64,000 nt of DNA from positions 1 to 64,000 of the forward strand of contig CALFBI010000024.1 in assembly GCA_937951675.1 (NCBI GenBank), written 5' to 3'. The number at the start of each line of letters is the position of its first letter. The first letter of the stretch is position 1. The stretch is from an uncultured Verrucomicrobiales bacterium (GTDB taxonomy: Bacteria > Verrucomicrobiota > Verrucomicrobiia > Verrucomicrobiales > Akkermansiaceae). Shown here piece by piece: positions 1 to 64,000 of this stretch. Under the pieces are notes generated by a model, which saw only the letters and a list, made by a program, of their open reading frames with translations, ran no database searches and had not been told where the DNA came from. Both the position numbers and the translations under genes were made by a program.

Positions 1-1
1 C

Positions 2-103
2 GTGCTCAAAGAAACACTGAATGTCCCTACCTATATCGGGATCAGTTTATCAATCATTGCCTTCCTGGTGCTCGCGTGGTGGCCTGAAATAAAAAGTGAG
101 TGA
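2..103 (+). CDS. C-terminal end of a membrane protein (5' part outside window)
   Basis: An open frame enters from the left edge and ends at TGA (101-103). The last 33 residues contain one hydrophobic stretch (IGISLSIIAFLVLAWW) followed by a short charged tail ending KSE, as at the C-terminus of a polytopic transporter. The frame has no start inside the window. The family cannot be named from 33 residues; a sodium:solute symporter-type transporter is one guess given the polysaccharide-degradation neighbour, but nothing in the sequence proves it. Confidence 0.5.
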   Translation: MLKETLNVPTYIGISLSIIAFLVLAWWPEIKSE

Positions 104-222
104 CTCCGAATCGATACTGATGCGTCAAGTTGAACAATCATAAAGCCTTCGAAGCTAGCTAACAAACCCGGCCTTTTTCCTTTTTTATCTTTGATGCTCG
201 CCGCCTGGTCCATTGACAAGCC

Positions 223-232
223 GGGAGGTGAT
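223..232 (+). promoter_or_regulatory. Near-perfect Shine-Dalgarno sequence of the leader ORF
   Basis: GGGAGGTGAT matches the anti-SD complement almost fully and lies 8 bases before the ATG at 241. It stands out because most genes in this window have no SD-like element. It positions ribosomes on the short leader ORF rather than directly on the ATG of the large gene at 276. Confidence 0.6.
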
Positions 233-240
233 ATCTCAGT

Positions 241-279
241 ATGTCTTTTCGACCTTTTTACTCGTTCATCCTGCTATGA
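241..279 (+). CDS. 12-codon leader ORF overlapping the start of the heparinase-fold gene
   Basis: ATG at 241 opens a 12-residue ORF (MSFRPFYSFILL) that stops at TGA 277-279. The stop shares ATGA with the start codon of the downstream gene at 276, the classic arrangement for translational coupling. A strong SD sits 8 bases upstream of the leader ATG. The peptide is aromatic and hydrophobic, with no obvious run of a single regulatory amino acid. Whether the peptide has a function or the ORF only delivers ribosomes is unknown. Confidence 0.45.
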   Translation: MSFRPFYSFILL

Positions 280-3200
280 GAAACTTTGCTACACTTGCTA
301 TCACCGCTATTTTCAGCCTTTGGGGCGCCCCCGCCTTGATGGCAGATTCAGCTCCCATTGCTTCTTTCAATTTTGACCGCCTAGAGGAAGTCAATACTCA
401 TTGGAGCGACCCAAAGCAACCTCTGCCAAAACAAGTTCCAGGGCCTAGTAAAGCTTATGGCAAAGCGGTTGATTTCTCTCAAACAGAGGGTTGTTACACG
501 ATCCCCTTCAATGCGGACCAATATCAATTAGGGGATCTCGATAGCACCAAAGGCATCACGATTGCCTTCTGGGTCAAACACAAGTTCGAACAACGAGACC
601 AAAATCACCGCATCATCACAGGCCCAGGAATTGATGTCACGATGATGAAAGGGCCTTATCATCTCAATGTTTATACAGGAAATGCTGTTAGCTGCCATGT
701 CAAACTTGGCCCCAAAAAAGTCGATGTCCTAGATGGAAAATGGCATCACGTCGTCATTAGCACCGCCTTTGAGCCAAGTGATGAGAATTGCAAAATTTAT
801 GTCGATGGTGAATTCCTGCGATCCTTGAGAGGCACTTTTCTGCAAAGCTTTACGGCCTCAGCAAAGCGAGGAGCCTTTATTATTGGAGCTCGTAATAAAA
901 ATGGGAAAATGGGATTCCGGGGAGCTCTCGACGAAGTCAACATCTACGACCGAGCGATCGGTTCGCACGAAGTCGCTCATTTAGCGGCAGGAGGCGTCTC
1001 CGCAGGGATTGATCAAGAAATTTGGCTTCCAGAGCCCGCCATTGTTCATGGGTTCTCTAAGCAAGCCGCAAGCTGGTCCATTAAAGGCGCCGGCCGAACA
1101 AAAATTGCCGATAAAAATGCAGCTAAAACAAAAATTCATTTCTCCGAAGCTGGCACCTACAGCGCCACCTACACAAATCGCCAAGGGCAATCCAAATCCG
1201 TCAAGATTAAGGTCAACCCTCCCACCGCACCCACGATCGTGCTTCGCGGCCCGGAAGGAAGAACGCTCAAGACGAACCAAAACTATCTTTTAGAAGCATC
1301 CGTCACGTCTCCCTACTCGAATGAACAAATTAAAGTCGAATGGAAGCAAATTTCTGGTCCTTCTTCTGCATCAATTGTTCCCGATAAAACAACCCTCCAG
1401 GCTCGTCTCAAATTTTCCCAAGCAGGATTGTATGAATTCCAAGCTTCTTCCAAAATTGATAAGCTTGAAGGTTCTGATTTCGTTCAACTTTCGGTCAAAC
1501 AACCTCTTGCTCCACAGCACTACACCGACCTCTATAACCCTATTTACAGCATCGGCTTTGAATCTCCTCCCACCCGTAGCCCTCTTTTAACCGAAGACCT
1601 TTCCGAAAACACTGGATATCTCTATAAAATAAAAAAGGGCTCTCTCCCTAAACTCACCAAAGGTGCCCGTGATTTCACAGGGCATGCCCTCGACCTTTCG
1701 GGCTCAACCGCAGTGCCTGCCATTTATAACCGTAATACCAACTCTCTTTTCGGTCATGTGCGCCTTGCCAAAGGGTTTGGGGTTTCCTTTTGGGTCAAAG
1801 GAGAACGACCTCACAACAATGCTAACATTTTAAACTTCGGTAACTTTCGCGTCTTTCCTGATGGGAGAGAAGAACACGCCAAGGGGCTCAATATCAACAT
1901 TGGGAGAAATGGTAAATTCACGGCCCGCCCTCCCGGAAGCCTCTTTGACGGAAAATGGCACCACTGTGTTATTACCGGCTCTTTTGATCCTTCCAATTCC
2001 TGGGTCAAAGTCTACCTCGACGGAGTTCTAACCACGGAGTCCACTTACAATATCGATGACCTCTATATTGATTCCTTCAACTCTTCCGAACCCGCTCATT
2101 GGCATTATTTAGGAGGACGAAAAGAAGACTTCCAGACCTTTAATGGAAGTCTTGATGACATCACGGCCTTCACGAGACCGCTTGACGAAGCCACCATCAA
2201 AGGACTTTTCGAAGGCCCTGATGCGGAGGTTTTAGAAGGCCTCACCAAGGCGGCCGTTGAAGTGAACACAGGGATCAATCAACAGATTGCAATGCCTGCG
2301 ACCAAGACAACTCTCAAAGGCTCTGTCAGGCATGCTCGAGAAGGCACTCGTTATCAATGGTCACTCTTATCGGGGGACGGCACCGCTACTTTCAGCGAAC
2401 CAAACAGCTTAACAACTGAAGTAACCTTTGATCACCAACTCCCTAGTATCAACCCAGATTATGGAAGCTACCGGATTCGGCTGGAGGCCAAAAGCCCCGA
2501 AGGCTTAATCTCGCATGACGAGATGACAGTATCTTGTTACACGCCTTCTGACAAAAAAGTGCGGCCATCAAGCCCCCTCCCAGCGGCAGGAGTTCACCCC
2601 CGTATCCTTTTCTCTCCTTCGGACATCCCTTTCATTCGAGAGAATTGCAAGACAGACCCTCTTGCAATCGCCTCACTCGCTCGAATCAAAAAAGACTCCC
2701 AGCGTAAACTCGACGCCCCTCAAACTCCTCAAGGAATCACCTACCAAAAATTCAAAGCAGGTGAACGCTTCGACCCTACTCCTGGATTAGTAAGTTACGA
2801 TTCGGATGTCGCCCGAAACATCTCAGGAGAAGCCGGAAGTCTCTACAACGTGATGTATGCTAGAGCTTTCGTGGCTTTCATTGAAAACGACCTTCCTAAA
2901 CAAAAGGAAATCGCTGAAGTCGCCAGTCATATCGCCGCAGAACATAGCAAAGTTTATAAACCTAACTACGAAAATAAACTCACTCACGATGTCGCCTCAC
3001 CTCTTGCCATGACTTACGACATCCTCGCTCCCATCATGAGTGAGAAACAGAGAAAGCCAATCCGTGAGCTTCTCTCCAAAATGACTAAATTCCGTCAAAC
3101 TTATGGGTCCGCTCATGAAGCGATTGAAGCATGTGGAAACTGGAACACCTTCCATGACCACATTCTCATTGCCGCATTAGCGATCGAAGGGGAAGAAGGT

Positions 3201-4691
3201 TACGACCCTAGGCTCCTAGAACAAAATACGATTAAGCTCCGCAATTTCTTTACTCGTTATGGAATGTATCCATCTGGATGTGCTCATGAAGGATGGGGGT
3301 ATTTTAACTTCGGGCTCGGGAATGCTACTTTCTCAACACTAGCTACAGCAAGGCGTGATGAAAACTTTTTCAAAACAACGGCCCTCAGCCGAACTCTCGA
3401 CATGGCATTCCGCAATCTAGTGACATGGGAGGGAGGGGTTCGTGGGAATCATGATATCCCTGCTGGGATCGTCTCTCAAATCATGCCTTTCACGATCGTT
3501 GCGGCACGTGTTTACGATGACCCTATTGTCTCTTTCCTTCAAAAAACGTTGCAGGATGGAATTGTTGAAAAGAAAAAAGACCAGCGAAATCTCACTCTCC
3601 TCACCGCTCTCTTCGCCCAAAGCTTCCCTGAAGAGATGGATTATAAGAAAACCGCAGATCAACTCTCACTCGATGTCTTCTGTAAAGACACCGGTTACAT
3701 GACGACTCGTTCTTCATGGGAAGAGGACGGCCTTCATTTCGTCTTCCGCTGCCGAATGGATAAATACTTCGTCGGGCACGTCCACCCCGACGTGAACGCC
3801 TTCGAGCTATGGTCTCATCAACGCCACTGGTTCATGGACCTTGGTAAGTTCGAAATCGAAAATGACTTCCACTCGACGGTTCTCATCGATGGTATCGGCG
3901 GAGGAGGAAGTCTCAATTGGTGGACATGGCCCTCTCTCCCTGGACGTTTTTTACATTACGAACAATCTGATGATCACGTGCTTGGGGTTGGCGACGCAGA
4001 AGCCTTTTACGACTATGCTCGCTACGCAAGCAAAAGCCCTACCGGATATGTCACTCCCGCGATCAAAAACAAATTAGGCCTTACCAATGCTTCCGTCCTC
4101 AACCATGGATTAACCTGGAAAGACTTCACCTATCCAAGCACAGATCCTAAACAGCTTCCAGAGTGGCGAAATAAATCGATCTCTTTTGATTTCGCATATC
4201 GCTCCGGAGATAAACCGCTCTTTGTCTTTAACCCGGTAGAAAAGGCCCTCCGTTCTGCTGCGCTTTATCGGAAAGGAGCTCCTTTTATCATCATCCAAGA
4301 TGACATCAAAAAAGATGAGCAAAAATATACCTACAGCTGGCTAGCTAATATGCTTCCCGAGGCAATCGAGGTCATCAAATCGAGCCCAGACACCTTACTT
4401 CTCAAGCATAAAAAAGACCCCCTCGAAACAGGGCCACGTTTACTCGTCAAGGTTCTCGGAGTTCAAGGGAAGTCTAGTATCCGCTTAGAAGAGCACACTG
4501 TTAAAGCGAGTCAACTAAAGGTCACTCGGGTGCAAATCGACGCCAAAGGCACCACTAACCCACGTTTTGAAGTCCTCCTTTACCCTCACCTCCCTGGTGA
4601 ACCTCTTCCTAAAGTCACAACAACCAAGGCCGAACATCAAGTCACGATAGGAAAAGACACCACCACTGTAACAAGAGGGATCAAGCCTTAA
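276..4691 (+). CDS. Gene A: secreted multi-domain heparinase II/III-fold protein with two LamG domains
   Basis: 1471 residues from the chosen start. The start at 276 was preferred because it begins a clean signal peptide (MRNFATLAITAIFSLWGAPA); an upstream TTG in frame would bury it. Order of domains: signal peptide; LamG/concanavalin-like domain (about 25-235, with GKWHHVVI and an IYVDGE strand); two PKD/Ig-like repeats (to about 410); second LamG (about 420-650, GKWHHCVITG); a PKD-like repeat; from about 771 an alpha-helical region starting GVHPRILFSP, typical of alginate-lyase/heparinase II/III toroids; from about 1140 a beta-sandwich with HVHPDVNAFELW. The expected role is secreted cleavage or binding of anionic polysaccharide. 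It shares the phrase IEGEEGYDPR with the protein at 18353, so the two are paralogues. The exact substrate and lyase family cannot be assigned from sequence alone. Confidence 0.8.
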   Translation: MRNFATLAITAIFSLWGAPALMADSAPIASFNFDRLEEVNTHWSDPKQPLPKQVPGPSKAYGKAVDFSQTEGCYTIPFNADQYQLGDLDSTKGITIAFWVKHKFEQRDQNHRIITGPGIDVTMMKGPYHLNVYTGNAVSCHVKLGPKKVDVLDGKWHHVVISTAFEPSDENCKIYVDGEFLRSLRGTFLQSFTASAKRGAFIIGARNKNGKMGFRGALDEVNIYDRAIGSHEVAHLAAGGVSAGIDQEIWLPEPAIVHGFSKQAASWSIKGAGRTKIADKNAAKTKIHFSEAGTYSATYTNRQGQSKSVKIKVNPPTAPTIVLRGPEGRTLKTNQNYLLEASVTSPYSNEQIKVEWKQISGPSSASIVPDKTTLQARLKFSQAGLYEFQASSKIDKLEGSDFVQLSVKQPLAPQHYTDLYNPIYSIGFESPPTRSPLLTEDLSENTGYLYKIKKGSLPKLTKGARDFTGHALDLSGSTAVPAIYNRNTNSLFGHVRLAKGFGVSFWVKGERPHNNANILNFGNFRVFPDGREEHAKGLNINIGRNGKFTARPPGSLFDGKWHHCVITGSFDPSNSWVKVYLDGVLTTESTYNIDDLYIDSFNSSEPAHWHYLGGRKEDFQTFNGSLDDITAFTRPLDEATIKGLFEGPDAEVLEGLTKAAVEVNTGINQQIAMPATKTTLKGSVRHAREGTRYQWSLLSGDGTATFSEPNSLTTEVTFDHQLPSINPDYGSYRIRLEAKSPEGLISHDEMTVSCYTPSDKKVRPSSPLPAAGVHPRILFSPSDIPFIRENCKTDPLAIASLARIKKDSQRKLDAPQTPQGITYQKFKAGERFDPTPGLVSYDSDVARNISGEAGSLYNVMYARAFVAFIENDLPKQKEIAEVASHIAAEHSKVYKPNYENKLTHDVASPLAMTYDILAPIMSEKQRKPIRELLSKMTKFRQTYGSAHEAIEACGNWNTFHDHILIAALAIEGEEGYDPRLLEQNTIKLRNFFTRYGMYPSGCAHEGWGYFNFGLGNATFSTLATARRDENFFKTTALSRTLDMAFRNLVTWEGGVRGNHDIPAGIVSQIMPFTIVAARVYDDPIVSFLQKTLQDGIVEKKKDQRNLTLLTALFAQSFPEEMDYKKTADQLSLDVFCKDTGYMTTRSSWEEDGLHFVFRCRMDKYFVGHVHPDVNAFELWSHQRHWFMDLGKFEIENDFHSTVLIDGIGGGGSLNWWTWPSLPGRFLHYEQSDDHVLGVGDAEAFYDYARYASKSPTGYVTPAIKNKLGLTNASVLNHGLTWKDFTYPSTDPKQLPEWRNKSISFDFAYRSGDKPLFVFNPVEKALRSAALYRKGAPFIIIQDDIKKDEQKYTYSWLANMLPEAIEVIKSSPDTLLLKHKKDPLETGPRLLVKVLGVQGKSSIRLEEHTVKASQLKVTRVQIDAKGTTNPRFEVLLYPHLPGEPLPKVTTTKAEHQVTIGKDTTTVTRGIKP

Positions 4692-4738
4692 TACCATTGT
4701 TTCAACAGTCCTAGGCTCTTAATGACTTTTTGAGAGCC

Positions 4739-5407
4739 CTAGATGCTTGACCAGCTCTCCCAGTCATAGCTTTCCAAGCCTCGAAAGCTTTTTTTATAAT
4801 CATAAGCACTCGGCTCAATCGTTCCGTATCCACTATAATAATATTGCTTCTGTTGCATGAGCGCCCACTCGATTTCATTCAACATCGTGAGAATCCCTAA
4901 ACCTCTCGCGGCATATTCAGGGTCAAAAAACCCATAAATACTAGAAACGGAGCTTCTCCCAACGTCAAAGAAGCTCGCTGCTACAAGCTTCCCGTCTTGA
5001 CGAAGTGAAAGCTGTAAGCAAGGCCCTGGAACCTCATTAGGTCGGTCCCCTAAAAAGTCCGAAAGAGCGCCCGGAATGTTTTCTCGAAAGCGCACCTTAT
5101 GTTTCTCGAATAACTCTTCCTCTTCCTGGCCAGGATTTGCTGGCGCAACAGTTTCTTTGAGATCTTGGTTTTTACGGCGCTTTCGACGCTGACTTTTACT
5201 GGGACTAAACTCTGAGAGATTGATTCTCAAAGGTGTCACCCGAGACCAACAATCTTTTTCGAGGTGATAACTATTGCGAAAGAATGATTCACCAAAATGC
5301 CTCCACCCTAAGGAAAGCAAATGATCTAACCCTTCAGGAGAGATTTCATTTAACTCCCCTCTTTCAAGGATACATGGCCAGTTCGGAAAGACTTCTCTAG
5401 GGTCCAT
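4739..5407 (-). CDS. Arginyl/leucyl-tRNA--protein transferase-like (ATE C-terminal GNAT domain)
   Basis: 222 residues. The C-terminal half carries the features of the ATE/Bpt aminoacyl-tRNA-protein transferase fold: GFFDPEYAARGLGILTMLNE, then a YYYSGYGTIE segment and a Y-D-Y-K tail. Family members attach Arg or Leu to N-termini of proteins, creating N-degrons. The N-terminal cysteine-rich motif found in eukaryotic ATE1 is not visible; only scattered cysteines occur. A basic, low-complexity linker (SKSQRRKRRKNQ) precedes the catalytic half. The ATG overlaps the TAA of the upstream HAD gene by one base (TAATG), indicating co-translation with it in the thrS-infC gene run. The amino acid transferred cannot be predicted. 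Confidence 0.6.
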   Translation of the reverse strand: MDPREVFPNWPCILERGELNEISPEGLDHLLSLGWRHFGESFFRNSYHLEKDCWSRVTPLRINLSEFSPSKSQRRKRRKNQDLKETVAPANPGQEEEELFEKHKVRFRENIPGALSDFLGDRPNEVPGPCLQLSLRQDGKLVAASFFDVGRSSVSSIYGFFDPEYAARGLGILTMLNEIEWALMQQKQYYYSGYGTIEPSAYDYKKSFRGLESYDWESWSSI

Positions 5408-6084
5408 TAACGAGATTCTATCATCTCGAGGATCCGTTGGGTATCCGAAAGGTCTTCTACCAAAAATTCAGGACCATACTCCTCAAGATCTGCAATTTTG
5501 AAATTTCCGGTGCCCACGATTAAAGAGGCGGCCCCACATGCTTTGGCACAGGCAATATCTTTCGGGGTATCTCCGATCACTAAAGTTTCAAAAGGGAAAA
5601 AAGCGTGCTGATACTCTACCGAAGCGCGCTCCATCGCAATAGGACCTAAAAGATTACGGTCGTGATGATCACTCCCATAAGCGCCAAAATGAAAAAACTC
5701 ACTAATGCCAAAAGCTTCTACCTTCAGACGAGCTCCTTCTGTTGTATTTCCAGTCAAAAGCCCGCAAGGCCAGTTCTTTTCAACCACTTTTTCAAGAAGA
5801 GGCAACACCCCAGGGAGGAGTGCTCCTTGGTATAAATCGTTCGCGAGATTTTCCTTAAGCTTCCGGTGATACACCTCAAAGTAATGATCGATCTTCGAAG
5901 ATTCGATCTTAAGTCCAAAATGCTCAAAAAAATTACGGACAATGCCGAGGTCGGTGCTCCCAGCTAAATCAAGCTGGGGGCCTTCCGCCTCAAAAACCTC
6001 TACCGCAGCAGCCTTTAAGGCCGCCATTCCAGCCCCTCCGGTATCCATGAGTGTTCCATCGATATCAAAGAGAAGGAGCGGCAT
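5407..6084 (-). CDS. HAD-superfamily hydrolase, phosphoglycolate phosphatase-like
   Basis: 225 residues. HAD motif I is LLFDIDGTLMDTGGAG with the nucleophile and acid aspartates near the N-terminus; motif II is LLTGNT; motif IV is VIGDTPKDIACA. The helical cap between motifs I and II places it with subfamily I phosphatases such as Gph. It probably removes phosphate from a small metabolite, perhaps 2-phosphoglycolate; the substrate is an inference. It lies 21 bp after infC and overlaps the transferase-like gene downstream by one base, so it is part of the same minus-strand transcript. Confidence 0.8.
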   Translation of the reverse strand: MPLLLFDIDGTLMDTGGAGMAALKAAAVEVFEAEGPQLDLAGSTDLGIVRNFFEHFGLKIESSKIDHYFEVYHRKLKENLANDLYQGALLPGVLPLLEKVVEKNWPCGLLTGNTTEGARLKVEAFGISEFFHFGAYGSDHHDRNLLGPIAMERASVEYQHAFFPFETLVIGDTPKDIACAKACGAASLIVGTGNFKIADLEEYGPEFLVEDLSDTQRILEMIESR

Positions 6085-6105
6085 GAGAGATTTCGTTTTT
6101 AAATG

Positions 6106-6768
6106 TTATTCAGCGGTGCTGTTTTCAGGAGCGTCTTCCGTTTCCGTCGTCTTTTCGGTAACTTTTTCGCTCACTTCATCAATGATTTCTTCGTCGATCA
6201 CGTCATCATCTCCCTCCGCTTTCTGATCAACAAGGTCGGCATGTTGAATCATAAACTTCGGCTTCTGCTGATCTTTAGGAAGAGGCATCAGAGACATTCC
6301 TACAATCCGTCCGGAAATTCGTGGAGCTTGTTCGGCTTGTGCCATTCCGGTGAGTTCAGAACGAATTTTTTCCATAACCTCAACCCCGATTTCTTTGTGC
6401 GCATTTTCACGCCCACGGAATTGTAAAACCATCCGCACTTTATGTCCCTCACTGAGGAACTTCTCGGTGCGAGCCATCTTAATGTTATAATCGTGTTCTT
6501 CGGTGCGAACTCTGAATTTGATTTCTTTCAGCTTCGTCGTCGTTTTCACACTATTTTTCTTAAGCTTCGACTGCTCATACTTCCACTTCCCGTAATCACA
6601 GATACGGGCAATTGGAGGATCAGTTGTGCTCGTCACTTCGACCAAATCGAAACCATAAGCCTTAGCCTTCTCGACCGCCTCTTTGGTATTCATGATTCCG
6701 ACTTGTTCTCCATTCGGCAGAACGACCCTCACTTTTGGAGCTCTGATACGTTCGTTGACTCGCGTCAT
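6106..6768 (-). CDS. infC: Translation initiation factor IF-3
   Basis: 220 residues from the ATG. IF-3 keeps the 30S subunit free of 50S and proofreads start-codon selection. The N domain (VNERIRAPKV, then GEQVGI and DLVEVTSTTDPPIARICDYGK), the lysine-rich linker, and the C domain (KEIKFRVRT, LQFRGRENAHKEIG) are all present. About 45 extra residues at the C-terminus are strongly acidic (DDDVIDEEIIDEVSEK) and absent from the E. coli protein. The frame stays open 13 codons upstream to an ATA codon at 6807 and encodes a basic segment (AKPKRRKPSRRD), so the true start may be that non-canonical codon. It follows thrS by about 100-145 bp. The usual rpmI-rplT genes do not follow it. Confidence 0.95.
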   Translation of the reverse strand: MTRVNERIRAPKVRVVLPNGEQVGIMNTKEAVEKAKAYGFDLVEVTSTTDPPIARICDYGKWKYEQSKLKKNSVKTTTKLKEIKFRVRTEEHDYNIKMARTEKFLSEGHKVRMVLQFRGRENAHKEIGVEVMEKIRSELTGMAQAEQAPRISGRIVGMSLMPLPKDQQKPKFMIQHADLVDQKAEGDDDVIDEEIIDEVSEKVTEKTTETEDAPENSTAE

Positions 6769-6912
6769 ATCACGACGCGACGGTTTTCTTCTTTTTGGCT
6801 TAGCTATGGTTCTTAACGGTTAGGTTAATAAAACAACCCTCTTCGAAAAAAAGGTTGAGGAAAGGAATGACATCATCTGGAAATTCATACAATAGAGAAA
6901 ACGCTCGCTCGA

Positions 6913-8793
6913 CTACAGTGAGCGCGTTTCAATTTCAGATTGGATCGTCTTAATAAATTCATTGAGAGGGAAAACCCCGAGGTCGTCGCGGTCACGGTGG
7001 CGCACGCTGACAGCATCCTGTTCCGCTTCACGTCCACCGATTACCAACATGTAAGGAACTCTATCCAAACGGGCAAGCCGAATCTTTGCTCCAACCTTAT
7101 CTGAACTGCGATCCACAACGACGCGAACTCCGATTTTGGCTAATTTCTCGGCTGTTTTTTCGGCATATTCAAGCTGTCCATCCGTGATGGGCAAAACTCT
7201 CACTTGCTCTGGAGCGAGCCAAGTTGGGAACTTTCCAGCAAAATGTTCAATGAGTAGACCTGTAAAGCGTTCTAATGAGCCAAATGGCGCACGGTGAATC
7301 ATCACGGGGCGGTGCGGCTTGTTATCTGAACCTATATAGCTCAGATTAAATCGCTCTGGTAAATTGTAGTCCACCTGCACGGTGCCTAGCTGCCATTCAC
7401 GCCCGATCACATCTTTCACCACAAAATCAATTTTAGGCCCGTAGAAGGCGGCCTCTCCTGGTTCTTCGATATAATCGACTCCCATATGGATGACAGCCTT
7501 ACGAAGAGCGTCTTCTGCCTTGTCCCAATTTTCAGGATTTCCAACGTATTTACTCGAATCAGGGTCACGGAGAGAAAGTCGGACCGTGTAATCTTCCATT
7601 CCGAGGGTCGTAAGAACTTTTTTCACCAAATCAAGGCAACCATGCACCTCTTTTTCAACTTGGTCTGGGGTGCAGAAAAGGTGGGCATCATCTTGGGTAA
7701 AACCCCGCACCCGAGTCATGCCGCCCAGTTCCCCGCTTTGCTCCCAACGATAGACGGTCCCAAACTCTGCCAAGCGCACTGGTAAGTCACGATAACTCCG
7801 GTGCTCACTTGCATAGATTTTAATGTGATGAGGGCAGTTCATCGGCTTAAGCATGTAACCTTCGATCGTGCCGTCACGAAGTCCGTTAGTGAGCTGTGAA
7901 CACGTTGACCCATCTTCAGAAAGCTTCTCGATCTCATCCCGCTCAGGGATAGCAGGATACTGGCTATCAACATAATAAGGGAAATGCCCTGAAGTCCGGT
8001 AAAGGTCGAGCTTTCCAATATGCGGAGTGAAAACTTGAAAATACCCCTGTTGATCTAACTCTTCCGTAATAAAGTCCTGAAGTGAGCGCCGAACAAGAGC
8101 CCCTTTGGGTTTCCAGAGGATCAAGCCTTGCCCTACTGCTTCGTCGATGTGGAAAAGACCGAGTTCTCGGCCGAGTTTGCGGTGATCACGTTTCTTCGCC
8201 TCTTCAAGCTGTTCTAAATACTCTTCAAGCTGCGTTTTATTCTTAAAACAAGTGCCGTAAAGACGTTGTAACTGAGGCCGATCTTTATCCCCTTTGTAAA
8301 AGGCCGAAGCAACACTCATGAGCTTAAAGGCTTTACAATTCCCGGTGCGAGGAACGTGAGGACCTGCGCAAAGATCCCAAAAGTCTCCGTTTTTAAAGAG
8401 GGAGATTTCTTCCTCTTCGGGAATATCCTTGAGAAGATCTATTTTAAAAGTCGACTCGGTGGCACGTTCAGAAAGAGCCGAAAGACGCCCTGATTTCGCC
8501 AGCTCAAGCGCCTCATTCCGAGAAACCAATTCCTTTTCAAAGGTCTGGTTTTCTTTCACCACCTTTTTCATCTCCGCTTCGATTTTTTCAAAATCATCCG
8601 GAGAAATGCGGTGATCCAGCTCCATATCATAATAAAAACCGTTCTCAACAGGAGGACCTGCCGCGAGTTGAGTCTCTGGCCATAAACGTAAAATCGCAGT
8701 CGCCATTACATGGGCACATGAATGACGCAGACGATCGAGGTCTGACATTTGATGGCGTTCTTCCAGCGTTTTACGTTCCTTATTCTCTGACAT
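6913..8793 (-). CDS. thrS: Threonyl-tRNA synthetase lacking the N-terminal TGS domain
   Basis: 626 residues from the chosen ATG at 8793, which has AAGGA six bases upstream; a TTG 13 codons earlier is weaker. The protein charges tRNA-Thr. It begins almost directly with the N2 editing-type domain (LRHSCAHVMATAILRLWPET), so the roughly 60-residue TGS domain of the E. coli enzyme is missing. The class II core has MLKPMNCPHHIKIY, VYRWEQSGELGGMTRVRGF and MIHRAPFGSLERF with the cysteine and histidines of the zinc site. An extra segment of about 45 residues rich in charged residues sits after YYVDSQYP and before MLKPMNCP. The C-terminal anticodon-binding domain is complete. The next gene downstream is infC. 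Confidence 0.95.
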   Translation of the reverse strand: MSENKERKTLEERHQMSDLDRLRHSCAHVMATAILRLWPETQLAAGPPVENGFYYDMELDHRISPDDFEKIEAEMKKVVKENQTFEKELVSRNEALELAKSGRLSALSERATESTFKIDLLKDIPEEEEISLFKNGDFWDLCAGPHVPRTGNCKAFKLMSVASAFYKGDKDRPQLQRLYGTCFKNKTQLEEYLEQLEEAKKRDHRKLGRELGLFHIDEAVGQGLILWKPKGALVRRSLQDFITEELDQQGYFQVFTPHIGKLDLYRTSGHFPYYVDSQYPAIPERDEIEKLSEDGSTCSQLTNGLRDGTIEGYMLKPMNCPHHIKIYASEHRSYRDLPVRLAEFGTVYRWEQSGELGGMTRVRGFTQDDAHLFCTPDQVEKEVHGCLDLVKKVLTTLGMEDYTVRLSLRDPDSSKYVGNPENWDKAEDALRKAVIHMGVDYIEEPGEAAFYGPKIDFVVKDVIGREWQLGTVQVDYNLPERFNLSYIGSDNKPHRPVMIHRAPFGSLERFTGLLIEHFAGKFPTWLAPEQVRVLPITDGQLEYAEKTAEKLAKIGVRVVVDRSSDKVGAKIRLARLDRVPYMLVIGGREAEQDAVSVRHRDRDDLGVFPLNEFIKTIQSEIETRSL

Positions 8794-8903
8794 GGACGTC
8801 CTTGAGAAACCATTGCTACGCAAGGATTGCAACGGAAAAATCGCATCATCAATTCCAAAGAGATCTCCTTGCCGGATCCCTCATCTGAGCTCATCTTAGA
8901 GAC

Positions 8904-9554
8904 ATGACAGAAAAAGCGCTTTCAGACCTTCGGGAAAACTACCACCTCGGAGACCTTAATCGCTCAGAATTAAAGAGTTGCCCTACCGAACAGTTCCAAG
9001 ATTGGCTCACCGAAGCCGTGCAAACCCAATGCCGAGAACCTAATGCGATGAACCTCGCGACAGCCAACTCAAAAGGGCAGCCCTCAAATCGCACCGTCCT
9101 TCTAAAAGGGCTCGATCAAAGAGGTTTTCTTTTTTTCACCAATTACCGTTCCCGGAAATCACAAGAACTGAAAGAGAACCCGCAAGCGGCCCTCACCTTT
9201 CTGTGGCACGAACTCGAACGCCAAGTTTGCATCAGAGGCACGGTCCAACAGATCAGCCGAGAAGAATCTCTGCAATACTTCCATTCTCGTCCACGAGAAT
9301 CCCAGATCGGAGCATGGGCCTCTGAAGAACAAAGCAGCAGTATCCCGAACCGTGAAATACTTCTCTCCCGTGAAGAAGAATTACGCCAAAAATGGCCTGA
9401 AGGCACCGAAATCCCCCTACCGGACTTTTGGGGAGGTTGGATACTCCATCCAGAAAGTATCGAGTTTTGGAAAGGGGGACCGGGACGCGTTCACGACCGA
9501 CTTCAATACTCTCGAGTGGGAGAAGGCTGGGAAATATCCCGACTATCACCTTAA
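8904..9554 (+). CDS. pdxH: Pyridoxamine/pyridoxine 5'-phosphate oxidase
   Basis: 216 residues, the usual length. The FMN enzyme oxidises PNP or PMP to pyridoxal 5'-phosphate. Visible landmarks are EPNAMNLATANSKGQPSNRTVLLKG at the flavin site (quoted regions about residues 46-70), FFTNYRSRKSQEL, the SHRP-like stretch SRPRESQIGAWAS, and the C-terminal FWKGGPGRVHDRLQY, whose R-x-H-D-R contacts the substrate phosphate. It is divergent from thrS with about 110 bp between the starts, and converges on the RNase III-like gene 25 bp downstream. Confidence 0.95.
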   Translation: MTEKALSDLRENYHLGDLNRSELKSCPTEQFQDWLTEAVQTQCREPNAMNLATANSKGQPSNRTVLLKGLDQRGFLFFTNYRSRKSQELKENPQAALTFLWHELERQVCIRGTVQQISREESLQYFHSRPRESQIGAWASEEQSSSIPNREILLSREEELRQKWPEGTEIPLPDFWGGWILHPESIEFWKGGPGRVHDRLQYSRVGEGWEISRLSP

Positions 9555-9579
9555 TCAGAAACCCAAACGTTTCGCAATT

Positions 9580-9912
9580 TTAGGAAGATTTTTTACGCTT
9601 TAGCTTCCCGGTTCGAAGGCGTTGCTCGCGTGCTTTTTCCTGTTTTAAAAAGATCGGCATCAGGTTGGTCTCGATATGTGCAAACGCCACTTCTAGCCCC
9701 TCTTTTTGATAAATCCGTCCAATTTCGGCCTCGACTGAAGTCGGATTACCATAGGCTCTGAGAAAATCATTTGAGGTCGCTCGAATAAACATCTCACCAT
9801 CGAGCATTTCTTTTTCACGTAAAATCCACTCTCTAACAAAAATAGCGAGCACACCGTCGCCTACCCAAGCTTCTTCTCTTTCCTTTGTTTTTTCTAAGTC
9901 GATCGCTTTCAT
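9580..9912 (-). CDS. Small RNase III-domain protein, Mini-III-like
   Basis: 110 residues from the ATG at 9912; a GTG one codon earlier is also possible. The segment EREEAWVGDGVLAIFVRE matches the RNase III signature with Glu and Asp at the catalytic positions, and SVEAEIGRIYQKEG matches the second metal-binding helix. There is no double-stranded-RNA-binding domain, as in Mini-III enzymes that mature 23S rRNA ends. The tail is very basic (KLKRKKSS), which could serve RNA binding. Its start overlaps the stop of the lipoprotein gene upstream (TGATG). Function as a real nuclease is likely but not shown. Confidence 0.6.
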   Translation of the reverse strand: MKAIDLEKTKEREEAWVGDGVLAIFVREWILREKEMLDGEMFIRATSNDFLRAYGNPTSVEAEIGRIYQKEGLEVAFAHIETNLMPIFLKQEKAREQRLRTGKLKRKKSS

Positions 9913-10454
9913 CACTTCATTCTCCGGCGGAGTTCGCCTTCAGCTTGATGGTCCCAGTAACCACTATCAAGCTCAATGAACACACTTGAGTAAGGAAGGG
10001 CGGTCTGAGTTTTGATCACGAGCATCGAATAGTTCGCTTGGCTCCCTTCTAAGAGGAGCATCAAAGTGCGGTGCATCATGTAACGAGGTTCCCGCCCATG
10101 CAGCTCGTATTTAACAAGCCTCTTCCACTCCTCAATACCTGGAGCCATCTCATTCGTGATCGCTTTGGTTTCTTCAGATAAAATCACTCGCGGAATACAA
10201 TGAGACCTTTCTTCAAGTGAATAAAGGACACTTTCCAGCACCAGCGGGACCTCTTCTTCAATAAAGATCGTCTTCACTCCAGGCCGACTACTCACCGGAA
10301 AAGAAGCGTCGGCGATCACCACCCAGTTCTGATATCCTAACTGGTGAAGTTCTTGATCAATCTGCTGACTCCACGCCGGCTTCGGAGCGATCGGAGCAAC
10401 GCACCCTATTGAAAGAATGCTTGCTAACGAAAGTATTCCGGTTCGAATCTTCAT
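9912..10454 (-). CDS. Lipoprotein with an RbsD/FucU-like fold
   Basis: 180 residues. The N-terminus is a lipoprotein signal: positive MKIR, hydrophobic core, then LSIGC with the lipobox cysteine at residue 18. After it, QELHQLGYQNWVVIADASFPV closely resembles the start of the RbsD/FucU sugar mutarotase family (typically GH-x-D-x-x-VIADAxxP). The catalytic His of RbsD near the N-terminus appears replaced (LGYQNW in place of GHTD). Cytoplasmic RbsD/FucU proteins convert pyranose and furanose or alpha and beta sugars; an exported, lipid-anchored version is unusual. It overlaps the RNase III-like gene downstream. The role is unknown. Confidence 0.55.
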   Translation of the reverse strand: MKIRTGILSLASILSIGCVAPIAPKPAWSQQIDQELHQLGYQNWVVIADASFPVSSRPGVKTIFIEEEVPLVLESVLYSLEERSHCIPRVILSEETKAITNEMAPGIEEWKRLVKYELHGREPRYMMHRTLMLLLEGSQANYSMLVIKTQTALPYSSVFIELDSGYWDHQAEGELRRRMK

Positions 10455-10502
10455 AAAGACCTATTCATTATATCAAAATGAACGAAAAGGTCAACCAAGC
10501 CC

Positions 10503-12029
10503 TCACATCAGTTGTGCTCCAGCTTCGGCAAGCTGACTTCGCTCTCCCTTACTCAAAGTGACATGAGCGGTGTAAGGCAAGTTTCTTAAGCGATTCCGAG
10601 TATAGACCAGACCATTACTACGACTATCTACATATGGATTATCAATTTGAGCGGGGTCACCTACTAAAACAAGTTTTGACCCTTCTGACATCCGAGTCAC
10701 GACTGTCTTTGCTTCTTGAGGGGTGAGCTGCTGAGCTTCATCTAAAATGAAAAAACGATTTGGGATCGAGCGGCCTCGAATATAACAAAGCGCTTCAATC
10801 TCTATGATTCCCTGCTCGATAAGGTAATCGTAAGGTTTTCTAGACTCTCCTTCCGGAGATTGACTTTCGGCCTTCTTAGCCTGCTTGCGTCGAGGGCCTT
10901 GACCCTGACTAGGGTCAGACGTGAGTAGCTGTAGAGCATCATAAATAGGCTGAACCCAAGGTCGCATCTTTTCATCTAAATCACCCGGCAAAAACCCTAG
11001 TTGATCGCCCATCGCCACGACCGGGCGACTCACTGTCAAACCACTATAATTACGGTGTAATACCTCGTGTAAAGCAGCTGCCATTGCTACTAGAGTTTTC
11101 CCTGTCCCGGCCTGACCATAACACGTCACTAAAGTCACCTCCGGATTCAGCAGCGCATCTAAAAGGCATTTTTGACCTAAATTCAACGGCTTTAAATTCA
11201 TCCCATCAGGGATTCGTAAAACATCTGGATACATCAATCTCACAAAATTTCCATCCGATGCGAAACGAGCTGGCATCGTCTGCTTTTCGCCCACTTGTAA
11301 AAGCACGTATTGGTTAATCGATACTCCGACTCTCCGATCTGGGTCAATTTTCAAAAGTCCTGAGCTTGCAAAACGTTGTAACTCTTTGTCGTCAACATCT
11401 ACTCTTGCAAGATCGAACTCAGAAACCTCTTTCACATCTACCTTATCATTCCGGTAATCTTCGCAAGGAATTCCCACTGACTTGGCTTTCAATTGCATGT
11501 TCAGATCCTTGGTCACCAGAATCGTCTCAGTTTCGTTATGTTGAGCGATCAAAAGAGTGCAGGCCAAAATACGGTGATCAACGCGCTCCCGGTCCGGAAA
11601 AACACGATAGAATTGACGCAGCTGAGATGAAGAGCGCTCACAGACCGCCGGGTCATAAAGAACTAACCGCACGGTTCCACCAGCATTTGTCTCAACTCCC
11701 CGGGTAATCGGGGCTCCTTCAGGAAACATCTCGGTGAGATCACGATGAATACGTCTCGCATTTGCCCCCCGCTCCGAAGGCTCATTTTTAAACCGATCTA
11801 ATTCAGCTAATACATCAACTGGCAAACAAAGATGGTTATCTCCGAAGCGATGAAGACAAGTAGGATCATGCAGTAGAACATTAGTATCCAAAACATAGTT
11901 CTTCCCCTCTGATTTGATAGACTTCAATCCAAACCTTTCTACTTGTTGATTTGTAATTTCATTATTGGAACGACTTTCATGGGAAGTCGTTTGGTCACGT
12001 TCTTGCAAATTCGTATTTTGATGGATCAT
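10503..12029 (-). CDS. PIN-domain/PhoH-family ATPase
   Basis: 508 residues. An N-terminal PIN nuclease domain (YVLDTNVLLHDPTCLHRF, VDVLAELDRFK, later CERSSSQLRQFY and ILVTKDLNMQLKAKS) is joined to a PhoH ATPase domain with Walker A GQAGTGKTLVAM, VSRPVVAMGDQLGFLPG, a Walker B FFILDEAQQLTP and LVLVGDPAQIDNP. This is the YlaK/PhoH2 arrangement, in which ATP-driven unwinding is coupled to RNA cleavage. The first 30 residues are polar and poorly conserved. It stands alone, 113 bp downstream of menE and 48 bp upstream of the RbsD-like lipoprotein gene. Confidence 0.9.
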   Translation of the reverse strand: MIHQNTNLQERDQTTSHESRSNNEITNQQVERFGLKSIKSEGKNYVLDTNVLLHDPTCLHRFGDNHLCLPVDVLAELDRFKNEPSERGANARRIHRDLTEMFPEGAPITRGVETNAGGTVRLVLYDPAVCERSSSQLRQFYRVFPDRERVDHRILACTLLIAQHNETETILVTKDLNMQLKAKSVGIPCEDYRNDKVDVKEVSEFDLARVDVDDKELQRFASSGLLKIDPDRRVGVSINQYVLLQVGEKQTMPARFASDGNFVRLMYPDVLRIPDGMNLKPLNLGQKCLLDALLNPEVTLVTCYGQAGTGKTLVAMAAALHEVLHRNYSGLTVSRPVVAMGDQLGFLPGDLDEKMRPWVQPIYDALQLLTSDPSQGQGPRRKQAKKAESQSPEGESRKPYDYLIEQGIIEIEALCYIRGRSIPNRFFILDEAQQLTPQEAKTVVTRMSEGSKLVLVGDPAQIDNPYVDSRSNGLVYTRNRLRNLPYTAHVTLSKGERSQLAEAGAQLM

Positions 12030-12070
12030 AAAATATTAGCTTAAAAAGAAAACAGAAACAAGGCTTGTTG

Positions 12071-12095
12071 AAAGCGGAGCACCAACCTCCGCTTT
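12071..12095 (-). terminator. Stem-loop after the men operon, probable weak terminator
   Basis: A perfect 9-bp stem (AAAGCGGAG with CTCCGCTTT) around a 7-base loop lies between the menE stop and the phoH start. On the minus strand it is followed after a short gap by a T-rich tract rather than an immediate U-run, so termination may be partial. Confidence 0.4.
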
Positions 12096-12142
12096 ACGCG
12101 GATCGACAAAACACTAAAAAAATGTCGGCTCTTAATTATCAA

Positions 12143-13264
12143 TTACCATAGAGTAATCTCATTTCCGCTCTTAATGCAATCCAAAACTGCATTAACCAAT
12201 TCTAATCTCTGCACTTTCCTCATTGCGGAGCGAGGAATCTCAGAAAGCTGAACGAAGGATTGAGGTCGACGAAGCCCCTCTATCGAACGACAAAAATCTT
12301 TTACCTTTTCTCGCTCAGAAAACTCCATCTCTCCCTCAAATACAATTACTAATCGATTCTCCAGCCGAGTATCTGGCACAGGAACAATCCAACACTCCGC
12401 TAAGAACTCCGCTCGGAAATAAGATTCTAACAACGAGATAGAAATCAACTCCCCTCGCACTTTTACAAGTTGATCTACTCTTCCCTCTATCGTCAGCCCC
12501 CCTTCCTCCAAAGAGCCTAAATCACTACTCGAAAACCAATCTTCTTTTCGTCTCTCCCACCCTTTGTTCTCAGACCAATACCCTTCAAAAAGAGCTTCAC
12601 CTCGCAATCGAATCACCTGACCTACCTCGACTTCCCACAAAGGTAAAACAGGAATCCTGAACGGCAAATACTTCCCCCCTAGTGATTCTAGTGACTGCGT
12701 AGCCACTTGAGACCCTGCCTCTGTCATCCCGTAGCTCGCCAAAACGGGCCAACCTAAAGCTCTCGCTCTCAATCCTAATTCTTCCGAAAGTTGCCCTCCT
12801 CCCACTACCACTGCTTCCAAACAAGCAGGCGCTTTTATCCCATTACTCACCAGGTCATGAACTTGAGTGGGCACCAATGACAAATGTGACACCCTCTCCT
12901 CGCGTAACCATGTCACAGCTAAGAAAGGATCCCAACGCTCCTCCTCATACTCTGAAAAACGGCAAGATGCTTGAAACGCACGAGCCAACACTCCAAAGCC
13001 CCCCACATGATAATGAGGAAGTAACAACCCCCAACACGACTCCTTCTGCACTTGTAAATGCTGATTCACCGCAGCGGCGGAAAGAAGCAAAGCCTTTCGA
13101 GTGATCCCGACCCACTTTGGGTCTCCAGAGGAACCGGATGTCGCAAAAAAAAGAAGATATTCAGGGGCGCCCTCTAGACTAGGTGCTACTTGATCAGGAG
13201 CTAAAAAGACCTTTCCTGAATTCTCTTCCCAAAAAGCCTCTTTAAGTATTACAGCGACCTCCAT
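12143..13264 (-). CDS. menE: o-Succinylbenzoate--CoA ligase
   Basis: 373 residues, about 80-100 shorter than most MenE proteins. It activates o-succinylbenzoate with ATP and CoA for menaquinone synthesis. The AMP-binding core is intact: FFATSGSSGDPKWVGITRKAL (P-loop of adenylating enzymes), ASYGMTEAGSQVAT, SSSDLGSLEEGGLTIEGRVD, and a C-terminal PRSAMRKVQRLE carrying the catalytic lysine. The N-terminal subdomain before the P-loop is only about 30 residues, which explains the short length. It overlaps menC by 16 bp and is last in the men operon. Confidence 0.9.
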   Translation of the reverse strand: MEVAVILKEAFWEENSGKVFLAPDQVAPSLEGAPEYLLFFATSGSSGDPKWVGITRKALLLSAAAVNQHLQVQKESCWGLLLPHYHVGGFGVLARAFQASCRFSEYEEERWDPFLAVTWLREERVSHLSLVPTQVHDLVSNGIKAPACLEAVVVGGGQLSEELGLRARALGWPVLASYGMTEAGSQVATQSLESLGGKYLPFRIPVLPLWEVEVGQVIRLRGEALFEGYWSENKGWERRKEDWFSSSDLGSLEEGGLTIEGRVDQLVKVRGELISISLLESYFRAEFLAECWIVPVPDTRLENRLVIVFEGEMEFSEREKVKDFCRSIEGLRRPQSFVQLSEIPRSAMRKVQRLELVNAVLDCIKSGNEITLW

Positions 13265-14163
13265 GTTAAAGTGGGTAAAAGATCATCAAACCCTAACCCT
13301 GTTCCTCCGGGAAAGGTGAATTCTGAACGCAAGTCTCCGAAGCGTTCACTAAAATCGTTAAGAGCAAATAAAGCATGCGTCTGCAAACCATGCATGCTCC
13401 CGACAGGAAAAGACTGCGAAAAACGAGAAGCCTCGTAAGCAGCAAAACACTGTCCCAGAGGGTGATCCATGTAAGAAGTCATCAAGCACTCTCGATACCC
13501 TGCTTTCAAAACCCTCTCCGAGTCATTCACGGCTGACTTAATCACACCCACATGTCGCTGAGGAGCCGAATGCAATTCCACAGACCTGTCCACGGCGATC
13601 TGGACTCCTTCAATATGTGCCGACCATCGCGAAACTTCCGGCAACGACCAAGGGTCCTCAAACCAATCAATACACCCCTCAAGCCCCTGTAAAAGCGAAC
13701 AAGCGTCTTCCTGTGACAGAGCTCCATTAGCATCTAGGCGCCAGCGAAGGTTCTGATTATTTTTCATTTCGCTCTCCAAAAATTCTTTGTCAGATTTGAG
13801 GTCTTTCCCGACCTTCACCTTGATGACTTGAAACCCTGATTCTAACCAACGTTCCAAATCACGATAGTCTGTCAATGTAGCGTGACTCTTAGGTGCTTCT
13901 AATCCCTCATAAAGACTTATCCCTTGACTTCTCGCTTCCCGATCAAGAGCGAGACAATGCATCGACCTCTGCAGTAAAGAATGTGTGAGCTCTCTTCTTT
14001 TTAAGCATTCCAATAAGACTTTTAAAGAAGGGTCACCTAAAGCTGGCCAGGATTGCAAACAAGCGTAGCCACCTTCATCCCTAAGTAAAACCCCTTCCAC
14101 TTCCCTCCCCGAAAGCGCGTTAAGGTCTCGGGATGACTTCAGGAAATAAGGGGAATACTCCAT
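13249..14163 (-). CDS. menC: o-Succinylbenzoate synthase (enolase superfamily)
   Basis: 304 residues. It dehydrates SHCHC to o-succinylbenzoate. Enolase-superfamily catalytic elements are visible: VIKVKVGK (KxK), LDANGALS (Asp), DWFEDPW (Glu), IAVDRSVEL (Asp) and VGVIKSAVND (the second lysine). Its ATG directly abuts the menA stop and its end overlaps menE, so the three are co-translated. The divergent N-terminal capping domain is normal for this family. Confidence 0.9.
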   Translation of the reverse strand: MEYSPYFLKSSRDLNALSGREVEGVLLRDEGGYACLQSWPALGDPSLKVLLECLKRRELTHSLLQRSMHCLALDREARSQGISLYEGLEAPKSHATLTDYRDLERWLESGFQVIKVKVGKDLKSDKEFLESEMKNNQNLRWRLDANGALSQEDACSLLQGLEGCIDWFEDPWSLPEVSRWSAHIEGVQIAVDRSVELHSAPQRHVGVIKSAVNDSERVLKAGYRECLMTSYMDHPLGQCFAAYEASRFSQSFPVGSMHGLQTHALFALNDFSERFGDLRSEFTFPGGTGLGFDDLLPTLTWRSL

Positions 14164-15033
14164 TTACCCTATCGCAAAAAAATGAAAGGCCGCCCCAAAC
14201 AAAAGAAGCTGCACGCCACCTACCGCCAAGTATTTATTATAACGAGCAGAGGGAGATTCTCGTAAAATCTTAGGTAAAATCAACACTCCTAAAATCACGA
14301 CAGGCAAACTCGCCCAACGTAATTCGGAAAGATGAAATAAATGCCAAAATGGAGCGCATAACACCACCCCTAACCACATCGCGACGAGAAGTCCCTTCGC
14401 CCGTTTTTCGCCAAGCTTCACTGCTAAAGTGCTCTTCTCTGATTGACGGTCTTCTTCACGATCTCGAATGTTATTAATCGAAATCAATAAAGCTGAAAGA
14501 AGGCCTAGCTGTAACCCTAGTAAAGCGGCCTCACCTCGCCATTCGTGAAGCTGAATAAAAACGGTGCCCATGACGGCGACCAAACCAAAGAAAAGAATCA
14601 CAAAAAGTTCGCCCAACCCTCGATAAGCAAGAGGAACTGGACCTCCTGTATACCCGTAACTCAAATAAAGAGAAGGTAGGCCAATCGCTAAAATTACCCC
14701 GCCTCGAGCCTGGGTTAAAAAAGCACCCGCAACAGCTGCGATGAAAAGAAAAAGAAAAGCCGCTCCAAAAACAGACCTCGAACGAAGACGCCCGGATGCC
14801 GTCGCTCGACGCGGGCCTAAGCGCTGCTCGGTATCGGCCCCTTTCTGGGCATCAATCGCATCATTAAAAAAATTCGTTGCCACCTGAATCGCAACTGCCC
14901 CCACTAGAGTCAGCCCTCCCAGAAACCAATCGTATTGACCGGAAAGACTCCACGACAACACCCCTCCCAACCAAACCGGCACAACCGCGGCAGGCAAGGT
15001 CTTGGGACGAGCAGCAAGAATCCATTCCTTCAT
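14164..15033 (-). CDS. menA: 1,4-Dihydroxy-2-naphthoate polyprenyltransferase
   Basis: 289 residues with about eight to nine membrane helices. It is a UbiA-family prenyltransferase: the first Asp-rich motif is NFFNDAIDAQKGAD and the second is NNIRDREEDRQSEKST. It transfers the polyprenyl tail to DHNA in the inner membrane. The N-terminus ILAARPKTLPAAVVPVWLGG is characteristic of MenA rather than UbiA. It lies 6 bp after menB and directly before menC. Confidence 0.95.
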   Translation of the reverse strand: MKEWILAARPKTLPAAVVPVWLGGVLSWSLSGQYDWFLGGLTLVGAVAIQVATNFFNDAIDAQKGADTEQRLGPRRATASGRLRSRSVFGAAFLFLFIAAVAGAFLTQARGGVILAIGLPSLYLSYGYTGGPVPLAYRGLGELFVILFFGLVAVMGTVFIQLHEWRGEAALLGLQLGLLSALLISINNIRDREEDRQSEKSTLAVKLGEKRAKGLLVAMWLGVVLCAPFWHLFHLSELRWASLPVVILGVLILPKILRESPSARYNKYLAVGGVQLLLFGAAFHFFAIG

Positions 15034-15039
15034 TCGACT

Positions 15040-15855
15040 TTAGGGAACACGTGGGAATTTTGAAAAGTCGGGTTTACGTTTTTCAATGAAAGCCTGCTTC
15101 CCTTCCTTGGCTTCCTCACTCATGTAGTAAAGCAAGGTCGCATTTCCAGCAAGATCGAGTAGACCCATCTGACCATCACAATCCGCATTGAGACAAGTTT
15201 TCAAACAACGAAGTGCCATCGGCGAGTGCTCCAGCATTTCACGACACCACTTCACAGTCTCATTTTCCAGCTCGGCGAGAGGGACCACTGTATTCACCAA
15301 GCCCATATCAAGCGCTTGCTGAGCATCGTATTGGCGACAGAGATACCAAATCTCACGAGCCTTCTTCTGGCCCACGATCCTCGCTAAATAACTAGAGCCT
15401 AGTCCGCCGTCGAAACTTCCCACCTTCGGGCCTGTTTGACCAAACTTCGCATTGTCCGCGGCAATCGTTAGATCACAGACAACATGAAGAACATGACCAC
15501 CTCCGATCGCATACCCAGCGACCATTGCCACAACAGGCTTCGGGAGTGATCGAATTTTCTTCTGCACTTCCAAAATATTCAGACGAGGCACTCCGTCTTC
15601 TCCCATATAACCGGCATGACCTCGAACCTTCTGGTCTCCTCCAGAGCAAAACGCCAGGTCACCTGCTCCGGTCAGAATAATGACTCCTACATCTGGATCT
15701 TCATGAGCAAGGTTAAACGCCTGAAGCATTTCATTGACGGTCAATGGTCGAAACGCGTTCCTGACCTCTGGACGGTTAATGGTGATTTTAGCAATCTGAT
15801 TATCTTCCGTCTTTTCGTAACGAATATCTTCAAAATCGGCAGCTGATTTCCACAT
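15040..15855 (-). CDS. menB: 1,4-Dihydroxy-2-naphthoyl-CoA synthase
   Basis: 271 residues, the usual length. A crotonase-fold enzyme that closes the second ring of the naphthoquinone. Landmarks are [35 protein letters not shown] (oxyanion hole) and [20 protein letters not shown], all specific to MenB. It is separated from menH upstream by 93 bp containing a perfect palindrome, unlike the tight or overlapping junctions elsewhere in the operon. Confidence 0.97.
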
Positions 15856-15892
15856 GCCCTTATTCTCGACCTCATACGCGGGAAGTCAATTC

Positions 15893-15910
15893 CTGAGATC
15901 GCGATCTCAG
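15893..15910. promoter_or_regulatory. Perfect 18-bp palindrome between menH and menB
   Basis: CTGAGATCGCGATCTCAG is self-complementary over all 18 bases with no spacer. It sits in the only sizeable gap of the men operon, 38 bp before the menB start. A symmetrical site without loop bases suits a dimeric DNA-binding protein better than an RNA terminator, and no U-run follows. The binding protein is unknown. Confidence 0.4.
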
Positions 15911-15948
15911 CCCTTCGCCTCGATTTACACCGTCCTATTGCTGGTCTT

Positions 15949-16659
15949 TTAAGACTCTAAGCGAAGGCTCTTTTTGAGCTCTTGCTTCAAAAATGGAGCG
16001 ACATCATTAAGTAGGCGATGACCTGCATTCGGAATGACGTGAGATTGCATCTGCTTCGGAAAAGGAATCGTCTTTGCTAACTTTGTAAACTTTTCATCTC
16101 TCTCCCCTGTCACCCAATGCACCGGACAATTGATTTCATGCAACCTTCCTCGTAGGTCCTCTTGCTTGGAAAGAGTCCAATCCATGAAACTACGAGCAAG
16201 GGCTTGTCGCCGGTTTTTTAAAGAAGCTCGCGAACTTAAAGGCGCCGATTGCAAGACTGACTGCTCATTCCATTTTTGAATAAAAGTCGACCACTCTCCT
16301 GAAAGCGCTTGAGCAGCCCATTCGGCATCCACCACCATTCTCTCAAACTTTTCTTGGTCCTCTTGCAACCCTGGATGAGTTGACAACAGATAAGCCCCTT
16401 GCCACATCTTGGGCTGATGTAAAAGAGCATGTAACGCAAGTCGCCCACCCATCGAATAGCCCACTAAAATAGCTTGTTCATCAATCGCAGCTACTTCTTC
16501 ACAAAAAGCCCTTCCGAATTCTTCCAAGCTCATTGGACAGCAATCAAGATAACGATAAAGGTCAACCGAACGCACCACATGCCCCTCACGGCCTAACTCC
16601 TCCGCAAGCCCCTTCCAATCCGAAGGTAAGCCCACCGCTCCATGAAGTAACCAAATCAT
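15949..16659 (-). CDS. menH: SHCHC synthase-like alpha/beta hydrolase
   Basis: 236 residues from ATG 16659, which overlaps the menD stop as ATGA; the in-frame start seven codons earlier lies inside menD. The enzyme eliminates pyruvate from SEPHCHC to give SHCHC. The fold shows WLLHGAVGLPSDW (oxyanion loop), the nucleophile elbow LVGYSMGGRLAL, an acidic residue in WVTGERDEKF, and the histidine in NAGHRLLND. Position between menD and menB supports MenH rather than an unrelated hydrolase. Confidence 0.85.
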   Translation of the reverse strand: MIWLLHGAVGLPSDWKGLAEELGREGHVVRSVDLYRYLDCCPMSLEEFGRAFCEEVAAIDEQAILVGYSMGGRLALHALLHQPKMWQGAYLLSTHPGLQEDQEKFERMVVDAEWAAQALSGEWSTFIQKWNEQSVLQSAPLSSRASLKNRRQALARSFMDWTLSKQEDLRGRLHEINCPVHWVTGERDEKFTKLAKTIPFPKQMQSHVIPNAGHRLLNDVAPFLKQELKKSLRLES

Positions 16660-18221
16660 CTTGTCTCCCAAGCCTCCCAAAATTTTTGCGTATCATCCAT
16701 TCTAGGTCGAACCTCGATCAAGACGAACCCCTCCTGCCCTTCGATTTCGTCCAAATCATCAATGCTCTGAGCCAAATGATAATGAACGCCCCAAAGTTCC
16801 GCCCATGAAGCCAAATTCCACTCTTGCCGATTTAAAATCACTTCTTTCTCCTTCTCATCCAAGCCTGCCAACCGAGGAAGACGGTTAAAAATCTGCCCTC
16901 CTTGATTATTAATCACAACAAGGCGGCGACGTGCTTCTGGAATCTGCTGAAGCCACGATAAACTATTCAAGTCATAGAGCGCGGTTAGGTCCCCTACAAT
17001 CGCCCAGGATTCCTCCTCTTCCGCACACCACCCCAGCCAAGAGGACAGTTGCCCGTCAATCCCATTTGCGCCTCGGTTTGCCCAACACTCCATAACAGGA
17101 AGATCTCTCTGTGCGAAAAGAGCCCACTCTCGAATCGGAAGACTATTACCTAAGTAGAGATGAGGCTCATTCGCAATAAAGAGAGAAAGAGCCCGAATGA
17201 ATCCAGGTTCACTATCGGGGAATGTTTCCAAAAGCTCATCAATCTTTGCAGCTCGACCAGGAACTTGCACCATGAGGTCTAGGGCATCTTCTCCATGCAG
17301 AGAATCTCCTAAAGCTCTTACCAACCTCTCAATCTCCCCCTTCACAACAACCGAGCTTCTGCCTAACCCAGCAAATCCAGCTCGTGTCATAGACAGCACT
17401 TCAACTTGTTCTAAATTTTCTAAATCTCTCCAAAAACGACCATGAGGAACTTCTCCGATCCGTAGCACTTTCCCCGGGATTTGATCCCTTAAAACACGAT
17501 CCGGGTCAACTAACGAGAGCTCAGACAACGCTTCACGCAACCCACTCTGGGGGTCTAACACGGCAGGAAGCTTTAGCTTTTTCAAAAAATGATAAACTTC
17601 CTCTCTCTCTTCTGGCTCTAAAGCGCCCACCACGACCACGATTCCTTTCCAAAAATCTTCCTCCAAAAATGTCGGGATTTTAACGACCTCTTGAGACAAT
17701 TTTTCACGAGGACGTTCATTCAATTCATCCGCAGCCCTCCCTTTAATCAACTCTTGTTCAAAATCCTCTTCTAAACAAACGTTGAGATGCCAAGGCCTCT
17801 GCGCAGACCATTTTTCCAGGATCATTTCCTTGCCACTTTGAACATCATCTTCCCCTTCGAGGTAAGCGCCAAAAATCCCAACCTGCTCGATGGACTGAGG
17901 GGCTCCCGTTCCTCGAAATGAATGAGGACGATCTGCTGAAATAACCAGTAAGGGCCTTGCTTGATAATGAGCTTCTACCACCGCCGCTAATAATTCAGCA
18001 ACCGCGGTCCCCGAAGTCGTCACCACGGCACAAGGCCACCCCGTCGCCCGCATCCGGCCTAAGGCGAAAAAGCCTGCTGAACGCTCTTCGAAATGGTTCC
18101 AAACCACAATCCCCTCCGATCGAATAAGAGCGAGAACCAAAGGTGCATTCCGAGCTCCAGGGCACACTACGAATTCACGAACCCCGGTTCGGAAAAGCTG
18201 ATCTAAAAGAGATCCAATCAT
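16656..18221 (-). CDS. menD: SEPHCHC synthase (MenD)
   Basis: 521 residues from ATG 18221 (MIGSLLDQLFRTGVREF). The ThDP enzyme joins 2-oxoglutarate to isochorismate in the first committed step of menaquinone synthesis. The ThDP glutamate lies in WNHFEERSAGFFALG, the diphosphate/Mg motif is VGDLTALYDLNSLSW, and SADRPHSFRGTGAPQSIEQ is MenD-specific. The frame could extend to 18350, but that would leave only 2 bp before the divergent gene at 18353 and add an unconserved 43 residues, so the inner start is preferred; a GTG five codons upstream is also possible. No menF (isochorismate synthase) is in the window. Confidence 0.93.
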   Translation of the reverse strand: MIGSLLDQLFRTGVREFVVCPGARNAPLVLALIRSEGIVVWNHFEERSAGFFALGRMRATGWPCAVVTTSGTAVAELLAAVVEAHYQARPLLVISADRPHSFRGTGAPQSIEQVGIFGAYLEGEDDVQSGKEMILEKWSAQRPWHLNVCLEEDFEQELIKGRAADELNERPREKLSQEVVKIPTFLEEDFWKGIVVVVGALEPEEREEVYHFLKKLKLPAVLDPQSGLREALSELSLVDPDRVLRDQIPGKVLRIGEVPHGRFWRDLENLEQVEVLSMTRAGFAGLGRSSVVVKGEIERLVRALGDSLHGEDALDLMVQVPGRAAKIDELLETFPDSEPGFIRALSLFIANEPHLYLGNSLPIREWALFAQRDLPVMECWANRGANGIDGQLSSWLGWCAEEEESWAIVGDLTALYDLNSLSWLQQIPEARRRLVVINNQGGQIFNRLPRLAGLDEKEKEVILNRQEWNLASWAELWGVHYHLAQSIDDLDEIEGQEGFVLIEVRPRMDDTQKFWEAWETR

Positions 18222-18300
18222 TTTATCAGTCAACACCTCGACAAGCTGAGGGAAATATCCATAAAATGCAATGTGAAGACAAATCTTACTTAAATTCTTC

Positions 18301-18333
18301 AAAAAAAAATTGAAAAAAGCGGACCCTCTCCGC
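18301..18333 (-). terminator. Terminator-like hairpin upstream of menD
   Basis: On the minus strand GCGGA-GAGGG-TCCGC forms a 5-bp GC-rich stem followed at once by six T and, after three bases, nine more T. No minus-strand gene lies upstream, because gene B begins at 18353 on the plus strand. It could stop antisense transcription from gene B, or attenuate a menD transcript that starts further upstream. Confidence 0.4.
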
Positions 18334-18352
18334 GTATCAATATGATCCATTC

Positions 18353-21300
18353 ATGAACACGTTCCAAAAATTCCTTTTATCGATTGCGCTAAGCCTCTCT
18401 TGCGGGAACTTTTTAAAAGCCGAGCCTTACAAAGGGACATTTACTCCAGATGTCGATACGGTTTTATCGGGTCAGTTTGCAAAAAACTTCCCTCCTCTTC
18501 CTGAAGTCGATTTTGGTTACAACACCAAAGGTTTTGATACCAGCCGTTTACCAAAAGTTCCTGAAGTAGGCGTCCATCCTCGGGTTATCATTACCCCCAA
18601 AGAGGTTGAAATCATGAGAAAAAAAGTGGCACAGGGAGCGCAAGCAGATCGCGTCTTTAAGATCGTCTTACAGGGCCTCAAAAATAAGGCGGCCTCCAAA
18701 GCGAGACCGTTTTATAATGATGCTCCGTGGGCTAATGTAAGCGTCATCGCAGCCAAAGCTCTTTTAGCGATGATCACCGAAGATCACCAGCTAGGCCAAG
18801 AAGCCGCAAAGGAAACGGTCGAACATGCCCGCTATATCGAATCAATTATTGATATTTTTAATGCGCATCCTGAGGCCGTTGATATCCGCCATAATTTCTA
18901 CTACTTCACTCGAACCGGGATTCGCCTCAATGGGCGAGATTTTAATGACGTGTATCGAGAAGGCGGGCCAGACCTCGTTCGTGAACTCGCCCAACAAAAA
19001 ATCAGTTTTTATACAAAAGACCACCAATTCGCCTTCACTTCGCTCGGCACAGAATACGATTACGCTTACAACTTCATGACGAAGGAGCAGCGAGACCTCG
19101 TCCGGCGAACCATCGCCAAATGCACTCATAATAAATACACCTCCGGGCATGAGATCCCCGGGCATTTCTTTATCAATAACCATATGTCGATGGGTGCATG
19201 GTTCTTCACTTTCGCCCTCTCGATCGAAGGAGAAGAAGGTTATGACCCCCGGGTCGTAGACACCTTCATTCCTCGCCTAGAAGACAAGCTCACCTACGAC
19301 ATTTCGCCGAAGGGAATTCTCTATGAAAACGTCAAAGGGTTCATTCCGGTGCAACCTATTTTAGCGGCAGCGATGCGAGGCCCAAAAAATCTGCTTCGCC
19401 ATGATCATGTCTACGAACGCATCAATACGACTTTCCACTCCCTACACAACACCTTCAATCGCTATACCAAACGCGCTCGAAATCGTCCCAAATGGAAAAT
19501 GCCTGAAATAGGAGAAGGCCTCAAGGAAGAGCGTTTTTGGTCTAATGTCGAAGCAAACTCTTGGTCATGGTTCTACTGGACTTTCATCATGAAGCATTTT
19601 TACCCCAATGATGTAAAAGTCGACACCGTTTACCATCACACCTTAAACCAATCCTCTTTTGATCTCTTTGATGGTTCTCCAGATGAAACCCATTACGGAG
19701 GAAAAATTCATTACAACATGCTCAGCATGCTCGATGTCATGTTAATGTGCGCTACTGACGAGAAGCTAGCTGACTACACTCAAGAAGGCCTCCCTTCTAG
19801 CGTGACTCAAAATCTCCCTTATTCTCATACGGACCTTGTCCGCGGAATTGTCGAAACTCGAGCGGGCTGGGGACCAGATGATATTTACATCCACTACGAG
19901 TGCCGCAGCGATATGTTTTATGGCGGGCATGAAACGCCCGAACACGGCGACTTCAGATTCGTTGCGAACGGCGTCAACTGGAGCCCTTATACAGGCGCTT
20001 ATATGGACAGTTACTTCCGCAACATGGTTCTCATTGATGGGCTCGCAGGAGTTTACCAGCCCACTCCAGGGAAGTTGCTTTCCGTCAGCGACAATGACGC
20101 CGCAACCATTATTGCTAGTGATGCCACAGATGCCTACGAATGGAAAAAGCATGAGAAAAACTTTTACCACTGGCATGGCATGCTCGATCAGATTCCGGCT
20201 CACACCGCTTGGCAAAAAAACCGTGGATTTCGCATCAACCGTGACTGGGAACTCCCCTTCCAACCTCATATGAAAAAATTCTATGACGGGTTCGCCCATC
20301 TTGACTGGGGACCTTGGCACGGAGAAACTCGAGGACCAGAATACTACGAGCGATGGAATGACGTAGATCATGTTTTCCGAACGATGGCTCTCACCCGAGG
20401 AGAGCACCCTTACCTCCTCATTGTCGATGATGTGCGTAAAGACAACAACCCTCATCAATACGACTGGAACTTCAACCTCCCTGGCGACGTTGAGCTCTAT
20501 AAAGCAACAAGCTTTGTCAAAAATCGTCGCCTTGAAAAAGGAACTCAAGGAGATATTGGAACCGATCTAATCTTCACTGTGAGCGACTCCAAACGTTCTC
20601 GAAAACCATTTGGAATCTTTGGCGGGTGGGTTCCTAACCAAGAGCTCGAACCAAAAAAAGGAGACCCAATGCTGCTCGTTCGGGTCTTATGGAGAAACAC
20701 TGAGTTCCCTTACCCCCTTCCTTCTTACGAAAAAACCTGGGCCTTCAGCAGGGTGAAAGTTCCCGCTTTTGCGGTGGATCCAGAATTCCGAGTGATGCTC
20801 TATCCTTATCGGTTTGGCGACCCACTCCCAGTCACTGAATGGAGTGATGACCGCAAGCAATTATCAGTTCAGATTGGTGAACAAAAAGACCTCTATTTCT
20901 TCGATCAAACAGACCGAGGCCGCACCACCATCGCTCTGGAGAAAAACGGTCAAATCGTGGCCAGCAGTAACGAACGCCCTGCCAAACCTGAACTTGCTAT
21001 CAAGGAGAAATGGACCATCGATCGCAATCTCCCAGATGACCAAATTCGATCGCACCAGTTTGACCGTGAATTTGAAGTCGTATTTCAGCCTCCTGCCTCA
21101 GGAACTGAAATCCGATACACTACGAATGGGAGCTCTCCAACAACTCAGAGCCCTCTTTACGAAGGCCCTTTCATCATCAATGAAAGCGTTCACCTTAAAG
21201 CCATCACAGTCCATGACGCTTGGAAACAAGGACCTCAAAACTTAAGTCACCCCTTTGAACTTAAACTCAAAAAAACGCCACTCCTCAAAGCAATCACCAC

Positions 21301-22984
21301 TTCACCAGACATCTTACAAGCAGGGCTTCAGCTGAAGGTTTATGAAGTTTTTCATACTATTTTTAGTGACGACGGCTTTTTCCGGGGCAGTAAAAACATG
21401 ATCCCAATTCTGACTAATACAGACCTCTCATACACCTTACTCGTCGAGAATTTTGAGGTGCCTAAACTTGCCGCCAAAAAAACGGCTCAAGAAATGGCGA
21501 AAGGCTATTTCTCTTACGAAGGGTATTTCAAAGCAAATCAGCCTGGAACCTATCGCTTCTGTATCGACTCGACCGGACCTATCAGAATGTCATTCAACGA
21601 TCATGTTGCCTATGAGGTCATCGGCACTTATGGCCTTTCCCAAAAAAAGCGTTACGCCGAAGTTTCTCTTGAAGCTGGGCTTCACAAAATGCAGCTCATC
21701 ATTTGCGACCCTATCTTCTGGCAAGGAGCCATGACAGAACCACTCCCGCTCTCCGTCACTGTGATGTCACCGGGCCATACTTCTTATAAAAAAGTCGCCT
21801 CATCTACATTCATGAGACCCTTCCTCAAAACCGTTGCTGAAAATAAGACGGCTGAAACTCTCTCCCTCAAAGCATCTAAAATAAATAAAGGCTCCTTAAA
21901 AGCTGGCCTTCGTAGAGAACGCTTTAATTGGACTGCCGCCCTCAAGCGTGATGCCTTAAATTCAATCGGGTATGGTGGTGACGATGTTAAAGTTCCTACA
22001 AACGGAGTCTCTTCAAATTTTTTCACTCAACTTGATCATGCCCCTTATGCGATCGATCAAGTTTTTAGTTTGAAGACCAATCCGCAATTAAAAAAGCTCA
22101 CAAAATATCACGGTTATTTCAAAGCTCGAATCACAGGACTCTATGAATTTCAACTCGATCCAAAAGGGGTCAACCAACTGCGTCTCAATGGTAAGGTCGT
22201 GGCTCAGAATAGAGTCGAGGGACAGAAACCTACGGGTCATGTGCAACTCGAAGCGGGTTTTTACCCTCTAGAAATCGCGCTTTCAAAAAGCAGCTCTCAT
22301 TTCCAAATGAAACCTCCTCGCCAACAAAATTTCATTCCTATTACGGCTGGCGATTTTTTCACTGAGAGCACAATTCAACCAAAAGCAGAATTCCTTATCG
22401 CTTCTTTAGACTTTGAAACCTCCAACCTCAAATCTTTGAAACAAGCGCTGAAAGGACAAAAGCAAATTGAACTTGAGCTTCAAAAGGTTTCTTTACAAAA
22501 GGGCCGAAAAGGAGGGAAAGCACTCCAAATCGATTCGCTAGATTCATTTTTCAAAATGACAGGAGTCAGCACCCTTGATAATGAATTAAGTATAAGCATG
22601 TGGTTCAAACGAACCGAAGCTGATTCCTCGTTCCTCATTGAGGCTCAACCAAACCGCTTTGAAGCCCGTTTAAGAAACAATCAACTAGGGAGTCGTTACT
22701 ACCGGAGCTTTGATTACGCCAGGACCATCGATGAGATCTCTCCCAAAAAATCTGAATGGGTTCACTACTCCTTCTACTTTGGGAAGCAGCTTAAAATTTA
22801 TATCAATGGAGAGCTCAAAAGCTCCACTATTGTTGACCCTACTGGGGCTCAATATGGAAACTCTGTGAGCGCTAATGCCCATACTTTTGAATTTCTTAAA
22901 GGTGAGGTTAATGGACTTGTGGATGACATCATTATCTACGGTAAAGAGCTGAGTATCAAAAAAATCAAAGAGCTCGCTCAATAA
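18353..22984 (+). CDS. Gene B: secreted heparinase II/III-fold protein with Fn3-like, PA14 and LamG modules
   Basis: 1543 residues with a signal peptide (FQKFLLSIALSLSCGNFLKA). The catalytic fold comes first here: from about residue 72 GVHPRVIITP opens the helical toroid, with NNHMSMGAWFFTFALSIEGE, and from about 500 the beta-sandwich with GWGPDDIYIHYECRSDMFYG and GGHETPEHGDFRF, where Tyr and His candidates cluster. Accessory modules follow: an Fn3-associated/chitobiase-type repeat (about 905-960, IRYTTNGSSPTTQSPLYEGP), two PA14-like sugar-binding domains (about 1010-1140 and 1200-1320, with GYFKANQPGTYRFCIDS and GYFKARITGLYEFQLDP), and a C-terminal LamG (about 1350-1543). Gene A has its LamG modules in front instead. 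A GT61 gene follows 20 bp downstream. Probably acts on an anionic polysaccharide outside the cytoplasm; substrate unknown. Confidence 0.8.
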   Translation: MNTFQKFLLSIALSLSCGNFLKAEPYKGTFTPDVDTVLSGQFAKNFPPLPEVDFGYNTKGFDTSRLPKVPEVGVHPRVIITPKEVEIMRKKVAQGAQADRVFKIVLQGLKNKAASKARPFYNDAPWANVSVIAAKALLAMITEDHQLGQEAAKETVEHARYIESIIDIFNAHPEAVDIRHNFYYFTRTGIRLNGRDFNDVYREGGPDLVRELAQQKISFYTKDHQFAFTSLGTEYDYAYNFMTKEQRDLVRRTIAKCTHNKYTSGHEIPGHFFINNHMSMGAWFFTFALSIEGEEGYDPRVVDTFIPRLEDKLTYDISPKGILYENVKGFIPVQPILAAAMRGPKNLLRHDHVYERINTTFHSLHNTFNRYTKRARNRPKWKMPEIGEGLKEERFWSNVEANSWSWFYWTFIMKHFYPNDVKVDTVYHHTLNQSSFDLFDGSPDETHYGGKIHYNMLSMLDVMLMCATDEKLADYTQEGLPSSVTQNLPYSHTDLVRGIVETRAGWGPDDIYIHYECRSDMFYGGHETPEHGDFRFVANGVNWSPYTGAYMDSYFRNMVLIDGLAGVYQPTPGKLLSVSDNDAATIIASDATDAYEWKKHEKNFYHWHGMLDQIPAHTAWQKNRGFRINRDWELPFQPHMKKFYDGFAHLDWGPWHGETRGPEYYERWNDVDHVFRTMALTRGEHPYLLIVDDVRKDNNPHQYDWNFNLPGDVELYKATSFVKNRRLEKGTQGDIGTDLIFTVSDSKRSRKPFGIFGGWVPNQELEPKKGDPMLLVRVLWRNTEFPYPLPSYEKTWAFSRVKVPAFAVDPEFRVMLYPYRFGDPLPVTEWSDDRKQLSVQIGEQKDLYFFDQTDRGRTTIALEKNGQIVASSNERPAKPELAIKEKWTIDRNLPDDQIRSHQFDREFEVVFQPPASGTEIRYTTNGSSPTTQSPLYEGPFIINESVHLKAITVHDAWKQGPQNLSHPFELKLKKTPLLKAITTSPDILQAGLQLKVYEVFHTIFSDDGFFRGSKNMIPILTNTDLSYTLLVENFEVPKLAAKKTAQEMAKGYFSYEGYFKANQPGTYRFCIDSTGPIRMSFNDHVAYEVIGTYGLSQKKRYAEVSLEAGLHKMQLIICDPIFWQGAMTEPLPLSVTVMSPGHTSYKKVASSTFMRPFLKTVAENKTAETLSLKASKINKGSLKAGLRRERFNWTAALKRDALNSIGYGGDDVKVPTNGVSSNFFTQLDHAPYAIDQVFSLKTNPQLKKLTKYHGYFKARITGLYEFQLDPKGVNQLRLNGKVVAQNRVEGQKPTGHVQLEAGFYPLEIALSKSSSHFQMKPPRQQNFIPITAGDFFTESTIQPKAEFLIASLDFETSNLKSLKQALKGQKQIELELQKVSLQKGRKGGKALQIDSLDSFFKMTGVSTLDNELSISMWFKRTEADSSFLIEAQPNRFEARLRNNQLGSRYYRSFDYARTIDEISPKKSEWVHYSFYFGKQLKIYINGELKSSTIVDPTGAQYGNSVSANAHTFEFLKGEVNGLVDDIIIYGKELSIKKIKELAQ

Positions 22985-23004
22985 CACTTCGCTTCTAACC
23001 CGCT

Positions 23005-24078
23005 GTGAATCGACCTAAATCAAGAGACTACTTACAACAAGACATTCGGTGGACCGTCTCGCCACCGGAGGGTTGTATTACTGCGAATGAGGTCTATCCC
23101 GAGCTTGTCACCCCTCTGAGCGAAGCCCAAAAAATCGCCGGCGGACATGTCATTCACCTTTCGTCCGAACTCGAAGGGAAAATTCCTCTCAATGGATATC
23201 ATAGTGGGCCTAGCTCCATGCTAAGACTCCCGAATGGGCGGCTTTTTTCTCAAAATGCTACCGTAATTGATGAGAATAACCTCATCCTGAGCGACTTCGT
23301 TCACGAATTCCTCGAATACCCGAAAGGTAACCGAGTCTGCCACTACTCGGGACTCCCAGAATGCCAAAAGGTGAAGGGTCGCCTGATCGCGCTCCCCACT
23401 ATTTCTTCTTGGAAAAATTACTATCACTGGCTGATCGATGCCGTTCCGAAGCTCCGCTTTATTAACATCCAACCCGAAGATAAAATCCTCACTCCGATGC
23501 GCTCCACATTTCATCATGAAGTCATGGCTCGCTTCGGAGTCCGACCAGAGCAAATCATTGCCACTGATTTCAATACTCATTTCCAAGCAGATGAAATCAT
23601 TGCTTTCTCAACTCCTCTTCCTGGAGAGCTGAATCAAGAGGGATGGAGCTTTTTAAAAGATTTCTTCAACGCGCCTCAAAAAGAAGAAGGTCATCACCGA
23701 TACTACATTAGCAGGAAAGACACTTGGCGAAGACGAATCAGTAATGAGGTAGAGCTCGAAAGCATGCTCGCCCAATTTGGATTCGAAACCATTGTCATGG
23801 GGAAAAGAACGATTATAGAGCAAGCCGAACTTTTCTCAAATGCAGAACTAGTGCTTTCGACACATGGCGCCGCGCTCTCTAACCTCGCATTTGGACCTCA
23901 AAACGCGAAACTCATTGAATCTTTCCCAGGCGACTTTATTCAGCCCATTTTCGCAAAACTCACCGGGCTATGGAAGTTTCCTTATATTGGTCATTATGGA
24001 GGTAATCGCCCAGACGGGTATGATTACCAAGTGGACGTTTCTGAAATCGAAAGTTTGATTGAGAAACTCACCTTATAA
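23005..24078 (+). CDS. Glycosyltransferase family 61 (DUF563) protein
   Basis: 357 residues from a GTG start. GT61 features are clear: SWKNYYHWLIDAVPKLRF in the N-terminal half, RYYISRKDTWRRRISNE, and the C-terminal nucleotide-sugar region ELVLSTHGAALSNLAFGP. Members transfer xylose, N-acetylglucosamine or other sugars; bacterial ones usually belong to capsule or exopolysaccharide synthesis. No signal peptide is seen, so it is cytoplasmic. It lies 20 bp after gene B on the same strand, probably one transcript, and ends 8 bp from the convergent kinase-like gene. Confidence 0.8.
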   Translation: MNRPKSRDYLQQDIRWTVSPPEGCITANEVYPELVTPLSEAQKIAGGHVIHLSSELEGKIPLNGYHSGPSSMLRLPNGRLFSQNATVIDENNLILSDFVHEFLEYPKGNRVCHYSGLPECQKVKGRLIALPTISSWKNYYHWLIDAVPKLRFINIQPEDKILTPMRSTFHHEVMARFGVRPEQIIATDFNTHFQADEIIAFSTPLPGELNQEGWSFLKDFFNAPQKEEGHHRYYISRKDTWRRRISNEVELESMLAQFGFETIVMGKRTIIEQAELFSNAELVLSTHGAALSNLAFGPQNAKLIESFPGDFIQPIFAKLTGLWKFPYIGHYGGNRPDGYDYQVDVSEIESLIEKLTL

Positions 24079-24085
24079 AAATACT

Positions 24086-24961
24086 TCAAAAGCTCTTACC
24101 TTCTCCTTTAGAAGCACGATACTCTTTTACTGCAATCTCGAGAGCCTCAATTGCCTCCCAGGCGCTCTGATGCCTTTCTTCGGGATCTACGGCGACAAGC
24201 CTCTCCATCCAACGACTTAAAAAGGACGGTAAATCAGGCCTACCCTTACTTAACGGAATCACTCTCCCTGCTAGATGAGAATCAATCACCTGCGAGTAAC
24301 TTCTTTGTTGAACAGGATAATACCTTGCCAATAAATAAAAAAAGACGCAGCCCAGAGAATACAAATCGGCACGATGATCACCAGCTTCCCCTCTCAATAA
24401 TTCTGGGGCAGCGAAATAAATGTTTCCTACTTCATTCCCTAAGTCCTCTTCGGCATTTAAAAACGTATTCCGACTCCAAATATGACGTAGTCCAAACCTC
24501 ATTAAAAATGCTGTAGGTTTTTTGGACTGAGTCTCTATCAAGCTAATCGCATCTGGGTCTATTCGGCGATGGTAAACACCTAAATCATGAGCGTGACCGA
24601 GACCGCTTAATACCGAATAAGCGATCGAACAAAATTGTTCCCCATTAAAAACCTCAGACCCAAAAGACTTCCTCGAAATACTACGGTTAAAATAGTTTCT
24701 CATATAATAAGGACCGTCTTCATCATAACCATAGTTTACTACTTTCCCTATCCCTTGGTGAGGATGCTGAAAAAGTAAATTTAGATCCTCAAACATCAAA
24801 GTAATATTCCTACTCTGATCCGATACCCCCCCATCAGGCAATACTCGAGCAATGAGATACTGCCTGGAAGTGCGCGGATCGCAGGCCTGATAAACCGAAG
24901 AAACCGGAGTCCCTTCTATCTTCCCGCTATATTCTAAAATATGAGTTTCGAATTCCCGCAT
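24086..24961 (-). CDS. Protein-kinase-fold protein lacking catalytic residues (pseudokinase)
   Basis: 291 residues covering one Hanks-type kinase domain. The fold is recognisable: AHDLGVYHRRIDPDAISL (catalytic loop), LMRFGLRHIW (DFG region), NIYFAAPELLRGEAGDHRADLYSLGCVFFYLLA (APE and F-helix; quoted as positions about 185-217), and DPEERHQSAWEA near the end. The key residues are replaced: the beta-3 lysine aligns with Arg (LIARVLP), HRD reads HRR, the loop Lys and Asn are Asp and Ala, and DFG reads RFG. The glycine-rich loop is also degenerate. It should not phosphorylate substrates by the normal mechanism. It has no transmembrane segment, is 3 bp from hisF, and is last in the uppP-nuclease-hisF run. 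Confidence 0.8.
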   Translation of the reverse strand: MREFETHILEYSGKIEGTPVSSVYQACDPRTSRQYLIARVLPDGGVSDQSRNITLMFEDLNLLFQHPHQGIGKVVNYGYDEDGPYYMRNYFNRSISRKSFGSEVFNGEQFCSIAYSVLSGLGHAHDLGVYHRRIDPDAISLIETQSKKPTAFLMRFGLRHIWSRNTFLNAEEDLGNEVGNIYFAAPELLRGEAGDHRADLYSLGCVFFYLLARYYPVQQRSYSQVIDSHLAGRVIPLSKGRPDLPSFLSRWMERLVAVDPEERHQSAWEAIEALEIAVKEYRASKGEGKSF

Positions 24962-24964
24962 TTT

Positions 24965-25747
24965 TTATTTCATTTGCAAATAGGAACAGCTTGGCCTGAC
25001 GGGAATCCCTCTTTCTGCAAAATACTCTTTCGCTTCTTGAATAGTATATTGCCCAAAGTGAAAAATGCTAGCGGCCAAAACCGCGTCCGCACTCCCTTGA
25101 TCTAAAACATCTACCATATGCTGAAGGTTCCCTGCTCCTCCACTCGCAATCACCGGAATCGAAACGGCTTCACTCACAGCCCGAGTGAGCTCAATATCAT
25201 ACCCCGCTTTACTTCCATCCGAGTCCATACTTGTCAAAAGGATTTCTCCTGCGCCACGACGGCAAATTTCTTTAGCCCATTCCACCACATCTTTGCCGAC
25301 AGGTGTTCTCCCTCCATGAGTGTAAACGCCCCACTTCCCTGGCCCTTCTCGCTTGGCGTCAATCGCAACGACGATGCACTGGCTTCCGAAAGCACGAGCC
25401 CCTTCATCGACCAGCTCAGGCCGAGTGACTGCGGCGGTATTGATCCCGACTTTATCAGCTCCAGCCCAAAGCATCTTATGAATATCTGCCACTTCTCGAA
25501 TCCCGCCCCCTACGGTCAGGGGAACTTGACATTGTGCTGCGGTTCGTTCCACCACATCAACCATCGTGGCCCGGCCATCTGAAGAAGCGGTGATATCTAA
25601 AAAGACAATCTCGTCAGCTTCTTGGCTATTATAATTCACGGCACATTCGACCGGATCTCCGGCATCTCTTAAGTTGATAAAGTTGGTGCCTTTAACCACT
25701 CGGCCATCGGTGACATCGAGACAGGGGATGATTCGCTTTGCTAGCAT
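24965..25747 (-). CDS. hisF: Imidazole glycerol phosphate synthase subunit HisF
   Basis: 260 residues, normal length. The cyclase subunit of IGP synthase, making imidazole glycerol phosphate and AICAR in histidine synthesis using ammonia from HisH. Catalytic aspartates are in [15 protein letters not shown] and [15 protein letters not shown]; phosphate-binding loops are [11 protein letters not shown] and [11 protein letters not shown]. No other his gene is in the window, so hisF is detached from the rest of the pathway. It sits 27 bp after the nuclease gene and 3 bp before the pseudokinase gene. Confidence 0.97.
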
Positions 25748-25774
25748 GGTCTGACTTTTAAAATATAATAAGAT

Positions 25775-26428
25775 TCACTGTGCCCAAGCACCTAATTTTG
25801 CAAGCTTCGCTTTTTTCTCCAATTGATAAAGAATTTTCTTCTGCTGCGAAACACTCCTCCCATCTGGAGTCCTTGTTCCTTGCGTGTAAATACGACCTAA
25901 TCCGCGAGCGACGATTTGTTCGTGCAACCACTGGTCCTCACCACCCACTTTGACAAAGGCAAAATAACGTCCCGATTGAAAAACGGGTTCCCACTTCGTC
26001 ACTACCTCAAAAGTGCCCTTCTTCAGCTGTGAATTCACCCATTTTTTCGCTTCTTTTCCGAGTTGAGTCGTTTCGTCCTGACTTAACTGACCTAAGTCAC
26101 GCCCCTGGTGAGCAATTCGTTTCCCGTTATTATTTCCATCCCGATACGTCTTGAACGAACTTTCGGGAGCATCCACAAAGTAAAGGCGTATTTCATACTC
26201 TTTCCCAGCTTGATCACGCACATGGAAACTGTCTCCGTCATTACCTCGATGAGGCACATACTGACAACCTTTCAGTGAAACATACTCCTCGACTTGGCCT
26301 TGATTCGAACTTGAAGGCCTCTGTTTACTAGACGATTGCGGTAGTTTATCTTTGAAAAAATAGCCCAATACCGCAATGACCAGCATCACGATAAAACGGT
26401 ATTTTCTCATATTTCGGGGTAATCTCAT
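25775..26428 (-). CDS. Membrane-anchored thermonuclease (SNase-like) protein
   Basis: 217 residues. One N-terminal hydrophobic helix (FIVMLVIAVLGYFF) serves as an anchor or uncleaved signal, followed by a Ser/Gln-rich linker. The SNase barrel begins near residue 60: NDGDSFHVRDQAGKEYEIRLYFVDAPES holds Asp, Arg and Glu of the active site (about residues 62-88) and SGRYFAFVKV the second arginine; LARGLG-like QIVARGLGRIY follows. A calcium-dependent DNA/RNA-cleaving role outside the cytoplasm is likely. An ATG six codons later is an alternative start. It lies between uppP and hisF on one strand. Confidence 0.8.
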   Translation of the reverse strand: MRLPRNMRKYRFIVMLVIAVLGYFFKDKLPQSSSKQRPSSSNQGQVEEYVSLKGCQYVPHRGNDGDSFHVRDQAGKEYEIRLYFVDAPESSFKTYRDGNNNGKRIAHQGRDLGQLSQDETTQLGKEAKKWVNSQLKKGTFEVVTKWEPVFQSGRYFAFVKVGGEDQWLHEQIVARGLGRIYTQGTRTPDGRSVSQQKKILYQLEKKAKLAKLGAWAQ

Positions 26429-26443
26429 ATTATAATAAAATGT

Positions 26444-27283
26444 TTAAGCGGCGTTCACAACCTCCGTGAAAATCAAGCCTGCGACAATGAGGCCGATCGC
26501 AATTCGGTAATACCCAAATACAACCATCCCGTGCTTCTTCAGATACGAAACCATCCAGCGCACTGCAATAATCGCGGAGACAAAAGCGGCGATAAAACCT
26601 AAACCTAAATTCAATGGGCCGAAAGCCTCTAGCATCAAAGCACCCGAATCCAAGGTATCTTTAGCCGTGGCTGCTCCCAGCGTCACTAACCCTAGTAAAA
26701 AAGAAAACTCAACAGCCGCAGAAAGTGACAAACCCACTAAAACGCCTCCCACGATTGTCATTAAACTGCGACTCGTTCCAGGCATCATCGCGACACATTG
26801 AAGCAGGCCAATCATAAGAGCCATCTTCCAAGTGATTTCGAGTAACTCCTTCCCTTTGATTTCTTTATTTTCCCGGAGTTTTGCAACGAGTAAAATAGCG
26901 ACCCCTCCTACAATCCAAGCAATGACGATCGGCCACATCGTGAAGAGCTTTTCCTTAATCCAAGTATTCAAGGTCAGTCCTGCCACCGCGGCAGGGATAA
27001 AGCCCACCACAATTGCAATGACGAGCTTCAAGCCAGCGGAATCCTTCCCCAACAAGCCTAGAAACATTTGCTTCACTCGCTTAAAATAAAGCCCTAAAAC
27101 TGCTAAAATAGCTCCTGCTTGAATACTGATTGCAAATGCATCGGCCGCTTCCTTCGCGGCAGCATTCTCCACCCCAATCCCCATGAGACGTTGAGCGACC
27201 ACCAAATGACCGGTAGAGCTCACTGGTAGAAACTCCGTCAATCCCTCAATCAGGCCTAGAATGATCGCTTGCAGTGGTGTCAT
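26444..27283 (-). CDS. uppP: Undecaprenyl-diphosphatase
   Basis: 279 residues and about eight membrane helices. It dephosphorylates undecaprenyl pyrophosphate to recycle the lipid carrier for peptidoglycan and polysaccharide synthesis. The first signature is LGLIEGLTEFLPVSSTGHL (E-x-x-x-E and the PVSSTGH loop), the second is MMPGTSRSLMTI (the PGxSRS phosphatase motif). Length and N-terminus fit the family, so ATG 27283 is taken as the start, even though it lies in the first copy of an octamer repeat with out-of-frame ATGs in the other two copies. Confidence 0.95.
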   Translation of the reverse strand: MTPLQAIILGLIEGLTEFLPVSSTGHLVVAQRLMGIGVENAAAKEAADAFAISIQAGAILAVLGLYFKRVKQMFLGLLGKDSAGLKLVIAIVVGFIPAAVAGLTLNTWIKEKLFTMWPIVIAWIVGGVAILLVAKLRENKEIKGKELLEITWKMALMIGLLQCVAMMPGTSRSLMTIVGGVLVGLSLSAAVEFSFLLGLVTLGAATAKDTLDSGALMLEAFGPLNLGLGFIAAFVSAIIAVRWMVSYLKKHGMVVFGYYRIAIGLIVAGLIFTEVVNAA

Positions 27284-27304
27284 AAAGACATAAAGACATA
27301 AAGA
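27281..27304 (-). repeat. Three tandem octamers carrying the uppP start codon
   Basis: CATAAAGA occurs three times without interruption (plus strand), i.e. three copies of TCTTTATG on the coding strand, each with an ATG. The 3'-most ATG (27283) starts uppP. The middle one (27291) reads ATG TCT TTA TGA and stops on the uppP start (ATGA overlap). The outermost (27299) lies 5 bases after AGGGAG and runs 17 codons out of frame. Confidence 0.85.
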
Positions 27305-27442
27305 CTCCCTAAGATTGTCACAAGCGCAGACTCTTATTCTAAAACCCTTTTTTTGATTCGCTTGGAATAAGTTTAAAGGAAGCCGCTCTTATTTTCGTAA
27401 GTAACAGAGAATACTCACCTAAACATTAACTCATCTTATTTT

Positions 27443-27769
27443 ATGACTCAAACATACGACTCTAAAAACTTCGAAACTGAAGTCCTCCAATCTCAAGAAC
27501 CAGTCTTAGTCGACTTCTGGGCCGAATGGTGCGGACCTTGTAAAGCGATCGGACCTCTCATTGATCAACTTTCCGCGAAAGTAGAAGGCTCTGCTAAGGT
27601 AGGGAAAGTCAATGTTGACCAAGCTCCAGAACTTGCCTCCAAATATGGAATCCAATCGATCCCGTCCTTACTCATCTTTCGCGATGGGGAAGTCAGCGAA
27701 CGCCTCATCGGGGCCAATGTGACTGTCGATTTACTTGAATCGAAGCTACAAGCGCAAGTAAGCTTTTAA
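27443..27769 (+). CDS. trxA: Thioredoxin
   Basis: 108 residues, one thioredoxin fold. The redox site is VDFWAEWCGPCKAIGP (WCGPC); the cis-proline loop is YGIQSIPSLLIF. A cytoplasmic dithiol reductant for ribonucleotide reductase, peroxiredoxins and others. It is transcribed alone, divergent from uppP with 159 bp between starts, and is followed by a clear terminator at 27791. Confidence 0.97.
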   Translation: MTQTYDSKNFETEVLQSQEPVLVDFWAEWCGPCKAIGPLIDQLSAKVEGSAKVGKVNVDQAPELASKYGIQSIPSLLIFRDGEVSERLIGANVTVDLLESKLQAQVSF

Positions 27770-27790
27770 TCAATTATTTCCATTCCAGAA

Positions 27791-27824
27791 GGCGCCTCTT
27801 TCCCATAAAGAGAGCGCCTTTTTT
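27791..27824 (+). terminator. Intrinsic terminator after trxA
   Basis: GGCGCCTCTTT pairs with AAAGAGAGCGCC (one bulged A) around CCCAT, giving an 11-bp stem followed by six T. It lies 21 bp after the trxA stop and reaches the stop codon of the convergent alpha-2-macroglobulin gene. Confidence 0.85.
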
Positions 27825-30800
27825 ATTCATCGCTTTCAGCGGCTTCTGCTACCTTCACTCTTTGGCTCTGAGAATTCCCTCTAAGCTCTGGTGCATACAT
27901 TGCTTCAAGCTTCGTCGGGAGTGCTCCGAAGGAGCCCGGCGTCTGAGCTCTTAGCTCATAAACCAAACGGTGCTTCCCTCGCTGCAGAGCTCTTAAGTAA
28001 TGGTTTACCTTTGACTTCCGCCACTCGACGTAGCTCCCAATCGAATTGTAATAATACCCGCTTCGAGTTTCGAGAGCTTCGAATCCTGCTGGCTTAGGGT
28101 CTTCGAGAAGAAGGTATTCGTAATCATTCTTACTATCAATAATGAGCTCAACCTCGATCAGGTCTCCGGAACGAACTTCAGCGCCATCTTCGATCAACTC
28201 TTTACGAACCGACTCCACCTTCTTCATTATTTTCTGTCCGTTTCGGTCAAGCGACACGACTTCTTTTTGTTCCTTGATGACCCGTCGATACCGTCGCTCT
28301 ACCTTTAACTCGAGGCCCGCTTTGGGAATATGGTCTTCCAAAGTAAAGACCTCTACCTCTGCGTTGAAATAAAGAGGGGACTTCCCTTTTTTACGAATCT
28401 CAAGGGTATGCTCTCCCCCGGTGAGAATATCGCCTGAGACTTTCACCACAGGGTTAAAGGTGAAAAGGTTCTCTTTCGAAAGAGACTCCTTCCGAATCAC
28501 TTCCCCATCCAATCGAATTTCGACTTCAAGCTCTGGAGAAAGTTCTCCACTCGCCTGTGCGTAATCCGAAAGAGCCTCGATACAATAAGCACTGTCACGT
28601 GTTGAATTCCAATAAGTGGCATTTTTACGATTATTAAGAAGATATTTCGCCATACCAGAAGCTTGCGCGCTATCTGGCTTCATCTTTGCCAACAATTTCA
28701 AATACCAGGCCTGCGCTTCGTATTCTGATCCATACCAATACCACCAGTAGGAACCGTGCGGCAACTCAAGATACGCGGTTTGATTTTCAGAATCTTGGAC
28801 GAGGTATTGCTCAATATTTTCAAGAACCAGATCTCTCTTCTCGACCTCACCACTCCGGTGCCACTCGAGCCCGAGTAGGCACTTCGCATACACAGGAAGG
28901 TCTCCCCTCCGCTCGTGTAACTTCGCCAACATCTCAGGCTGATCAACTCCAGCCTCTCCCAGCACCATCCGGACTTTTGCATCAATAGCTCGGACCTGGC
29001 GACGATGATTCGAGTCCTCTTCCGGCAAAAGGAATCGCTTCAACTCCTTCAACTCCTGATGCTTCAGCCAGGTAATGCCCTTCTTCAAATAAGGAACTTC
29101 TACTCCTAGCTCTTGAGCCTTTAAAAGACCGTGAATCACGACTGCTGTAGTATGACTGTAAGAACGCTCTTCCTTCCCCGAAAACCACCCCCAACCTCCA
29201 TCTGAGTTCTGCATTGATTCGAGTTTTTTCACCCCAGCGGCGACAAAGCGATCAACCTCTTGCACATCCCATACAGGGTTATCCCCGCTCCATTGCCCCC
29301 TCTTTTTTGTTTGAGGATCCAACTTCGCTTCCCGGATTTGCTCCAGGTCTAAATCCATCTTTCCTAACAAATTTCGCACAATGATTGTCGGAATGAAACG
29401 GTTCAAAGTCTGTTCGGTGCACCCGTGGGGGTATGAAACAAGGTAAGGAAGAGCCTCCACCAGAGATCCCGCGATCGTGGGTGAAAACCGACATTCTAAA
29501 AGAGACTCCGAAGCTCGTCGGCGTTCCGGAATCTGAAACATTATTTTAGTGGAACCTTGCTCCGAAGAAAGAGATCTACTCCAACTCTCCAGCCTTGGGA
29601 ACCCGTGCACGAGCACTGAAAAGGTTTTCTCAATTGCATCAGAATCATCTTTTCCTTCCGCAAGCATACGAATTTTCACCTCTCCCTCCTTCTCGGCGCG
29701 CACTCGCCAGTCAACCCGAACTTCCCCGCCAGGAGGAATGGTATGAAGTGGAGTCCTGTTCTCAAGAGCGACAACCGAACCTCCCTCCACTTCCATTCGC
29801 ACTCTCACCTCTTTGGCTTCGGGGTGGTAATTGTGCACGATGGCGCTCAACACAGCCTCATCGCGCTCGACGAAGAAACGAGGAGACTGGAGACGAATGA
29901 GAAGATCTTTAGACGTGATGACCTCTGCTTGAGCTTCCCCTACGTAAGCTCCATGCCCCATGGCCCACGCTCGAATTTTCCACGTCGTGAGATTATCAGG
30001 AAACTCGACTGGAATTTCGAGCTCCCCATTGGCATCTGTCTCGGCCTCGCCTAGCCATTTCACAAGGTCCGCAAAATTCGAACGGATCACGGGAGCGCTT
30101 CGAGGCTCCGCCCCTTCTTCAAGAATGGCTTCATCAGCTAAAGTGAGCTCAGAAGCATCTGCGAAAGGATCACTATTACCCAAAGATTTCGCCATACTGG
30201 AAGAAGGGGCCGAAACAAATCCAGCAGAAGCAAAAGGATCCGAATTAAATCTTTGTCGCATCCCTCCATAGAAATGCTTCATCCCAGGCCGCCCTTCGCG
30301 CAATTCTTGCGGAAAATACTTTTGCCTCACCAACCAATTCTCATAAGAAAGAGATCTTCGCATTGACCAAAAGGTCTGCTTTAACGCGACGAGTTGATAA
30401 GGGCTAATCGCTTCGAGACTCTTATCATAAATAGAGAGTGTAATACTCCCCTGATAAGGTTTCCCTTCCGGGTCGCTCAAACGAACCCGAATCGAACCTT
30501 TCTCTCCAGCCTTGTATTTCTGCTTTGAAGGAATGACTTCCATCGAAAGCAGTTTCTGACGAGGAGGGATTCGAACTTCGGCTGTTGCAAGCTTCATTTG
30601 TGTTTCTGAAACCGTCATCGCCTTCACAAAGAAATTCGGCTGATCTTCTGCGCGCACAGGAATTTCAATCACCTGACTATGACCTTCGAGTTGACGATAG
30701 AAAAAGCGTTCTTTCGAACCCGTCGATCTTGTTACCACCAGCACTCTTGAATTGGGGATTTTAGTCTGAATCAATACTCGAACCGTATCTCCAACAGAAT

Positions 30801-33726
30801 GAGTCGGATTCTCCACCGACAACTCAAGGGGACTAAAAACACCTTCACTCAGAGGATCCCTTCCCATTACTGAAATGACAGTCTCCGAAATAGATTCATT
30901 TCCGCTATCGTCTTTCAAAGTCACTTCCCAGCGGTATTGCCCTGCTTTTGAAACCTGATAAGAAAGCTCCCCGTCTCCTTTTGAATTCGTCATCACAGGG
31001 AAAGACTTCACCTTCACCTCATCGACCGTCTTATCAGCGCGAAGCCCCTTGATCCGGTAAAGGGTGGCCTCTCCCTTCGTCGCAAACCCGCGCTTCATTA
31101 AATTCTCAGCCCTTAATTTCAAAAAGGCTTCCTTCTCCGGGATCAAAAAACCTTTTTCGTGATACAGAACCGATTGGAAGGCAGAACCTCCTACTAACAC
31201 TTCTCCACTTGCCGCCACCATTCGCCGCGATTGATCCACCACCTCAACTTCGACTTGATAACGGCAATTCACCTTTCCGTAAACTCGTAAGGTCTCTGCT
31301 GTCGGCACCTGAACCTTCACCATCCCATCAGCATCGAGCTCTACTTCTTCTTCCAAAACGACCTCGCCCGACACCGGAGAGCTTGGGAAATAAGGGCGGC
31401 AAAAAGAGTAGCGCCGAGGCTCAAACCAGCTTCCGTATAACCAATCCCACTCTTCTACTGGGCGCCAAGTCCAATGATACGCATGACGCGTTATTTTCAC
31501 TTTGACCTTAGCCTGCGTGACTGGTGCTCCATGGAAATAAAGAGCCTTCACTACCACCGGAATTTCTTCTCCTAAAATCAGAGGCTTCGAAGGGGTCTCT
31601 ACCTTCACCTCATACTCGGGCTTCTCATACTCTTCGACTTGAAAGAAACCTTGCCCTAACCAATTATGTTTTTTCTTAGACCGACCTAGTGAAACGTTAT
31701 ACCGCCCCAAGGAAACGCCTTTAGGAATCTTCCATTGATACTGCACTCCCCCATAAGAATCCGCTCTCAACGGGACATCTTCGACAAGAAGATCTCCCCG
31801 TGGACTTTTAATACTCAGGTATGCCGTCTCTCCGGCAAATTCTGAACGTTCTCTTCCGACTAACCTCGGGCGCTGCACCCAGAATTTCAGGTTCACTTCT
31901 TGCTTCGGCTGATAAACTGGCCGATCACTTAAGAACTGAGTTTTCCAAGCCTCATCAATCTCATCATTAAAATCTTTATGATAAGAATATCGGTTAGTTA
32001 AGTCCGAAACCAAAAGAGCTCCACTTTGGGTCTCAGCAAGAATCTGCCACTCATAATTCCGATCCGGTTTCTGATTTTCTTTTTCTGCAAAACCTTCACT
32101 ATTTGTCTCTAACTCAAACGTTTTTGTCTTGGTTTTAAATTGAGGTTTTTTTTCGTTTTTTGCGGGAAGCCTTTCATAATGAACTCCCATTAAAGTAAGT
32201 TTCCCAACCCGTTTTTCGCCTCGATGAGCCCCCATTAGCTGATAACGATCTGTTCCGCCTCGCTTCCACTGAACCAATACCGAATCTGAAATCTGAATAA
32301 GAGTCCAAATAGGATCTGAATCACGCACCTGACATTTTAATAAGTAGAGCCCATTTTCTCGCTCTGGCGCGACGGTCGTTCCATTTGTGGGAAGGTGACC
32401 TTGCTTGGGCGTAAGTTTTTCCGACCACTTCTGGCTCTCTTCTAAAAAGCCTTTTCCTCTCCTATTAAAGAAGTAGTCAGCCATTTTAAAATCGGAGTTT
32501 CTTTTTTGTTTCAGCATCTCAAGTAAGACCTCCTTAAGATGCTCTCTTTTCATTTTCGACATCTCGAAATGAGCTTTTTTTGCATTTCGATAGTTAAAGG
32601 TCAGTTCCACTTCTCGACCTGCCACGAAAGTTTGCGGACTCGTCAACTGCATCCAATCTCCAGTCAATTGATCCAAAGAATCCTCGAATTCTTTGCGGCG
32701 CTCTTCAAAACGAGGAATGGCTTCTTCAAGAGCCTTCACTGCTCGTGGCAGCTCACTCTGCGCCAAGTATTTTACATATAAATGATTCACAGCCCAGTCG
32801 TGATTCTCCGCCCATTTCTCAAATCTCGCATGAGTATTCAAGTCCGCCGGTAAAGTGACATACTGTGGCTTCGCACCTCCTTCGAGGTGTAGCCACACTT
32901 TCGCGGGGTCGAACGGTAAATCATCGTTCCTAGAAAGTTCATTGCCTTGTTGATAAACTGAATTCAAAAACTCGGCCCAAATTTTCTGCACTTCTAGAGA
33001 AGCTTCTTCCCCATGCACTTTCACCGCTTCCTCCACTAACCAGAAGAAACGCTCAGCATCATTCTTAGCCTCTTTAAAGCGAACTGGTTTCCGGATCCAA
33101 TCAATCTCTCCATTCGGTAGCACCGGATGATAAGAATGAGCACTTAGGTTTTCTTGTTGAAAGGCAGGCTCTTTTTCGAGCGGGGTCAAATGATTCCAAC
33201 GATGGGAAAAAGAACCTCCCTGTTGAAATGCTACGAGCATGGCCTTATACCATTTCATTGAAGCTTTCGCCCCCTTCCCTTCTAACAAAATACGTATTGC
33301 CTTGATCCGGTCATGTTGACCCACATTCAAATGCTCCCCCTGCACTCGAGAATGCCCGCGATGAAAAACGCCATCCACGAGACGCCCCCAAGCGGGCAAT
33401 TTTTGATACACTTCTGCTACCGCAATATGAAAGCTTTCTTCTCCCTGACGGAGCTCTAACCACCGCTCAAGATCCGCATCGATATGAGCCTGCCCCCCTA
33501 AAGCCTTAGAGGCTACAAGATACTCTCTTAAATCAACCGAAGAACGAAAATCTTTCACCTCATCTAAGAGCTCTCTATAGAGGAGTGAGGCTTTTTTCCA
33601 GTTCTGTCGATTAACCTCAGCTTCAGCTTTTTCCCTTAAAGAACGAGCGTCAATCTCAGTAGCATCAACGGGATGAAGTGAAACCCATGAGAAGAGTAAA
33701 AATAAAACAAATTTAGGAGTCATCAT
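27823..33726 (-). CDS. Bacterial alpha-2-macroglobulin with intact thioester
   Basis: 1967 residues from ATG 33726, chosen because it starts a signal peptide (MMTPKFVLFLLFSWVSLHPVDA); the longer frame would run far into the preceding gene. Large periplasmic protease trap. MG-type beta domains fill the first two thirds; a variable, bait-like segment lies at about 1155-1215 with the repeated phrase NSDPFASA/NSDPFADA; then the A2M domain (NFADLVKWLGEAETDANGEL); the thioester CTEQ is at about Cys1436 within YPHGCTEQTLNRF; and a helical TED toroid follows (NSDGGWGWF). It is longer than E. coli YfhM (about 1650). The C-terminus has no lipobox or membrane helix, and the N-terminus is not a lipoprotein signal. 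No penicillin-binding protein 1C gene, the common partner, is next to it. Confidence 0.9.
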   Translation of the reverse strand: MMTPKFVLFLLFSWVSLHPVDATEIDARSLREKAEAEVNRQNWKKASLLYRELLDEVKDFRSSVDLREYLVASKALGGQAHIDADLERWLELRQGEESFHIAVAEVYQKLPAWGRLVDGVFHRGHSRVQGEHLNVGQHDRIKAIRILLEGKGAKASMKWYKAMLVAFQQGGSFSHRWNHLTPLEKEPAFQQENLSAHSYHPVLPNGEIDWIRKPVRFKEAKNDAERFFWLVEEAVKVHGEEASLEVQKIWAEFLNSVYQQGNELSRNDDLPFDPAKVWLHLEGGAKPQYVTLPADLNTHARFEKWAENHDWAVNHLYVKYLAQSELPRAVKALEEAIPRFEERRKEFEDSLDQLTGDWMQLTSPQTFVAGREVELTFNYRNAKKAHFEMSKMKREHLKEVLLEMLKQKRNSDFKMADYFFNRRGKGFLEESQKWSEKLTPKQGHLPTNGTTVAPERENGLYLLKCQVRDSDPIWTLIQISDSVLVQWKRGGTDRYQLMGAHRGEKRVGKLTLMGVHYERLPAKNEKKPQFKTKTKTFELETNSEGFAEKENQKPDRNYEWQILAETQSGALLVSDLTNRYSYHKDFNDEIDEAWKTQFLSDRPVYQPKQEVNLKFWVQRPRLVGRERSEFAGETAYLSIKSPRGDLLVEDVPLRADSYGGVQYQWKIPKGVSLGRYNVSLGRSKKKHNWLGQGFFQVEEYEKPEYEVKVETPSKPLILGEEIPVVVKALYFHGAPVTQAKVKVKITRHAYHWTWRPVEEWDWLYGSWFEPRRYSFCRPYFPSSPVSGEVVLEEEVELDADGMVKVQVPTAETLRVYGKVNCRYQVEVEVVDQSRRMVAASGEVLVGGSAFQSVLYHEKGFLIPEKEAFLKLRAENLMKRGFATKGEATLYRIKGLRADKTVDEVKVKSFPVMTNSKGDGELSYQVSKAGQYRWEVTLKDDSGNESISETVISVMGRDPLSEGVFSPLELSVENPTHSVGDTVRVLIQTKIPNSRVLVVTRSTGSKERFFYRQLEGHSQVIEIPVRAEDQPNFFVKAMTVSETQMKLATAEVRIPPRQKLLSMEVIPSKQKYKAGEKGSIRVRLSDPEGKPYQGSITLSIYDKSLEAISPYQLVALKQTFWSMRRSLSYENWLVRQKYFPQELREGRPGMKHFYGGMRQRFNSDPFASAGFVSAPSSSMAKSLGNSDPFADASELTLADEAILEEGAEPRSAPVIRSNFADLVKWLGEAETDANGELEIPVEFPDNLTTWKIRAWAMGHGAYVGEAQAEVITSKDLLIRLQSPRFFVERDEAVLSAIVHNYHPEAKEVRVRMEVEGGSVVALENRTPLHTIPPGGEVRVDWRVRAEKEGEVKIRMLAEGKDDSDAIEKTFSVLVHGFPRLESWSRSLSSEQGSTKIMFQIPERRRASESLLECRFSPTIAGSLVEALPYLVSYPHGCTEQTLNRFIPTIIVRNLLGKMDLDLEQIREAKLDPQTKKRGQWSGDNPVWDVQEVDRFVAAGVKKLESMQNSDGGWGWFSGKEERSYSHTTAVVIHGLLKAQELGVEVPYLKKGITWLKHQELKELKRFLLPEEDSNHRRQVRAIDAKVRMVLGEAGVDQPEMLAKLHERRGDLPVYAKCLLGLEWHRSGEVEKRDLVLENIEQYLVQDSENQTAYLELPHGSYWWYWYGSEYEAQAWYLKLLAKMKPDSAQASGMAKYLLNNRKNATYWNSTRDSAYCIEALSDYAQASGELSPELEVEIRLDGEVIRKESLSKENLFTFNPVVKVSGDILTGGEHTLEIRKKGKSPLYFNAEVEVFTLEDHIPKAGLELKVERRYRRVIKEQKEVVSLDRNGQKIMKKVESVRKELIEDGAEVRSGDLIEVELIIDSKNDYEYLLLEDPKPAGFEALETRSGYYYNSIGSYVEWRKSKVNHYLRALQRGKHRLVYELRAQTPGSFGALPTKLEAMYAPELRGNSQSQRVKVAEAAESDE

Positions 33727-34036
33727 GATTGAAAGAAGAGTTCGGTTTGCGTTTCCGGACAGAAGATCGCCCCCCACGAGCACGTCGCAAGGGAGTGAAA
33801 ATCTCATCAGCGCCGCAGGATTTGATTTCATGTGTCATGCGCATCAATTCGCCTAGTTGGCCTTGAGGGAAACCACGTTCTGAAAACCAGGCCAGGTATT
33901 CTGGAGGAAGGTCATAGATAGGAACGCCTGAGGGAGGGCATTCCTTAGGCCCAAATCTCCCGAAAGGCATCATTGTATTCTGAACCTCTTTTAGATACTG
34001 GCGTAAATCTTCGCGATCAATGTCTGTAAAATTCAT
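33713..34036 (-). CDS. DUF3820 family protein
   Basis: 107 residues. The core TMMPFGRFGPKECPPSGVPI and LPPEYLAWFSERGFPQGQLGEL matches the DUF3820 family (putative quorum-sensing-regulated virulence factor), which has an exonuclease-like association in other genomes but no settled function. The C-terminal 30 residues are basic and low-complexity (RRARGGRSSVRKRKP), absent from most members. Its end overlaps the start of the alpha-2-macroglobulin gene by 14 bp, so the two are probably co-translated; a functional link is not obvious. Confidence 0.75.
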   Translation of the reverse strand: MNFTDIDREDLRQYLKEVQNTMMPFGRFGPKECPPSGVPIYDLPPEYLAWFSERGFPQGQLGELMRMTHEIKSCGADEIFTPLRRARGGRSSVRKRKPNSSFNHDDS

Positions 34037-34192
34037 AGCTTCTGATTCCGGAAAATAAGATGATGACAGATCATCTTATAAAAGCCTGCCTCTTTTAACG
34101 AAAACTTTCTTTCCATGCGACAATATGTGATCGCATTAGAAATGCTTAAACCTAAAATGGAAATTCTCCTACTTTTTGATGAGTAAGCTCAA

Positions 34193-34708
34193 ATGCTACT
34201 AATTGGAAATAAACACCTCCAACTGATGATCACCTACTCTCTTTACTCCAGCCCTATTGGCCATCTTCGTTTGCGAGCTGATAAAAACAGTCTTCTCGCA
34301 GTGGACCATGTCAATCAGCAGAAGACCTTGGACCCTCATTGGCAAAAGGATGAGAGACACCCTGTTTTAACTCAAGCTGCCGTGGAACTCAGCGAGTATT
34401 TTGCAAAAGAGCGAACCACTTTTGACGTCCCTTTATTACCAATCGGCACTGATTTCCAGCGACAAGTTTGGAATGCTTTACAGACCATTCCTTATGGTGA
34501 ATCTCGCTCTTACAGCGACATTGCTAACGCGATTAACAACCCCAAAGCGGTGCGAGCGGTAGGTTTAGCGAATGGCCGAAATCCGCTCTCTATTTTCATT
34601 CCCTGCCACCGAGTGATCGGAAAAAATGGCACCCTCACCGGATACGCCGGTGGACTATCTGCCAAAACGACCCTTTTAGAGCTCGAGCGAACAGGAGAGC
34701 TTTTTTAG
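34193..34708 (+). CDS. ogt: Methylated-DNA--protein-cysteine methyltransferase
   Basis: 171 residues (160 if the second ATG at 34226, MITYSLYSSPIGHL, is the true start, which fits homologues better). It repairs O6-methylguanine by transferring the methyl group irreversibly to its own cysteine. The acceptor motif is IFIPCHRVIGKNGTLTGYAG; the DNA-binding helix region is RQVWNALQTIPYGESRSYSDIA. It is a single gene flanked by minus-strand genes. Confidence 0.93.
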   Translation: MLLIGNKHLQLMITYSLYSSPIGHLRLRADKNSLLAVDHVNQQKTLDPHWQKDERHPVLTQAAVELSEYFAKERTTFDVPLLPIGTDFQRQVWNALQTIPYGESRSYSDIANAINNPKAVRAVGLANGRNPLSIFIPCHRVIGKNGTLTGYAGGLSAKTTLLELERTGELF

Positions 34709-34800
34709 ACGCCCAATACCTTTCACGTTGTTACCAAAAATCATCTCCCTCTCTATTATAATCCTTTTCTTAACCGGATCGCAAACAGCCAAAGGAAGTT

Positions 34801-34833
34801 CTTTCAGGATGAAAAGCTCACCCTGAAAGAAAA
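34801..34833 (-). terminator. Stem-loop after the OmpA lipoprotein gene
   Basis: A perfect 10-bp stem (TTCTTTCAGG with CCTGAAAGAA) around 13 bases lies 15 bp beyond the minus-strand stop at 34848. The 3' flank on the minus strand is pyrimidine-rich (ACTTCCTTT) but lacks a pure U-run, so it is a probable but imperfect terminator. Confidence 0.5.
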
Positions 34834-34847
34834 AAGAACTTAAACTC

Positions 34848-35519
34848 TTACTGGGTCAATGGAGCGAGCTGAATCGTCACGCGACGATTTAACTGACGAC
34901 CTGAAGCGGTGCTATTTGTAGCAACAGGAGTATCCGGCCCCTGCCCTGATACGCGGAAGCGATTGGCGTTCACTCTCCGGCTTTGTAAAAATCTTGCCAC
35001 ACTATGCGCACGGCTCTGAGAGAGACGGTAATTATAATTCCTCTCACCAACACTGTCGGTATGGCCTGTAATATCGACTAAAGTCCGGTTGTATTTATTA
35101 AGCACTTTAGAAACAGAACCTAGCACATCGTAAAAGCCTCCATTAATGGAAGAGCTCCCCGTCGCAAAAGTAATATCTCCGGGCATGACCAGATTGATTT
35201 CGTTCCCATTCCGGCGAATCCCTACGCCAGTGCCTTCGAGTTCCTGACGAAGCTCTGCTTCTTGCTTATCCATATAAGCGCCAATCCCGCCCCCAGTGAG
35301 AGCTCCAATCCCGGCTCCAATCAGCGCTTTCTGACGACGATCGGTGCTACCTTCTCCCGAAAGAGCTCCAACACCCGCTCCTAAAAGGCCACCCAAAAGG
35401 GCCCCGGTCGTAGCCTTCGCTGTTTGAGCTTCTCCTGTATAAGGATTAATGGTCTGGCAAGAAGTAAGCAGAAGACTTCCAACTGCCACGAATGCTAAGG
35501 GTTTTAATAAACGTTTCAT
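34848..35519 (-). CDS. OmpA-family lipoprotein with glycine-zipper (YiaD-like)
   Basis: 223 residues. Lipoprotein signal with lipobox LLLTSC (Cys 21). Residues about 38-90 hold two glycine-zipper stretches (GALLGGLLGAGVGALSG and IGAGIGALTGGGIGAYMD) expected to insert in the membrane. From about 110 an OmpA C-terminal domain binds peptidoglycan: ITFATGSSSI, VDITGHTDSVGERNYN, LSQSRAHSVARFL, and NRRVTIQL. It anchors the outer membrane to the cell wall. Transcribed alone; GGGGGAG lies three bases before the ATG, one of the few SD-like elements in the window. Confidence 0.88.
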   Translation of the reverse strand: MKRLLKPLAFVAVGSLLLTSCQTINPYTGEAQTAKATTGALLGGLLGAGVGALSGEGSTDRRQKALIGAGIGALTGGGIGAYMDKQEAELRQELEGTGVGIRRNGNEINLVMPGDITFATGSSSINGGFYDVLGSVSKVLNKYNRTLVDITGHTDSVGERNYNYRLSQSRAHSVARFLQSRRVNANRFRVSGQGPDTPVATNSTASGRQLNRRVTIQLAPLTQ

Positions 35520-35605
35520 TACTCCCCCAAATTAACCGAAAGCAGCCCTCAAGTCATCTTAAATATCAATTCTTCGGGGGATCACTGATATTAAACCGGC
35601 TTCTT

Positions 35606-36199
35606 TCATTCGCTTTCTTTAGGATCTGCTGGAATTTCGATCCTTTCCCTTTCAAAAAAACGATTCCAATCTTTCTCAGAAAGATTAGCGGGAATCTCTT
35701 TCTGACGAATGAATTTTAATAACCCTAGCCAGTCCCAATATTGGGACAACCCTTCCTTGGGGTAACTGCGATGAAGAAAGCATGAAAAACAGATCTCTAA
35801 ATGGCCGACAATTTCACCTTTTTCTCCATAAAAAATAAAACCATGTCTCGGGATGTAACACAAAGCTCCTAAAGTAGGGGAATGTTTGCCTGTGACTAAA
35901 GACTCTAAATTTGAAACCTCTTTAGCACTAAGGCGTATTACTCGATTTTCCAGAATGCCCGGATGTAATCTCCCATTGACAACAAGAGGCTGCGGGTCGC
36001 TCACTTGATAATCACAAATGACCAAATCCACGTGCGAAAATTCTGGAAGCCAAACACTCCAATCTTGCGCTACCACTCCTTGTGATAATTCAACATCTCC
36101 TACAATCTCAAGATTTACTACAAAATCCTTCGAGTTACTCTTCCCTGAAAAAATGAAATTTAGCCCTAATATCACTAGGGCCATCCGAAGCGTTTGCAT
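35606..36199 (-). CDS. Exported protein of unknown function with a CxxC motif
   Basis: 197 residues from ATG 36199, taken because it opens a short signal-like segment (MQTLRMALVILGLNFIFSG); an ATG 11 codons earlier is possible. The middle contains CYIPRHGFIFYGEKGEIVG followed by HLEICFSCF, a pattern of a conserved His, aromatic strand and paired cysteines seen in small exported proteins of unknown role. The C-terminal half is helical and charged. No enzyme family is recognised. It lies downstream of the VF530-type gene on the same strand. Confidence 0.55.
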   Translation of the reverse strand: MQTLRMALVILGLNFIFSGKSNSKDFVVNLEIVGDVELSQGVVAQDWSVWLPEFSHVDLVICDYQVSDPQPLVVNGRLHPGILENRVIRLSAKEVSNLESLVTGKHSPTLGALCYIPRHGFIFYGEKGEIVGHLEICFSCFLHRSYPKEGLSQYWDWLGLLKFIRQKEIPANLSEKDWNRFFERERIEIPADPKESE

Positions 36200-36266
36200 A
36201 TTAATGCTTAACATTCTAAAAAGTGCGACCATTCTTCAATTAACGAACCAAGGCTTTTAATTTTAG

Positions 36267-36515
36267 CTAAAACGAATCACCTTTCTGATCCTCAAGGGTC
36301 TGCTGTGTTTTCACGTAAAGCCTTTCGACCTTTTCACGCGCCCAAGGGGTCCTTCTTAAGAATTTGAGACTCGATTTAATGGAAGGATCATAAGTAAAGC
36401 AGTTCACCCTGATACGATCGGCCAGCTCTTCCCAACCAAAATGGGATTCAAGGAAAACCAGCATTTTTTCGAGAGTCACTCCTTCACGGAAACGGTTAAG
36501 GGATTGATCAGACAT
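36267..36515 (-). CDS. VF530-type DNA-binding protein (DUF2132)
   Basis: 82 residues, the whole length of the family. GVTLEKMLVFLESHFGWEEL and FTYDPSIKSSLKFLRRTPWAREKVE match the VF530/DUF2132 signature closely. The small helical protein is annotated as double-stranded-DNA-binding from a structure; its biological role is not established. It is divergent from nuoG, and the Rex-type operator lies in the gap between the two. Confidence 0.88.
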   Translation of the reverse strand: MSDQSLNRFREGVTLEKMLVFLESHFGWEELADRIRVNCFTYDPSIKSSLKFLRRTPWAREKVERLYVKTQQTLEDQKGDSF

Positions 36516-36623
36516 TTAATGAAGACCGACAATATATCCACCTCCCTTACAAAGAAAAGCCCTGAAGAAAAAACCTCCTGGGAAACCTTTGGAGCAAGGA
36601 CTTCAGGAGCCCTTCACAACACT

Positions 36624-36641
36624 TTGTGAAAAATTTCACAA
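36624..36641. promoter_or_regulatory. Rex-type operator upstream of nuoG
   Basis: TTGTGAAAAATTTCACAA fits the Rex consensus (TTGTGAA, four bases, TTCACAA) at every defined position. It is the core of a longer perfect inverted repeat from 36619 to 36646 with 13-base arms and a 2-base centre. A further TTCACAA half-site lies at 36613-36619, so half-sites begin at 36613, 36624 and 36635, exactly 11 bp apart. The site is 78 bp before the nuoG ATG. Rex represses respiratory genes when NAD+ dominates and releases DNA on binding NADH. Confidence 0.75.
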
Positions 36642-36719
36642 AGTGTCCTTGCCGCGTCGCTATAGGCTGGTCATATTGCCAGCACGCCGCGCAGGTGCGG
36701 TAGATTTTTGTATTTTAGC

Positions 36720-38474
36720 ATGAGCGATCAAGCACCGGCAAACACTGAAACAGCGCTACCAAAGGATTTGGCAGCGGAGAAGGGTCTCGTCAACGTCCAG
36801 ATTGATGGAGCATGGATCCAGGTTCCTCGCGGAACTCGTATGATCGAAGCTTGTAAAATGGCGGAGAAAGAGGTGCCGCATTATTGCTATCACCCGAAAC
36901 TAACCTCTCCCGGGAATTGCCGGATGTGTTTAGTTCAAATGGGAATGCCTCCACGCCTCGGCCCAGGCCAAGACCCATCCTATAACGAAGAAGGCTTCCA
37001 AGATATTGGTTGGATGCCACGCCCCGTGATTGCTTGCGCTAACACCGTTTCCGAAAACATGGGAATCCGCACCACTGGTGACTTGGTGGAAAACTGCCGC
37101 AAGGGAGTGATGGAGTTCCTCCTTATTAATCACCCTCTTGATTGCCCGATCTGCGATCAGGCCGGTGAGTGTCGCCTCCAAGAATTTTCAGTTGATCACG
37201 GAAACGGAATTTCTCGTTTCCGCGAAAGCAAAGTTAAAAAGCCGAAAAACGTTCCAGTCGGAGACCGGGTTCGTCTTGATGATGAACGTTGCATCATGTG
37301 CAGCCGCTGTATTCGCTTTATGGATGAAGTTGCGGAAGATCCCGTTCTCGGGTTCACCCAACGCGGAACTCATACCACCGTGACTGTTCACCCCGGACAA
37401 AAGCTTAATAGTAACTATTCTCTTAACACGGTCGATATTTGCCCAGTAGGAGCTTTGACCTCGGAAGACTTCCGCTTCCAAATGCGTGTTTGGTTCTTAA
37501 AAGAAACCAACACTATCGACACCAACTGCGGAACAGGTTGTAACACAACCGTTTGGACCAGAGGGAATAAAATTTTCCGGATCACACCTCGTCAAAATGA
37601 CGAGGTGAATTCGACTTGGATGCCGGACAGTCATCGCCTCAGCTTTGACCATGTTTCGGCGGATGACCGCTTAACGGAAGTTCTTTTGAGAAAGGAAGAT
37701 GGCCAGCATCAAGTCAGCACTTGGGAAACCGCTATCACCCAATCAGCAGAAGCCTTAAAAGCTTTCTCAGGTGAAGAAATCGCCGTAATTGGGTCCGCAA
37801 ACCAAACCAACGAGGAACTCTACCTTCTTGGCCGTGTCGCTCAATCGCTCAACACTTCTCACATCTCGACTGTAGGCCGCATCGGGGAATCTGACGGAAA
37901 ACTCATTTCCGCAGATCGTAATGCGAACACGACTGGAGCTCAACTTATCTGGCAAATCACTCCAGACGAACAACTTACTTCCATCCGCGAAGGGGTCCAA
38001 CAAGGACGAATCAAAGCCCTCATTTGCTCTCAAGAAGACCTTCTTTCAGAGGCTGGCTTCACAGAGGAGGATCTCGAAAAACTGGAATACCTCGTAGTTA
38101 CGGCGACCAATGCTAATGGCACGGCTCGTCACGCCAACCTGGTCCTCCCTGCGGCTACCGCATTTGAGAAACGCGGCTCTTTGGTGAATGTTGCTGGACG
38201 CCTGCAGAAACTTAACCCTGCCCTCTTAGTCCCTGGAGATGCACGGGATGATTGGCAAATCCTTAATACTCTTTTCGCTAGCATTTCAGGAGAAGACGGC
38301 TTTGGATCACTCACTTCTGTCTTTAAAGAACTTACGTCTCAGACCGAATCCTTCTCAGGGCAAACTTATAGCTCCATTGGAGACCAAGGGGTCGTCATTA
38401 CTCAAACGGGAGTTCACATTCCCCTTATCGAACAAGAAGCGACCCGCAAATCTTCCGGGCAAATTGTAGGTTAA
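36720..38474 (+). CDS. nuoG: NADH-quinone oxidoreductase subunit G
   Basis: 584 residues from ATG 36720 (a TTG four codons earlier is less likely). Peripheral-arm electron-transfer subunit of complex I. The N-terminal [2Fe-2S] site is HYCYHPKLTSPGNCRMCL; the next iron-sulfur segments are HPLDCPICDQAGECRLQEF and ERCIMCSRCIRF with VDICPVGAL. The molybdopterin-like domain is shortened (many NuoG proteins reach 700-900 residues) and its entry has only CGTGC, so the extra N7 cluster is probably missing. It heads a run of eight nuo genes; nuoA-F are not in the window. Confidence 0.95.
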   Translation: MSDQAPANTETALPKDLAAEKGLVNVQIDGAWIQVPRGTRMIEACKMAEKEVPHYCYHPKLTSPGNCRMCLVQMGMPPRLGPGQDPSYNEEGFQDIGWMPRPVIACANTVSENMGIRTTGDLVENCRKGVMEFLLINHPLDCPICDQAGECRLQEFSVDHGNGISRFRESKVKKPKNVPVGDRVRLDDERCIMCSRCIRFMDEVAEDPVLGFTQRGTHTTVTVHPGQKLNSNYSLNTVDICPVGALTSEDFRFQMRVWFLKETNTIDTNCGTGCNTTVWTRGNKIFRITPRQNDEVNSTWMPDSHRLSFDHVSADDRLTEVLLRKEDGQHQVSTWETAITQSAEALKAFSGEEIAVIGSANQTNEELYLLGRVAQSLNTSHISTVGRIGESDGKLISADRNANTTGAQLIWQITPDEQLTSIREGVQQGRIKALICSQEDLLSEAGFTEEDLEKLEYLVVTATNANGTARHANLVLPAATAFEKRGSLVNVAGRLQKLNPALLVPGDARDDWQILNTLFASISGEDGFGSLTSVFKELTSQTESFSGQTYSSIGDQGVVITQTGVHIPLIEQEATRKSSGQIVG

Positions 38475-38492
38475 TCATTCTTTTCTGATCAC

Positions 38493-39626
38493 ATGGATCC
38501 TTTTTTCATCTTCATTACGGTCGTAAAAATCATTACGATCACTTTCTTGGTTGTTTTGCCGATGGTCGCTTACGCCGTTTATGCAGAACGCCGGTTCTCG
38601 GCCATCCTCCAGGATCGGGTCGGACCAAACCGCACCATGATCCCGCTTAAAATTTTTGGAGCGAAAAAAGATCTTAATCTTCCTCTCGGCGGACTAACGC
38701 AACCGATTGCCGATGGGATCAAATTCCTTCTTAAAGAGGATTTTACCCCGAACCATGTGCGCAAGCCCTTTTACTGGCTAGCTCCAGCGCTTACAATGGT
38801 TCCTTCTTTGGTGACTGTCGCCGTCGTTCCTTTCGGGAGTGATCTTCGCCTTGGCGACCGCATCATCCCTCTTTCCGTGGCCGATATTAACATTGGCCCT
38901 CTCTTTGTCTTCGCCGTTTCTTCTCTCGCTGTTTACGGAATCACTCTTGCGGGGTGGGCCTCAAACTCCAAATATTCTTTCTTCGGAGGGGTTCGCGCCT
39001 GCGCTCAAATGATTTCTTATGAGATTGCGCTCGGACTTTCGATTATTCCGATTCTTCTCATCATGGGAGAGCTCAACCTCAATGAGATTGTAAAATACCA
39101 GGCCGCTAATGGTTGGTTGATTTTCCCATTCTGGGGAGAAGGCCTCAGCTTGAAAGGCTTCCTTTTACTCATCCCCTGCCTCATCTCTTTCATTATCTTC
39201 ACCGTTTCGATCTTTGCTGAAACGAACCGGATGCCTTTCGATTTACCAGAATGTGAAACGGAGCTCGTTGGTGGTTACCATACCGAGTATTCTTCGATGA
39301 AGTTTGCCCTCTTCTTCTTAGGTGAATACGCTGCCATGATTGTTGGGTCAGCGCTTATCGTCACCCTTTTCCTTGGAGGCTGGTCTCTACCTTTCGGATG
39401 GAGTGAATCTGAATTCATGTCCTCAGGAAGTATTCCGGCGGCCTTGATTCACGTCGGATGTTTCCTTACGAAAGTCATTGCCTTCATTCTTTTCTTCATC
39501 TGGGTTCGCTGGTCTGTGCCACGGGTCCGTTACGACCAACTGATGAAACTCGGGTGGGTGGTCTTCTTTGAAGCCGCACTCGTTAACGTTTTCCTCACCG
39601 CTTTCATTCTTTACTACGTTCGCTAA
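38493..39626 (+). CDS. nuoH: NADH-quinone oxidoreductase subunit H
   Basis: 377 residues with eight to nine membrane helices. It forms the quinone-entry chamber at the joint between peripheral and membrane arms. Characteristic stretches are YAERRFSAILQDRVGPNRTM (first helix to loop), ADGIKFLLKEDFTP, the acidic loop FAETNRMPFDLPECETELVG, and GYHTEYSSMKFALFFLGEY. It begins 18 bp after nuoG. Confidence 0.97.
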   Translation: MDPFFIFITVVKIITITFLVVLPMVAYAVYAERRFSAILQDRVGPNRTMIPLKIFGAKKDLNLPLGGLTQPIADGIKFLLKEDFTPNHVRKPFYWLAPALTMVPSLVTVAVVPFGSDLRLGDRIIPLSVADINIGPLFVFAVSSLAVYGITLAGWASNSKYSFFGGVRACAQMISYEIALGLSIIPILLIMGELNLNEIVKYQAANGWLIFPFWGEGLSLKGFLLLIPCLISFIIFTVSIFAETNRMPFDLPECETELVGGYHTEYSSMKFALFFLGEYAAMIVGSALIVTLFLGGWSLPFGWSESEFMSSGSIPAALIHVGCFLTKVIAFILFFIWVRWSVPRVRYDQLMKLGWVVFFEAALVNVFLTAFILYYVR

Positions 39627-39665
39627 GGCGACTCATCCCTTTTACCTTCTACTATTTTTCATCCT

Positions 39666-40235
39666 ATGGCAGAGATCAAAGTCATCAAACGCCCGCAGCT
39701 GTCTCTTGGTGACAAGCTCTATCTTCCTGCGATCGCGAAGGGGTTATTTTTAACGTTCACGCATGCAATCAGCTCCCTACGAGGAACAACGCGAGGAGCA
39801 AAGAAAATGAGATCCTCCGGACTCGGCGTTACAATGCAATATCCTGAGGAAAAATGGGATGATAGCCTTCCGGAGTATTACCGTGGAGTTCCCGCTCTTG
39901 TTACCAACGAAGAAGACCGCGAAAAGTGTGTCTCTTGCCAACTTTGTGAATTCATCTGTCCTCCAAAGGCGATCAAAATCACTCCTGGTGAAATCCCTTC
40001 AGACGACCCTTGGGCGAAAGTTGAAAAACGCCCACAAGCTTTTGACATCGACATGACCCGCTGCATTTATTGCGGAATGTGTGAAGAAGTCTGCCCCGAA
40101 GAAGCTATTTTCCTACGTAAAGACTATGTTGTCACTGGAAGTGACCGGAGCGAAATGGTTCACGATAAGGACCGCCTTTACGAAATTGGAGGCAAGCGCG
40201 TTGGTCTTGTTAACAAATGGAATGACCTGAAGTAA
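39666..40235 (+). CDS. nuoI: NADH-quinone oxidoreductase subunit I
   Basis: 189 residues. It carries the N6a and N6b [4Fe-4S] clusters that pass electrons towards N2: CVSCQLCEFICPPKAI and CIYCGMCEEVCPEEAIF, each CxxCxxCxxxCP. An amphipathic N-terminal region (KGLFLTFTHAISSLRGTTR) attaches it to the membrane arm. The insertion between the two cluster motifs, including SDDPWAKVEKRPQAF, is within the family range. It starts 39 bp after nuoH. Confidence 0.97.
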   Translation: MAEIKVIKRPQLSLGDKLYLPAIAKGLFLTFTHAISSLRGTTRGAKKMRSSGLGVTMQYPEEKWDDSLPEYYRGVPALVTNEEDREKCVSCQLCEFICPPKAIKITPGEIPSDDPWAKVEKRPQAFDIDMTRCIYCGMCEEVCPEEAIFLRKDYVVTGSDRSEMVHDKDRLYEIGGKRVGLVNKWNDLK

Positions 40236-40279
40236 TCAGCTTAATCTCTGTTCCGAATCACTTTAAATCACTCACTCTC

Positions 40280-40870
40280 GTGCCCACTCTTTTCTTCTAT
40301 TTCTTCGCCATCCTCGCTATTTCGGGGGCTGTTGCGCTTGTTGTCTTCCGTAACCCTGTCTCGAGCGCCCTTTCGATGGTCGCTTCTTTTGTTGGATTCG
40401 CAGGACTCTTTATCGGACTCAATGCTTACTTCATAGGTGTCATCCAGATCCTTGTTTATGCAGGAGCGATCATGGTTCTCTTCATTTTCATCATCATGTT
40501 GTTGGACCTAAAGAAAGAGGAGTCTAAAAAGTTCCCTATTACGACCGTGATTGGAGCACTTCTTATTCCAGGACTTTTCATGCTCCAACTCGTTGGGATC
40601 TTCGGAAACTTTGATGACAAGAAACATCAAGCCCTCGACCTCCCGGCTTCTGCCGAGCACTACCAAGAAGAAGCTCCTAAAATCGCAGCAACTCTCTCCG
40701 GAGCTAATGGTGAAGCGCCTTCTCTTCCTGATGTCAATCTCATCGGCCAAAAGCTCTTTACCGAGTTTAACTTCCCTTTCCAAGTGATGGGAATTCTCCT
40801 CCTCGTCGCCACTATCGGCGTCGTGGTTCTCTCAAAGCGTTCTCCATCCACATCAGCTTCTGATCAATAA
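40280..40870 (+). CDS. nuoJ: NADH-quinone oxidoreductase subunit J
   Basis: 196 residues from a GTG start. Membrane subunit with five helices. The third helix is typical: VIQILVYAGAIMVLFIFIIM contains the pi-bulge region next to the E-channel. A soluble loop of about 60 residues between helices 4 and 5 is longer than in E. coli. It lies 44 bp after nuoI and 3 bp before nuoK. Confidence 0.95.
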   Translation: MPTLFFYFFAILAISGAVALVVFRNPVSSALSMVASFVGFAGLFIGLNAYFIGVIQILVYAGAIMVLFIFIIMLLDLKKEESKKFPITTVIGALLIPGLFMLQLVGIFGNFDDKKHQALDLPASAEHYQEEAPKIAATLSGANGEAPSLPDVNLIGQKLFTEFNFPFQVMGILLLVATIGVVVLSKRSPSTSASDQ

Positions 40871-40873
40871 GCC

Positions 40874-41194
40874 ATGGCTACCTTACACGAATACCTCTTT
40901 GTCTCAGGGCTCCTTTTTGCAATTGGCCTTGCTGGCGTGATTGCTCGCCGCAACATCATTGTCATCTTCATGTGTTTAGAAATGATGCTGAGTGCCGCGA
41001 ACCTGACTCTTGTTGCTTTTTCTCGATTCAATACCGCCGAGACAGGCCTTCCTGATTACGACGGTCAAATGCTCGTCTTTTTCATCATCACCGTGGCCGC
41101 GGCAGAAGTGGCCGTCGGACTGGCCATTATTGTGGCTCTTTACCGTGCTCGTCAGACGGTCAACGTAAACGACCTTACTAGCCTACGCGGATAA
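40874..41194 (+). CDS. nuoK: NADH-quinone oxidoreductase subunit K
   Basis: 106 residues and three membrane helices, the usual form of the Mrp-type small subunit. The two buried glutamates that take part in proton transfer lie in [17 protein letters not shown] and [19 protein letters not shown]. It follows nuoJ by 3 bp and precedes nuoL by 41 bp. Confidence 0.97.
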
Positions 41195-41235
41195 CTCCCC
41201 TTTTTCGGAACTTTTCTTTTCTACTCGACTGATCC

Positions 41236-43110
41236 ATGGACATCACTTGGTTACTTTTTTTACTCCCGATCGCCTCTGCTGCGATCGGCTGGCTCCTCCT
41301 GAATAAACAACACACCCTGGCCGCTTATCTTTCGACAGCGTCAGTGATTGCGACCTTTGTGATTTCAGTCAGTATGCTGCTTGCCGGTAAAGATACACAG
41401 GCTAGCTTTAACTGGGCGAGTGTAGGTGACTTCCACGTGAAGATCGGCTTCATGGCTGACCAAATGGCACGAGGCATGATGATTGTTGTGACCGGAGTGG
41501 GAATGCTCGTCCACGTCTTCTCACTGCCTTACATGAAGAAAGACGCGGCAAAAGCCCGTTACTTCGCTTGCCTTTCTCTCTTCATGTTCTCCATGACGGG
41601 GATTGTTCTTTCCGATAACTTCTTGATGACCTTCATGTTTTGGGAGCTTGTTGGGTTGAGTTCTTACCTTTTAATCGGCCACTGGTATCAGAAGGAATCA
41701 GCAGCAGATGCCGCTAAGAAAGCCTTTTTGACAAACCGGATTGGTGACTTTGGGTTCATGATCGGGATTCTCATGATTTGGGGAATCGCAGGAAGTGTTT
41801 CCTTCGCCGGAATCGCAGATTGGGCCTCACATGTAGGAACCTTGACTCCTCTTATGACCGCGACACTTGGGGCAGCGACTCTTTGTATCTTCTGCGGAGC
41901 CATTGGTAAGTCAGCACAGATGCCTCTCCACGTTTGGCTTCCAGACGCGATGGAAGGCCCTACTCCAGTTTCCGCTCTCATTCACGCCGCTACGATGGTT
42001 GCGGCTGGGATTTTCATGATGGTGCGTTTCTTCACCTGCTTTGAAACGGGTGAGGCTCATGGCGCACCGGAAGCAGACCATGCGGCCGTCTCTCTCATTC
42101 CTTCTTTTGCTTGGACGACGATCGCAGTGATCGGAATCGTAACTTCTCTTGCGGCAGCCTTCATGGCGACTCAGCAAGATGATATCAAAAAAATCCTCGC
42201 TTATTCGACGCTCTCTCAACTCGGTTACATGGTGATGGCCGTTGGCCTCCAAGGCTCCGAGGCGAGCATGTTCCACCTCTATACTCACGCTTGGTTCAAA
42301 GCACTCCTCTTCCTCGGTTCTGGTGCGGTCATCTACGCTTGCCATCACGAACAAAACATCTGGAAAATGGGCGGCCTTCTTAAAAAGATGCCTATTACCG
42401 CGATCACCTTCCTCATCGCTACTCTCGCTCTTGCCGGATTCCCTATGACGGCCGGGTTCTTCTCCAAGGAACAAATTTTACACGTCGCTAATCATCAAGG
42501 AGGCATGCTCTTTTTCATCCCGACCGTATTGGTTGCCATCTTAACGACCTTCTACATGTTCCGTCTCGTATTCGTTGTCTTCTTCGGTAAAAACCGGAGT
42601 GAAAACGCAGAACACGCCCATGAAGTTGGCCCGCTGATGTTCATCCCTCTCATTGCTTTAACCGTTATGGCTGTGATTGCCGGTTACGAAGGGATTGCGG
42701 GGCAAATGGCTCCTCTCTTCCATCACGAAAAAGTGAATTTTGGGAGTATTGAATTCCTTTCCTCAATTGGGGCTTTCATCGTTGGCCTCGTCCTTGCCTT
42801 TGTCTTCTACTTCAATAAAGACGAAGATAAACTTTCTGGTAACGTTCTCTCAAAGGTTTTTGCCAACAAGTTCTACATTGACGAATTTTACGCGAAACTC
42901 GTTCGTGTTTTCCAAGACGCGGTAGCCGCGGTTGTTCACTTCTTTGATGAAATTTTAATCGGTGGAATTCTCGTGGGAGGCCTCAGCCGTAGTGCTGCTG
43001 GATTCGGCGCACTTTTCCGCCGTCTCCATTCTGGAAACCTTCAAGGATATGCGACTCTCTTCGGAGCAGGAGCACTCCTGATCATTTATCTTACTGTCTT
43101 CGTCTTTTAA
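41236..43110 (+). CDS. nuoL: NADH-quinone oxidoreductase subunit L
   Basis: 624 residues. Distal antiporter-like proton-pumping subunit. The glutamate of helix 5 is in FMFWELVGLSSYLLIG; the helix-7 lysine and its neighbours are in GKSAQMPLHVWLPDAMEGPT; the helix-8 region is ALIHAATMVAAGIFMMVRF; and the long lateral helix and C-terminal anchor are present. Everything expected for a working pump is retained, unlike NuoM. It starts 41 bp after nuoK and ends 3 bp before nuoM. Confidence 0.97.
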   Translation: MDITWLLFLLPIASAAIGWLLLNKQHTLAAYLSTASVIATFVISVSMLLAGKDTQASFNWASVGDFHVKIGFMADQMARGMMIVVTGVGMLVHVFSLPYMKKDAAKARYFACLSLFMFSMTGIVLSDNFLMTFMFWELVGLSSYLLIGHWYQKESAADAAKKAFLTNRIGDFGFMIGILMIWGIAGSVSFAGIADWASHVGTLTPLMTATLGAATLCIFCGAIGKSAQMPLHVWLPDAMEGPTPVSALIHAATMVAAGIFMMVRFFTCFETGEAHGAPEADHAAVSLIPSFAWTTIAVIGIVTSLAAAFMATQQDDIKKILAYSTLSQLGYMVMAVGLQGSEASMFHLYTHAWFKALLFLGSGAVIYACHHEQNIWKMGGLLKKMPITAITFLIATLALAGFPMTAGFFSKEQILHVANHQGGMLFFIPTVLVAILTTFYMFRLVFVVFFGKNRSENAEHAHEVGPLMFIPLIALTVMAVIAGYEGIAGQMAPLFHHEKVNFGSIEFLSSIGAFIVGLVLAFVFYFNKDEDKLSGNVLSKVFANKFYIDEFYAKLVRVFQDAVAAVVHFFDEILIGGILVGGLSRSAAGFGALFRRLHSGNLQGYATLFGAGALLIIYLTVFVF

Positions 43111-43113
43111 ACT

Positions 43114-44556
43114 ATGTTACTTGCACTTGTTTTCATTCCTATTGCTGCGGCAATAGCCATCTGGGCTGGTTCTCCGGCTCGTTTGACTGCGATCGTGGCT
43201 GGGATTATCAATCTCGTCCTAGGTCTCATTGCGGCCTCTTCGTGGCTGACAAACCCCGAGATTGGGTCGGTGACTTATTCGGTTCTTAGCAAACCAGACA
43301 TCGCGCTTTCCTTTAGCCTCTATGATGGCATGAGCGTCGTTATGCTCCTCCTCTCCGTCATTGTTCTTGCGGCCGCTGTGTTCTCTGGACAATGCCCTGC
43401 AGGACGTGAAAAGCTTTGGTATTCCAACACCCTTCTTATTGCCGCAGGTGCGATTGGAGCCTTTCTTTCCGATGATCTCTTTTTCTTCTACGCTTTCCAC
43501 GAGCTGGCTTTAATTCCGACTTTCATCCTTATCGGAACCCTTGGTCGTCGTAACCGAAAAGCGGCGGCATGGAAGATTACAATCTACCTTGCCTTTGGCT
43601 CCATGGTGCTTCTCGCTGGTCTTCTCTGGCTCGTATCTGCCACAGAAGTCAGTTCATTAAGCTTCGACACCCTCCTCGCCGCCAGCATTCCAGGAGAAGC
43701 CCAAAAGGGAATTGCGGCCCTTCTCCTCATTGGGTTCGGGACGCTCATCTCCCTCTTCCCTTTTCACTCTTGGGCAGCCCCTGCTTATGCGAGTGCCCCA
43801 GCCCCAGTCGCGATGCTCCACGCAGGAGTATTGAAAAAGTTTGGCCTCTACGGTCTCATTCGCCTCTTCCCGCTGGTCAGTGAAGGCATGCAACACTGGT
43901 TGATCGTCCTCATTGTTCTCCTTCTTGGAAACATTATCTGGGTCGGCTTCGTGACTCTGAACCAAAAACGTCTCGATACGATGCTTGGAAACTCAAGTGT
44001 GATGCACATGGGGTATGTCTTTTTGGCAATCGCCGCTCTGATTGCCGCAGGGGGTGAAGGAAACTCACTCGCGATTCCGGCTGCAGTGACCCTCATGTTT
44101 GCACATGGGGTCTCAATTGCGCTGCTCTTTGCCCTCGCTGATAAAGTTGAAAAACAAACCGGCACTCTCGAGCTCCAAGAACTTGGTGGACTTGCCTCTA
44201 AAGCTCCGACTTTGGCCTTCTTCTTTGGACTCGCAGGAATGGCTTCTATTGGCCTTCCTGGATTAGCTAACTTCTCAGGCGAAATTCTCGTCTTCCTTTC
44301 AGGGTTTGCCAACTACGATCCGGCAAAAGGATTCGGCCCGGTGCAAATCGCAACGATCATCGCTCTCTGGGGAGTGGTCATTTCAGCAGTCTACATGCTT
44401 CGTGCTTTCCGTCAGACCTTCCAAGGCCCCGAAGCTTCTTCTGTGAAATCGGCCAAAAACCTCTCTCTTCTTGAGCTCGCACCCATCGGTCTCTTGACTC
44501 TCGCTCTCTTGGCAGTTGGGCTTTATCCCAACCTCATCCTTCAGCTTCTTAAGTAA
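43114..44556 (+). CDS. nuoM: NADH-quinone oxidoreductase subunit M
   Basis: 480 residues, about 14 membrane helices. Antiporter-like proton-pumping subunit. The helix-5 glutamate (AFHELALIPTFILIG), the helix-8 lysine (HAGVLKKFGLYGLIR) and the helix-12 glutamate (ANFSGEILVFLSGF) are present. The helix-7 segment reads GTLISLFPFHSWAAPAYASA: the lysine equivalent to E. coli K234 aligns with leucine and the WLPDAH phrase is altered. I recall related forms (HSWAPxGY) in Chlorobi and Bacteroidetes, so it may be a natural sub-family. It directly follows nuoL. Confidence 0.95.
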   Translation: MLLALVFIPIAAAIAIWAGSPARLTAIVAGIINLVLGLIAASSWLTNPEIGSVTYSVLSKPDIALSFSLYDGMSVVMLLLSVIVLAAAVFSGQCPAGREKLWYSNTLLIAAGAIGAFLSDDLFFFYAFHELALIPTFILIGTLGRRNRKAAAWKITIYLAFGSMVLLAGLLWLVSATEVSSLSFDTLLAASIPGEAQKGIAALLLIGFGTLISLFPFHSWAAPAYASAPAPVAMLHAGVLKKFGLYGLIRLFPLVSEGMQHWLIVLIVLLLGNIIWVGFVTLNQKRLDTMLGNSSVMHMGYVFLAIAALIAAGGEGNSLAIPAAVTLMFAHGVSIALLFALADKVEKQTGTLELQELGGLASKAPTLAFFFGLAGMASIGLPGLANFSGEILVFLSGFANYDPAKGFGPVQIATIIALWGVVISAVYMLRAFRQTFQGPEASSVKSAKNLSLLELAPIGLLTLALLAVGLYPNLILQLLK

Positions 44557-44574
44557 CTCGACTTTACCATCACC

Positions 44575-46053
44575 ATGCCTGCGTTCTACCTAGAAATCGC
44601 TCTTGTTGTTCTCGGCCTCGTCCTATTAATGGTCGAAGCCTTTGGCCCCTCGAAGTCGAAAACCTATCTCGGTTGGCTTTCTTTAACTGGAGTGCTCGCG
44701 ATTTTTGCGGCGCTCTTTACTGTCTGCCCTTCTGCCTCTTGCTCTTGTGATCAGCTCACTCGTTTTTATGAGTTTGATTCCCAAGCCAAGTTCTACAAAG
44801 GCTTTGCTCTTATCACCACCGCCCTCGTGATCCTTCTCAGCCTTGAATACCGCGGCACGATCAAGAAGTTCACTACAGGCACCGAAGAAGGCTCCGGAGA
44901 GTTCTACATTCTACCCCTCTTTGCTTGCGCAGGGATGATGCTAATGGCCTCAGCCAAAGACCTCATTTCGATTTTTGTCGCGATCGAACTCGTAACAATC
45001 ACTTTTTATATCCTCGTTGCTTACATGCGACGTAATGTTGGATCACTCGAAGCGGGAGTTAAATACCTCATTCTTGGGGCTCTTTCTACCGGTATTCTTG
45101 TTTATGGAATTGCCTGGATTTATGGAATAACCGGCACGACTGAACTTGCTCTCATTGCTGAACGCATTCCTTCTTTGGAAGGTTCTCGCGCCCCACTTCT
45201 CTTTGGTCTCGCCTTGATGGTCTTAGCGATCGGTTTCAAAATCGGAGCCGTGCCGATGCAACTCTGGATTCCGGATGTTTACCAAGGGGCTCCTACTCCG
45301 ATCACAGCTTTCCTTTCCGTAGGATCGAAAGCCGCCGGTTTTGCGGTCGCACTTCGCCTCTTTGAGCCATTCTTCGGAGCTTCTCTGACTTCTGGCCCAC
45401 TTCTCTCGCTTCTCCTCGTCCTCGCTGCTCTCACGATCTTGGTAGGAAATCTAGCAGCTCTTGCTCAGAAAAACTTCAAACGTCTCCTCGGCTATTCCTC
45501 GATCGCAAATGCTGGCTTCCTTCTTCTCGCCATGGCGGCATGGCAGCCTCAGGGTAGCGAAAGTGCCCTGAGCACCTACGAAGTGGTTTCATTCTACTTG
45601 ATCACCTACTTGATCATGACCATGGCCGCGTTCTTCTTCCTTGTGACCGTCTACAACACGACTGGGAAAGAAACGATTGCGAGCTTTAATGGCCTCGCTA
45701 AGCGCAACCCTCTCTTGGCACTCATTGGGACGATCATTTTGAGTTCACTCGCGGGCCTACCTCTCACTGCTGGGTTCTACGGTAAATTTTACGTCTTCAA
45801 GTCAGCAATCTCTGCAGCCTCGAGCGGTCACCCCGCACTCTGGTGGGCGATTGCTTTCGGCTTGGTTGGTGCTGCGGCAGGGTTTTATTACTACTTCCAA
45901 ACCATCCGTGCGATGTATTGGAATGACCCTAAAGACCCTTCGAAAATTCCCGTCAGTAAAATCAGCCTTGCTCTACTCGTCATAGCTGCACTCGCGCTTG
46001 TCGTCTTTGGGTTCTACCCTCAGCCGCTTTTAGACCTAGCTGCTGCGAAGTAA
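44575..46053 (+). CDS. nuoN: NADH-quinone oxidoreductase subunit N
   Basis: 492 residues, about 14 helices; third antiporter-like subunit, nearest the quinone site. The helix-5 glutamate is in ISIFVAIELVTITFYILVAY; the helix-7 lysine in IGFKIGAVPMQLWIPDVYQGAP, where the usual PFHLW histidine is glutamine; the helix-8 lysine in LSVGSKAAGFAVALR. It ends the run 19 bp after nuoM, followed by a strong terminator. Confidence 0.96.
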   Translation: MPAFYLEIALVVLGLVLLMVEAFGPSKSKTYLGWLSLTGVLAIFAALFTVCPSASCSCDQLTRFYEFDSQAKFYKGFALITTALVILLSLEYRGTIKKFTTGTEEGSGEFYILPLFACAGMMLMASAKDLISIFVAIELVTITFYILVAYMRRNVGSLEAGVKYLILGALSTGILVYGIAWIYGITGTTELALIAERIPSLEGSRAPLLFGLALMVLAIGFKIGAVPMQLWIPDVYQGAPTPITAFLSVGSKAAGFAVALRLFEPFFGASLTSGPLLSLLLVLAALTILVGNLAALAQKNFKRLLGYSSIANAGFLLLAMAAWQPQGSESALSTYEVVSFYLITYLIMTMAAFFFLVTVYNTTGKETIASFNGLAKRNPLLALIGTIILSSLAGLPLTAGFYGKFYVFKSAISAASSGHPALWWAIAFGLVGAAAGFYYYFQTIRAMYWNDPKDPSKIPVSKISLALLVIAALALVVFGFYPQPLLDLAAAK

Positions 46054-46084
46054 GTTTCCTTCTTAGACATTGCTTTACCTCTTC

Positions 46085-46115
46085 AAAACACGAGCTTCGA
46101 TGCTCGTGTTTTTTT
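46085..46115 (+). terminator. Intrinsic terminator of the nuo operon
   Basis: CACGAGC pairs with GCTCGTG around TTCGAT, extended by A-T pairs on both sides, and is followed by seven T. It lies 32 bp after the nuoN stop. Confidence 0.92.
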
Positions 46116-46208
46116 AGCGCTTTTCATTATAACAATGATTTAAAATCACTTCTCTCAAGATGATTTGATTTTAAAAACAAGAAAAACTCTAATACTATTT
46201 ATTAAATA

Positions 46209-46685
46209 ATGAATACAACGCAAATGACTCAATCAACTGTCGCAGTCGAAAAAATTGCTCAACAACTCAACCAAGTTGTTGCCGATTCATACGGCCTTTT
46301 AGGGCAACTTCACCTCGCACACTGGAATGTAGAAGGAACTGATTTTCTGACTCTCCATCAAATGTTCCAAACTCAATACGAAGAACTTTTTGTGGCCATT
46401 GATGATATAGCGGAACGAGTTCGCGCCATTGGCCACTATGCAGAAGGAGGGATCAAACGTTTGGCAGAAATGAGTCAGGTCACCGAAGGGCCTACGGCCT
46501 CTCAAGCCTCCGCAAGAGACTTTGTTTCTTCAGTTTTACTTGCTCACGAAACAGTCGCCGCTACAGCGCTTCAAGCTCGTCAAACAGCTGCTGCCGCAGG
46601 CGATGCTGAAACCGAAGACCTTTTAATCGGTCGAATCAGTATTCATCAAAAAGCGATTTGGTTCCTCAACAGCTACCTAAGCTAA
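46209..46685 (+). CDS. dps: Dps-family ferritin-like DNA-protection protein
   Basis: 158 residues forming a four-helix bundle. Dodecameric Dps oxidises ferrous iron with hydrogen peroxide and stores it, sparing DNA. The inter-subunit ferroxidase residues are visible: LHLAHWNVEG (His), LTLHQMF (His), and YEELFVAIDDIAERVRAIG (Asp and Glu). The N-terminus is short and polar with no lysine-rich tail, so strong direct DNA binding is uncertain. Transcribed alone between two terminators; the upstream 90 bases are AT-rich but no clear PerR or OxyR site was recognised. Confidence 0.93.
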   Translation: MNTTQMTQSTVAVEKIAQQLNQVVADSYGLLGQLHLAHWNVEGTDFLTLHQMFQTQYEELFVAIDDIAERVRAIGHYAEGGIKRLAEMSQVTEGPTASQASARDFVSSVLLAHETVAATALQARQTAAAAGDAETEDLLIGRISIHQKAIWFLNSYLS

Positions 46686-46720
46686 GCTTTTCTCAGTTCT
46701 TACCCTTTCCTTGATTTCAC

Positions 46721-46753
46721 AAAAGCTCTTTGCTCGGCAAAGGGCTTTTTTTT
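46721..46753 (+). terminator. Intrinsic terminator after dps
   Basis: AAAAGCTCTTTGC pairs with GCAAAGGGCTTTT (one T-G wobble) around a TCG loop and ends in a run of eight T. It lies 35 bp after the dps stop. Confidence 0.9.
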
Positions 46754-46861
46754 GGTTCACCGCAACTTATCTCAATAGAAAAAACAAGCATTCTCAGTTA
46801 GCTTTTGGGCCTTTTTTTGAAGTCTTTTTTATTCCAGCTACAAATTGTTTTACTTATTCTC

Positions 46862-46890
46862 TTATTGATAATGAGACTTAATATCAATAA
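46862..46890. promoter_or_regulatory. Inverted repeat upstream of the orphan gene at 46931
   Basis: TTATTGATA and TATCAATAA are perfectly complementary 9-base arms separated by 11 bases, 40 bp before the GTG start of the next gene. The left side also reads GATAATGAGA, faintly like a Fur box. Operator function is a guess. Confidence 0.35.
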
Positions 46891-46930
46891 TGACTTGCTT
46901 TTGTCTATGTCGTGATCCAAATTCAAGGCA

Positions 46931-47413
46931 GTGAACGCTCTCGCAACTCTACCTCAACCTAGCCAACCTGACTTCAATCATGAGAGTGATTTTAGATCAC
47001 AGCCGGTTCTCGATTGGATCGATCGAGAGATCATCACTACCCACTTTAAAAAGCGACTCTATGCACAAGATGCCCTTCTTGATCTGCGCTTTGTTTTTTC
47101 AAAAAATGATTTCAATGAGGTCATTAGCCTATTTCACCACATGCTCCCCAGGTTAGAGCAAAAGCATTATTTGCTAAGTTATCGCATTCGACATTGGCTC
47201 TCTTTAAACTTCAAAATTCGTGTTTTTGATTCTCTCCATCGTGGCCCAGATCATGTTTTCAGCTTACAGCCTAGCACACACTCCCTTAAGTTTATGCGGA
47301 ACGAATACTTTCAAAATGTAACCCCTCTCATTCCATGGAATGAGATTCAAATCGAAGTGATCCCTTCTCAACAGTTGGGCTCTCATCGTAAACGAAAAAA
47401 TTTGCTAATATAG
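46931..47413 (+). CDS. Unknown protein, orphan
   Basis: 160 residues from a GTG start. No family is recognised. The first 20 residues are polar; the middle (QDALLDLRFVFSKNDFNEVISLFHHMLPRL) is predicted helical; the C-terminus is basic (SHRKRKNLLI). There is no signal peptide or membrane segment, so it should be cytoplasmic. It is a single-gene unit with an inverted repeat ahead and its own terminator behind, which supports a real gene. Sequence similarity to anything else in the window was not seen. Confidence 0.6.
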   Translation: MNALATLPQPSQPDFNHESDFRSQPVLDWIDREIITTHFKKRLYAQDALLDLRFVFSKNDFNEVISLFHHMLPRLEQKHYLLSYRIRHWLSLNFKIRVFDSLHRGPDHVFSLQPSTHSLKFMRNEYFQNVTPLIPWNEIQIEVIPSQQLGSHRKRKNLLI

Positions 47414-47438
47414 GGTGGTGCCTCGATTAGTGTGCGCT

Positions 47439-47475
47439 AAAAGTGCTGCCGTATTTATTTACTGCGGCACTTTTT
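47439..47475 (+). terminator. Terminator after the orphan gene
   Basis: AAAAGTGC pairs with GCACTTTT, with extra G-C pairs past a mismatch, around an A/T-rich loop; five T end the structure. It starts 25 bp after the stop at 47413. Confidence 0.75.
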
Positions 47476-47566
47476 GTATTAAACGCTTCTCGGAGGATTC
47501 CTGTGGTTCACAAAACTGAACCGGCTGTCATCTCATGACTTACGATTAATCCTCTTTGTGATTAGA

Positions 47567-48187
47567 TCAATACCCTCTCCAAAAGAGAAAAGCGCAAGTC
47601 AAAGTCGCAATCCCATAGATAAGCCCGCCGAAACAAGCTGCGGTGTATCGCTTTGGTTCAGCGACAACCCAGTTCACGGCGTCACGGAAAAGGTAAGGCA
47701 TTCCAACCCAGAAAAGCCCTTTTGTGATCATCAGGTAAGCAAAAATAGGAATCAATAAGCGACTACTCGGGTCCTTAAGCATTGCGGAACCTAAAAGCGG
47801 AGCCGCGGCAACTAAGCAAAGAAGCCCAAGTCCTCGCACGAAGAGAAACTCCTTCACATAGAATACCATTGCAAAATAAGTCACTGGAATAATGAGCCTG
47901 AGCCACTTTTTCATCGGCTCGAACTCCCCGATATCGGTCGAGAGACTTCCTAACCAAGCGAAAGGTCCTTCCATCCCTTTAGGTGCCATGAGCAACCAAA
48001 ACCAGAACATCCCAATCCCGAGCACAATCGTGCCAGCTTGATAATTCCGAGGGAGTTTCACCAAGGTCTCCTTCACCTTGTCAGCTTTGGCCAACATGAT
48101 GACATGAAGCACAATGAGCCAAATGCCCACAATAAGCCCCGTCGTGAAGAGAGGAATTTGAAGATAGGGATGAATCGCCTCAGGCAT
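47567..48187 (-). CDS. Polytopic membrane protein of unknown function
   Basis: 206 residues with about six hydrophobic helices (e.g. PLFTTGLIVGIWLIVLHVIM, GIGMFWFWLLMAP, FGGLIYGIATLTCAFLFW). No transporter or enzyme signature is seen; charged loops are short. It follows miaB by 12 bp on the same strand and is probably co-transcribed with it. The C-terminal end is about 150 bp from the terminator of the convergent orphan gene. Confidence 0.65.
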   Translation of the reverse strand: MPEAIHPYLQIPLFTTGLIVGIWLIVLHVIMLAKADKVKETLVKLPRNYQAGTIVLGIGMFWFWLLMAPKGMEGPFAWLGSLSTDIGEFEPMKKWLRLIIPVTYFAMVFYVKEFLFVRGLGLLCLVAAAPLLGSAMLKDPSSRLLIPIFAYLMITKGLFWVGMPYLFRDAVNWVVAEPKRYTAACFGGLIYGIATLTCAFLFWRGY

Positions 48188-48199
48188 GTTCCGATAGAG

Positions 48200-49579
48200 T
48201 TATGAAAGGACAGGTGTTCCGTAAAGCGTAAAGCCGGTGCTGTCTTCAATCTGAACATCAAAAAGTTGGCCCGTCATCCGATCAACATCTCCTTCAAAAA
48301 TGACAATCTTGTTCTGACTGGTGCGCCCCGTGAGAGTTTCTTTATTGGTCTTACTGAGTCCTTCGCAAAGAACTTGCTGACGAGTGCCGATCAATTCCGC
48401 GTGTTTGCGACGTGTAATTTCGTCCTGCACGGCCAAGAGCTCCTGATTTCGGGCCTCTTTGACGCGTTCTGAAAGTTGGCCATCCATTTCGGCCGCGGGA
48501 GTGTTTCTACGTTTTGAATACCTAAAAATGAAAGAGTTATCAAACTGAAGGTGTTTCACAGTATCTACTGTTGCTTGAAAATCAGCATCGGTCTCACCAG
48601 GGAACCCCACGATGACATCCGTCGTGATCGCAAGGTCTGAGCGAGCTGCCTTCATTTTTTCACAAATCGCAACAAACTTCTCATGCTTATAAGGTCGACG
48701 CATCTTTTTCAAAATAGCGTCACTTCCACTCTGCATTGGAAAGTGAATATGGCTACAAAGCTTCGGAAGATAAGTAAACGCTTCCACCAAATCATCGCGA
48801 TAACCAATCGGGTGCGGAGAAGTAAACCGGATCCGCTCCAAGCCTTCGACCTCATGAACGGCTTCGAGAAGCTGAACGAAAGGAGACTTCCCATCTACCT
48901 TTGGAAATTCAGTGCGACCATACAGATTCACAATCTGCCCTAATAGAGTGACCTCCTTCAACCCACGATCGACGAGGGACTTACACTCATCAACAATGTG
49001 CTGGATCGGGCGTCCGCGCTCTTTACCTCGTGTATCGGGAACGATACAAAAGCTGCACCTCATGTTGCACCCTTGCATGATGCTGACAAAGGCCGTCGCC
49101 TTTTTGATCTCAGTATGCATGTGATCACGGATCGTATTCTGACTGTCCGTCTCCTCTTCAACGTCACAGACTGACGTTCCTTCGAGGCTCAGTGCGACAT
49201 CATCCATTCGGCGCTCCGTGCGAAGCTTTAAAATGTCATCCACGTATTCAAAAACCTTGTGGTATTTCTGAGTGCCTACCACGAGATCGAGATGCGGAAC
49301 ACGCTCGAAAAGCTCACTCCCACGGCTCTGGGCCATACATCCCATAAATCCGTAAACAACATGAGGCTTTCGAGCCCGAAGGCGCCCCATCATTCCCATT
49401 TTGCCAATGGCTTTCTGCTCCGCTTGGTCTCGAACCGAGCAAGTGTTCACGAGAATTGCGTCAGCCTCTTTCTCTTCAGCTGTAACGGTATATCCTCCTT
49501 CGGTGAACATGCGGGCCACCTGATCCGAGTCCCGCTCGTTCATCTGGCAGCCGTAGGTTTTGATATAGACTTTGGGCAT
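48200..49579 (-). CDS. miaB: tRNA-2-methylthio-N6-dimethylallyladenosine synthase
   Basis: 459 residues, normal length. Radical-SAM methylthiotransferase that converts i6A37 to ms2i6A37 in tRNAs reading UNN codons. Three auxiliary-cluster cysteines lie in KTYGCQMNERDSD, LVNTCSVRDQAEQ and GFMGCMAQSRGS; the radical-SAM motif is QGCNMRCSFCIVPDTRGKER; a C-terminal TRAM domain (RQQVLCEGLSK to FDVQIED) binds tRNA. The order and the YGCQMN phrase distinguish it from MtaB and RimO. Confidence 0.95.
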   Translation of the reverse strand: MPKVYIKTYGCQMNERDSDQVARMFTEGGYTVTAEEKEADAILVNTCSVRDQAEQKAIGKMGMMGRLRARKPHVVYGFMGCMAQSRGSELFERVPHLDLVVGTQKYHKVFEYVDDILKLRTERRMDDVALSLEGTSVCDVEEETDSQNTIRDHMHTEIKKATAFVSIMQGCNMRCSFCIVPDTRGKERGRPIQHIVDECKSLVDRGLKEVTLLGQIVNLYGRTEFPKVDGKSPFVQLLEAVHEVEGLERIRFTSPHPIGYRDDLVEAFTYLPKLCSHIHFPMQSGSDAILKKMRRPYKHEKFVAICEKMKAARSDLAITTDVIVGFPGETDADFQATVDTVKHLQFDNSFIFRYSKRRNTPAAEMDGQLSERVKEARNQELLAVQDEITRRKHAELIGTRQQVLCEGLSKTNKETLTGRTSQNKIVIFEGDVDRMTGQLFDVQIEDSTGFTLYGTPVLS

Positions 49580-49625
49580 GATTAAAAAAATGAAATTTCC
49601 GGCTCATTAAAAAAGATCCGGTCGG

Positions 49626-49643
49626 GAGGCTTAGCCTCTTTTT
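49626..49643 (+). terminator. Terminator-like hairpin upstream of the gene at 49769
   Basis: GAGGC-TTA-GCCTC is a 5-bp stem with a 3-base loop followed by five T, read on the plus strand. No plus-strand gene lies before it, so it could be a leader attenuator or chance. The next bases hold a near-direct repeat of TTTCAATG. Confidence 0.3.
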
Positions 49644-49768
49644 CAATGAGTTTCAATGCGCATTATGCAGAAGAATGAGGAAAGAGAAAACCAAGCCCTC
49701 TGACCTGTATCTGACTCGCCAAAGGAATGCGGGTTGAATGATCTACAATATTCATTATTCTAGCTGAA

Positions 49769-50326
49769 ATGAGTGACCATCAAGACCTCCCTTCTGAAGC
49801 TGAACAGCCTACCGATTCTAAAGATAGCCTTAACAAAGCCGCTCCATTGAGAAGTCTTTTAAATCTATTTGCTGCGATCGGGATCATTTTAATCCTCGTT
49901 TACTGGGGCCGCCCCGCTCTCGAAAAATTTGTGTCTGATTCAAAAGAGATTAACGCAAAGAAAAAACAAACTGAAGCAAGCGCGATGAATGGAGGAAAAG
50001 AAGCCTCCTCCCCCGTGTCTCGAGATCCAGAACTTCAGGCGTTTGGCAAAGAAGTTCTCAGACAGATCCAAGCACAAAACCCTGCTCACATCACCGAAAA
50101 GACCACTTATACTGTCAAACACGTGCGACGTTCTAAAAAAACGGCTACGGTGCTCATCGCGCTCGAAATCCAAAATGCGGAAGGGAAATCTACTCCGCAT
50201 GATCTGATCTTAGTGCCTGATGAATTCGAACGTTTATCCTGCGATGGTTCAGCCGATAATCTGTTACAATTCGACCCCCCGATTAGAATTTACCTTAGCG
50301 AGGAAGTGCCGGCCTCTGAGTTATAA
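49769..50326 (+). CDS. Single-pass membrane protein of unknown function
   Basis: 185 residues. An acidic, polar N-terminus of about 28 residues is followed by one hydrophobic helix (LLNLFAAIGIILILVYWG) and then a soluble domain of about 130 residues. A coiled, Lys/Glu-rich linker leads into a beta-rich part (ITEKTTYTVKHVRRSKKTATVLIALEIQNA; residues about 110-140). The C-terminus is probably in the periplasm, judged from the basic KKKQ after the helix only weakly. No family is recognised. It begins a plus-strand run and is 5 bp before the recombinase gene. Confidence 0.6.
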   Translation: MSDHQDLPSEAEQPTDSKDSLNKAAPLRSLLNLFAAIGIILILVYWGRPALEKFVSDSKEINAKKKQTEASAMNGGKEASSPVSRDPELQAFGKEVLRQIQAQNPAHITEKTTYTVKHVRRSKKTATVLIALEIQNAEGKSTPHDLILVPDEFERLSCDGSADNLLQFDPPIRIYLSEEVPASEL

Positions 50327-50331
50327 CTACC

Positions 50332-51219
50332 ATGGACGCCGCTATTGATCAGTTTATTCTCTTCATCGCAACCGAGCGAGGACTCTCTCCTGCCTACCAG
50401 CTTTCGATCCGACAAAGCCTCGAGCAACTCGAATCTTGGGCGAAAAACCGTCAACATCGCACTTGGGAATCTCTTTCAACGAAAGACCTTCACGCCTTTC
50501 TCAGTGAACAAAAAGACCACGGCCTAGCCGCGTCTTCCCTGCGGATCACGACCGTTCACCTCAAAATCTTTTTCCGTCACCTTTGCCATAAGCAGCTCTT
50601 GCCTATTGACCCCGCTGATTCTTTATTTACGAGTAAAGGAGATAGCAGTCTCCCCGAAACCATCAATGAATCCGAAATCATTCGTCTTCTTGAAAGTATC
50701 GACACTGAAAAGCGCCTCGGGAAACGTGACCTTGCTATCCTTGAGCTCTTTTACGCCTCTGGGCTCCGGCTGAGTGAAATCTGTAACACTCGCCTGGAGC
50801 AACTAGACCTCGAAGAATCCTTCATCCGGGTCACTGGGAAAGGGAATAAAACGAGACTCGTGCCCGTCGGTGGAAAAGCGAAAGAAGCCCTTGCGCATTA
50901 CCTGAACCACGAACGCCCGACCCTCTCTCGAGGGACGCAAAATTCTGAAATTTTCCTTTCCGTGCGCGGGAAAAAGCTCAGCCCGGAACGAGTCCGCGAA
51001 ATTGTCAAAACCCGGGCTAAACTCGCAGGTATTGAAAAAAACATCTACCCTCACCTTCTTCGACATTCTTTTGCCACCCATCTCCTCCATGGCGGAGCAG
51101 ATCTCCGGGTCATTCAAGAGTTACTAGGTCACGCTGATATTTCGACGACTCAGATTTATACTCACGTCGACCAAAAACGACTTAAAAAAGTGCATCAACA
51201 ATTTCACCCTCGCGGGTAG
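50332..51219 (+). CDS. xerD: XerC/XerD-type tyrosine recombinase
   Basis: 295 residues. Site-specific recombinase that resolves chromosome dimers at dif. An N-terminal SAM-like DNA-binding domain (residues about 5-90) precedes the catalytic domain with the full set: Arg in ASGLRLSEICN, Lys in VTGKGNKTRLVPV, His-x-x-Arg in HLLRHSFATHLLHGG, His in LLGHADISTTQIYTHV and the Tyr nucleophile in the same segment. Length and the absence of att-like sites nearby favour a housekeeping Xer over a phage integrase. XerC versus XerD is not certain. Confidence 0.85.
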   Translation: MDAAIDQFILFIATERGLSPAYQLSIRQSLEQLESWAKNRQHRTWESLSTKDLHAFLSEQKDHGLAASSLRITTVHLKIFFRHLCHKQLLPIDPADSLFTSKGDSSLPETINESEIIRLLESIDTEKRLGKRDLAILELFYASGLRLSEICNTRLEQLDLEESFIRVTGKGNKTRLVPVGGKAKEALAHYLNHERPTLSRGTQNSEIFLSVRGKKLSPERVREIVKTRAKLAGIEKNIYPHLLRHSFATHLLHGGADLRVIQELLGHADISTTQIYTHVDQKRLKKVHQQFHPRG

Positions 51220-51237
51220 CCCCTCTTTCTTTTTCTT

Positions 51238-51894
51238 ATGATTAAAATTCTTTTATTTGGCCTCTCCTTTCTTTGCTTCACATCTTTTTTACCAGCTGAA
51301 GCAAAATCAAAAGCCTCCACAAATCCTGCGATTATTGAACTCCGTGACCTTCAATTCAATCCCTCTCACTTCCCTCAGAAAAGACGGGACTTTCTTTTTC
51401 AAACGATCTCTTTGATGCAGAAACATCAAAAAAAGCCACTCCGCTATCTCTATGGTTCCCATGAACCTTCTCGCGGAGGGCTCGACTGCTCTGGAGCGAC
51501 ATTCCATCTCTTCAATCAAGTTCAAATCAAAGCCCCTCGAACCTCTTCTCAACAGTTTGATTGGCTTCAAAAAACAGGGATTTTGCACCCTTTCCCTTCC
51601 AAAGTAAAAACATTAGAGAGCCCTTATTTTAACAAACTGCTCCCTGGGGACCTTCTCTTTTGGGGTGGCACCTATCATCCTAAAGACGGACGGAAAAACC
51701 GTGTCACACATGTCGCGATTTACCTTGGTAAGCATCGAAAAACCGGGAAGCACCTCATGGCAAATGCTTCCAGTGGCCGCTCTTATGAAGGGCGAAAAAC
51801 GAAAGGGTATGGTGTCGTCAACTTTCGCCTTCCATCCTCTCGTTCAAAGTCTTTTTTCTTAGGCTACGGGCACCCCGCTGAGTTCAAGGAATAG
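51238..51894 (+). CDS. Secreted NlpC/P60-family cysteine peptidase
   Basis: 218 residues with a signal peptide (MIKILLFGLSFLCFTSFLPA). The catalytic cysteine is in GGLDCSGATFHLF, the histidine in RVTHVAIYLGKH, and the third polar residue probably in HLMANASSGRS. DLLFWGGTYH is the usual loop before the histidine. Family members cut gamma-D-glutamyl-diaminopimelate bonds in peptidoglycan stem peptides. No SH3 or LysM targeting domain is present. It is 18 bp after xerD. Confidence 0.88.
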   Translation: MIKILLFGLSFLCFTSFLPAEAKSKASTNPAIIELRDLQFNPSHFPQKRRDFLFQTISLMQKHQKKPLRYLYGSHEPSRGGLDCSGATFHLFNQVQIKAPRTSSQQFDWLQKTGILHPFPSKVKTLESPYFNKLLPGDLLFWGGTYHPKDGRKNRVTHVAIYLGKHRKTGKHLMANASSGRSYEGRKTKGYGVVNFRLPSSRSKSFFLGYGHPAEFKE

Positions 51895-51977
51895 TCTCCT
51901 CCCCTTCTAAAAATAAGCGCTTCCTGCTTTTCTATTTACGAAAGCCTCTTTAGCATATCGCTCATCTTCTAGTATTG

Positions 51978-52835
51978 ATGAATACCGCTGTAGAAATCCA
52001 CCACCTCGTTAAAGACTTTCGGACTCCAATGACCCGAAAACCTTTTAGAGCTGTAGACGATATCTCCCTGACGATTAAAACGGGAGAAGTTTATGGCCTC
52101 ATCGGACCAAACGGATCTGGTAAATCAACCGTAATGAAAGCTCTGCTTGGGCTCGTTCGACCGACTTCCGGCTCTTGCCAGATTTTTGGCAATGATTCAC
52201 TTCGAGTTGATTCTAGGCACGAAGTGGGATTTCTTCCTGAAAACCCTTACTTTTACAAACACCTCTCGGGAGAAGAAACCCTTCGTTTTTATGGCAAGCT
52301 TTGCGGAATGAGAGGGAAAAAACTTCAAACCCGGATCGATGAACTCCTAGAACTTGTTAGCCTAGATAAAGCTCGGAAGCGCCGTTTAGGAGGTTACTCA
52401 AAAGGGATGCTTCAAAGAATCGGCCTCGCCCAAGCCCTTATCCAAAAACCACAACTTGTGATCTTAGATGAGCCTACCGCCGGAGTCGACCCCATCGGGT
52501 CTCGCCAAATCCGCGACCTCATTTTTGAACTGCGGGACCAGGGCATCACCGTCTTTCTCTGTTCTCACCTCCTGGAACAAGTGCAGGAAGTCTGCGACCA
52601 AGTCGGCATTATCTTCGAAGGGAAAATGATTAAAGAAGGTTCTCTCGAAGAGCTCATCTCGGTCGAAAACCAGACCGAAATCATTCTTCAAGATGCCTCT
52701 CCAGAATTGATTGCCCAAATTGAGGCCCTCGCCTCATCAGAAGCTCAAGTTATTCGCTCTGGGAAACCTCGCACCACTCTAGAGCGCCTTTTCCTTACTG
52801 CCACTCAGTCAAATTCATCCCAACCACCTTCATGA
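51978..52835 (+). CDS. ABC transporter ATP-binding protein
   Basis: 285 residues from ATG 51978. ABC-2-type export ATPase. Walker A is LIGPNGSGKSTVMKALLG, the signature GGYSKGMLQRIGLAQAL, Walker B LVILDEPTAGVDP, and the switch histidine CSHLLEQVQEV. The C-terminal 60 residues are typical of the regulatory tail of such ATPases. It overlaps the permease gene downstream by 4 bp (ATGA). Substrate unknown. Confidence 0.92.
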   Translation: MNTAVEIHHLVKDFRTPMTRKPFRAVDDISLTIKTGEVYGLIGPNGSGKSTVMKALLGLVRPTSGSCQIFGNDSLRVDSRHEVGFLPENPYFYKHLSGEETLRFYGKLCGMRGKKLQTRIDELLELVSLDKARKRRLGGYSKGMLQRIGLAQALIQKPQLVILDEPTAGVDPIGSRQIRDLIFELRDQGITVFLCSHLLEQVQEVCDQVGIIFEGKMIKEGSLEELISVENQTEIILQDASPELIAQIEALASSEAQVIRSGKPRTTLERLFLTATQSNSSQPPS

Positions 52836-53734
52836 GCCGACTCTTTTCTTTTCACCGTATGATGGTGATCTCGAGTAGCACCTTTACCCAGCTAGTCAGG
52901 ATGAAAGTTTTTTACTTTTTAGTGGTATTCGTTCTTGCCATTCTTGTTGCTCATTTTTTCAAACTTCCACACACTTCAGGGCCGGAAAGCAGTGCTCACG
53001 AAGAGCTTCGAATGCTGAAAAACGCGACCATTGGGGCGATGAGCCTTTTCGCTACTATTTTTGCCATTACTGGAACGGCTCTTCTCATCCCGAAGGACAT
53101 CGAAGACCGAACCCTCTATAGCATTCTCAGTAAGCCGGTGCCTCGCCTTGATTACCTTGCTGGGAAACTACTGGGTATTATCTCTGTCATTTTTGTGGCG
53201 ATGTTTGCCATGGATCTCGTCATGACTGGGGCGCTCGAGCTTCGTTCAAACAAAGTTATGAATGAGGTTCTCACTTCTGCGGCGCAACAAGGGTATGACG
53301 CTGAAGCGACCGAGGCCGCAAGACAGGAAGTCCTCCGTCACGGATCCACCTGGAGCCTTCAAGCGGGAGTGCTTGCCCTCTTCCTTAAAACAGTAATTCT
53401 AGCTTCGCTTGCTCTCTTTTTCTCAACCTTCTCAACGAGCACCCTTTTTACCGTTATCATGAGCTTTGTGGTCTTCTTCATTGGCCATATCGTAGGAGAC
53501 ATTAGAGAATACCTCGAACTGATGAATAACGGAGAAACGAGTATCGGCTCCTCTCTCACCAAAGCTGTTGGCATCATTATTCCCGACTTTGCTCTCTTTA
53601 ACGTCACTGATGAGGCCATTGCCGGAAAAACAATCCCTCTAAGCGCCGCTCTCAGATTAACTTTAATCGCGGTCGTCTACGCGGCTCTCTATACCGTGAT
53701 CTCATGGTTCATTTTTGCAGATAAAGAATTTTGA
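52832..53734 (+). CDS. ABC-2 type transporter permease
   Basis: 300 residues with six to seven hydrophobic helices; the first follows a short N-terminus (FTQLVRMKVFYFLVVFVLAILVAHFF). The LIPKDIEDRTLYSILSKPV loop is typical of ABC-2 permeases of the NatB/YhaP kind. A soluble loop of about 45 residues separates helices 3 and 4. It overlaps the ATPase gene by 4 bp, so the two form one half-transporter unit. The cargo cannot be predicted. Confidence 0.85.
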   Translation: MSRLFSFHRMMVISSSTFTQLVRMKVFYFLVVFVLAILVAHFFKLPHTSGPESSAHEELRMLKNATIGAMSLFATIFAITGTALLIPKDIEDRTLYSILSKPVPRLDYLAGKLLGIISVIFVAMFAMDLVMTGALELRSNKVMNEVLTSAAQQGYDAEATEAARQEVLRHGSTWSLQAGVLALFLKTVILASLALFFSTFSTSTLFTVIMSFVVFFIGHIVGDIREYLELMNNGETSIGSSLTKAVGIIIPDFALFNVTDEAIAGKTIPLSAALRLTLIAVVYAALYTVISWFIFADKEF

Positions 53735-53737
53735 AAT

Positions 53738-54628
53738 ATGTGGCGTAAACTCTCTATCGTCGTCATTGCTCTCTTCATCGCGGGATGGGGGATCGGTTTT
53801 TTAGAAAAAGATCTCACCCGTGAGCTTCGCTCACATGACCTCATTCCTGCACGAGTTAACCTCGAAGCCCGTGAAAAACTTGGCCAAACGGGTTATGCTG
53901 TCGCATTGGGAGGCTTACGTTCGCTCATTGCAGCGCTCATTAACCTCAAAACATTCAATAGCCACTACGCCTATCAAGAATGGTATGAACTCGAAAAAAA
54001 TTACGAGCTAATCACTTCCCTCTCCCCTCATGTTTCTTACTATTGGGAAGCTGCCTTTTGGCATATGGGATACAATGCTTATTCTGACTACAGAGATAAA
54101 CCGGGAATCCCTCCTCTTCGCCGTAAACATATTCAGAAACAGTTTTTCCATAAAGCGACCTCTTTTGCTCACAAGGGAATCCGTCTAAATCCGGAAAATT
54201 GGAGACTTTGGAGAGAGCTTGGTCTTCTCTACGGAAACGACAATAAGCTTCCCGATTACCAAAAGTCAGCCGATGCCTATCAACAAGCACTCGAGATTCC
54301 AGGGTCCCCTCAATACCTTAAACGCGCGCAGCTTTATTCTCTCATAAAACTCCCCGAAAAACAGAAAGAAGCTTGGAAACTCTTACAATCAATTAAATCT
54401 ACAGACCCTCGCCAAGGAGCATTCCCAACCATCAAAGTTTTATCACTTTTATTGCAGGACAAATACCAAAAACCTGAGCTTCGAGAATCCATTTTAGACC
54501 TCTTTGAAACTAAGGAGCAAGCGCTTCAAACGCTCCGTCTTTACCAACAGCGGAATTGGGATACTTTCTCCCGAAAGAACTTAAATCAAATCATTCGACG
54601 CCTCGAATCGCCGATTCCTCTACGTTGA
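53738..54628 (+). CDS. Membrane-anchored TPR-like protein
   Basis: 296 residues. A single N-terminal helix (LSIVVIALFIAGWGIGFL) is followed by a soluble helical domain. HIQKQFFHKATSFAHKGIRLNPENWRLWRELGLLY has the spacing of tetratricopeptide repeats (about residues 128-165), with a second repeat at SADAYQQALEIPG. It begins 3 bp after the permease gene and is probably the third member of that transporter operon, perhaps a periplasmic scaffold. No named family was recognised. Confidence 0.65.
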   Translation: MWRKLSIVVIALFIAGWGIGFLEKDLTRELRSHDLIPARVNLEAREKLGQTGYAVALGGLRSLIAALINLKTFNSHYAYQEWYELEKNYELITSLSPHVSYYWEAAFWHMGYNAYSDYRDKPGIPPLRRKHIQKQFFHKATSFAHKGIRLNPENWRLWRELGLLYGNDNKLPDYQKSADAYQQALEIPGSPQYLKRAQLYSLIKLPEKQKEAWKLLQSIKSTDPRQGAFPTIKVLSLLLQDKYQKPELRESILDLFETKEQALQTLRLYQQRNWDTFSRKNLNQIIRRLESPIPLR

Positions 54629-54733
54629 TGGAAAAACCCCTCTTTTTCAAAATCGCAGGCTGGACAAAGAGGCTGTATCCACATAAGAGCTTTCTCTCCA
54701 TCATCATTTACCCCTTATCTCCCCTATAAGTAT

Positions 54734-55456
54734 ATGCGTATCGCCCTTTTCGCTGACATTCACGCCAATCTCGAAGCATTAGAAGCTGTTTTGGCCGATT
54801 CTAATTCCATGAGTTGTGATGAATATATATGTTTAGGAGATATCGTTGGATACAATGCTGACCCTGTCGCCTGTTTAGAAAAAATTCAAGCGATGGGCTG
54901 CCCTGTCGTGAAGGGAAACCATGATGAAGAAGCCTCTTCGGATCTTGGTTTAGACACCATGAATCCAGTAGCAGCGCAAGCGCTACAATGGACTCGCGAC
55001 CAACTCAGTGAAGATCAAAAAAATTGGTTACGTAACCTCCGCATGGTGCGTCAGGTGCATGACTTTACTGTTGTCCACTCTACTCTCGATCAACCGGATG
55101 CTTGGCATTACGTCACTAATAAGTTTGATGCGATGTCCAACTTCTCCTTCCAATACACGCAGGTTTGCTTTCACGGACACACGCATGTTCCTAAATTTTA
55201 TGTGAAAGCGCAACGCGTCAGCGAAGTTCCTGGAGATTCGATCAAAGTAGAAGAAGGTTCTAAGTATTTCATCAATACAGGCTCTGTCGGACAGCCGCGC
55301 GATGGGGAATGGAAAGCGTGCTATACGATCTATGATACTGAGACCCAAGAAATCACTTTCCGACGAGTCGAATATGATATCCAAGCGACTCAACAAAAAA
55401 TTATTGATGCAGGACTTCCTCCCGTTTTGGCTTCTCGCCTAAACGATGGGCGATAA
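54734..55456 (+). CDS. Calcineurin-like metallophosphoesterase
   Basis: 240 residues. All five metal-binding motifs of the family appear: LFADIHANLEAL, CLGDIVGYNADP, VVKGNHDEEAS, FTVVHSTL and CFHGHTHVPKF. GYNADPVACLE resembles the YfcE/Icc2 subgroup of phosphodiesterases. ITF-type beta strands end the domain with INTGSVGQPRDGEWKACY. The natural substrate is unknown. Transcribed alone between the TPR-like gene and the convergent NUDIX gene. Confidence 0.88.
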   Translation: MRIALFADIHANLEALEAVLADSNSMSCDEYICLGDIVGYNADPVACLEKIQAMGCPVVKGNHDEEASSDLGLDTMNPVAAQALQWTRDQLSEDQKNWLRNLRMVRQVHDFTVVHSTLDQPDAWHYVTNKFDAMSNFSFQYTQVCFHGHTHVPKFYVKAQRVSEVPGDSIKVEEGSKYFINTGSVGQPRDGEWKACYTIYDTETQEITFRRVEYDIQATQQKIIDAGLPPVLASRLNDGR

Positions 55457-55462
55457 AAGCTC

Positions 55463-55849
55463 TCATTCCTCCTTTTGCAATTGTTTCGCAATCTCCTGAT
55501 CACCAGGAGGCATCTCTCTCTGAAGTATTTCTTTAGAAGGCACCCATTCAACTGCAGAATGGGCTGTAAGCTCAAAATCACTGACTTCCGGAAAATAAGC
55601 CCTCCATGGCTGCAAAATGATCTCCGAGGTTTCAACCTCAGGCATTGAGCCTTCGATCACAACCTCTCTTCCTAATTCTTCTCGAATTTCCCTTTTCAGA
55701 GCAGACTGAGGAAACTCTCCTAGTTCCACTTTCCCTCCCGGGAATTCCCATAACCCGGCATGGGCTTTGCCTTGCGCTCGTCGACAAAGGAGCACTTTGC
55801 CTTCTGGATTAAAAATCACAGCGCAAACAACTTGAATTATATTTTTCAT
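55463..55849 (-). CDS. mutT: MutT-type NUDIX hydrolase
   Basis: 128 residues, the usual length. The NUDIX box is complete: GKVELGEFPQSALKREIREELG (22 positions, 55714-55779 region), with all three catalytic glutamates. WEFPGGKVE precedes it. It probably removes 8-oxo-dGTP from the nucleotide pool. It converges on the phosphoesterase gene with only 6 bp between stops. Assignment to MutT rather than a related NUDIX is by size and the VCAVIFNPEGKVLLCRR start. Confidence 0.85.
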   Translation of the reverse strand: MKNIIQVVCAVIFNPEGKVLLCRRAQGKAHAGLWEFPGGKVELGEFPQSALKREIREELGREVVIEGSMPEVETSEIILQPWRAYFPEVSDFELTAHSAVEWVPSKEILQREMPPGDQEIAKQLQKEE

Positions 55850-55998
55850 TCTTGATTCCCCCTACTCCTAACTAATTGAATTTAAGTCTTATTCGAAAAG
55901 AAAAGCCTTCGACACCTATCTGATTTTTCAAGAAAGACACCGCCGGACCATTTCGCCGAACATTGCTTTTTTTCAAATCTCTGATATTGTTATATGTT

Positions 55999-56340
55999 AT
56001 GTCTAAATCTGCACAGCTCTTTTCAGAATCACCGTTGAGTCCTTCTCTAAGCAAAATCTCGAGAATCATTGAAACAATGCCTCATTCTCCGGAAAAAAAA
56101 GCCCTTTCCTTAGAAGTTTCAAAGCTCCAAAGCCATTACGAAGAGTCCTTTGAAAGTCCTTCCCTTAAACCCGAAGCGACTAAAAAAAACTCTCTTGATC
56201 AAAATAAATCTGAACTTGCCGCCGTTGAGATTGAACGAGAAGCTCACAATGCGCCACCCTCTCTCAAAGATGTCATCAAAAGTTTACTCATGTGGCAAAA
56301 AACCACTCATGAACACCTTAAACAAGAAAACTTAAACTAA
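55999..56340 (+). CDS. Small unknown protein
   Basis: 113 residues from ATG 55999; an in-frame ATG 12 codons earlier (MLFFKSLILLYV) would add a hydrophobic segment but is not preferred. The sequence is polar and mostly helical, with an acidic, Ser-rich middle and a C-terminal segment APPSLKDVIKSLLMWQKTTHEH. No family was recognised. It sits 21 bp before rlmN and may be co-transcribed with it. Because it is short and low in conserved features, confidence that it is a real gene is moderate. Confidence 0.45.
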   Translation: MSKSAQLFSESPLSPSLSKISRIIETMPHSPEKKALSLEVSKLQSHYEESFESPSLKPEATKKNSLDQNKSELAAVEIEREAHNAPPSLKDVIKSLLMWQKTTHEHLKQENLN

Positions 56341-56361
56341 AAATTTCCTGATTTTAAGCTC

Positions 56362-57486
56362 GTGCTTCATGGCAAGATAACGCATTCAAGCAGTGTGAGC
56401 ACTGCCCTCAATAGCCTGAGTAAAGAAGATTTAGACGCCTTTCTCAAAGAGCACGGTCAATCATCCTACCGCACTTCTCAAATCCTCGACTGGATCTGGA
56501 AAAAACGCGTTTCATCCATTGATGAGATGAGTAACCTCTCTGTCGAACTTCGAAATCTTCTCAAGGAGAATTTCGAGCTTAAGCCACTCGTCGTTTCGAA
56601 AACGAGTGGCTCAAAAGACACCACTTTCAAATACCTCTTCCGGCTCGAAGACGGACGGTATGTCGAATCCGTTCTCATTCCAGCTAACCCCGCCCTTTAT
56701 GGCGAAAAGTCAGATCGACGAACTCTTTGTGTTTCTTCCCAGGTTGGTTGTGCTTACGCCTGTAAATTTTGCGCCTCAGGACTGGCCGGATTCACCCGCA
56801 ACCTCACCGCGGATGAAATCGTGGGACAAATTGTAGCAGCAGAACGAGAAAGCGGCGAAACAATCAATAATGTTGTCTTCATGGGAATGGGGGAACCTCT
56901 CGCTAATCTCAAAAACCTCATGAAAGCGATTGAGATCATCACTGCCCATTGGGGGCTTGAAATCGGAGCAAGACGTTTGACGGTTTCCACTTCAGGGCTC
57001 GCCCCTTCTATCAAACAGCTGGCTGAATTCCATGTCCCCATTCGCTTAGCGATTTCTCTACACGGAGCCTGTGACGAAGTTCGTGACCTTATCATGCCGG
57101 TGAATAAAAAATGGAACGTTGACACTCTTTTCGACTCCCTTCGCCACTGGATCAAACACAGTAAACGCAAGCTCACGCTCGAATACATCCTCATCAAGGG
57201 AATCAATGATGACCTCGATCAGGCGCACTTACTTGCTAAACGAGCTCGCTCGATCAAAGCGAAAATTAACTTGATCCCTTATAACACCGTCGAAGGTTTA
57301 GAATGGGAGCGGCCTAGTGAAAGTCACTGCCGAGCATTTCAAGCGATCGTCAAAAAATACGATGTCACCGCAACCTTAAGACTCGAAAAAGGGCACGATA
57401 TTAATGCCGCTTGTGGGCAACTTCGCCTCAAACAAGAAACGGAAGAAGGTATTATTACAGCTCCTTTAAAGGAGCTTAAACGCTAA
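56362..57486 (+). CDS. rlmN: 23S rRNA/tRNA adenine-C2 methyltransferase RlmN
   Basis: 374 residues from GTG 56362; a second GTG at 56395 is an alternative start. Dual-specificity radical-SAM enzyme that methylates A2503 of 23S rRNA and A37 of some tRNAs, supporting fidelity. The radical-SAM motif is VGCAYACKFCASG (CxxxCxxC), VFMGMGEPLANL and TVSTSGLAPSI follow, and the methyl-carrying cysteine is in NAACGQLRLK near the C-terminus. The helical N-terminal accessory domain (TSQILDWIWKKRVSSIDEM) is normal. Confidence 0.95.
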   Translation: MLHGKITHSSSVSTALNSLSKEDLDAFLKEHGQSSYRTSQILDWIWKKRVSSIDEMSNLSVELRNLLKENFELKPLVVSKTSGSKDTTFKYLFRLEDGRYVESVLIPANPALYGEKSDRRTLCVSSQVGCAYACKFCASGLAGFTRNLTADEIVGQIVAAERESGETINNVVFMGMGEPLANLKNLMKAIEIITAHWGLEIGARRLTVSTSGLAPSIKQLAEFHVPIRLAISLHGACDEVRDLIMPVNKKWNVDTLFDSLRHWIKHSKRKLTLEYILIKGINDDLDQAHLLAKRARSIKAKINLIPYNTVEGLEWERPSESHCRAFQAIVKKYDVTATLRLEKGHDINAACGQLRLKQETEEGIITAPLKELKR

Positions 57487-57513
57487 AAACAGCGTGATCC
57501 GGTATTAAGCCTT

Positions 57514-57546
57514 AGATGTTTTTATCAAAAAACGATAGGAACATCT
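57514..57546 (+). other. Stem-loop in the leader of the rhlE gene
   Basis: AGATGTTTTTATC pairs with GATAGGAACATCT over 13 positions (two G-U wobbles) around AAAAAAC. It lies 28 bp after the rlmN stop and about 95 bp before the helicase start. No T-run follows, so it is more likely a structured leader than a terminator. Confidence 0.35.
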
Positions 57547-57640
57547 TGCTATTCATTCCAAACCAGCCCCCTCTGCAGGCAGGAGAGCACCTGTTTACAG
57601 GAATGATCTTCTTCCTCAGAAAATCAGAAGACTACTTTAT

Positions 57641-58978
57641 ATGACATTCAATTCACTCGACTTGGATCCCCGCATCCTCAAAGCCATCGAAGACAAAGGC
57701 TACACAACCCCTTCTCCGATCCAGGCAAAAGCCATCCCGGCTGTCTTGACAGGAAGTGACGTCATGGCTGCCGCACAAACAGGAACAGGTAAAACTGCAG
57801 GGTTCACCCTTCCTCTCCTTCACAAACTTGCGAAAGGAGAACGAGCTCGTGACAAACAAGTCCGCACCCTCATTCTTACCCCTACTCGTGAACTTGCAGC
57901 CCAAGTTGCCGAAAGCGTCATTACTTACGGTAAGCACCTTTCCCTCTCTTCCCACGTTGTTTTTGGCGGAGTAAGTGCAGGGCCTCAGATCAGAAAGTTA
58001 AAATTCGGAGCTGACATTCTCATTGCTACTCCAGGTCGTCTTCTCGACCTCATGAACCAAGGGGCATTAAAATTTGATAAACTCGAAGTGCTTATTCTGG
58101 ATGAAGCCGATCGCATGCTCGATATGGGTTTCATTCGCGACATCAAAAAGATCATCGCGAAAATGCCTAAAAAGCGGCAAAATTTAATGTTCTCAGCAAC
58201 CTTCTCGGACGACATCCGAAAACTCGCTAAAGACCTCATTAATAATCCGATTGAAATCTCTGTAAGCCCTCGGAATACCACGGCAGAAACAGTTAAACAG
58301 TGGATCTATCCTGTTGACAAAGGCCGTAAACCTGACGCTCTCGTAGAGTTAATGAAGACCAATGATTGGAAGCAAGTGCTCGTCTTCTCTCGCACCAAAC
58401 ATGGCGCGAATAAGCTCGCCACTCTTCTCGACACAAAAGGGATCAGCTCGGCCGCTATCCATGGGAATAAAAGCCAAGGAGCTCGCACTAGAGCACTCAG
58501 TGGATTCAAAAGCGGAAATGTTCGCGTCCTTGTTGCTACCGATATTGCCGCTCGAGGGATCGATATTCACCAACTCCCCCAAGTGATTAACTTCGATCTC
58601 CCTGAAGTTGCTGAAGACTACGTTCACCGCATCGGACGGACTGGCCGCGCAGGATCTAATGGGCAAGCCATCTCTCTCGTTGCAGCAGAAGATCTCTATT
58701 ACCTCGTCTCGATCGAGAAACTTACCAAAAAACTTCTCGAGCGTAAAACCCTCCCAGGTTTCGAACCAAAAACTCCACTTCCAGAAGCACCTCTAGGCAC
58801 TAGAGTTCCTCGTCCTAAAAAAGAAGGCCGCGGCGGTGGTGGTGGCGGAGGCAATAGATCCGGCCAAAGCAGTCGTCGAGCAAGCTCTGAGCGAGGAAAC
58901 TCATCGTCACAGGGTAATAGACCTCCTCAAAAAAGAGGCAAAACAGGTTTCAAACCTCGGACGAGAAAACCTTCTTAA
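57641..58978 (+). CDS. rhlE: DEAD-box RNA helicase, RhlE-like
   Basis: 445 residues. ATP-dependent RNA helicase for ribosome assembly or RNA turnover. All core motifs are present: Q motif (GYTTPSPIQAKAIP), I (AAQTGTGKTAGFTLPLL), Ia (LTPTRELAAQV), II (LDEADRMLDMGF), III (MFSATFSDD), IV-VI (VFSRTKHGANKL, VATDIAARGIDI, HRIGRTGRAG). The last 60 residues are Gly/Arg/Ser-rich and basic (RGGGGGGGNRSGQSSRR), an unstructured RNA-binding tail. It is preceded by a 154-bp leader containing a stem-loop. The final codons end close to a short inverted repeat at 58981-59005. Confidence 0.93.
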   Translation: MTFNSLDLDPRILKAIEDKGYTTPSPIQAKAIPAVLTGSDVMAAAQTGTGKTAGFTLPLLHKLAKGERARDKQVRTLILTPTRELAAQVAESVITYGKHLSLSSHVVFGGVSAGPQIRKLKFGADILIATPGRLLDLMNQGALKFDKLEVLILDEADRMLDMGFIRDIKKIIAKMPKKRQNLMFSATFSDDIRKLAKDLINNPIEISVSPRNTTAETVKQWIYPVDKGRKPDALVELMKTNDWKQVLVFSRTKHGANKLATLLDTKGISSAAIHGNKSQGARTRALSGFKSGNVRVLVATDIAARGIDIHQLPQVINFDLPEVAEDYVHRIGRTGRAGSNGQAISLVAAEDLYYLVSIEKLTKKLLERKTLPGFEPKTPLPEAPLGTRVPRPKKEGRGGGGGGGNRSGQSSRRASSERGNSSSQGNRPPQKRGKTGFKPRTRKPS

Positions 58979-59163
58979 GCGTTTTCTTCGAGTCGTAAAG
59001 AAAACTTCACCTCATCTGGCCATTAAGGTTATCCTTTCTGGTCGAGACCGCTGTGTAAGATTTTTTGATCACCCCCTTTATCTATCTACGGGGTGATACT
59101 CTGCTATCTAGTTGTCCCGTAGATTAATGGAACAACCCTCTCCGGCTCCTTTCACTCAAGAAA

Positions 59164-60744
59164 TTACGAAGACCTGCGTCGCTGGAGGAACAGATCTAAC
59201 CCTTCTGTCAAAGCTTTCCAACTCGCTTCGATAATACTGTCTGAGACGCCTACTGTCCCCCAGTTATCTTTCCCATCACTGTGGACAATGAGAACACGTG
59301 TTCTAGCTGCAGTAGCATCATGTCCATCGATGATGCGGACTTTATAGTCAACTAAGGAAACCTTTTCAATTTCAGGGAAAAAGTTCATCAGCGCTGCACG
59401 CAAGGCTTTATCAAGAGCGTTCACAATCCCATGTCCCTCAGCTACAGTATAGGCTGGTTGAGATTCCACTTCGACTTTAACCGTAGCTTCACAAACTGAT
59501 TGACCATCTTTATTTTGCTGACGGTAGCTACAATGATATTCTTTAAACTCCCAAAATGATTGGTGCTTCCCTAATGATTTTCGGATTAACAGCTCTAAAG
59601 AACCTCCTGCAGCTTCATAGGAATAACCTTCGTTTTCAAGTTCTTTGATTTTCATCAAAACCTGACGTGCTTCAGGACTCCCTTTCGTGAGCCCTAATCC
59701 CATTTGCTCTGCTTTGATGAGAATATTCGACTGCCCAGAAAGCTCGGAAACAAGAATCGTTTGCTCATTCCCTACCTCTTCAGGGCGAATGTGCTCGTAG
59801 CTATGAGCGACCTTTTTCACGGCATCAACATGCATACCTCCTTTATGGGCAAAAGCGGTGCGCCCGATGAACGGAGCTCGTAAAAAATGCGGGTTATTAG
59901 AAACATCATCCACAAAAAATGACAAATCCCTAAGACCTCTTAAGTCTTTAACGACTTTAATTCCCTTTTTAAGCTCTAAAATAGGAATCACTGAAGTCAT
60001 ATTGCAGTTCCCAGTCCTCTCTCCATAACCATTAATCGTCCCTTGGATTTGAGAAGCTCCAGCTTCGACTGCCGTAATGGCGTTCGCGACAGCGAGTTCA
60101 CAATCATTATGAGTATGAATCCCAAATGGAGTGTTTGGAATTTGTGCGGAAACCTCTTTGCAAATCTCGGCCACTTCGGAAGGAAGAGTTCCTCCATTCG
60201 TATCGCATAAGACTAAACAATCAGCCCCACCTCGCGCCGCAGATTTCAACGTCGCGAGAGCATGCTCAGCATCATCTTTAAATCCGTCAAAAAAGTGCTC
60301 GGCATCATACATGACCTCTTTGCCGTTTTCTTTCAAATAACGAACTGTATCTTCGATCATGGCCTGGTTTTCTTCGACCGTCGTGCGAAGAACCTCGGTG
60401 ACATGAAGAGCCCAACTTTTCCCAAAAATAGTCACTACTGGGGTATTGGCGCCTATAAGAAGCTTAACTTGTTGATCCTCTTCAACAGGTGTATGAGCCC
60501 GACGAGTCGAGCCAAATGCTGCAATTTTTGCGTGTTCCCATTGAACTTTTGCTGCTTCTTCGAAAAACTCGACATCCTTCGGGTTTGAGCCAGGCCATCC
60601 ACCTTCTATATAATGAACCCCAAATTGATCTAAGCGTTTTGCAATTCGAAGCTTATCGAGCCCTGATAAGTGGAATCCTTCCCCCTGAGTTCCATCTCGC
60701 AGGGTAGTGTCATAAATCGCAACGCGTGGAGGTAAAGTGTTCAT
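59164..60744 (-). CDS. cimA: (R)-citramalate synthase
   Basis: 526 residues. Condenses acetyl-CoA and pyruvate to (R)-citramalate, the threonine-independent entry to isoleucine synthesis. The HMGL-like barrel has IYDTTLRDGTQGEGFHLS (metal Asp and catalytic Arg), HYIEGGWPGSNPKD, and GIHTHNDCELAVANAI (metal His residues). NGYGERTGNCNM marks the CimA group rather than LeuA. A C-terminal regulatory domain (about 390-520) allows feedback control. It stands alone with 245 bp upstream to the tRNA gene and no obvious attenuator. Confidence 0.9.
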   Translation of the reverse strand: MNTLPPRVAIYDTTLRDGTQGEGFHLSGLDKLRIAKRLDQFGVHYIEGGWPGSNPKDVEFFEEAAKVQWEHAKIAAFGSTRRAHTPVEEDQQVKLLIGANTPVVTIFGKSWALHVTEVLRTTVEENQAMIEDTVRYLKENGKEVMYDAEHFFDGFKDDAEHALATLKSAARGGADCLVLCDTNGGTLPSEVAEICKEVSAQIPNTPFGIHTHNDCELAVANAITAVEAGASQIQGTINGYGERTGNCNMTSVIPILELKKGIKVVKDLRGLRDLSFFVDDVSNNPHFLRAPFIGRTAFAHKGGMHVDAVKKVAHSYEHIRPEEVGNEQTILVSELSGQSNILIKAEQMGLGLTKGSPEARQVLMKIKELENEGYSYEAAGGSLELLIRKSLGKHQSFWEFKEYHCSYRQQNKDGQSVCEATVKVEVESQPAYTVAEGHGIVNALDKALRAALMNFFPEIEKVSLVDYKVRIIDGHDATAARTRVLIVHSDGKDNWGTVGVSDSIIEASWKALTEGLDLFLQRRRSS

Positions 60745-60989
60745 AACTTTAATGAAGTTTCGAACCCTAGTGACAGAAGCTTGAAATCACCAGCGTAAAA
60801 TAAAGGACTCTCCATTATGATGATAGCATCAGTTCCAATCCTTTTTTAAGCGCCTCTTGATTCATCTTGATGAAGCTCAACCATCATCGATGACGTCCAA
60901 AAAACTCCTAGTAACACCGGCTTCTCATAGTTCTTTTGAGACTGCTCTCACCGAAAGAATTTCATGCCATTTAATCGATACTGATTTAA

Positions 60990-61064
60990 TGGTGTCCCGA
61001 GCAGGAATCGAACCTGCATCTAAGCTTTAGGAGAGCCTCGTTCTATCCGTTGAACTACCGGGAC
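60990..61064 (-). tRNA. tRNA-Arg (anticodon CCT)
   Basis: 75 nt including an encoded CCA. Acceptor stem GTCCCGG with TCGGGAC (one G-T pair), D arm GTTC/GAAC, anticodon stem AGGCT/AGCTT around loop CTCCTAA (anticodon CCT, reading AGG), T arm GCAGG/CCTGC with TTCGATT, discriminator A. It reads the rare AGG codon. No integrated element borders its 3' end. Confidence 0.95.
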
Positions 61065-61163
61065 TACGTTGAAAAAGGATCAAACAACAATTGATCTAAA
61101 AACCAAGCCTCAAAATCGACTTACCCTTGCGTTCACCCCTCTTTTTTTGCGAGTCTCTCTTTA

Positions 61164-61769
61164 ATGAATTGGCCAAAAGCACTTGGGGTTTACCTCTTAA
61201 TCGGACTGGGGTCCTTTTTAGTGCTCTTTCCTGCATGGCTCCCTAACAAGCCCACTCTCCCTGTTGAGGACGGCGTGGTGGAAGGACTTCAGTTCGTCTT
61301 ACTCTTAGCATCAGGCGCTTTTTTGTTCGCGGCGGCTTATCAACGGAAGCATATTCGCTCCATTTACCGGGCTCTTGGGGCCTTCTGCGTCATGGCGGCG
61401 GTGAGTGAGAATGATCATCTGCTCGCTCCTATTCTAGGCGACCTTCCCTTCAAATGGATTTTAATCCCTACCATCATTTGGGTGCTGATCGATGTCTTTA
61501 CTCACAAAAAAGCGCTGCGGCGGTTTACTGAGATTGCGATTCGCACTCCGGCATCAGGGTTTATCGGATCGGCTCTTATTCTGATCTATATTTTCAGTAA
61601 AGGGATTGGCCTTCAATCATTTTGGGATGCGGCCTTAGAAGGAGAGGCCCCCAAGAACCTCGGCCGAATCTGCGAACAATACCTACAACTCCTCGCTTGT
61701 TACTTTATCTTTGTCGGGTGTGCCGGTTTTTGTCTCACAACAGGGAAAGTGACCGCTAAAGAGAAATGA
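61164..61769 (+). CDS. Polytopic membrane protein of unknown function
   Basis: 201 residues with about six hydrophobic helices (e.g. LGVYLLIGLGSFLVLFPAWL, FVLLLASGAFLFAAAY, FKWILIPTIIWVLIDVF, LLACYFIFVGCAGFCLT). EYL-type acidic residues lie in loops only. No family is recognised. Its stop overlaps the acyltransferase ATG by 4 bp (ATGA), so it belongs to the same operon as the lipid A-type genes and may act on a lipid or membrane component; this is inference from position. Confidence 0.65.
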   Translation: MNWPKALGVYLLIGLGSFLVLFPAWLPNKPTLPVEDGVVEGLQFVLLLASGAFLFAAAYQRKHIRSIYRALGAFCVMAAVSENDHLLAPILGDLPFKWILIPTIIWVLIDVFTHKKALRRFTEIAIRTPASGFIGSALILIYIFSKGIGLQSFWDAALEGEAPKNLGRICEQYLQLLACYFIFVGCAGFCLTTGKVTAKEK

Positions 61770-62659
61770 AAAAGCCGTCTCTTCAGAAAAAAATTCAATG
61801 GCATCTTGAGCAATTCACTTACGCTGTCGTCGAAAAAACTTTGGCCCTTTTCCCTCTTGAAGCTGCATTCACTTTTGGAGAAGCGGTTGGTCGCGTTGCT
61901 TTTTACTTTTTCAAAAGCAGAGCCAACTTAGTTCAAAATAACTTACAAATTGCAACCAAAGGAGCTCTCACCGATTCCGAAATACATCAGCTCAGCAAAG
62001 ACGTCTTTGAGCGCACTGGAGCCAACCTCGTCTCGTCTCTTAAAACGAGCTCAATGTCTCTTGAGGACATTCTTCCTCACGTTGATATTATTGGGATTGA
62101 AAAAATCCCAAAGGACAAAGGAACTCTCTTATTGCTCAAACATATGGGAAACTGGGAACTTTTGGCGCAAGTTTCACCCTTTATCTGTCAGGGAAGAGAA
62201 AATGGAGCTCTCTATCGACCTCTGAATAATCCTTACCTCGACGCTTCGACTAAGAAAAAAAGAGAACTCAAGGGCACTCAACTCTTTTCGAGAAAAAAAG
62301 GTCTTATCAGCGCTATCAAGCTCCTTCGAAATGGAGGAAACCTAGGCGTGCTCATCGATCAACGCACCGGCAAGGCGGGGGTCGAGGCCTCCGTCTTTGG
62401 GAAACAAACAAAATTAACTCCTCTACCTCAACTCCTTACCAAGAAGACCGATTGTAATTCTTTCTCTCTCAGAGTCAAAACAACAGGTCATGCGCATTGG
62501 GAAGTGCGCGTCGTGCCTCTTGTCACAGAAGACATTGAAAATACGATTGATGCGATCGCAAATGACATCGAAGAATCTTATACCTTTAGCCTTACAGACG
62601 TTTTCTGGATGCACCGTTTATGGAAAGAGAACTATTCCTCATCAAGGAGCCTGACTTAA
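61766..62659 (+). CDS. LpxL/HtrB-type late lipid A acyltransferase
   Basis: 297 residues. Adds secondary acyl chains to lipid A precursors at the inner membrane. The catalytic H-x4-E is in LLKHMGNWELLAQ; RPLNNPYLD and NGGNLGVLIDQRTG are the other conserved blocks of the family. A hydrophobic segment near residue 30 (AFTFGEAVGRVAFYFF) is the usual membrane contact. The MsbA-like flippase follows 132 bp downstream, a pairing that fits lipid A export. The acyl chain and position are not predictable. Confidence 0.88.
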   Translation: MKKPSLQKKIQWHLEQFTYAVVEKTLALFPLEAAFTFGEAVGRVAFYFFKSRANLVQNNLQIATKGALTDSEIHQLSKDVFERTGANLVSSLKTSSMSLEDILPHVDIIGIEKIPKDKGTLLLLKHMGNWELLAQVSPFICQGRENGALYRPLNNPYLDASTKKKRELKGTQLFSRKKGLISAIKLLRNGGNLGVLIDQRTGKAGVEASVFGKQTKLTPLPQLLTKKTDCNSFSLRVKTTGHAHWEVRVVPLVTEDIENTIDAIANDIEESYTFSLTDVFWMHRLWKENYSSSRSLT

Positions 62660-62791
62660 GGCTTTCCATCTGCAAGATCCAACGCTGAAATACCTTTTCC
62701 ATTTCGCCAATAACTCCATGAGAGGTTTCTTATTTCCTCAAATATAGCCGCTTAACGAAACGGTTAGTCACTCTTTCGCACGCACCAACTC

Positions 62792-64000
62792 ATGCCTTCA
62801 TCCCAAACAGCTCAAAAGAATATCTCTGTTTTTAAAAAGCTGAAGCCTTACTACAAGCACTTAAAAAAAGTCAAATGGGCTTTTACCGGAGGAGTCTTAG
62901 CATCTATTCTTTACGGAGCATCAAGCGGTTTAGGGCTCCCTGCGATGGCTAAATATGTCTTTCCTATCATTTTCAATGGGCCTGAAAATGCCAAAGACAC
63001 ACCTCAATGGCTTCTTGATCTTATTTATCGATTCTTTGGCGAAAACCCGCAGCAAGGAGTTCTCGTTGCCGCTTTAATAGCGATGCCCCTTGCCATGAGC
63101 TTTCGAGCACTTGGGCATTTTATCAGCTCTTATCTCATGACTTATTGCGGACTCAAAGTTTCAGAATCAATCCGCACAGAAACCTTTGATGACATCCAAA
63201 GAAAGCCTCTTGCATTCTTTCAGAAATACAAATCAGGAGACCTTCTTGCTCGTCTCATGGGAGACACCGAAATCATTAAAACCAGTGTTGTTAATGTCAG
63301 TAACGATCTTGTCAAACAGCCCGCTACGCTCTTCTTTGCCCTCTTCTACATTGTCAATGAAGCGATCAAAAAAGACAGTTTCTTCTTTGCGTTCCTCACT
63401 GCCCTATCAGCCCCTCTTATTATTATCCCCATTCGGTTAATCGGGAAACGGCTATCAAAACGTTCACGTCAAATGGCTTATCTTAATGGAGACTTGACCG
63501 CCTCCATTACGGAATCGTTACAGTCTCCACTCGAAATCAGAGCTTACAACCTCGAAGATTCACAAGTCAGCTCTTTCCAAAACAAAATTCGCAGCCTTCT
63601 CCGCCTCACCCTTAAGCATGCTCGCTATAAGCTCATTCCTACTCCTTTAATCGAAATCGTCGCGGCCATCTGTCTTACCGCAGCTCTTTATTTGGGCGCC
63701 TCGAAAGGAATGACACTCGAATACTTCTTAGCCCTCAGTATCGCTTTATATATGGCTTATGAGCCGGTTAAAAAATTAAGCAAGATTCACGGGATTCTTC
63801 GATCTGCAGAAGCGCCTCTTGAAAGGCTTGAAAAAATCAGATCAGAATCTCCGGCAGTCCATCAAAACCAACCATTCTCGCCTTTAACAGAGCCTTTTCA
63901 AAGCTCTATCGAATTTAGCAACGTCAGTTTTTCTTATGAAGATGGAACAATCGCTCTGAAAGAAATAAACCTCAAAATTGAAGAAGGTGAAATCGTCGCG
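62792..64000 (+). CDS. MsbA-like ABC exporter, truncated by the window edge
   Basis: 403 residues visible; the frame is open at base 64000. Half-transporter with an N-terminal membrane domain: helices near VKWAFTGGVLASILYGASS, VLVAALIAMPLAMSF, IVNEAIKKDS region, APLIIIPIRLIG and later IVAAICLTAALYLG. The coupling-helix phrase SGDLLARLMGDTEIIK is typical of MsbA/lipid exporters. The nucleotide-binding domain starts at about residue 370 (IEFSNVSFSYEDG) and its Walker A lies beyond the window. Next to the LpxL-like gene it probably flips lipid A or another lipid-linked molecule. Confidence 0.88.
   Translation, partial: MPSSQTAQKNISVFKKLKPYYKHLKKVKWAFTGGVLASILYGASSGLGLPAMAKYVFPIIFNGPENAKDTPQWLLDLIYRFFGENPQQGVLVAALIAMPLAMSFRALGHFISSYLMTYCGLKVSESIRTETFDDIQRKPLAFFQKYKSGDLLARLMGDTEIIKTSVVNVSNDLVKQPATLFFALFYIVNEAIKKDSFFFAFLTALSAPLIIIPIRLIGKRLSKRSRQMAYLNGDLTASITESLQSPLEIRAYNLEDSQVSSFQNKIRSLLRLTLKHARYKLIPTPLIEIVAAICLTAALYLGASKGMTLEYFLALSIALYMAYEPVKKLSKIHGILRSAEAPLERLEKIRSESPAVHQNQPFSPLTEPFQSSIEFSNVSFSYEDGTIALKEINLKIEEGEIVA

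Follow-up and report, generated by a model that had tools for sequence, protein, structure and literature searches.

What does the long palindrome ahead of nuoG bind, and how far does the control that it exerts extend? The window analysed here is a stretch of 64,000 nucleotides from an uncultured Verrucomicrobiales bacterium. At positions 36624-36641 it holds the 18-mer TTGTGAAAAATTTCACAA, a predicted Rex operator that fits the Rex consensus TTGTGAANNNNTTCACAA exactly, just as the original prediction held. The 18-mer lies within an extended inverted repeat (36619-36646) of layout 13+2+13. The earlier description of this repeat as 28 bp long and perfect is right for the two 13-nt arms, which are fully complementary; the central AA does not pair with itself, which leaves 26 of 28 positions. 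Downstream on the plus strand comes nuoG (36720-38474; its best NCBIfam model falls just under the cut-off), the first gene of the run presumed to be controlled, and then nuoH to nuoN (38493-46053, plus strand), named from gene order and sequence and presumably on the same transcript. The left neighbour is, as had been proposed, divergent: a VF530-family gene on the minus strand (36267-36515). This gene is probably not a Rex target, because the left flank of the operator is unconserved among relatives. Further to the left, a minus-strand open reading frame of 2002 amino acids (27823-33831) has, by eye, an alpha-2-macroglobulin-type look. Very probably, the palindrome ahead of nuoG is a genuine Rex binding site.

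The source genome (2.05 Mb in 28 contigs, 97% complete) contains exactly five perfect sites, against 0.01 expected from base composition, and the same pattern in reverse, taken as a control, is found a single time in 240 genomes. All five lie ahead of respiratory operons, beginning with nuoB, nuoD, nuoG, actA and atpB (NuoB, NuoD and AtpB were named by NCBIfam models over their cut-offs). The search for further copies of the 18-mer, which had been suggested as a check, thus yields four additional sites; these, and the promoter that adjoins the nuoG operator, had been missed in the earlier reading. actA encodes a multihaem cytochrome and the next gene a TAT-variant molybdopterin oxidoreductase-like protein, and so the locus is read as alternative complex III. 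The second suggested check, for a Rex homologue, finds a single one, in locus L001 (1036-1656, minus strand). It scores over the cut-offs of both PF06971 and the NCBIfam Rex equivalog, presents the winged-helix N-terminus (PF06971) at residues 6-52 and a Rossmann domain (PF02629) at 84-178, and matches solved Rex structures at E values of 3e-33 or better. The rex gene itself has no site with two or fewer mismatches among the matches listed.

Comparison with related loci indicates that the nuoG operator is widely kept. By their record titles these NuoG relatives belong to Akkermansiaceae, which bears out the presumed Verrucomicrobiota origin down to the family. The site is exact upstream of nuoG in 63 of the 90 relative loci scored, and the others have four to six mismatches at best. 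At most loci that lack it, NuoF is encoded immediately before nuoG in the same orientation, so that nuoG is there inside a longer operon. Four siteless loci without an upstream NuoF were inspected: L090, L098 and L115 are in genomes without a PF06971 match, and L042 (genome G013) is listed without one. Since most siteless loci either have NuoF upstream or come from genomes in which no Rex match passes the cut-off, we dropped them as counter-examples. Loss of the repeat in close relatives that keep the nuoG-N run had been named as one observation that would count against Rex control; among the loci inspected, no Rex-bearing relative with an independent nuoG operon head is siteless.

The co-occurrence of regulator and site was assessed in 240 genomes of the order, with PF06971 at its cut-off taken as Rex and only exact sites counted. 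At least one exact site is present in 203 genomes and none in 37. Rex and sites occur together in 185 genomes, sites without Rex in 18, Rex without a site in none, and neither in 37 (Fisher P = 3e-30, a statistic that ignores relatedness). Three genomes with sub-threshold PF06971 matches (G204, G224 and G233) have no site. Fourteen of the 18 site-bearing genomes without a Rex match are less than 90% complete. One of the other four, G244, has a single site with a GC-rich centre before an argB-like gene; this is the only exact site in its genus, g3 (same family), in which no listed genome has PF06971 over the cut-off. The NuoG tree, drawn from genomes other than those of g3, forces two separate Rex-less groups, and Rex would accordingly have been lost in two clades. 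Beyond the order, Rex domains are common and exact sites are found in only 8 of the 115 genomes drawn from the phylum (a single site in six of the eight), so the perfect-consensus respiratory regulon seems to be characteristic of this order. In one genome outside the order (G302, locus L297), a single exact site at 1501 stands just ahead of the rex gene of that genome, which hints at autoregulation.

The targets form a coherent set. Among 112 distinct sites, 110 precede genes of nuo, atp, actA, ndh2, polyprenyl diphosphate synthase, transaldolase or H+-PPase, a few of them named by eye from sequence (in L233, for example, an atpG-like gene, and in L268 a polyprenyl synthase). The two exceptions are L127, with an argB-like gene, and L254, with an RNA-binding protein. 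In L254 the site, at 177, lies before a gene for an RNA-recognition-motif protein, the only target in a Rex-bearing genome, among the sites read, outside energy metabolism and transaldolase. Genome G054 (L233-L245) carries 13 exact sites, and its nuoB, D, E, F, G, H, I and M each have their own. Its atp genes and actA also have operators of their own, as though the operator had travelled with the operons when they broke up. Taken with the Rex homologue, the five-site regulon, conservation and the joint loss of Rex and sites, which strongly support a Rex operator controlling complex I, the data suggest that the entire respiratory chain of this Verrucomicrobiota order is probably under a single NADH sensor.

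The promoter beside the operator provides insight into how Rex may act. At nuoG, the predicted -35 element TTGCCG (36649-36654, plus strand) begins after a gap of 7 bp, with the operator upstream, and the predicted -10 element CATATT (36672-36677, plus strand) follows at 17 bp. When 66 nuoG regions are aligned on the operator, little is conserved upstream beyond position -4; downstream, the TT at +25/+26 of a TTGC-type -35 never varies, and a -10 of the form CATA(G/T)T comes 17 bases further on. The 37 nuo and atp sites other than those of nuoG all carry TTGC, TTGA or TTTA at +23 to +25 (shuffled mean 3.2). Such a -35 accompanies none of the 16 sites at actA, polyprenyl synthase or transaldolase genes, which indicates two promoter layouts. 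In four Rex-less loci (L042, L291, L098 and L115), which form one clade and probably represent one loss of Rex, the operator has decayed to 5-6 mismatches in 14, and the -35, the 17-bp spacing and the -10 are unchanged. L291 is probably from the same genome as L090, because the genomes G166 and G248 share AtpB match coordinates. The nuoG promoter therefore seems able to work without Rex. All four loci keep the A/T centre of the former operator; this would fit a contact with the alpha subunit of the polymerase, although slow drift would look alike.

The sites, their targets, the Rex gene, the co-loss, and the position of the promoter with its retention after Rex loss are read from sequence; from them we infer Rex binding, the NADH response, the direction of control and the alpha-subunit step. 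At low NADH/NAD+, a Rex dimer would occupy the nuoG palindrome. Seated just upstream of the -35, it would stand in the way of RNA polymerase, perhaps because it masks the A/T tract otherwise contacted by the alpha subunit. A rise in NADH would release Rex, and nuoG to nuoN would be transcribed. The same operator before nuoB, nuoD, actA and atpB would tune complex I, alternative complex III and ATP synthase together. We consider it highly probable that the palindrome is the operator of the genome's single Rex, with this mechanism and this shared nuo, act and atp regulon. More tentative, and rather doubtful as a whole, is the idea that Rex works from one set position ahead of the -35, that the A/T centre is the alpha-subunit contact, and that the entire cassette was put before each piece of the broken nuo operons, as in G054.

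Rex might instead activate the nuo and atp promoters. In Streptomyces avermitilis the nuoA1 and atpI operators lie between and over the -35 and -10 (PMC5355995), unlike the nuo and atp operators here, upstream of the -35. This position, the 7-bp gap at nuoG and the -35 at a set distance in 37 of 37 other nuo and atp sites would suit activation. But the Rex-less clade keeps its -35, spacing and -10 while the operator decays, which argues for repression, and the sites of actA and polyprenyl synthase are found a short way ahead of the start codon, a repressor-like place, and lack such a -35. In addition, the nuo and atp operons of S. avermitilis are repressed by Rex, whose binding to DNA weakens with NADH (PMC5355995). 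Activation is therefore unlikely, and the Rex-less clade and the Streptomyces data favour Rex as a repressor relieved by NADH.

The original prediction went on to propose an extended operator of three half-sites, possibly bound by two overlapping Rex dimers side by side, and this part of it did not survive as the Rex operator for complex I did. The extra half-site TTCACAA (36613-36619, minus strand) is indeed there, giving half-site starts at 36613, 36624 and 36635. A scan of 123 sites, however, finds it exact at offset -11 in this nuoG site alone; the pair 36613/36624 is in everted order, and with every site and spacing taken into account the half-site does not exceed chance. Read as a second palindrome, 36602-36619 is the best candidate, with three mismatches in 14; chance is enough for this, since about 0.3 such palindromes carrying at most three mismatches would be expected in the scan (binomial estimate). 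A true double site does exist in a relative (G007, L251), where two exact sites at 1321 and 1344 lie 23 bp apart before actA, and paired operators are thus possible in principle. At nuoG the two-dimer arrangement is very unlikely, and the third half-site is best read as chance.

The palindrome also resembles the site of a Crp/Fnr-type regulator, responsive to cAMP or oxygen. Its half-site and spacing are those of TGTGA-N6-TCACA, and we take the 18-mer to fit the Crp consensus as well, a point that we counted for this reading. Yet HTH_Crp_2, the Crp/Fnr-type helix-turn-helix, was not detected in the genome at its stated completeness, while 14 of 14 control genomes were positive, which weakens the case; Rex and the sites, moreover, disappear together across the genomes of the order. 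A Crp/Fnr site is highly improbable here. A terminator or RNA hairpin can be set aside as practically negligible, as had been anticipated, for despite arms of 13 nt the loop would be only 2 nt, the neighbouring genes are divergent, a conserved promoter occupies the downstream flank, and the same 18-mer recurs ahead of unrelated genes.

Known Rex systems offer close comparisons. The S. avermitilis regulon has the same operator consensus and includes nuo, atp, ndh2 and hppA; it also takes in cyd and rex-hem, whereas the targets here include alternative complex III and polyprenyl synthase (PMC5355995). The S. aureus Rex site is TTGTGAAWWWWTTCACAA (cited in PMC5355995). Rex of Firmicutes (S. aureus, B. 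subtilis) is of the same protein family but governs fermentation and nitrate-respiration genes, none of which is seen among the sites read here. Among the listed titles and abstracts of the open literature we found no study of a Rex regulon in Verrucomicrobiota or with alternative complex III, and an earlier prediction may exist in the 2012 comparative Rex study (Ravcheev et al.). The regulator is thus already known; the order-wide regulon, of which we found no record in that literature, appears real and functionally coherent. It predicts that one NADH sensor would set complex I, alternative complex III and ATP synthase in this Verrucomicrobiota order, and that in relatives the same sensor would also set NDH-2 and quinone-tail synthesis. 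The natural losses of Rex offer a direct test of Rex action at the promoter.
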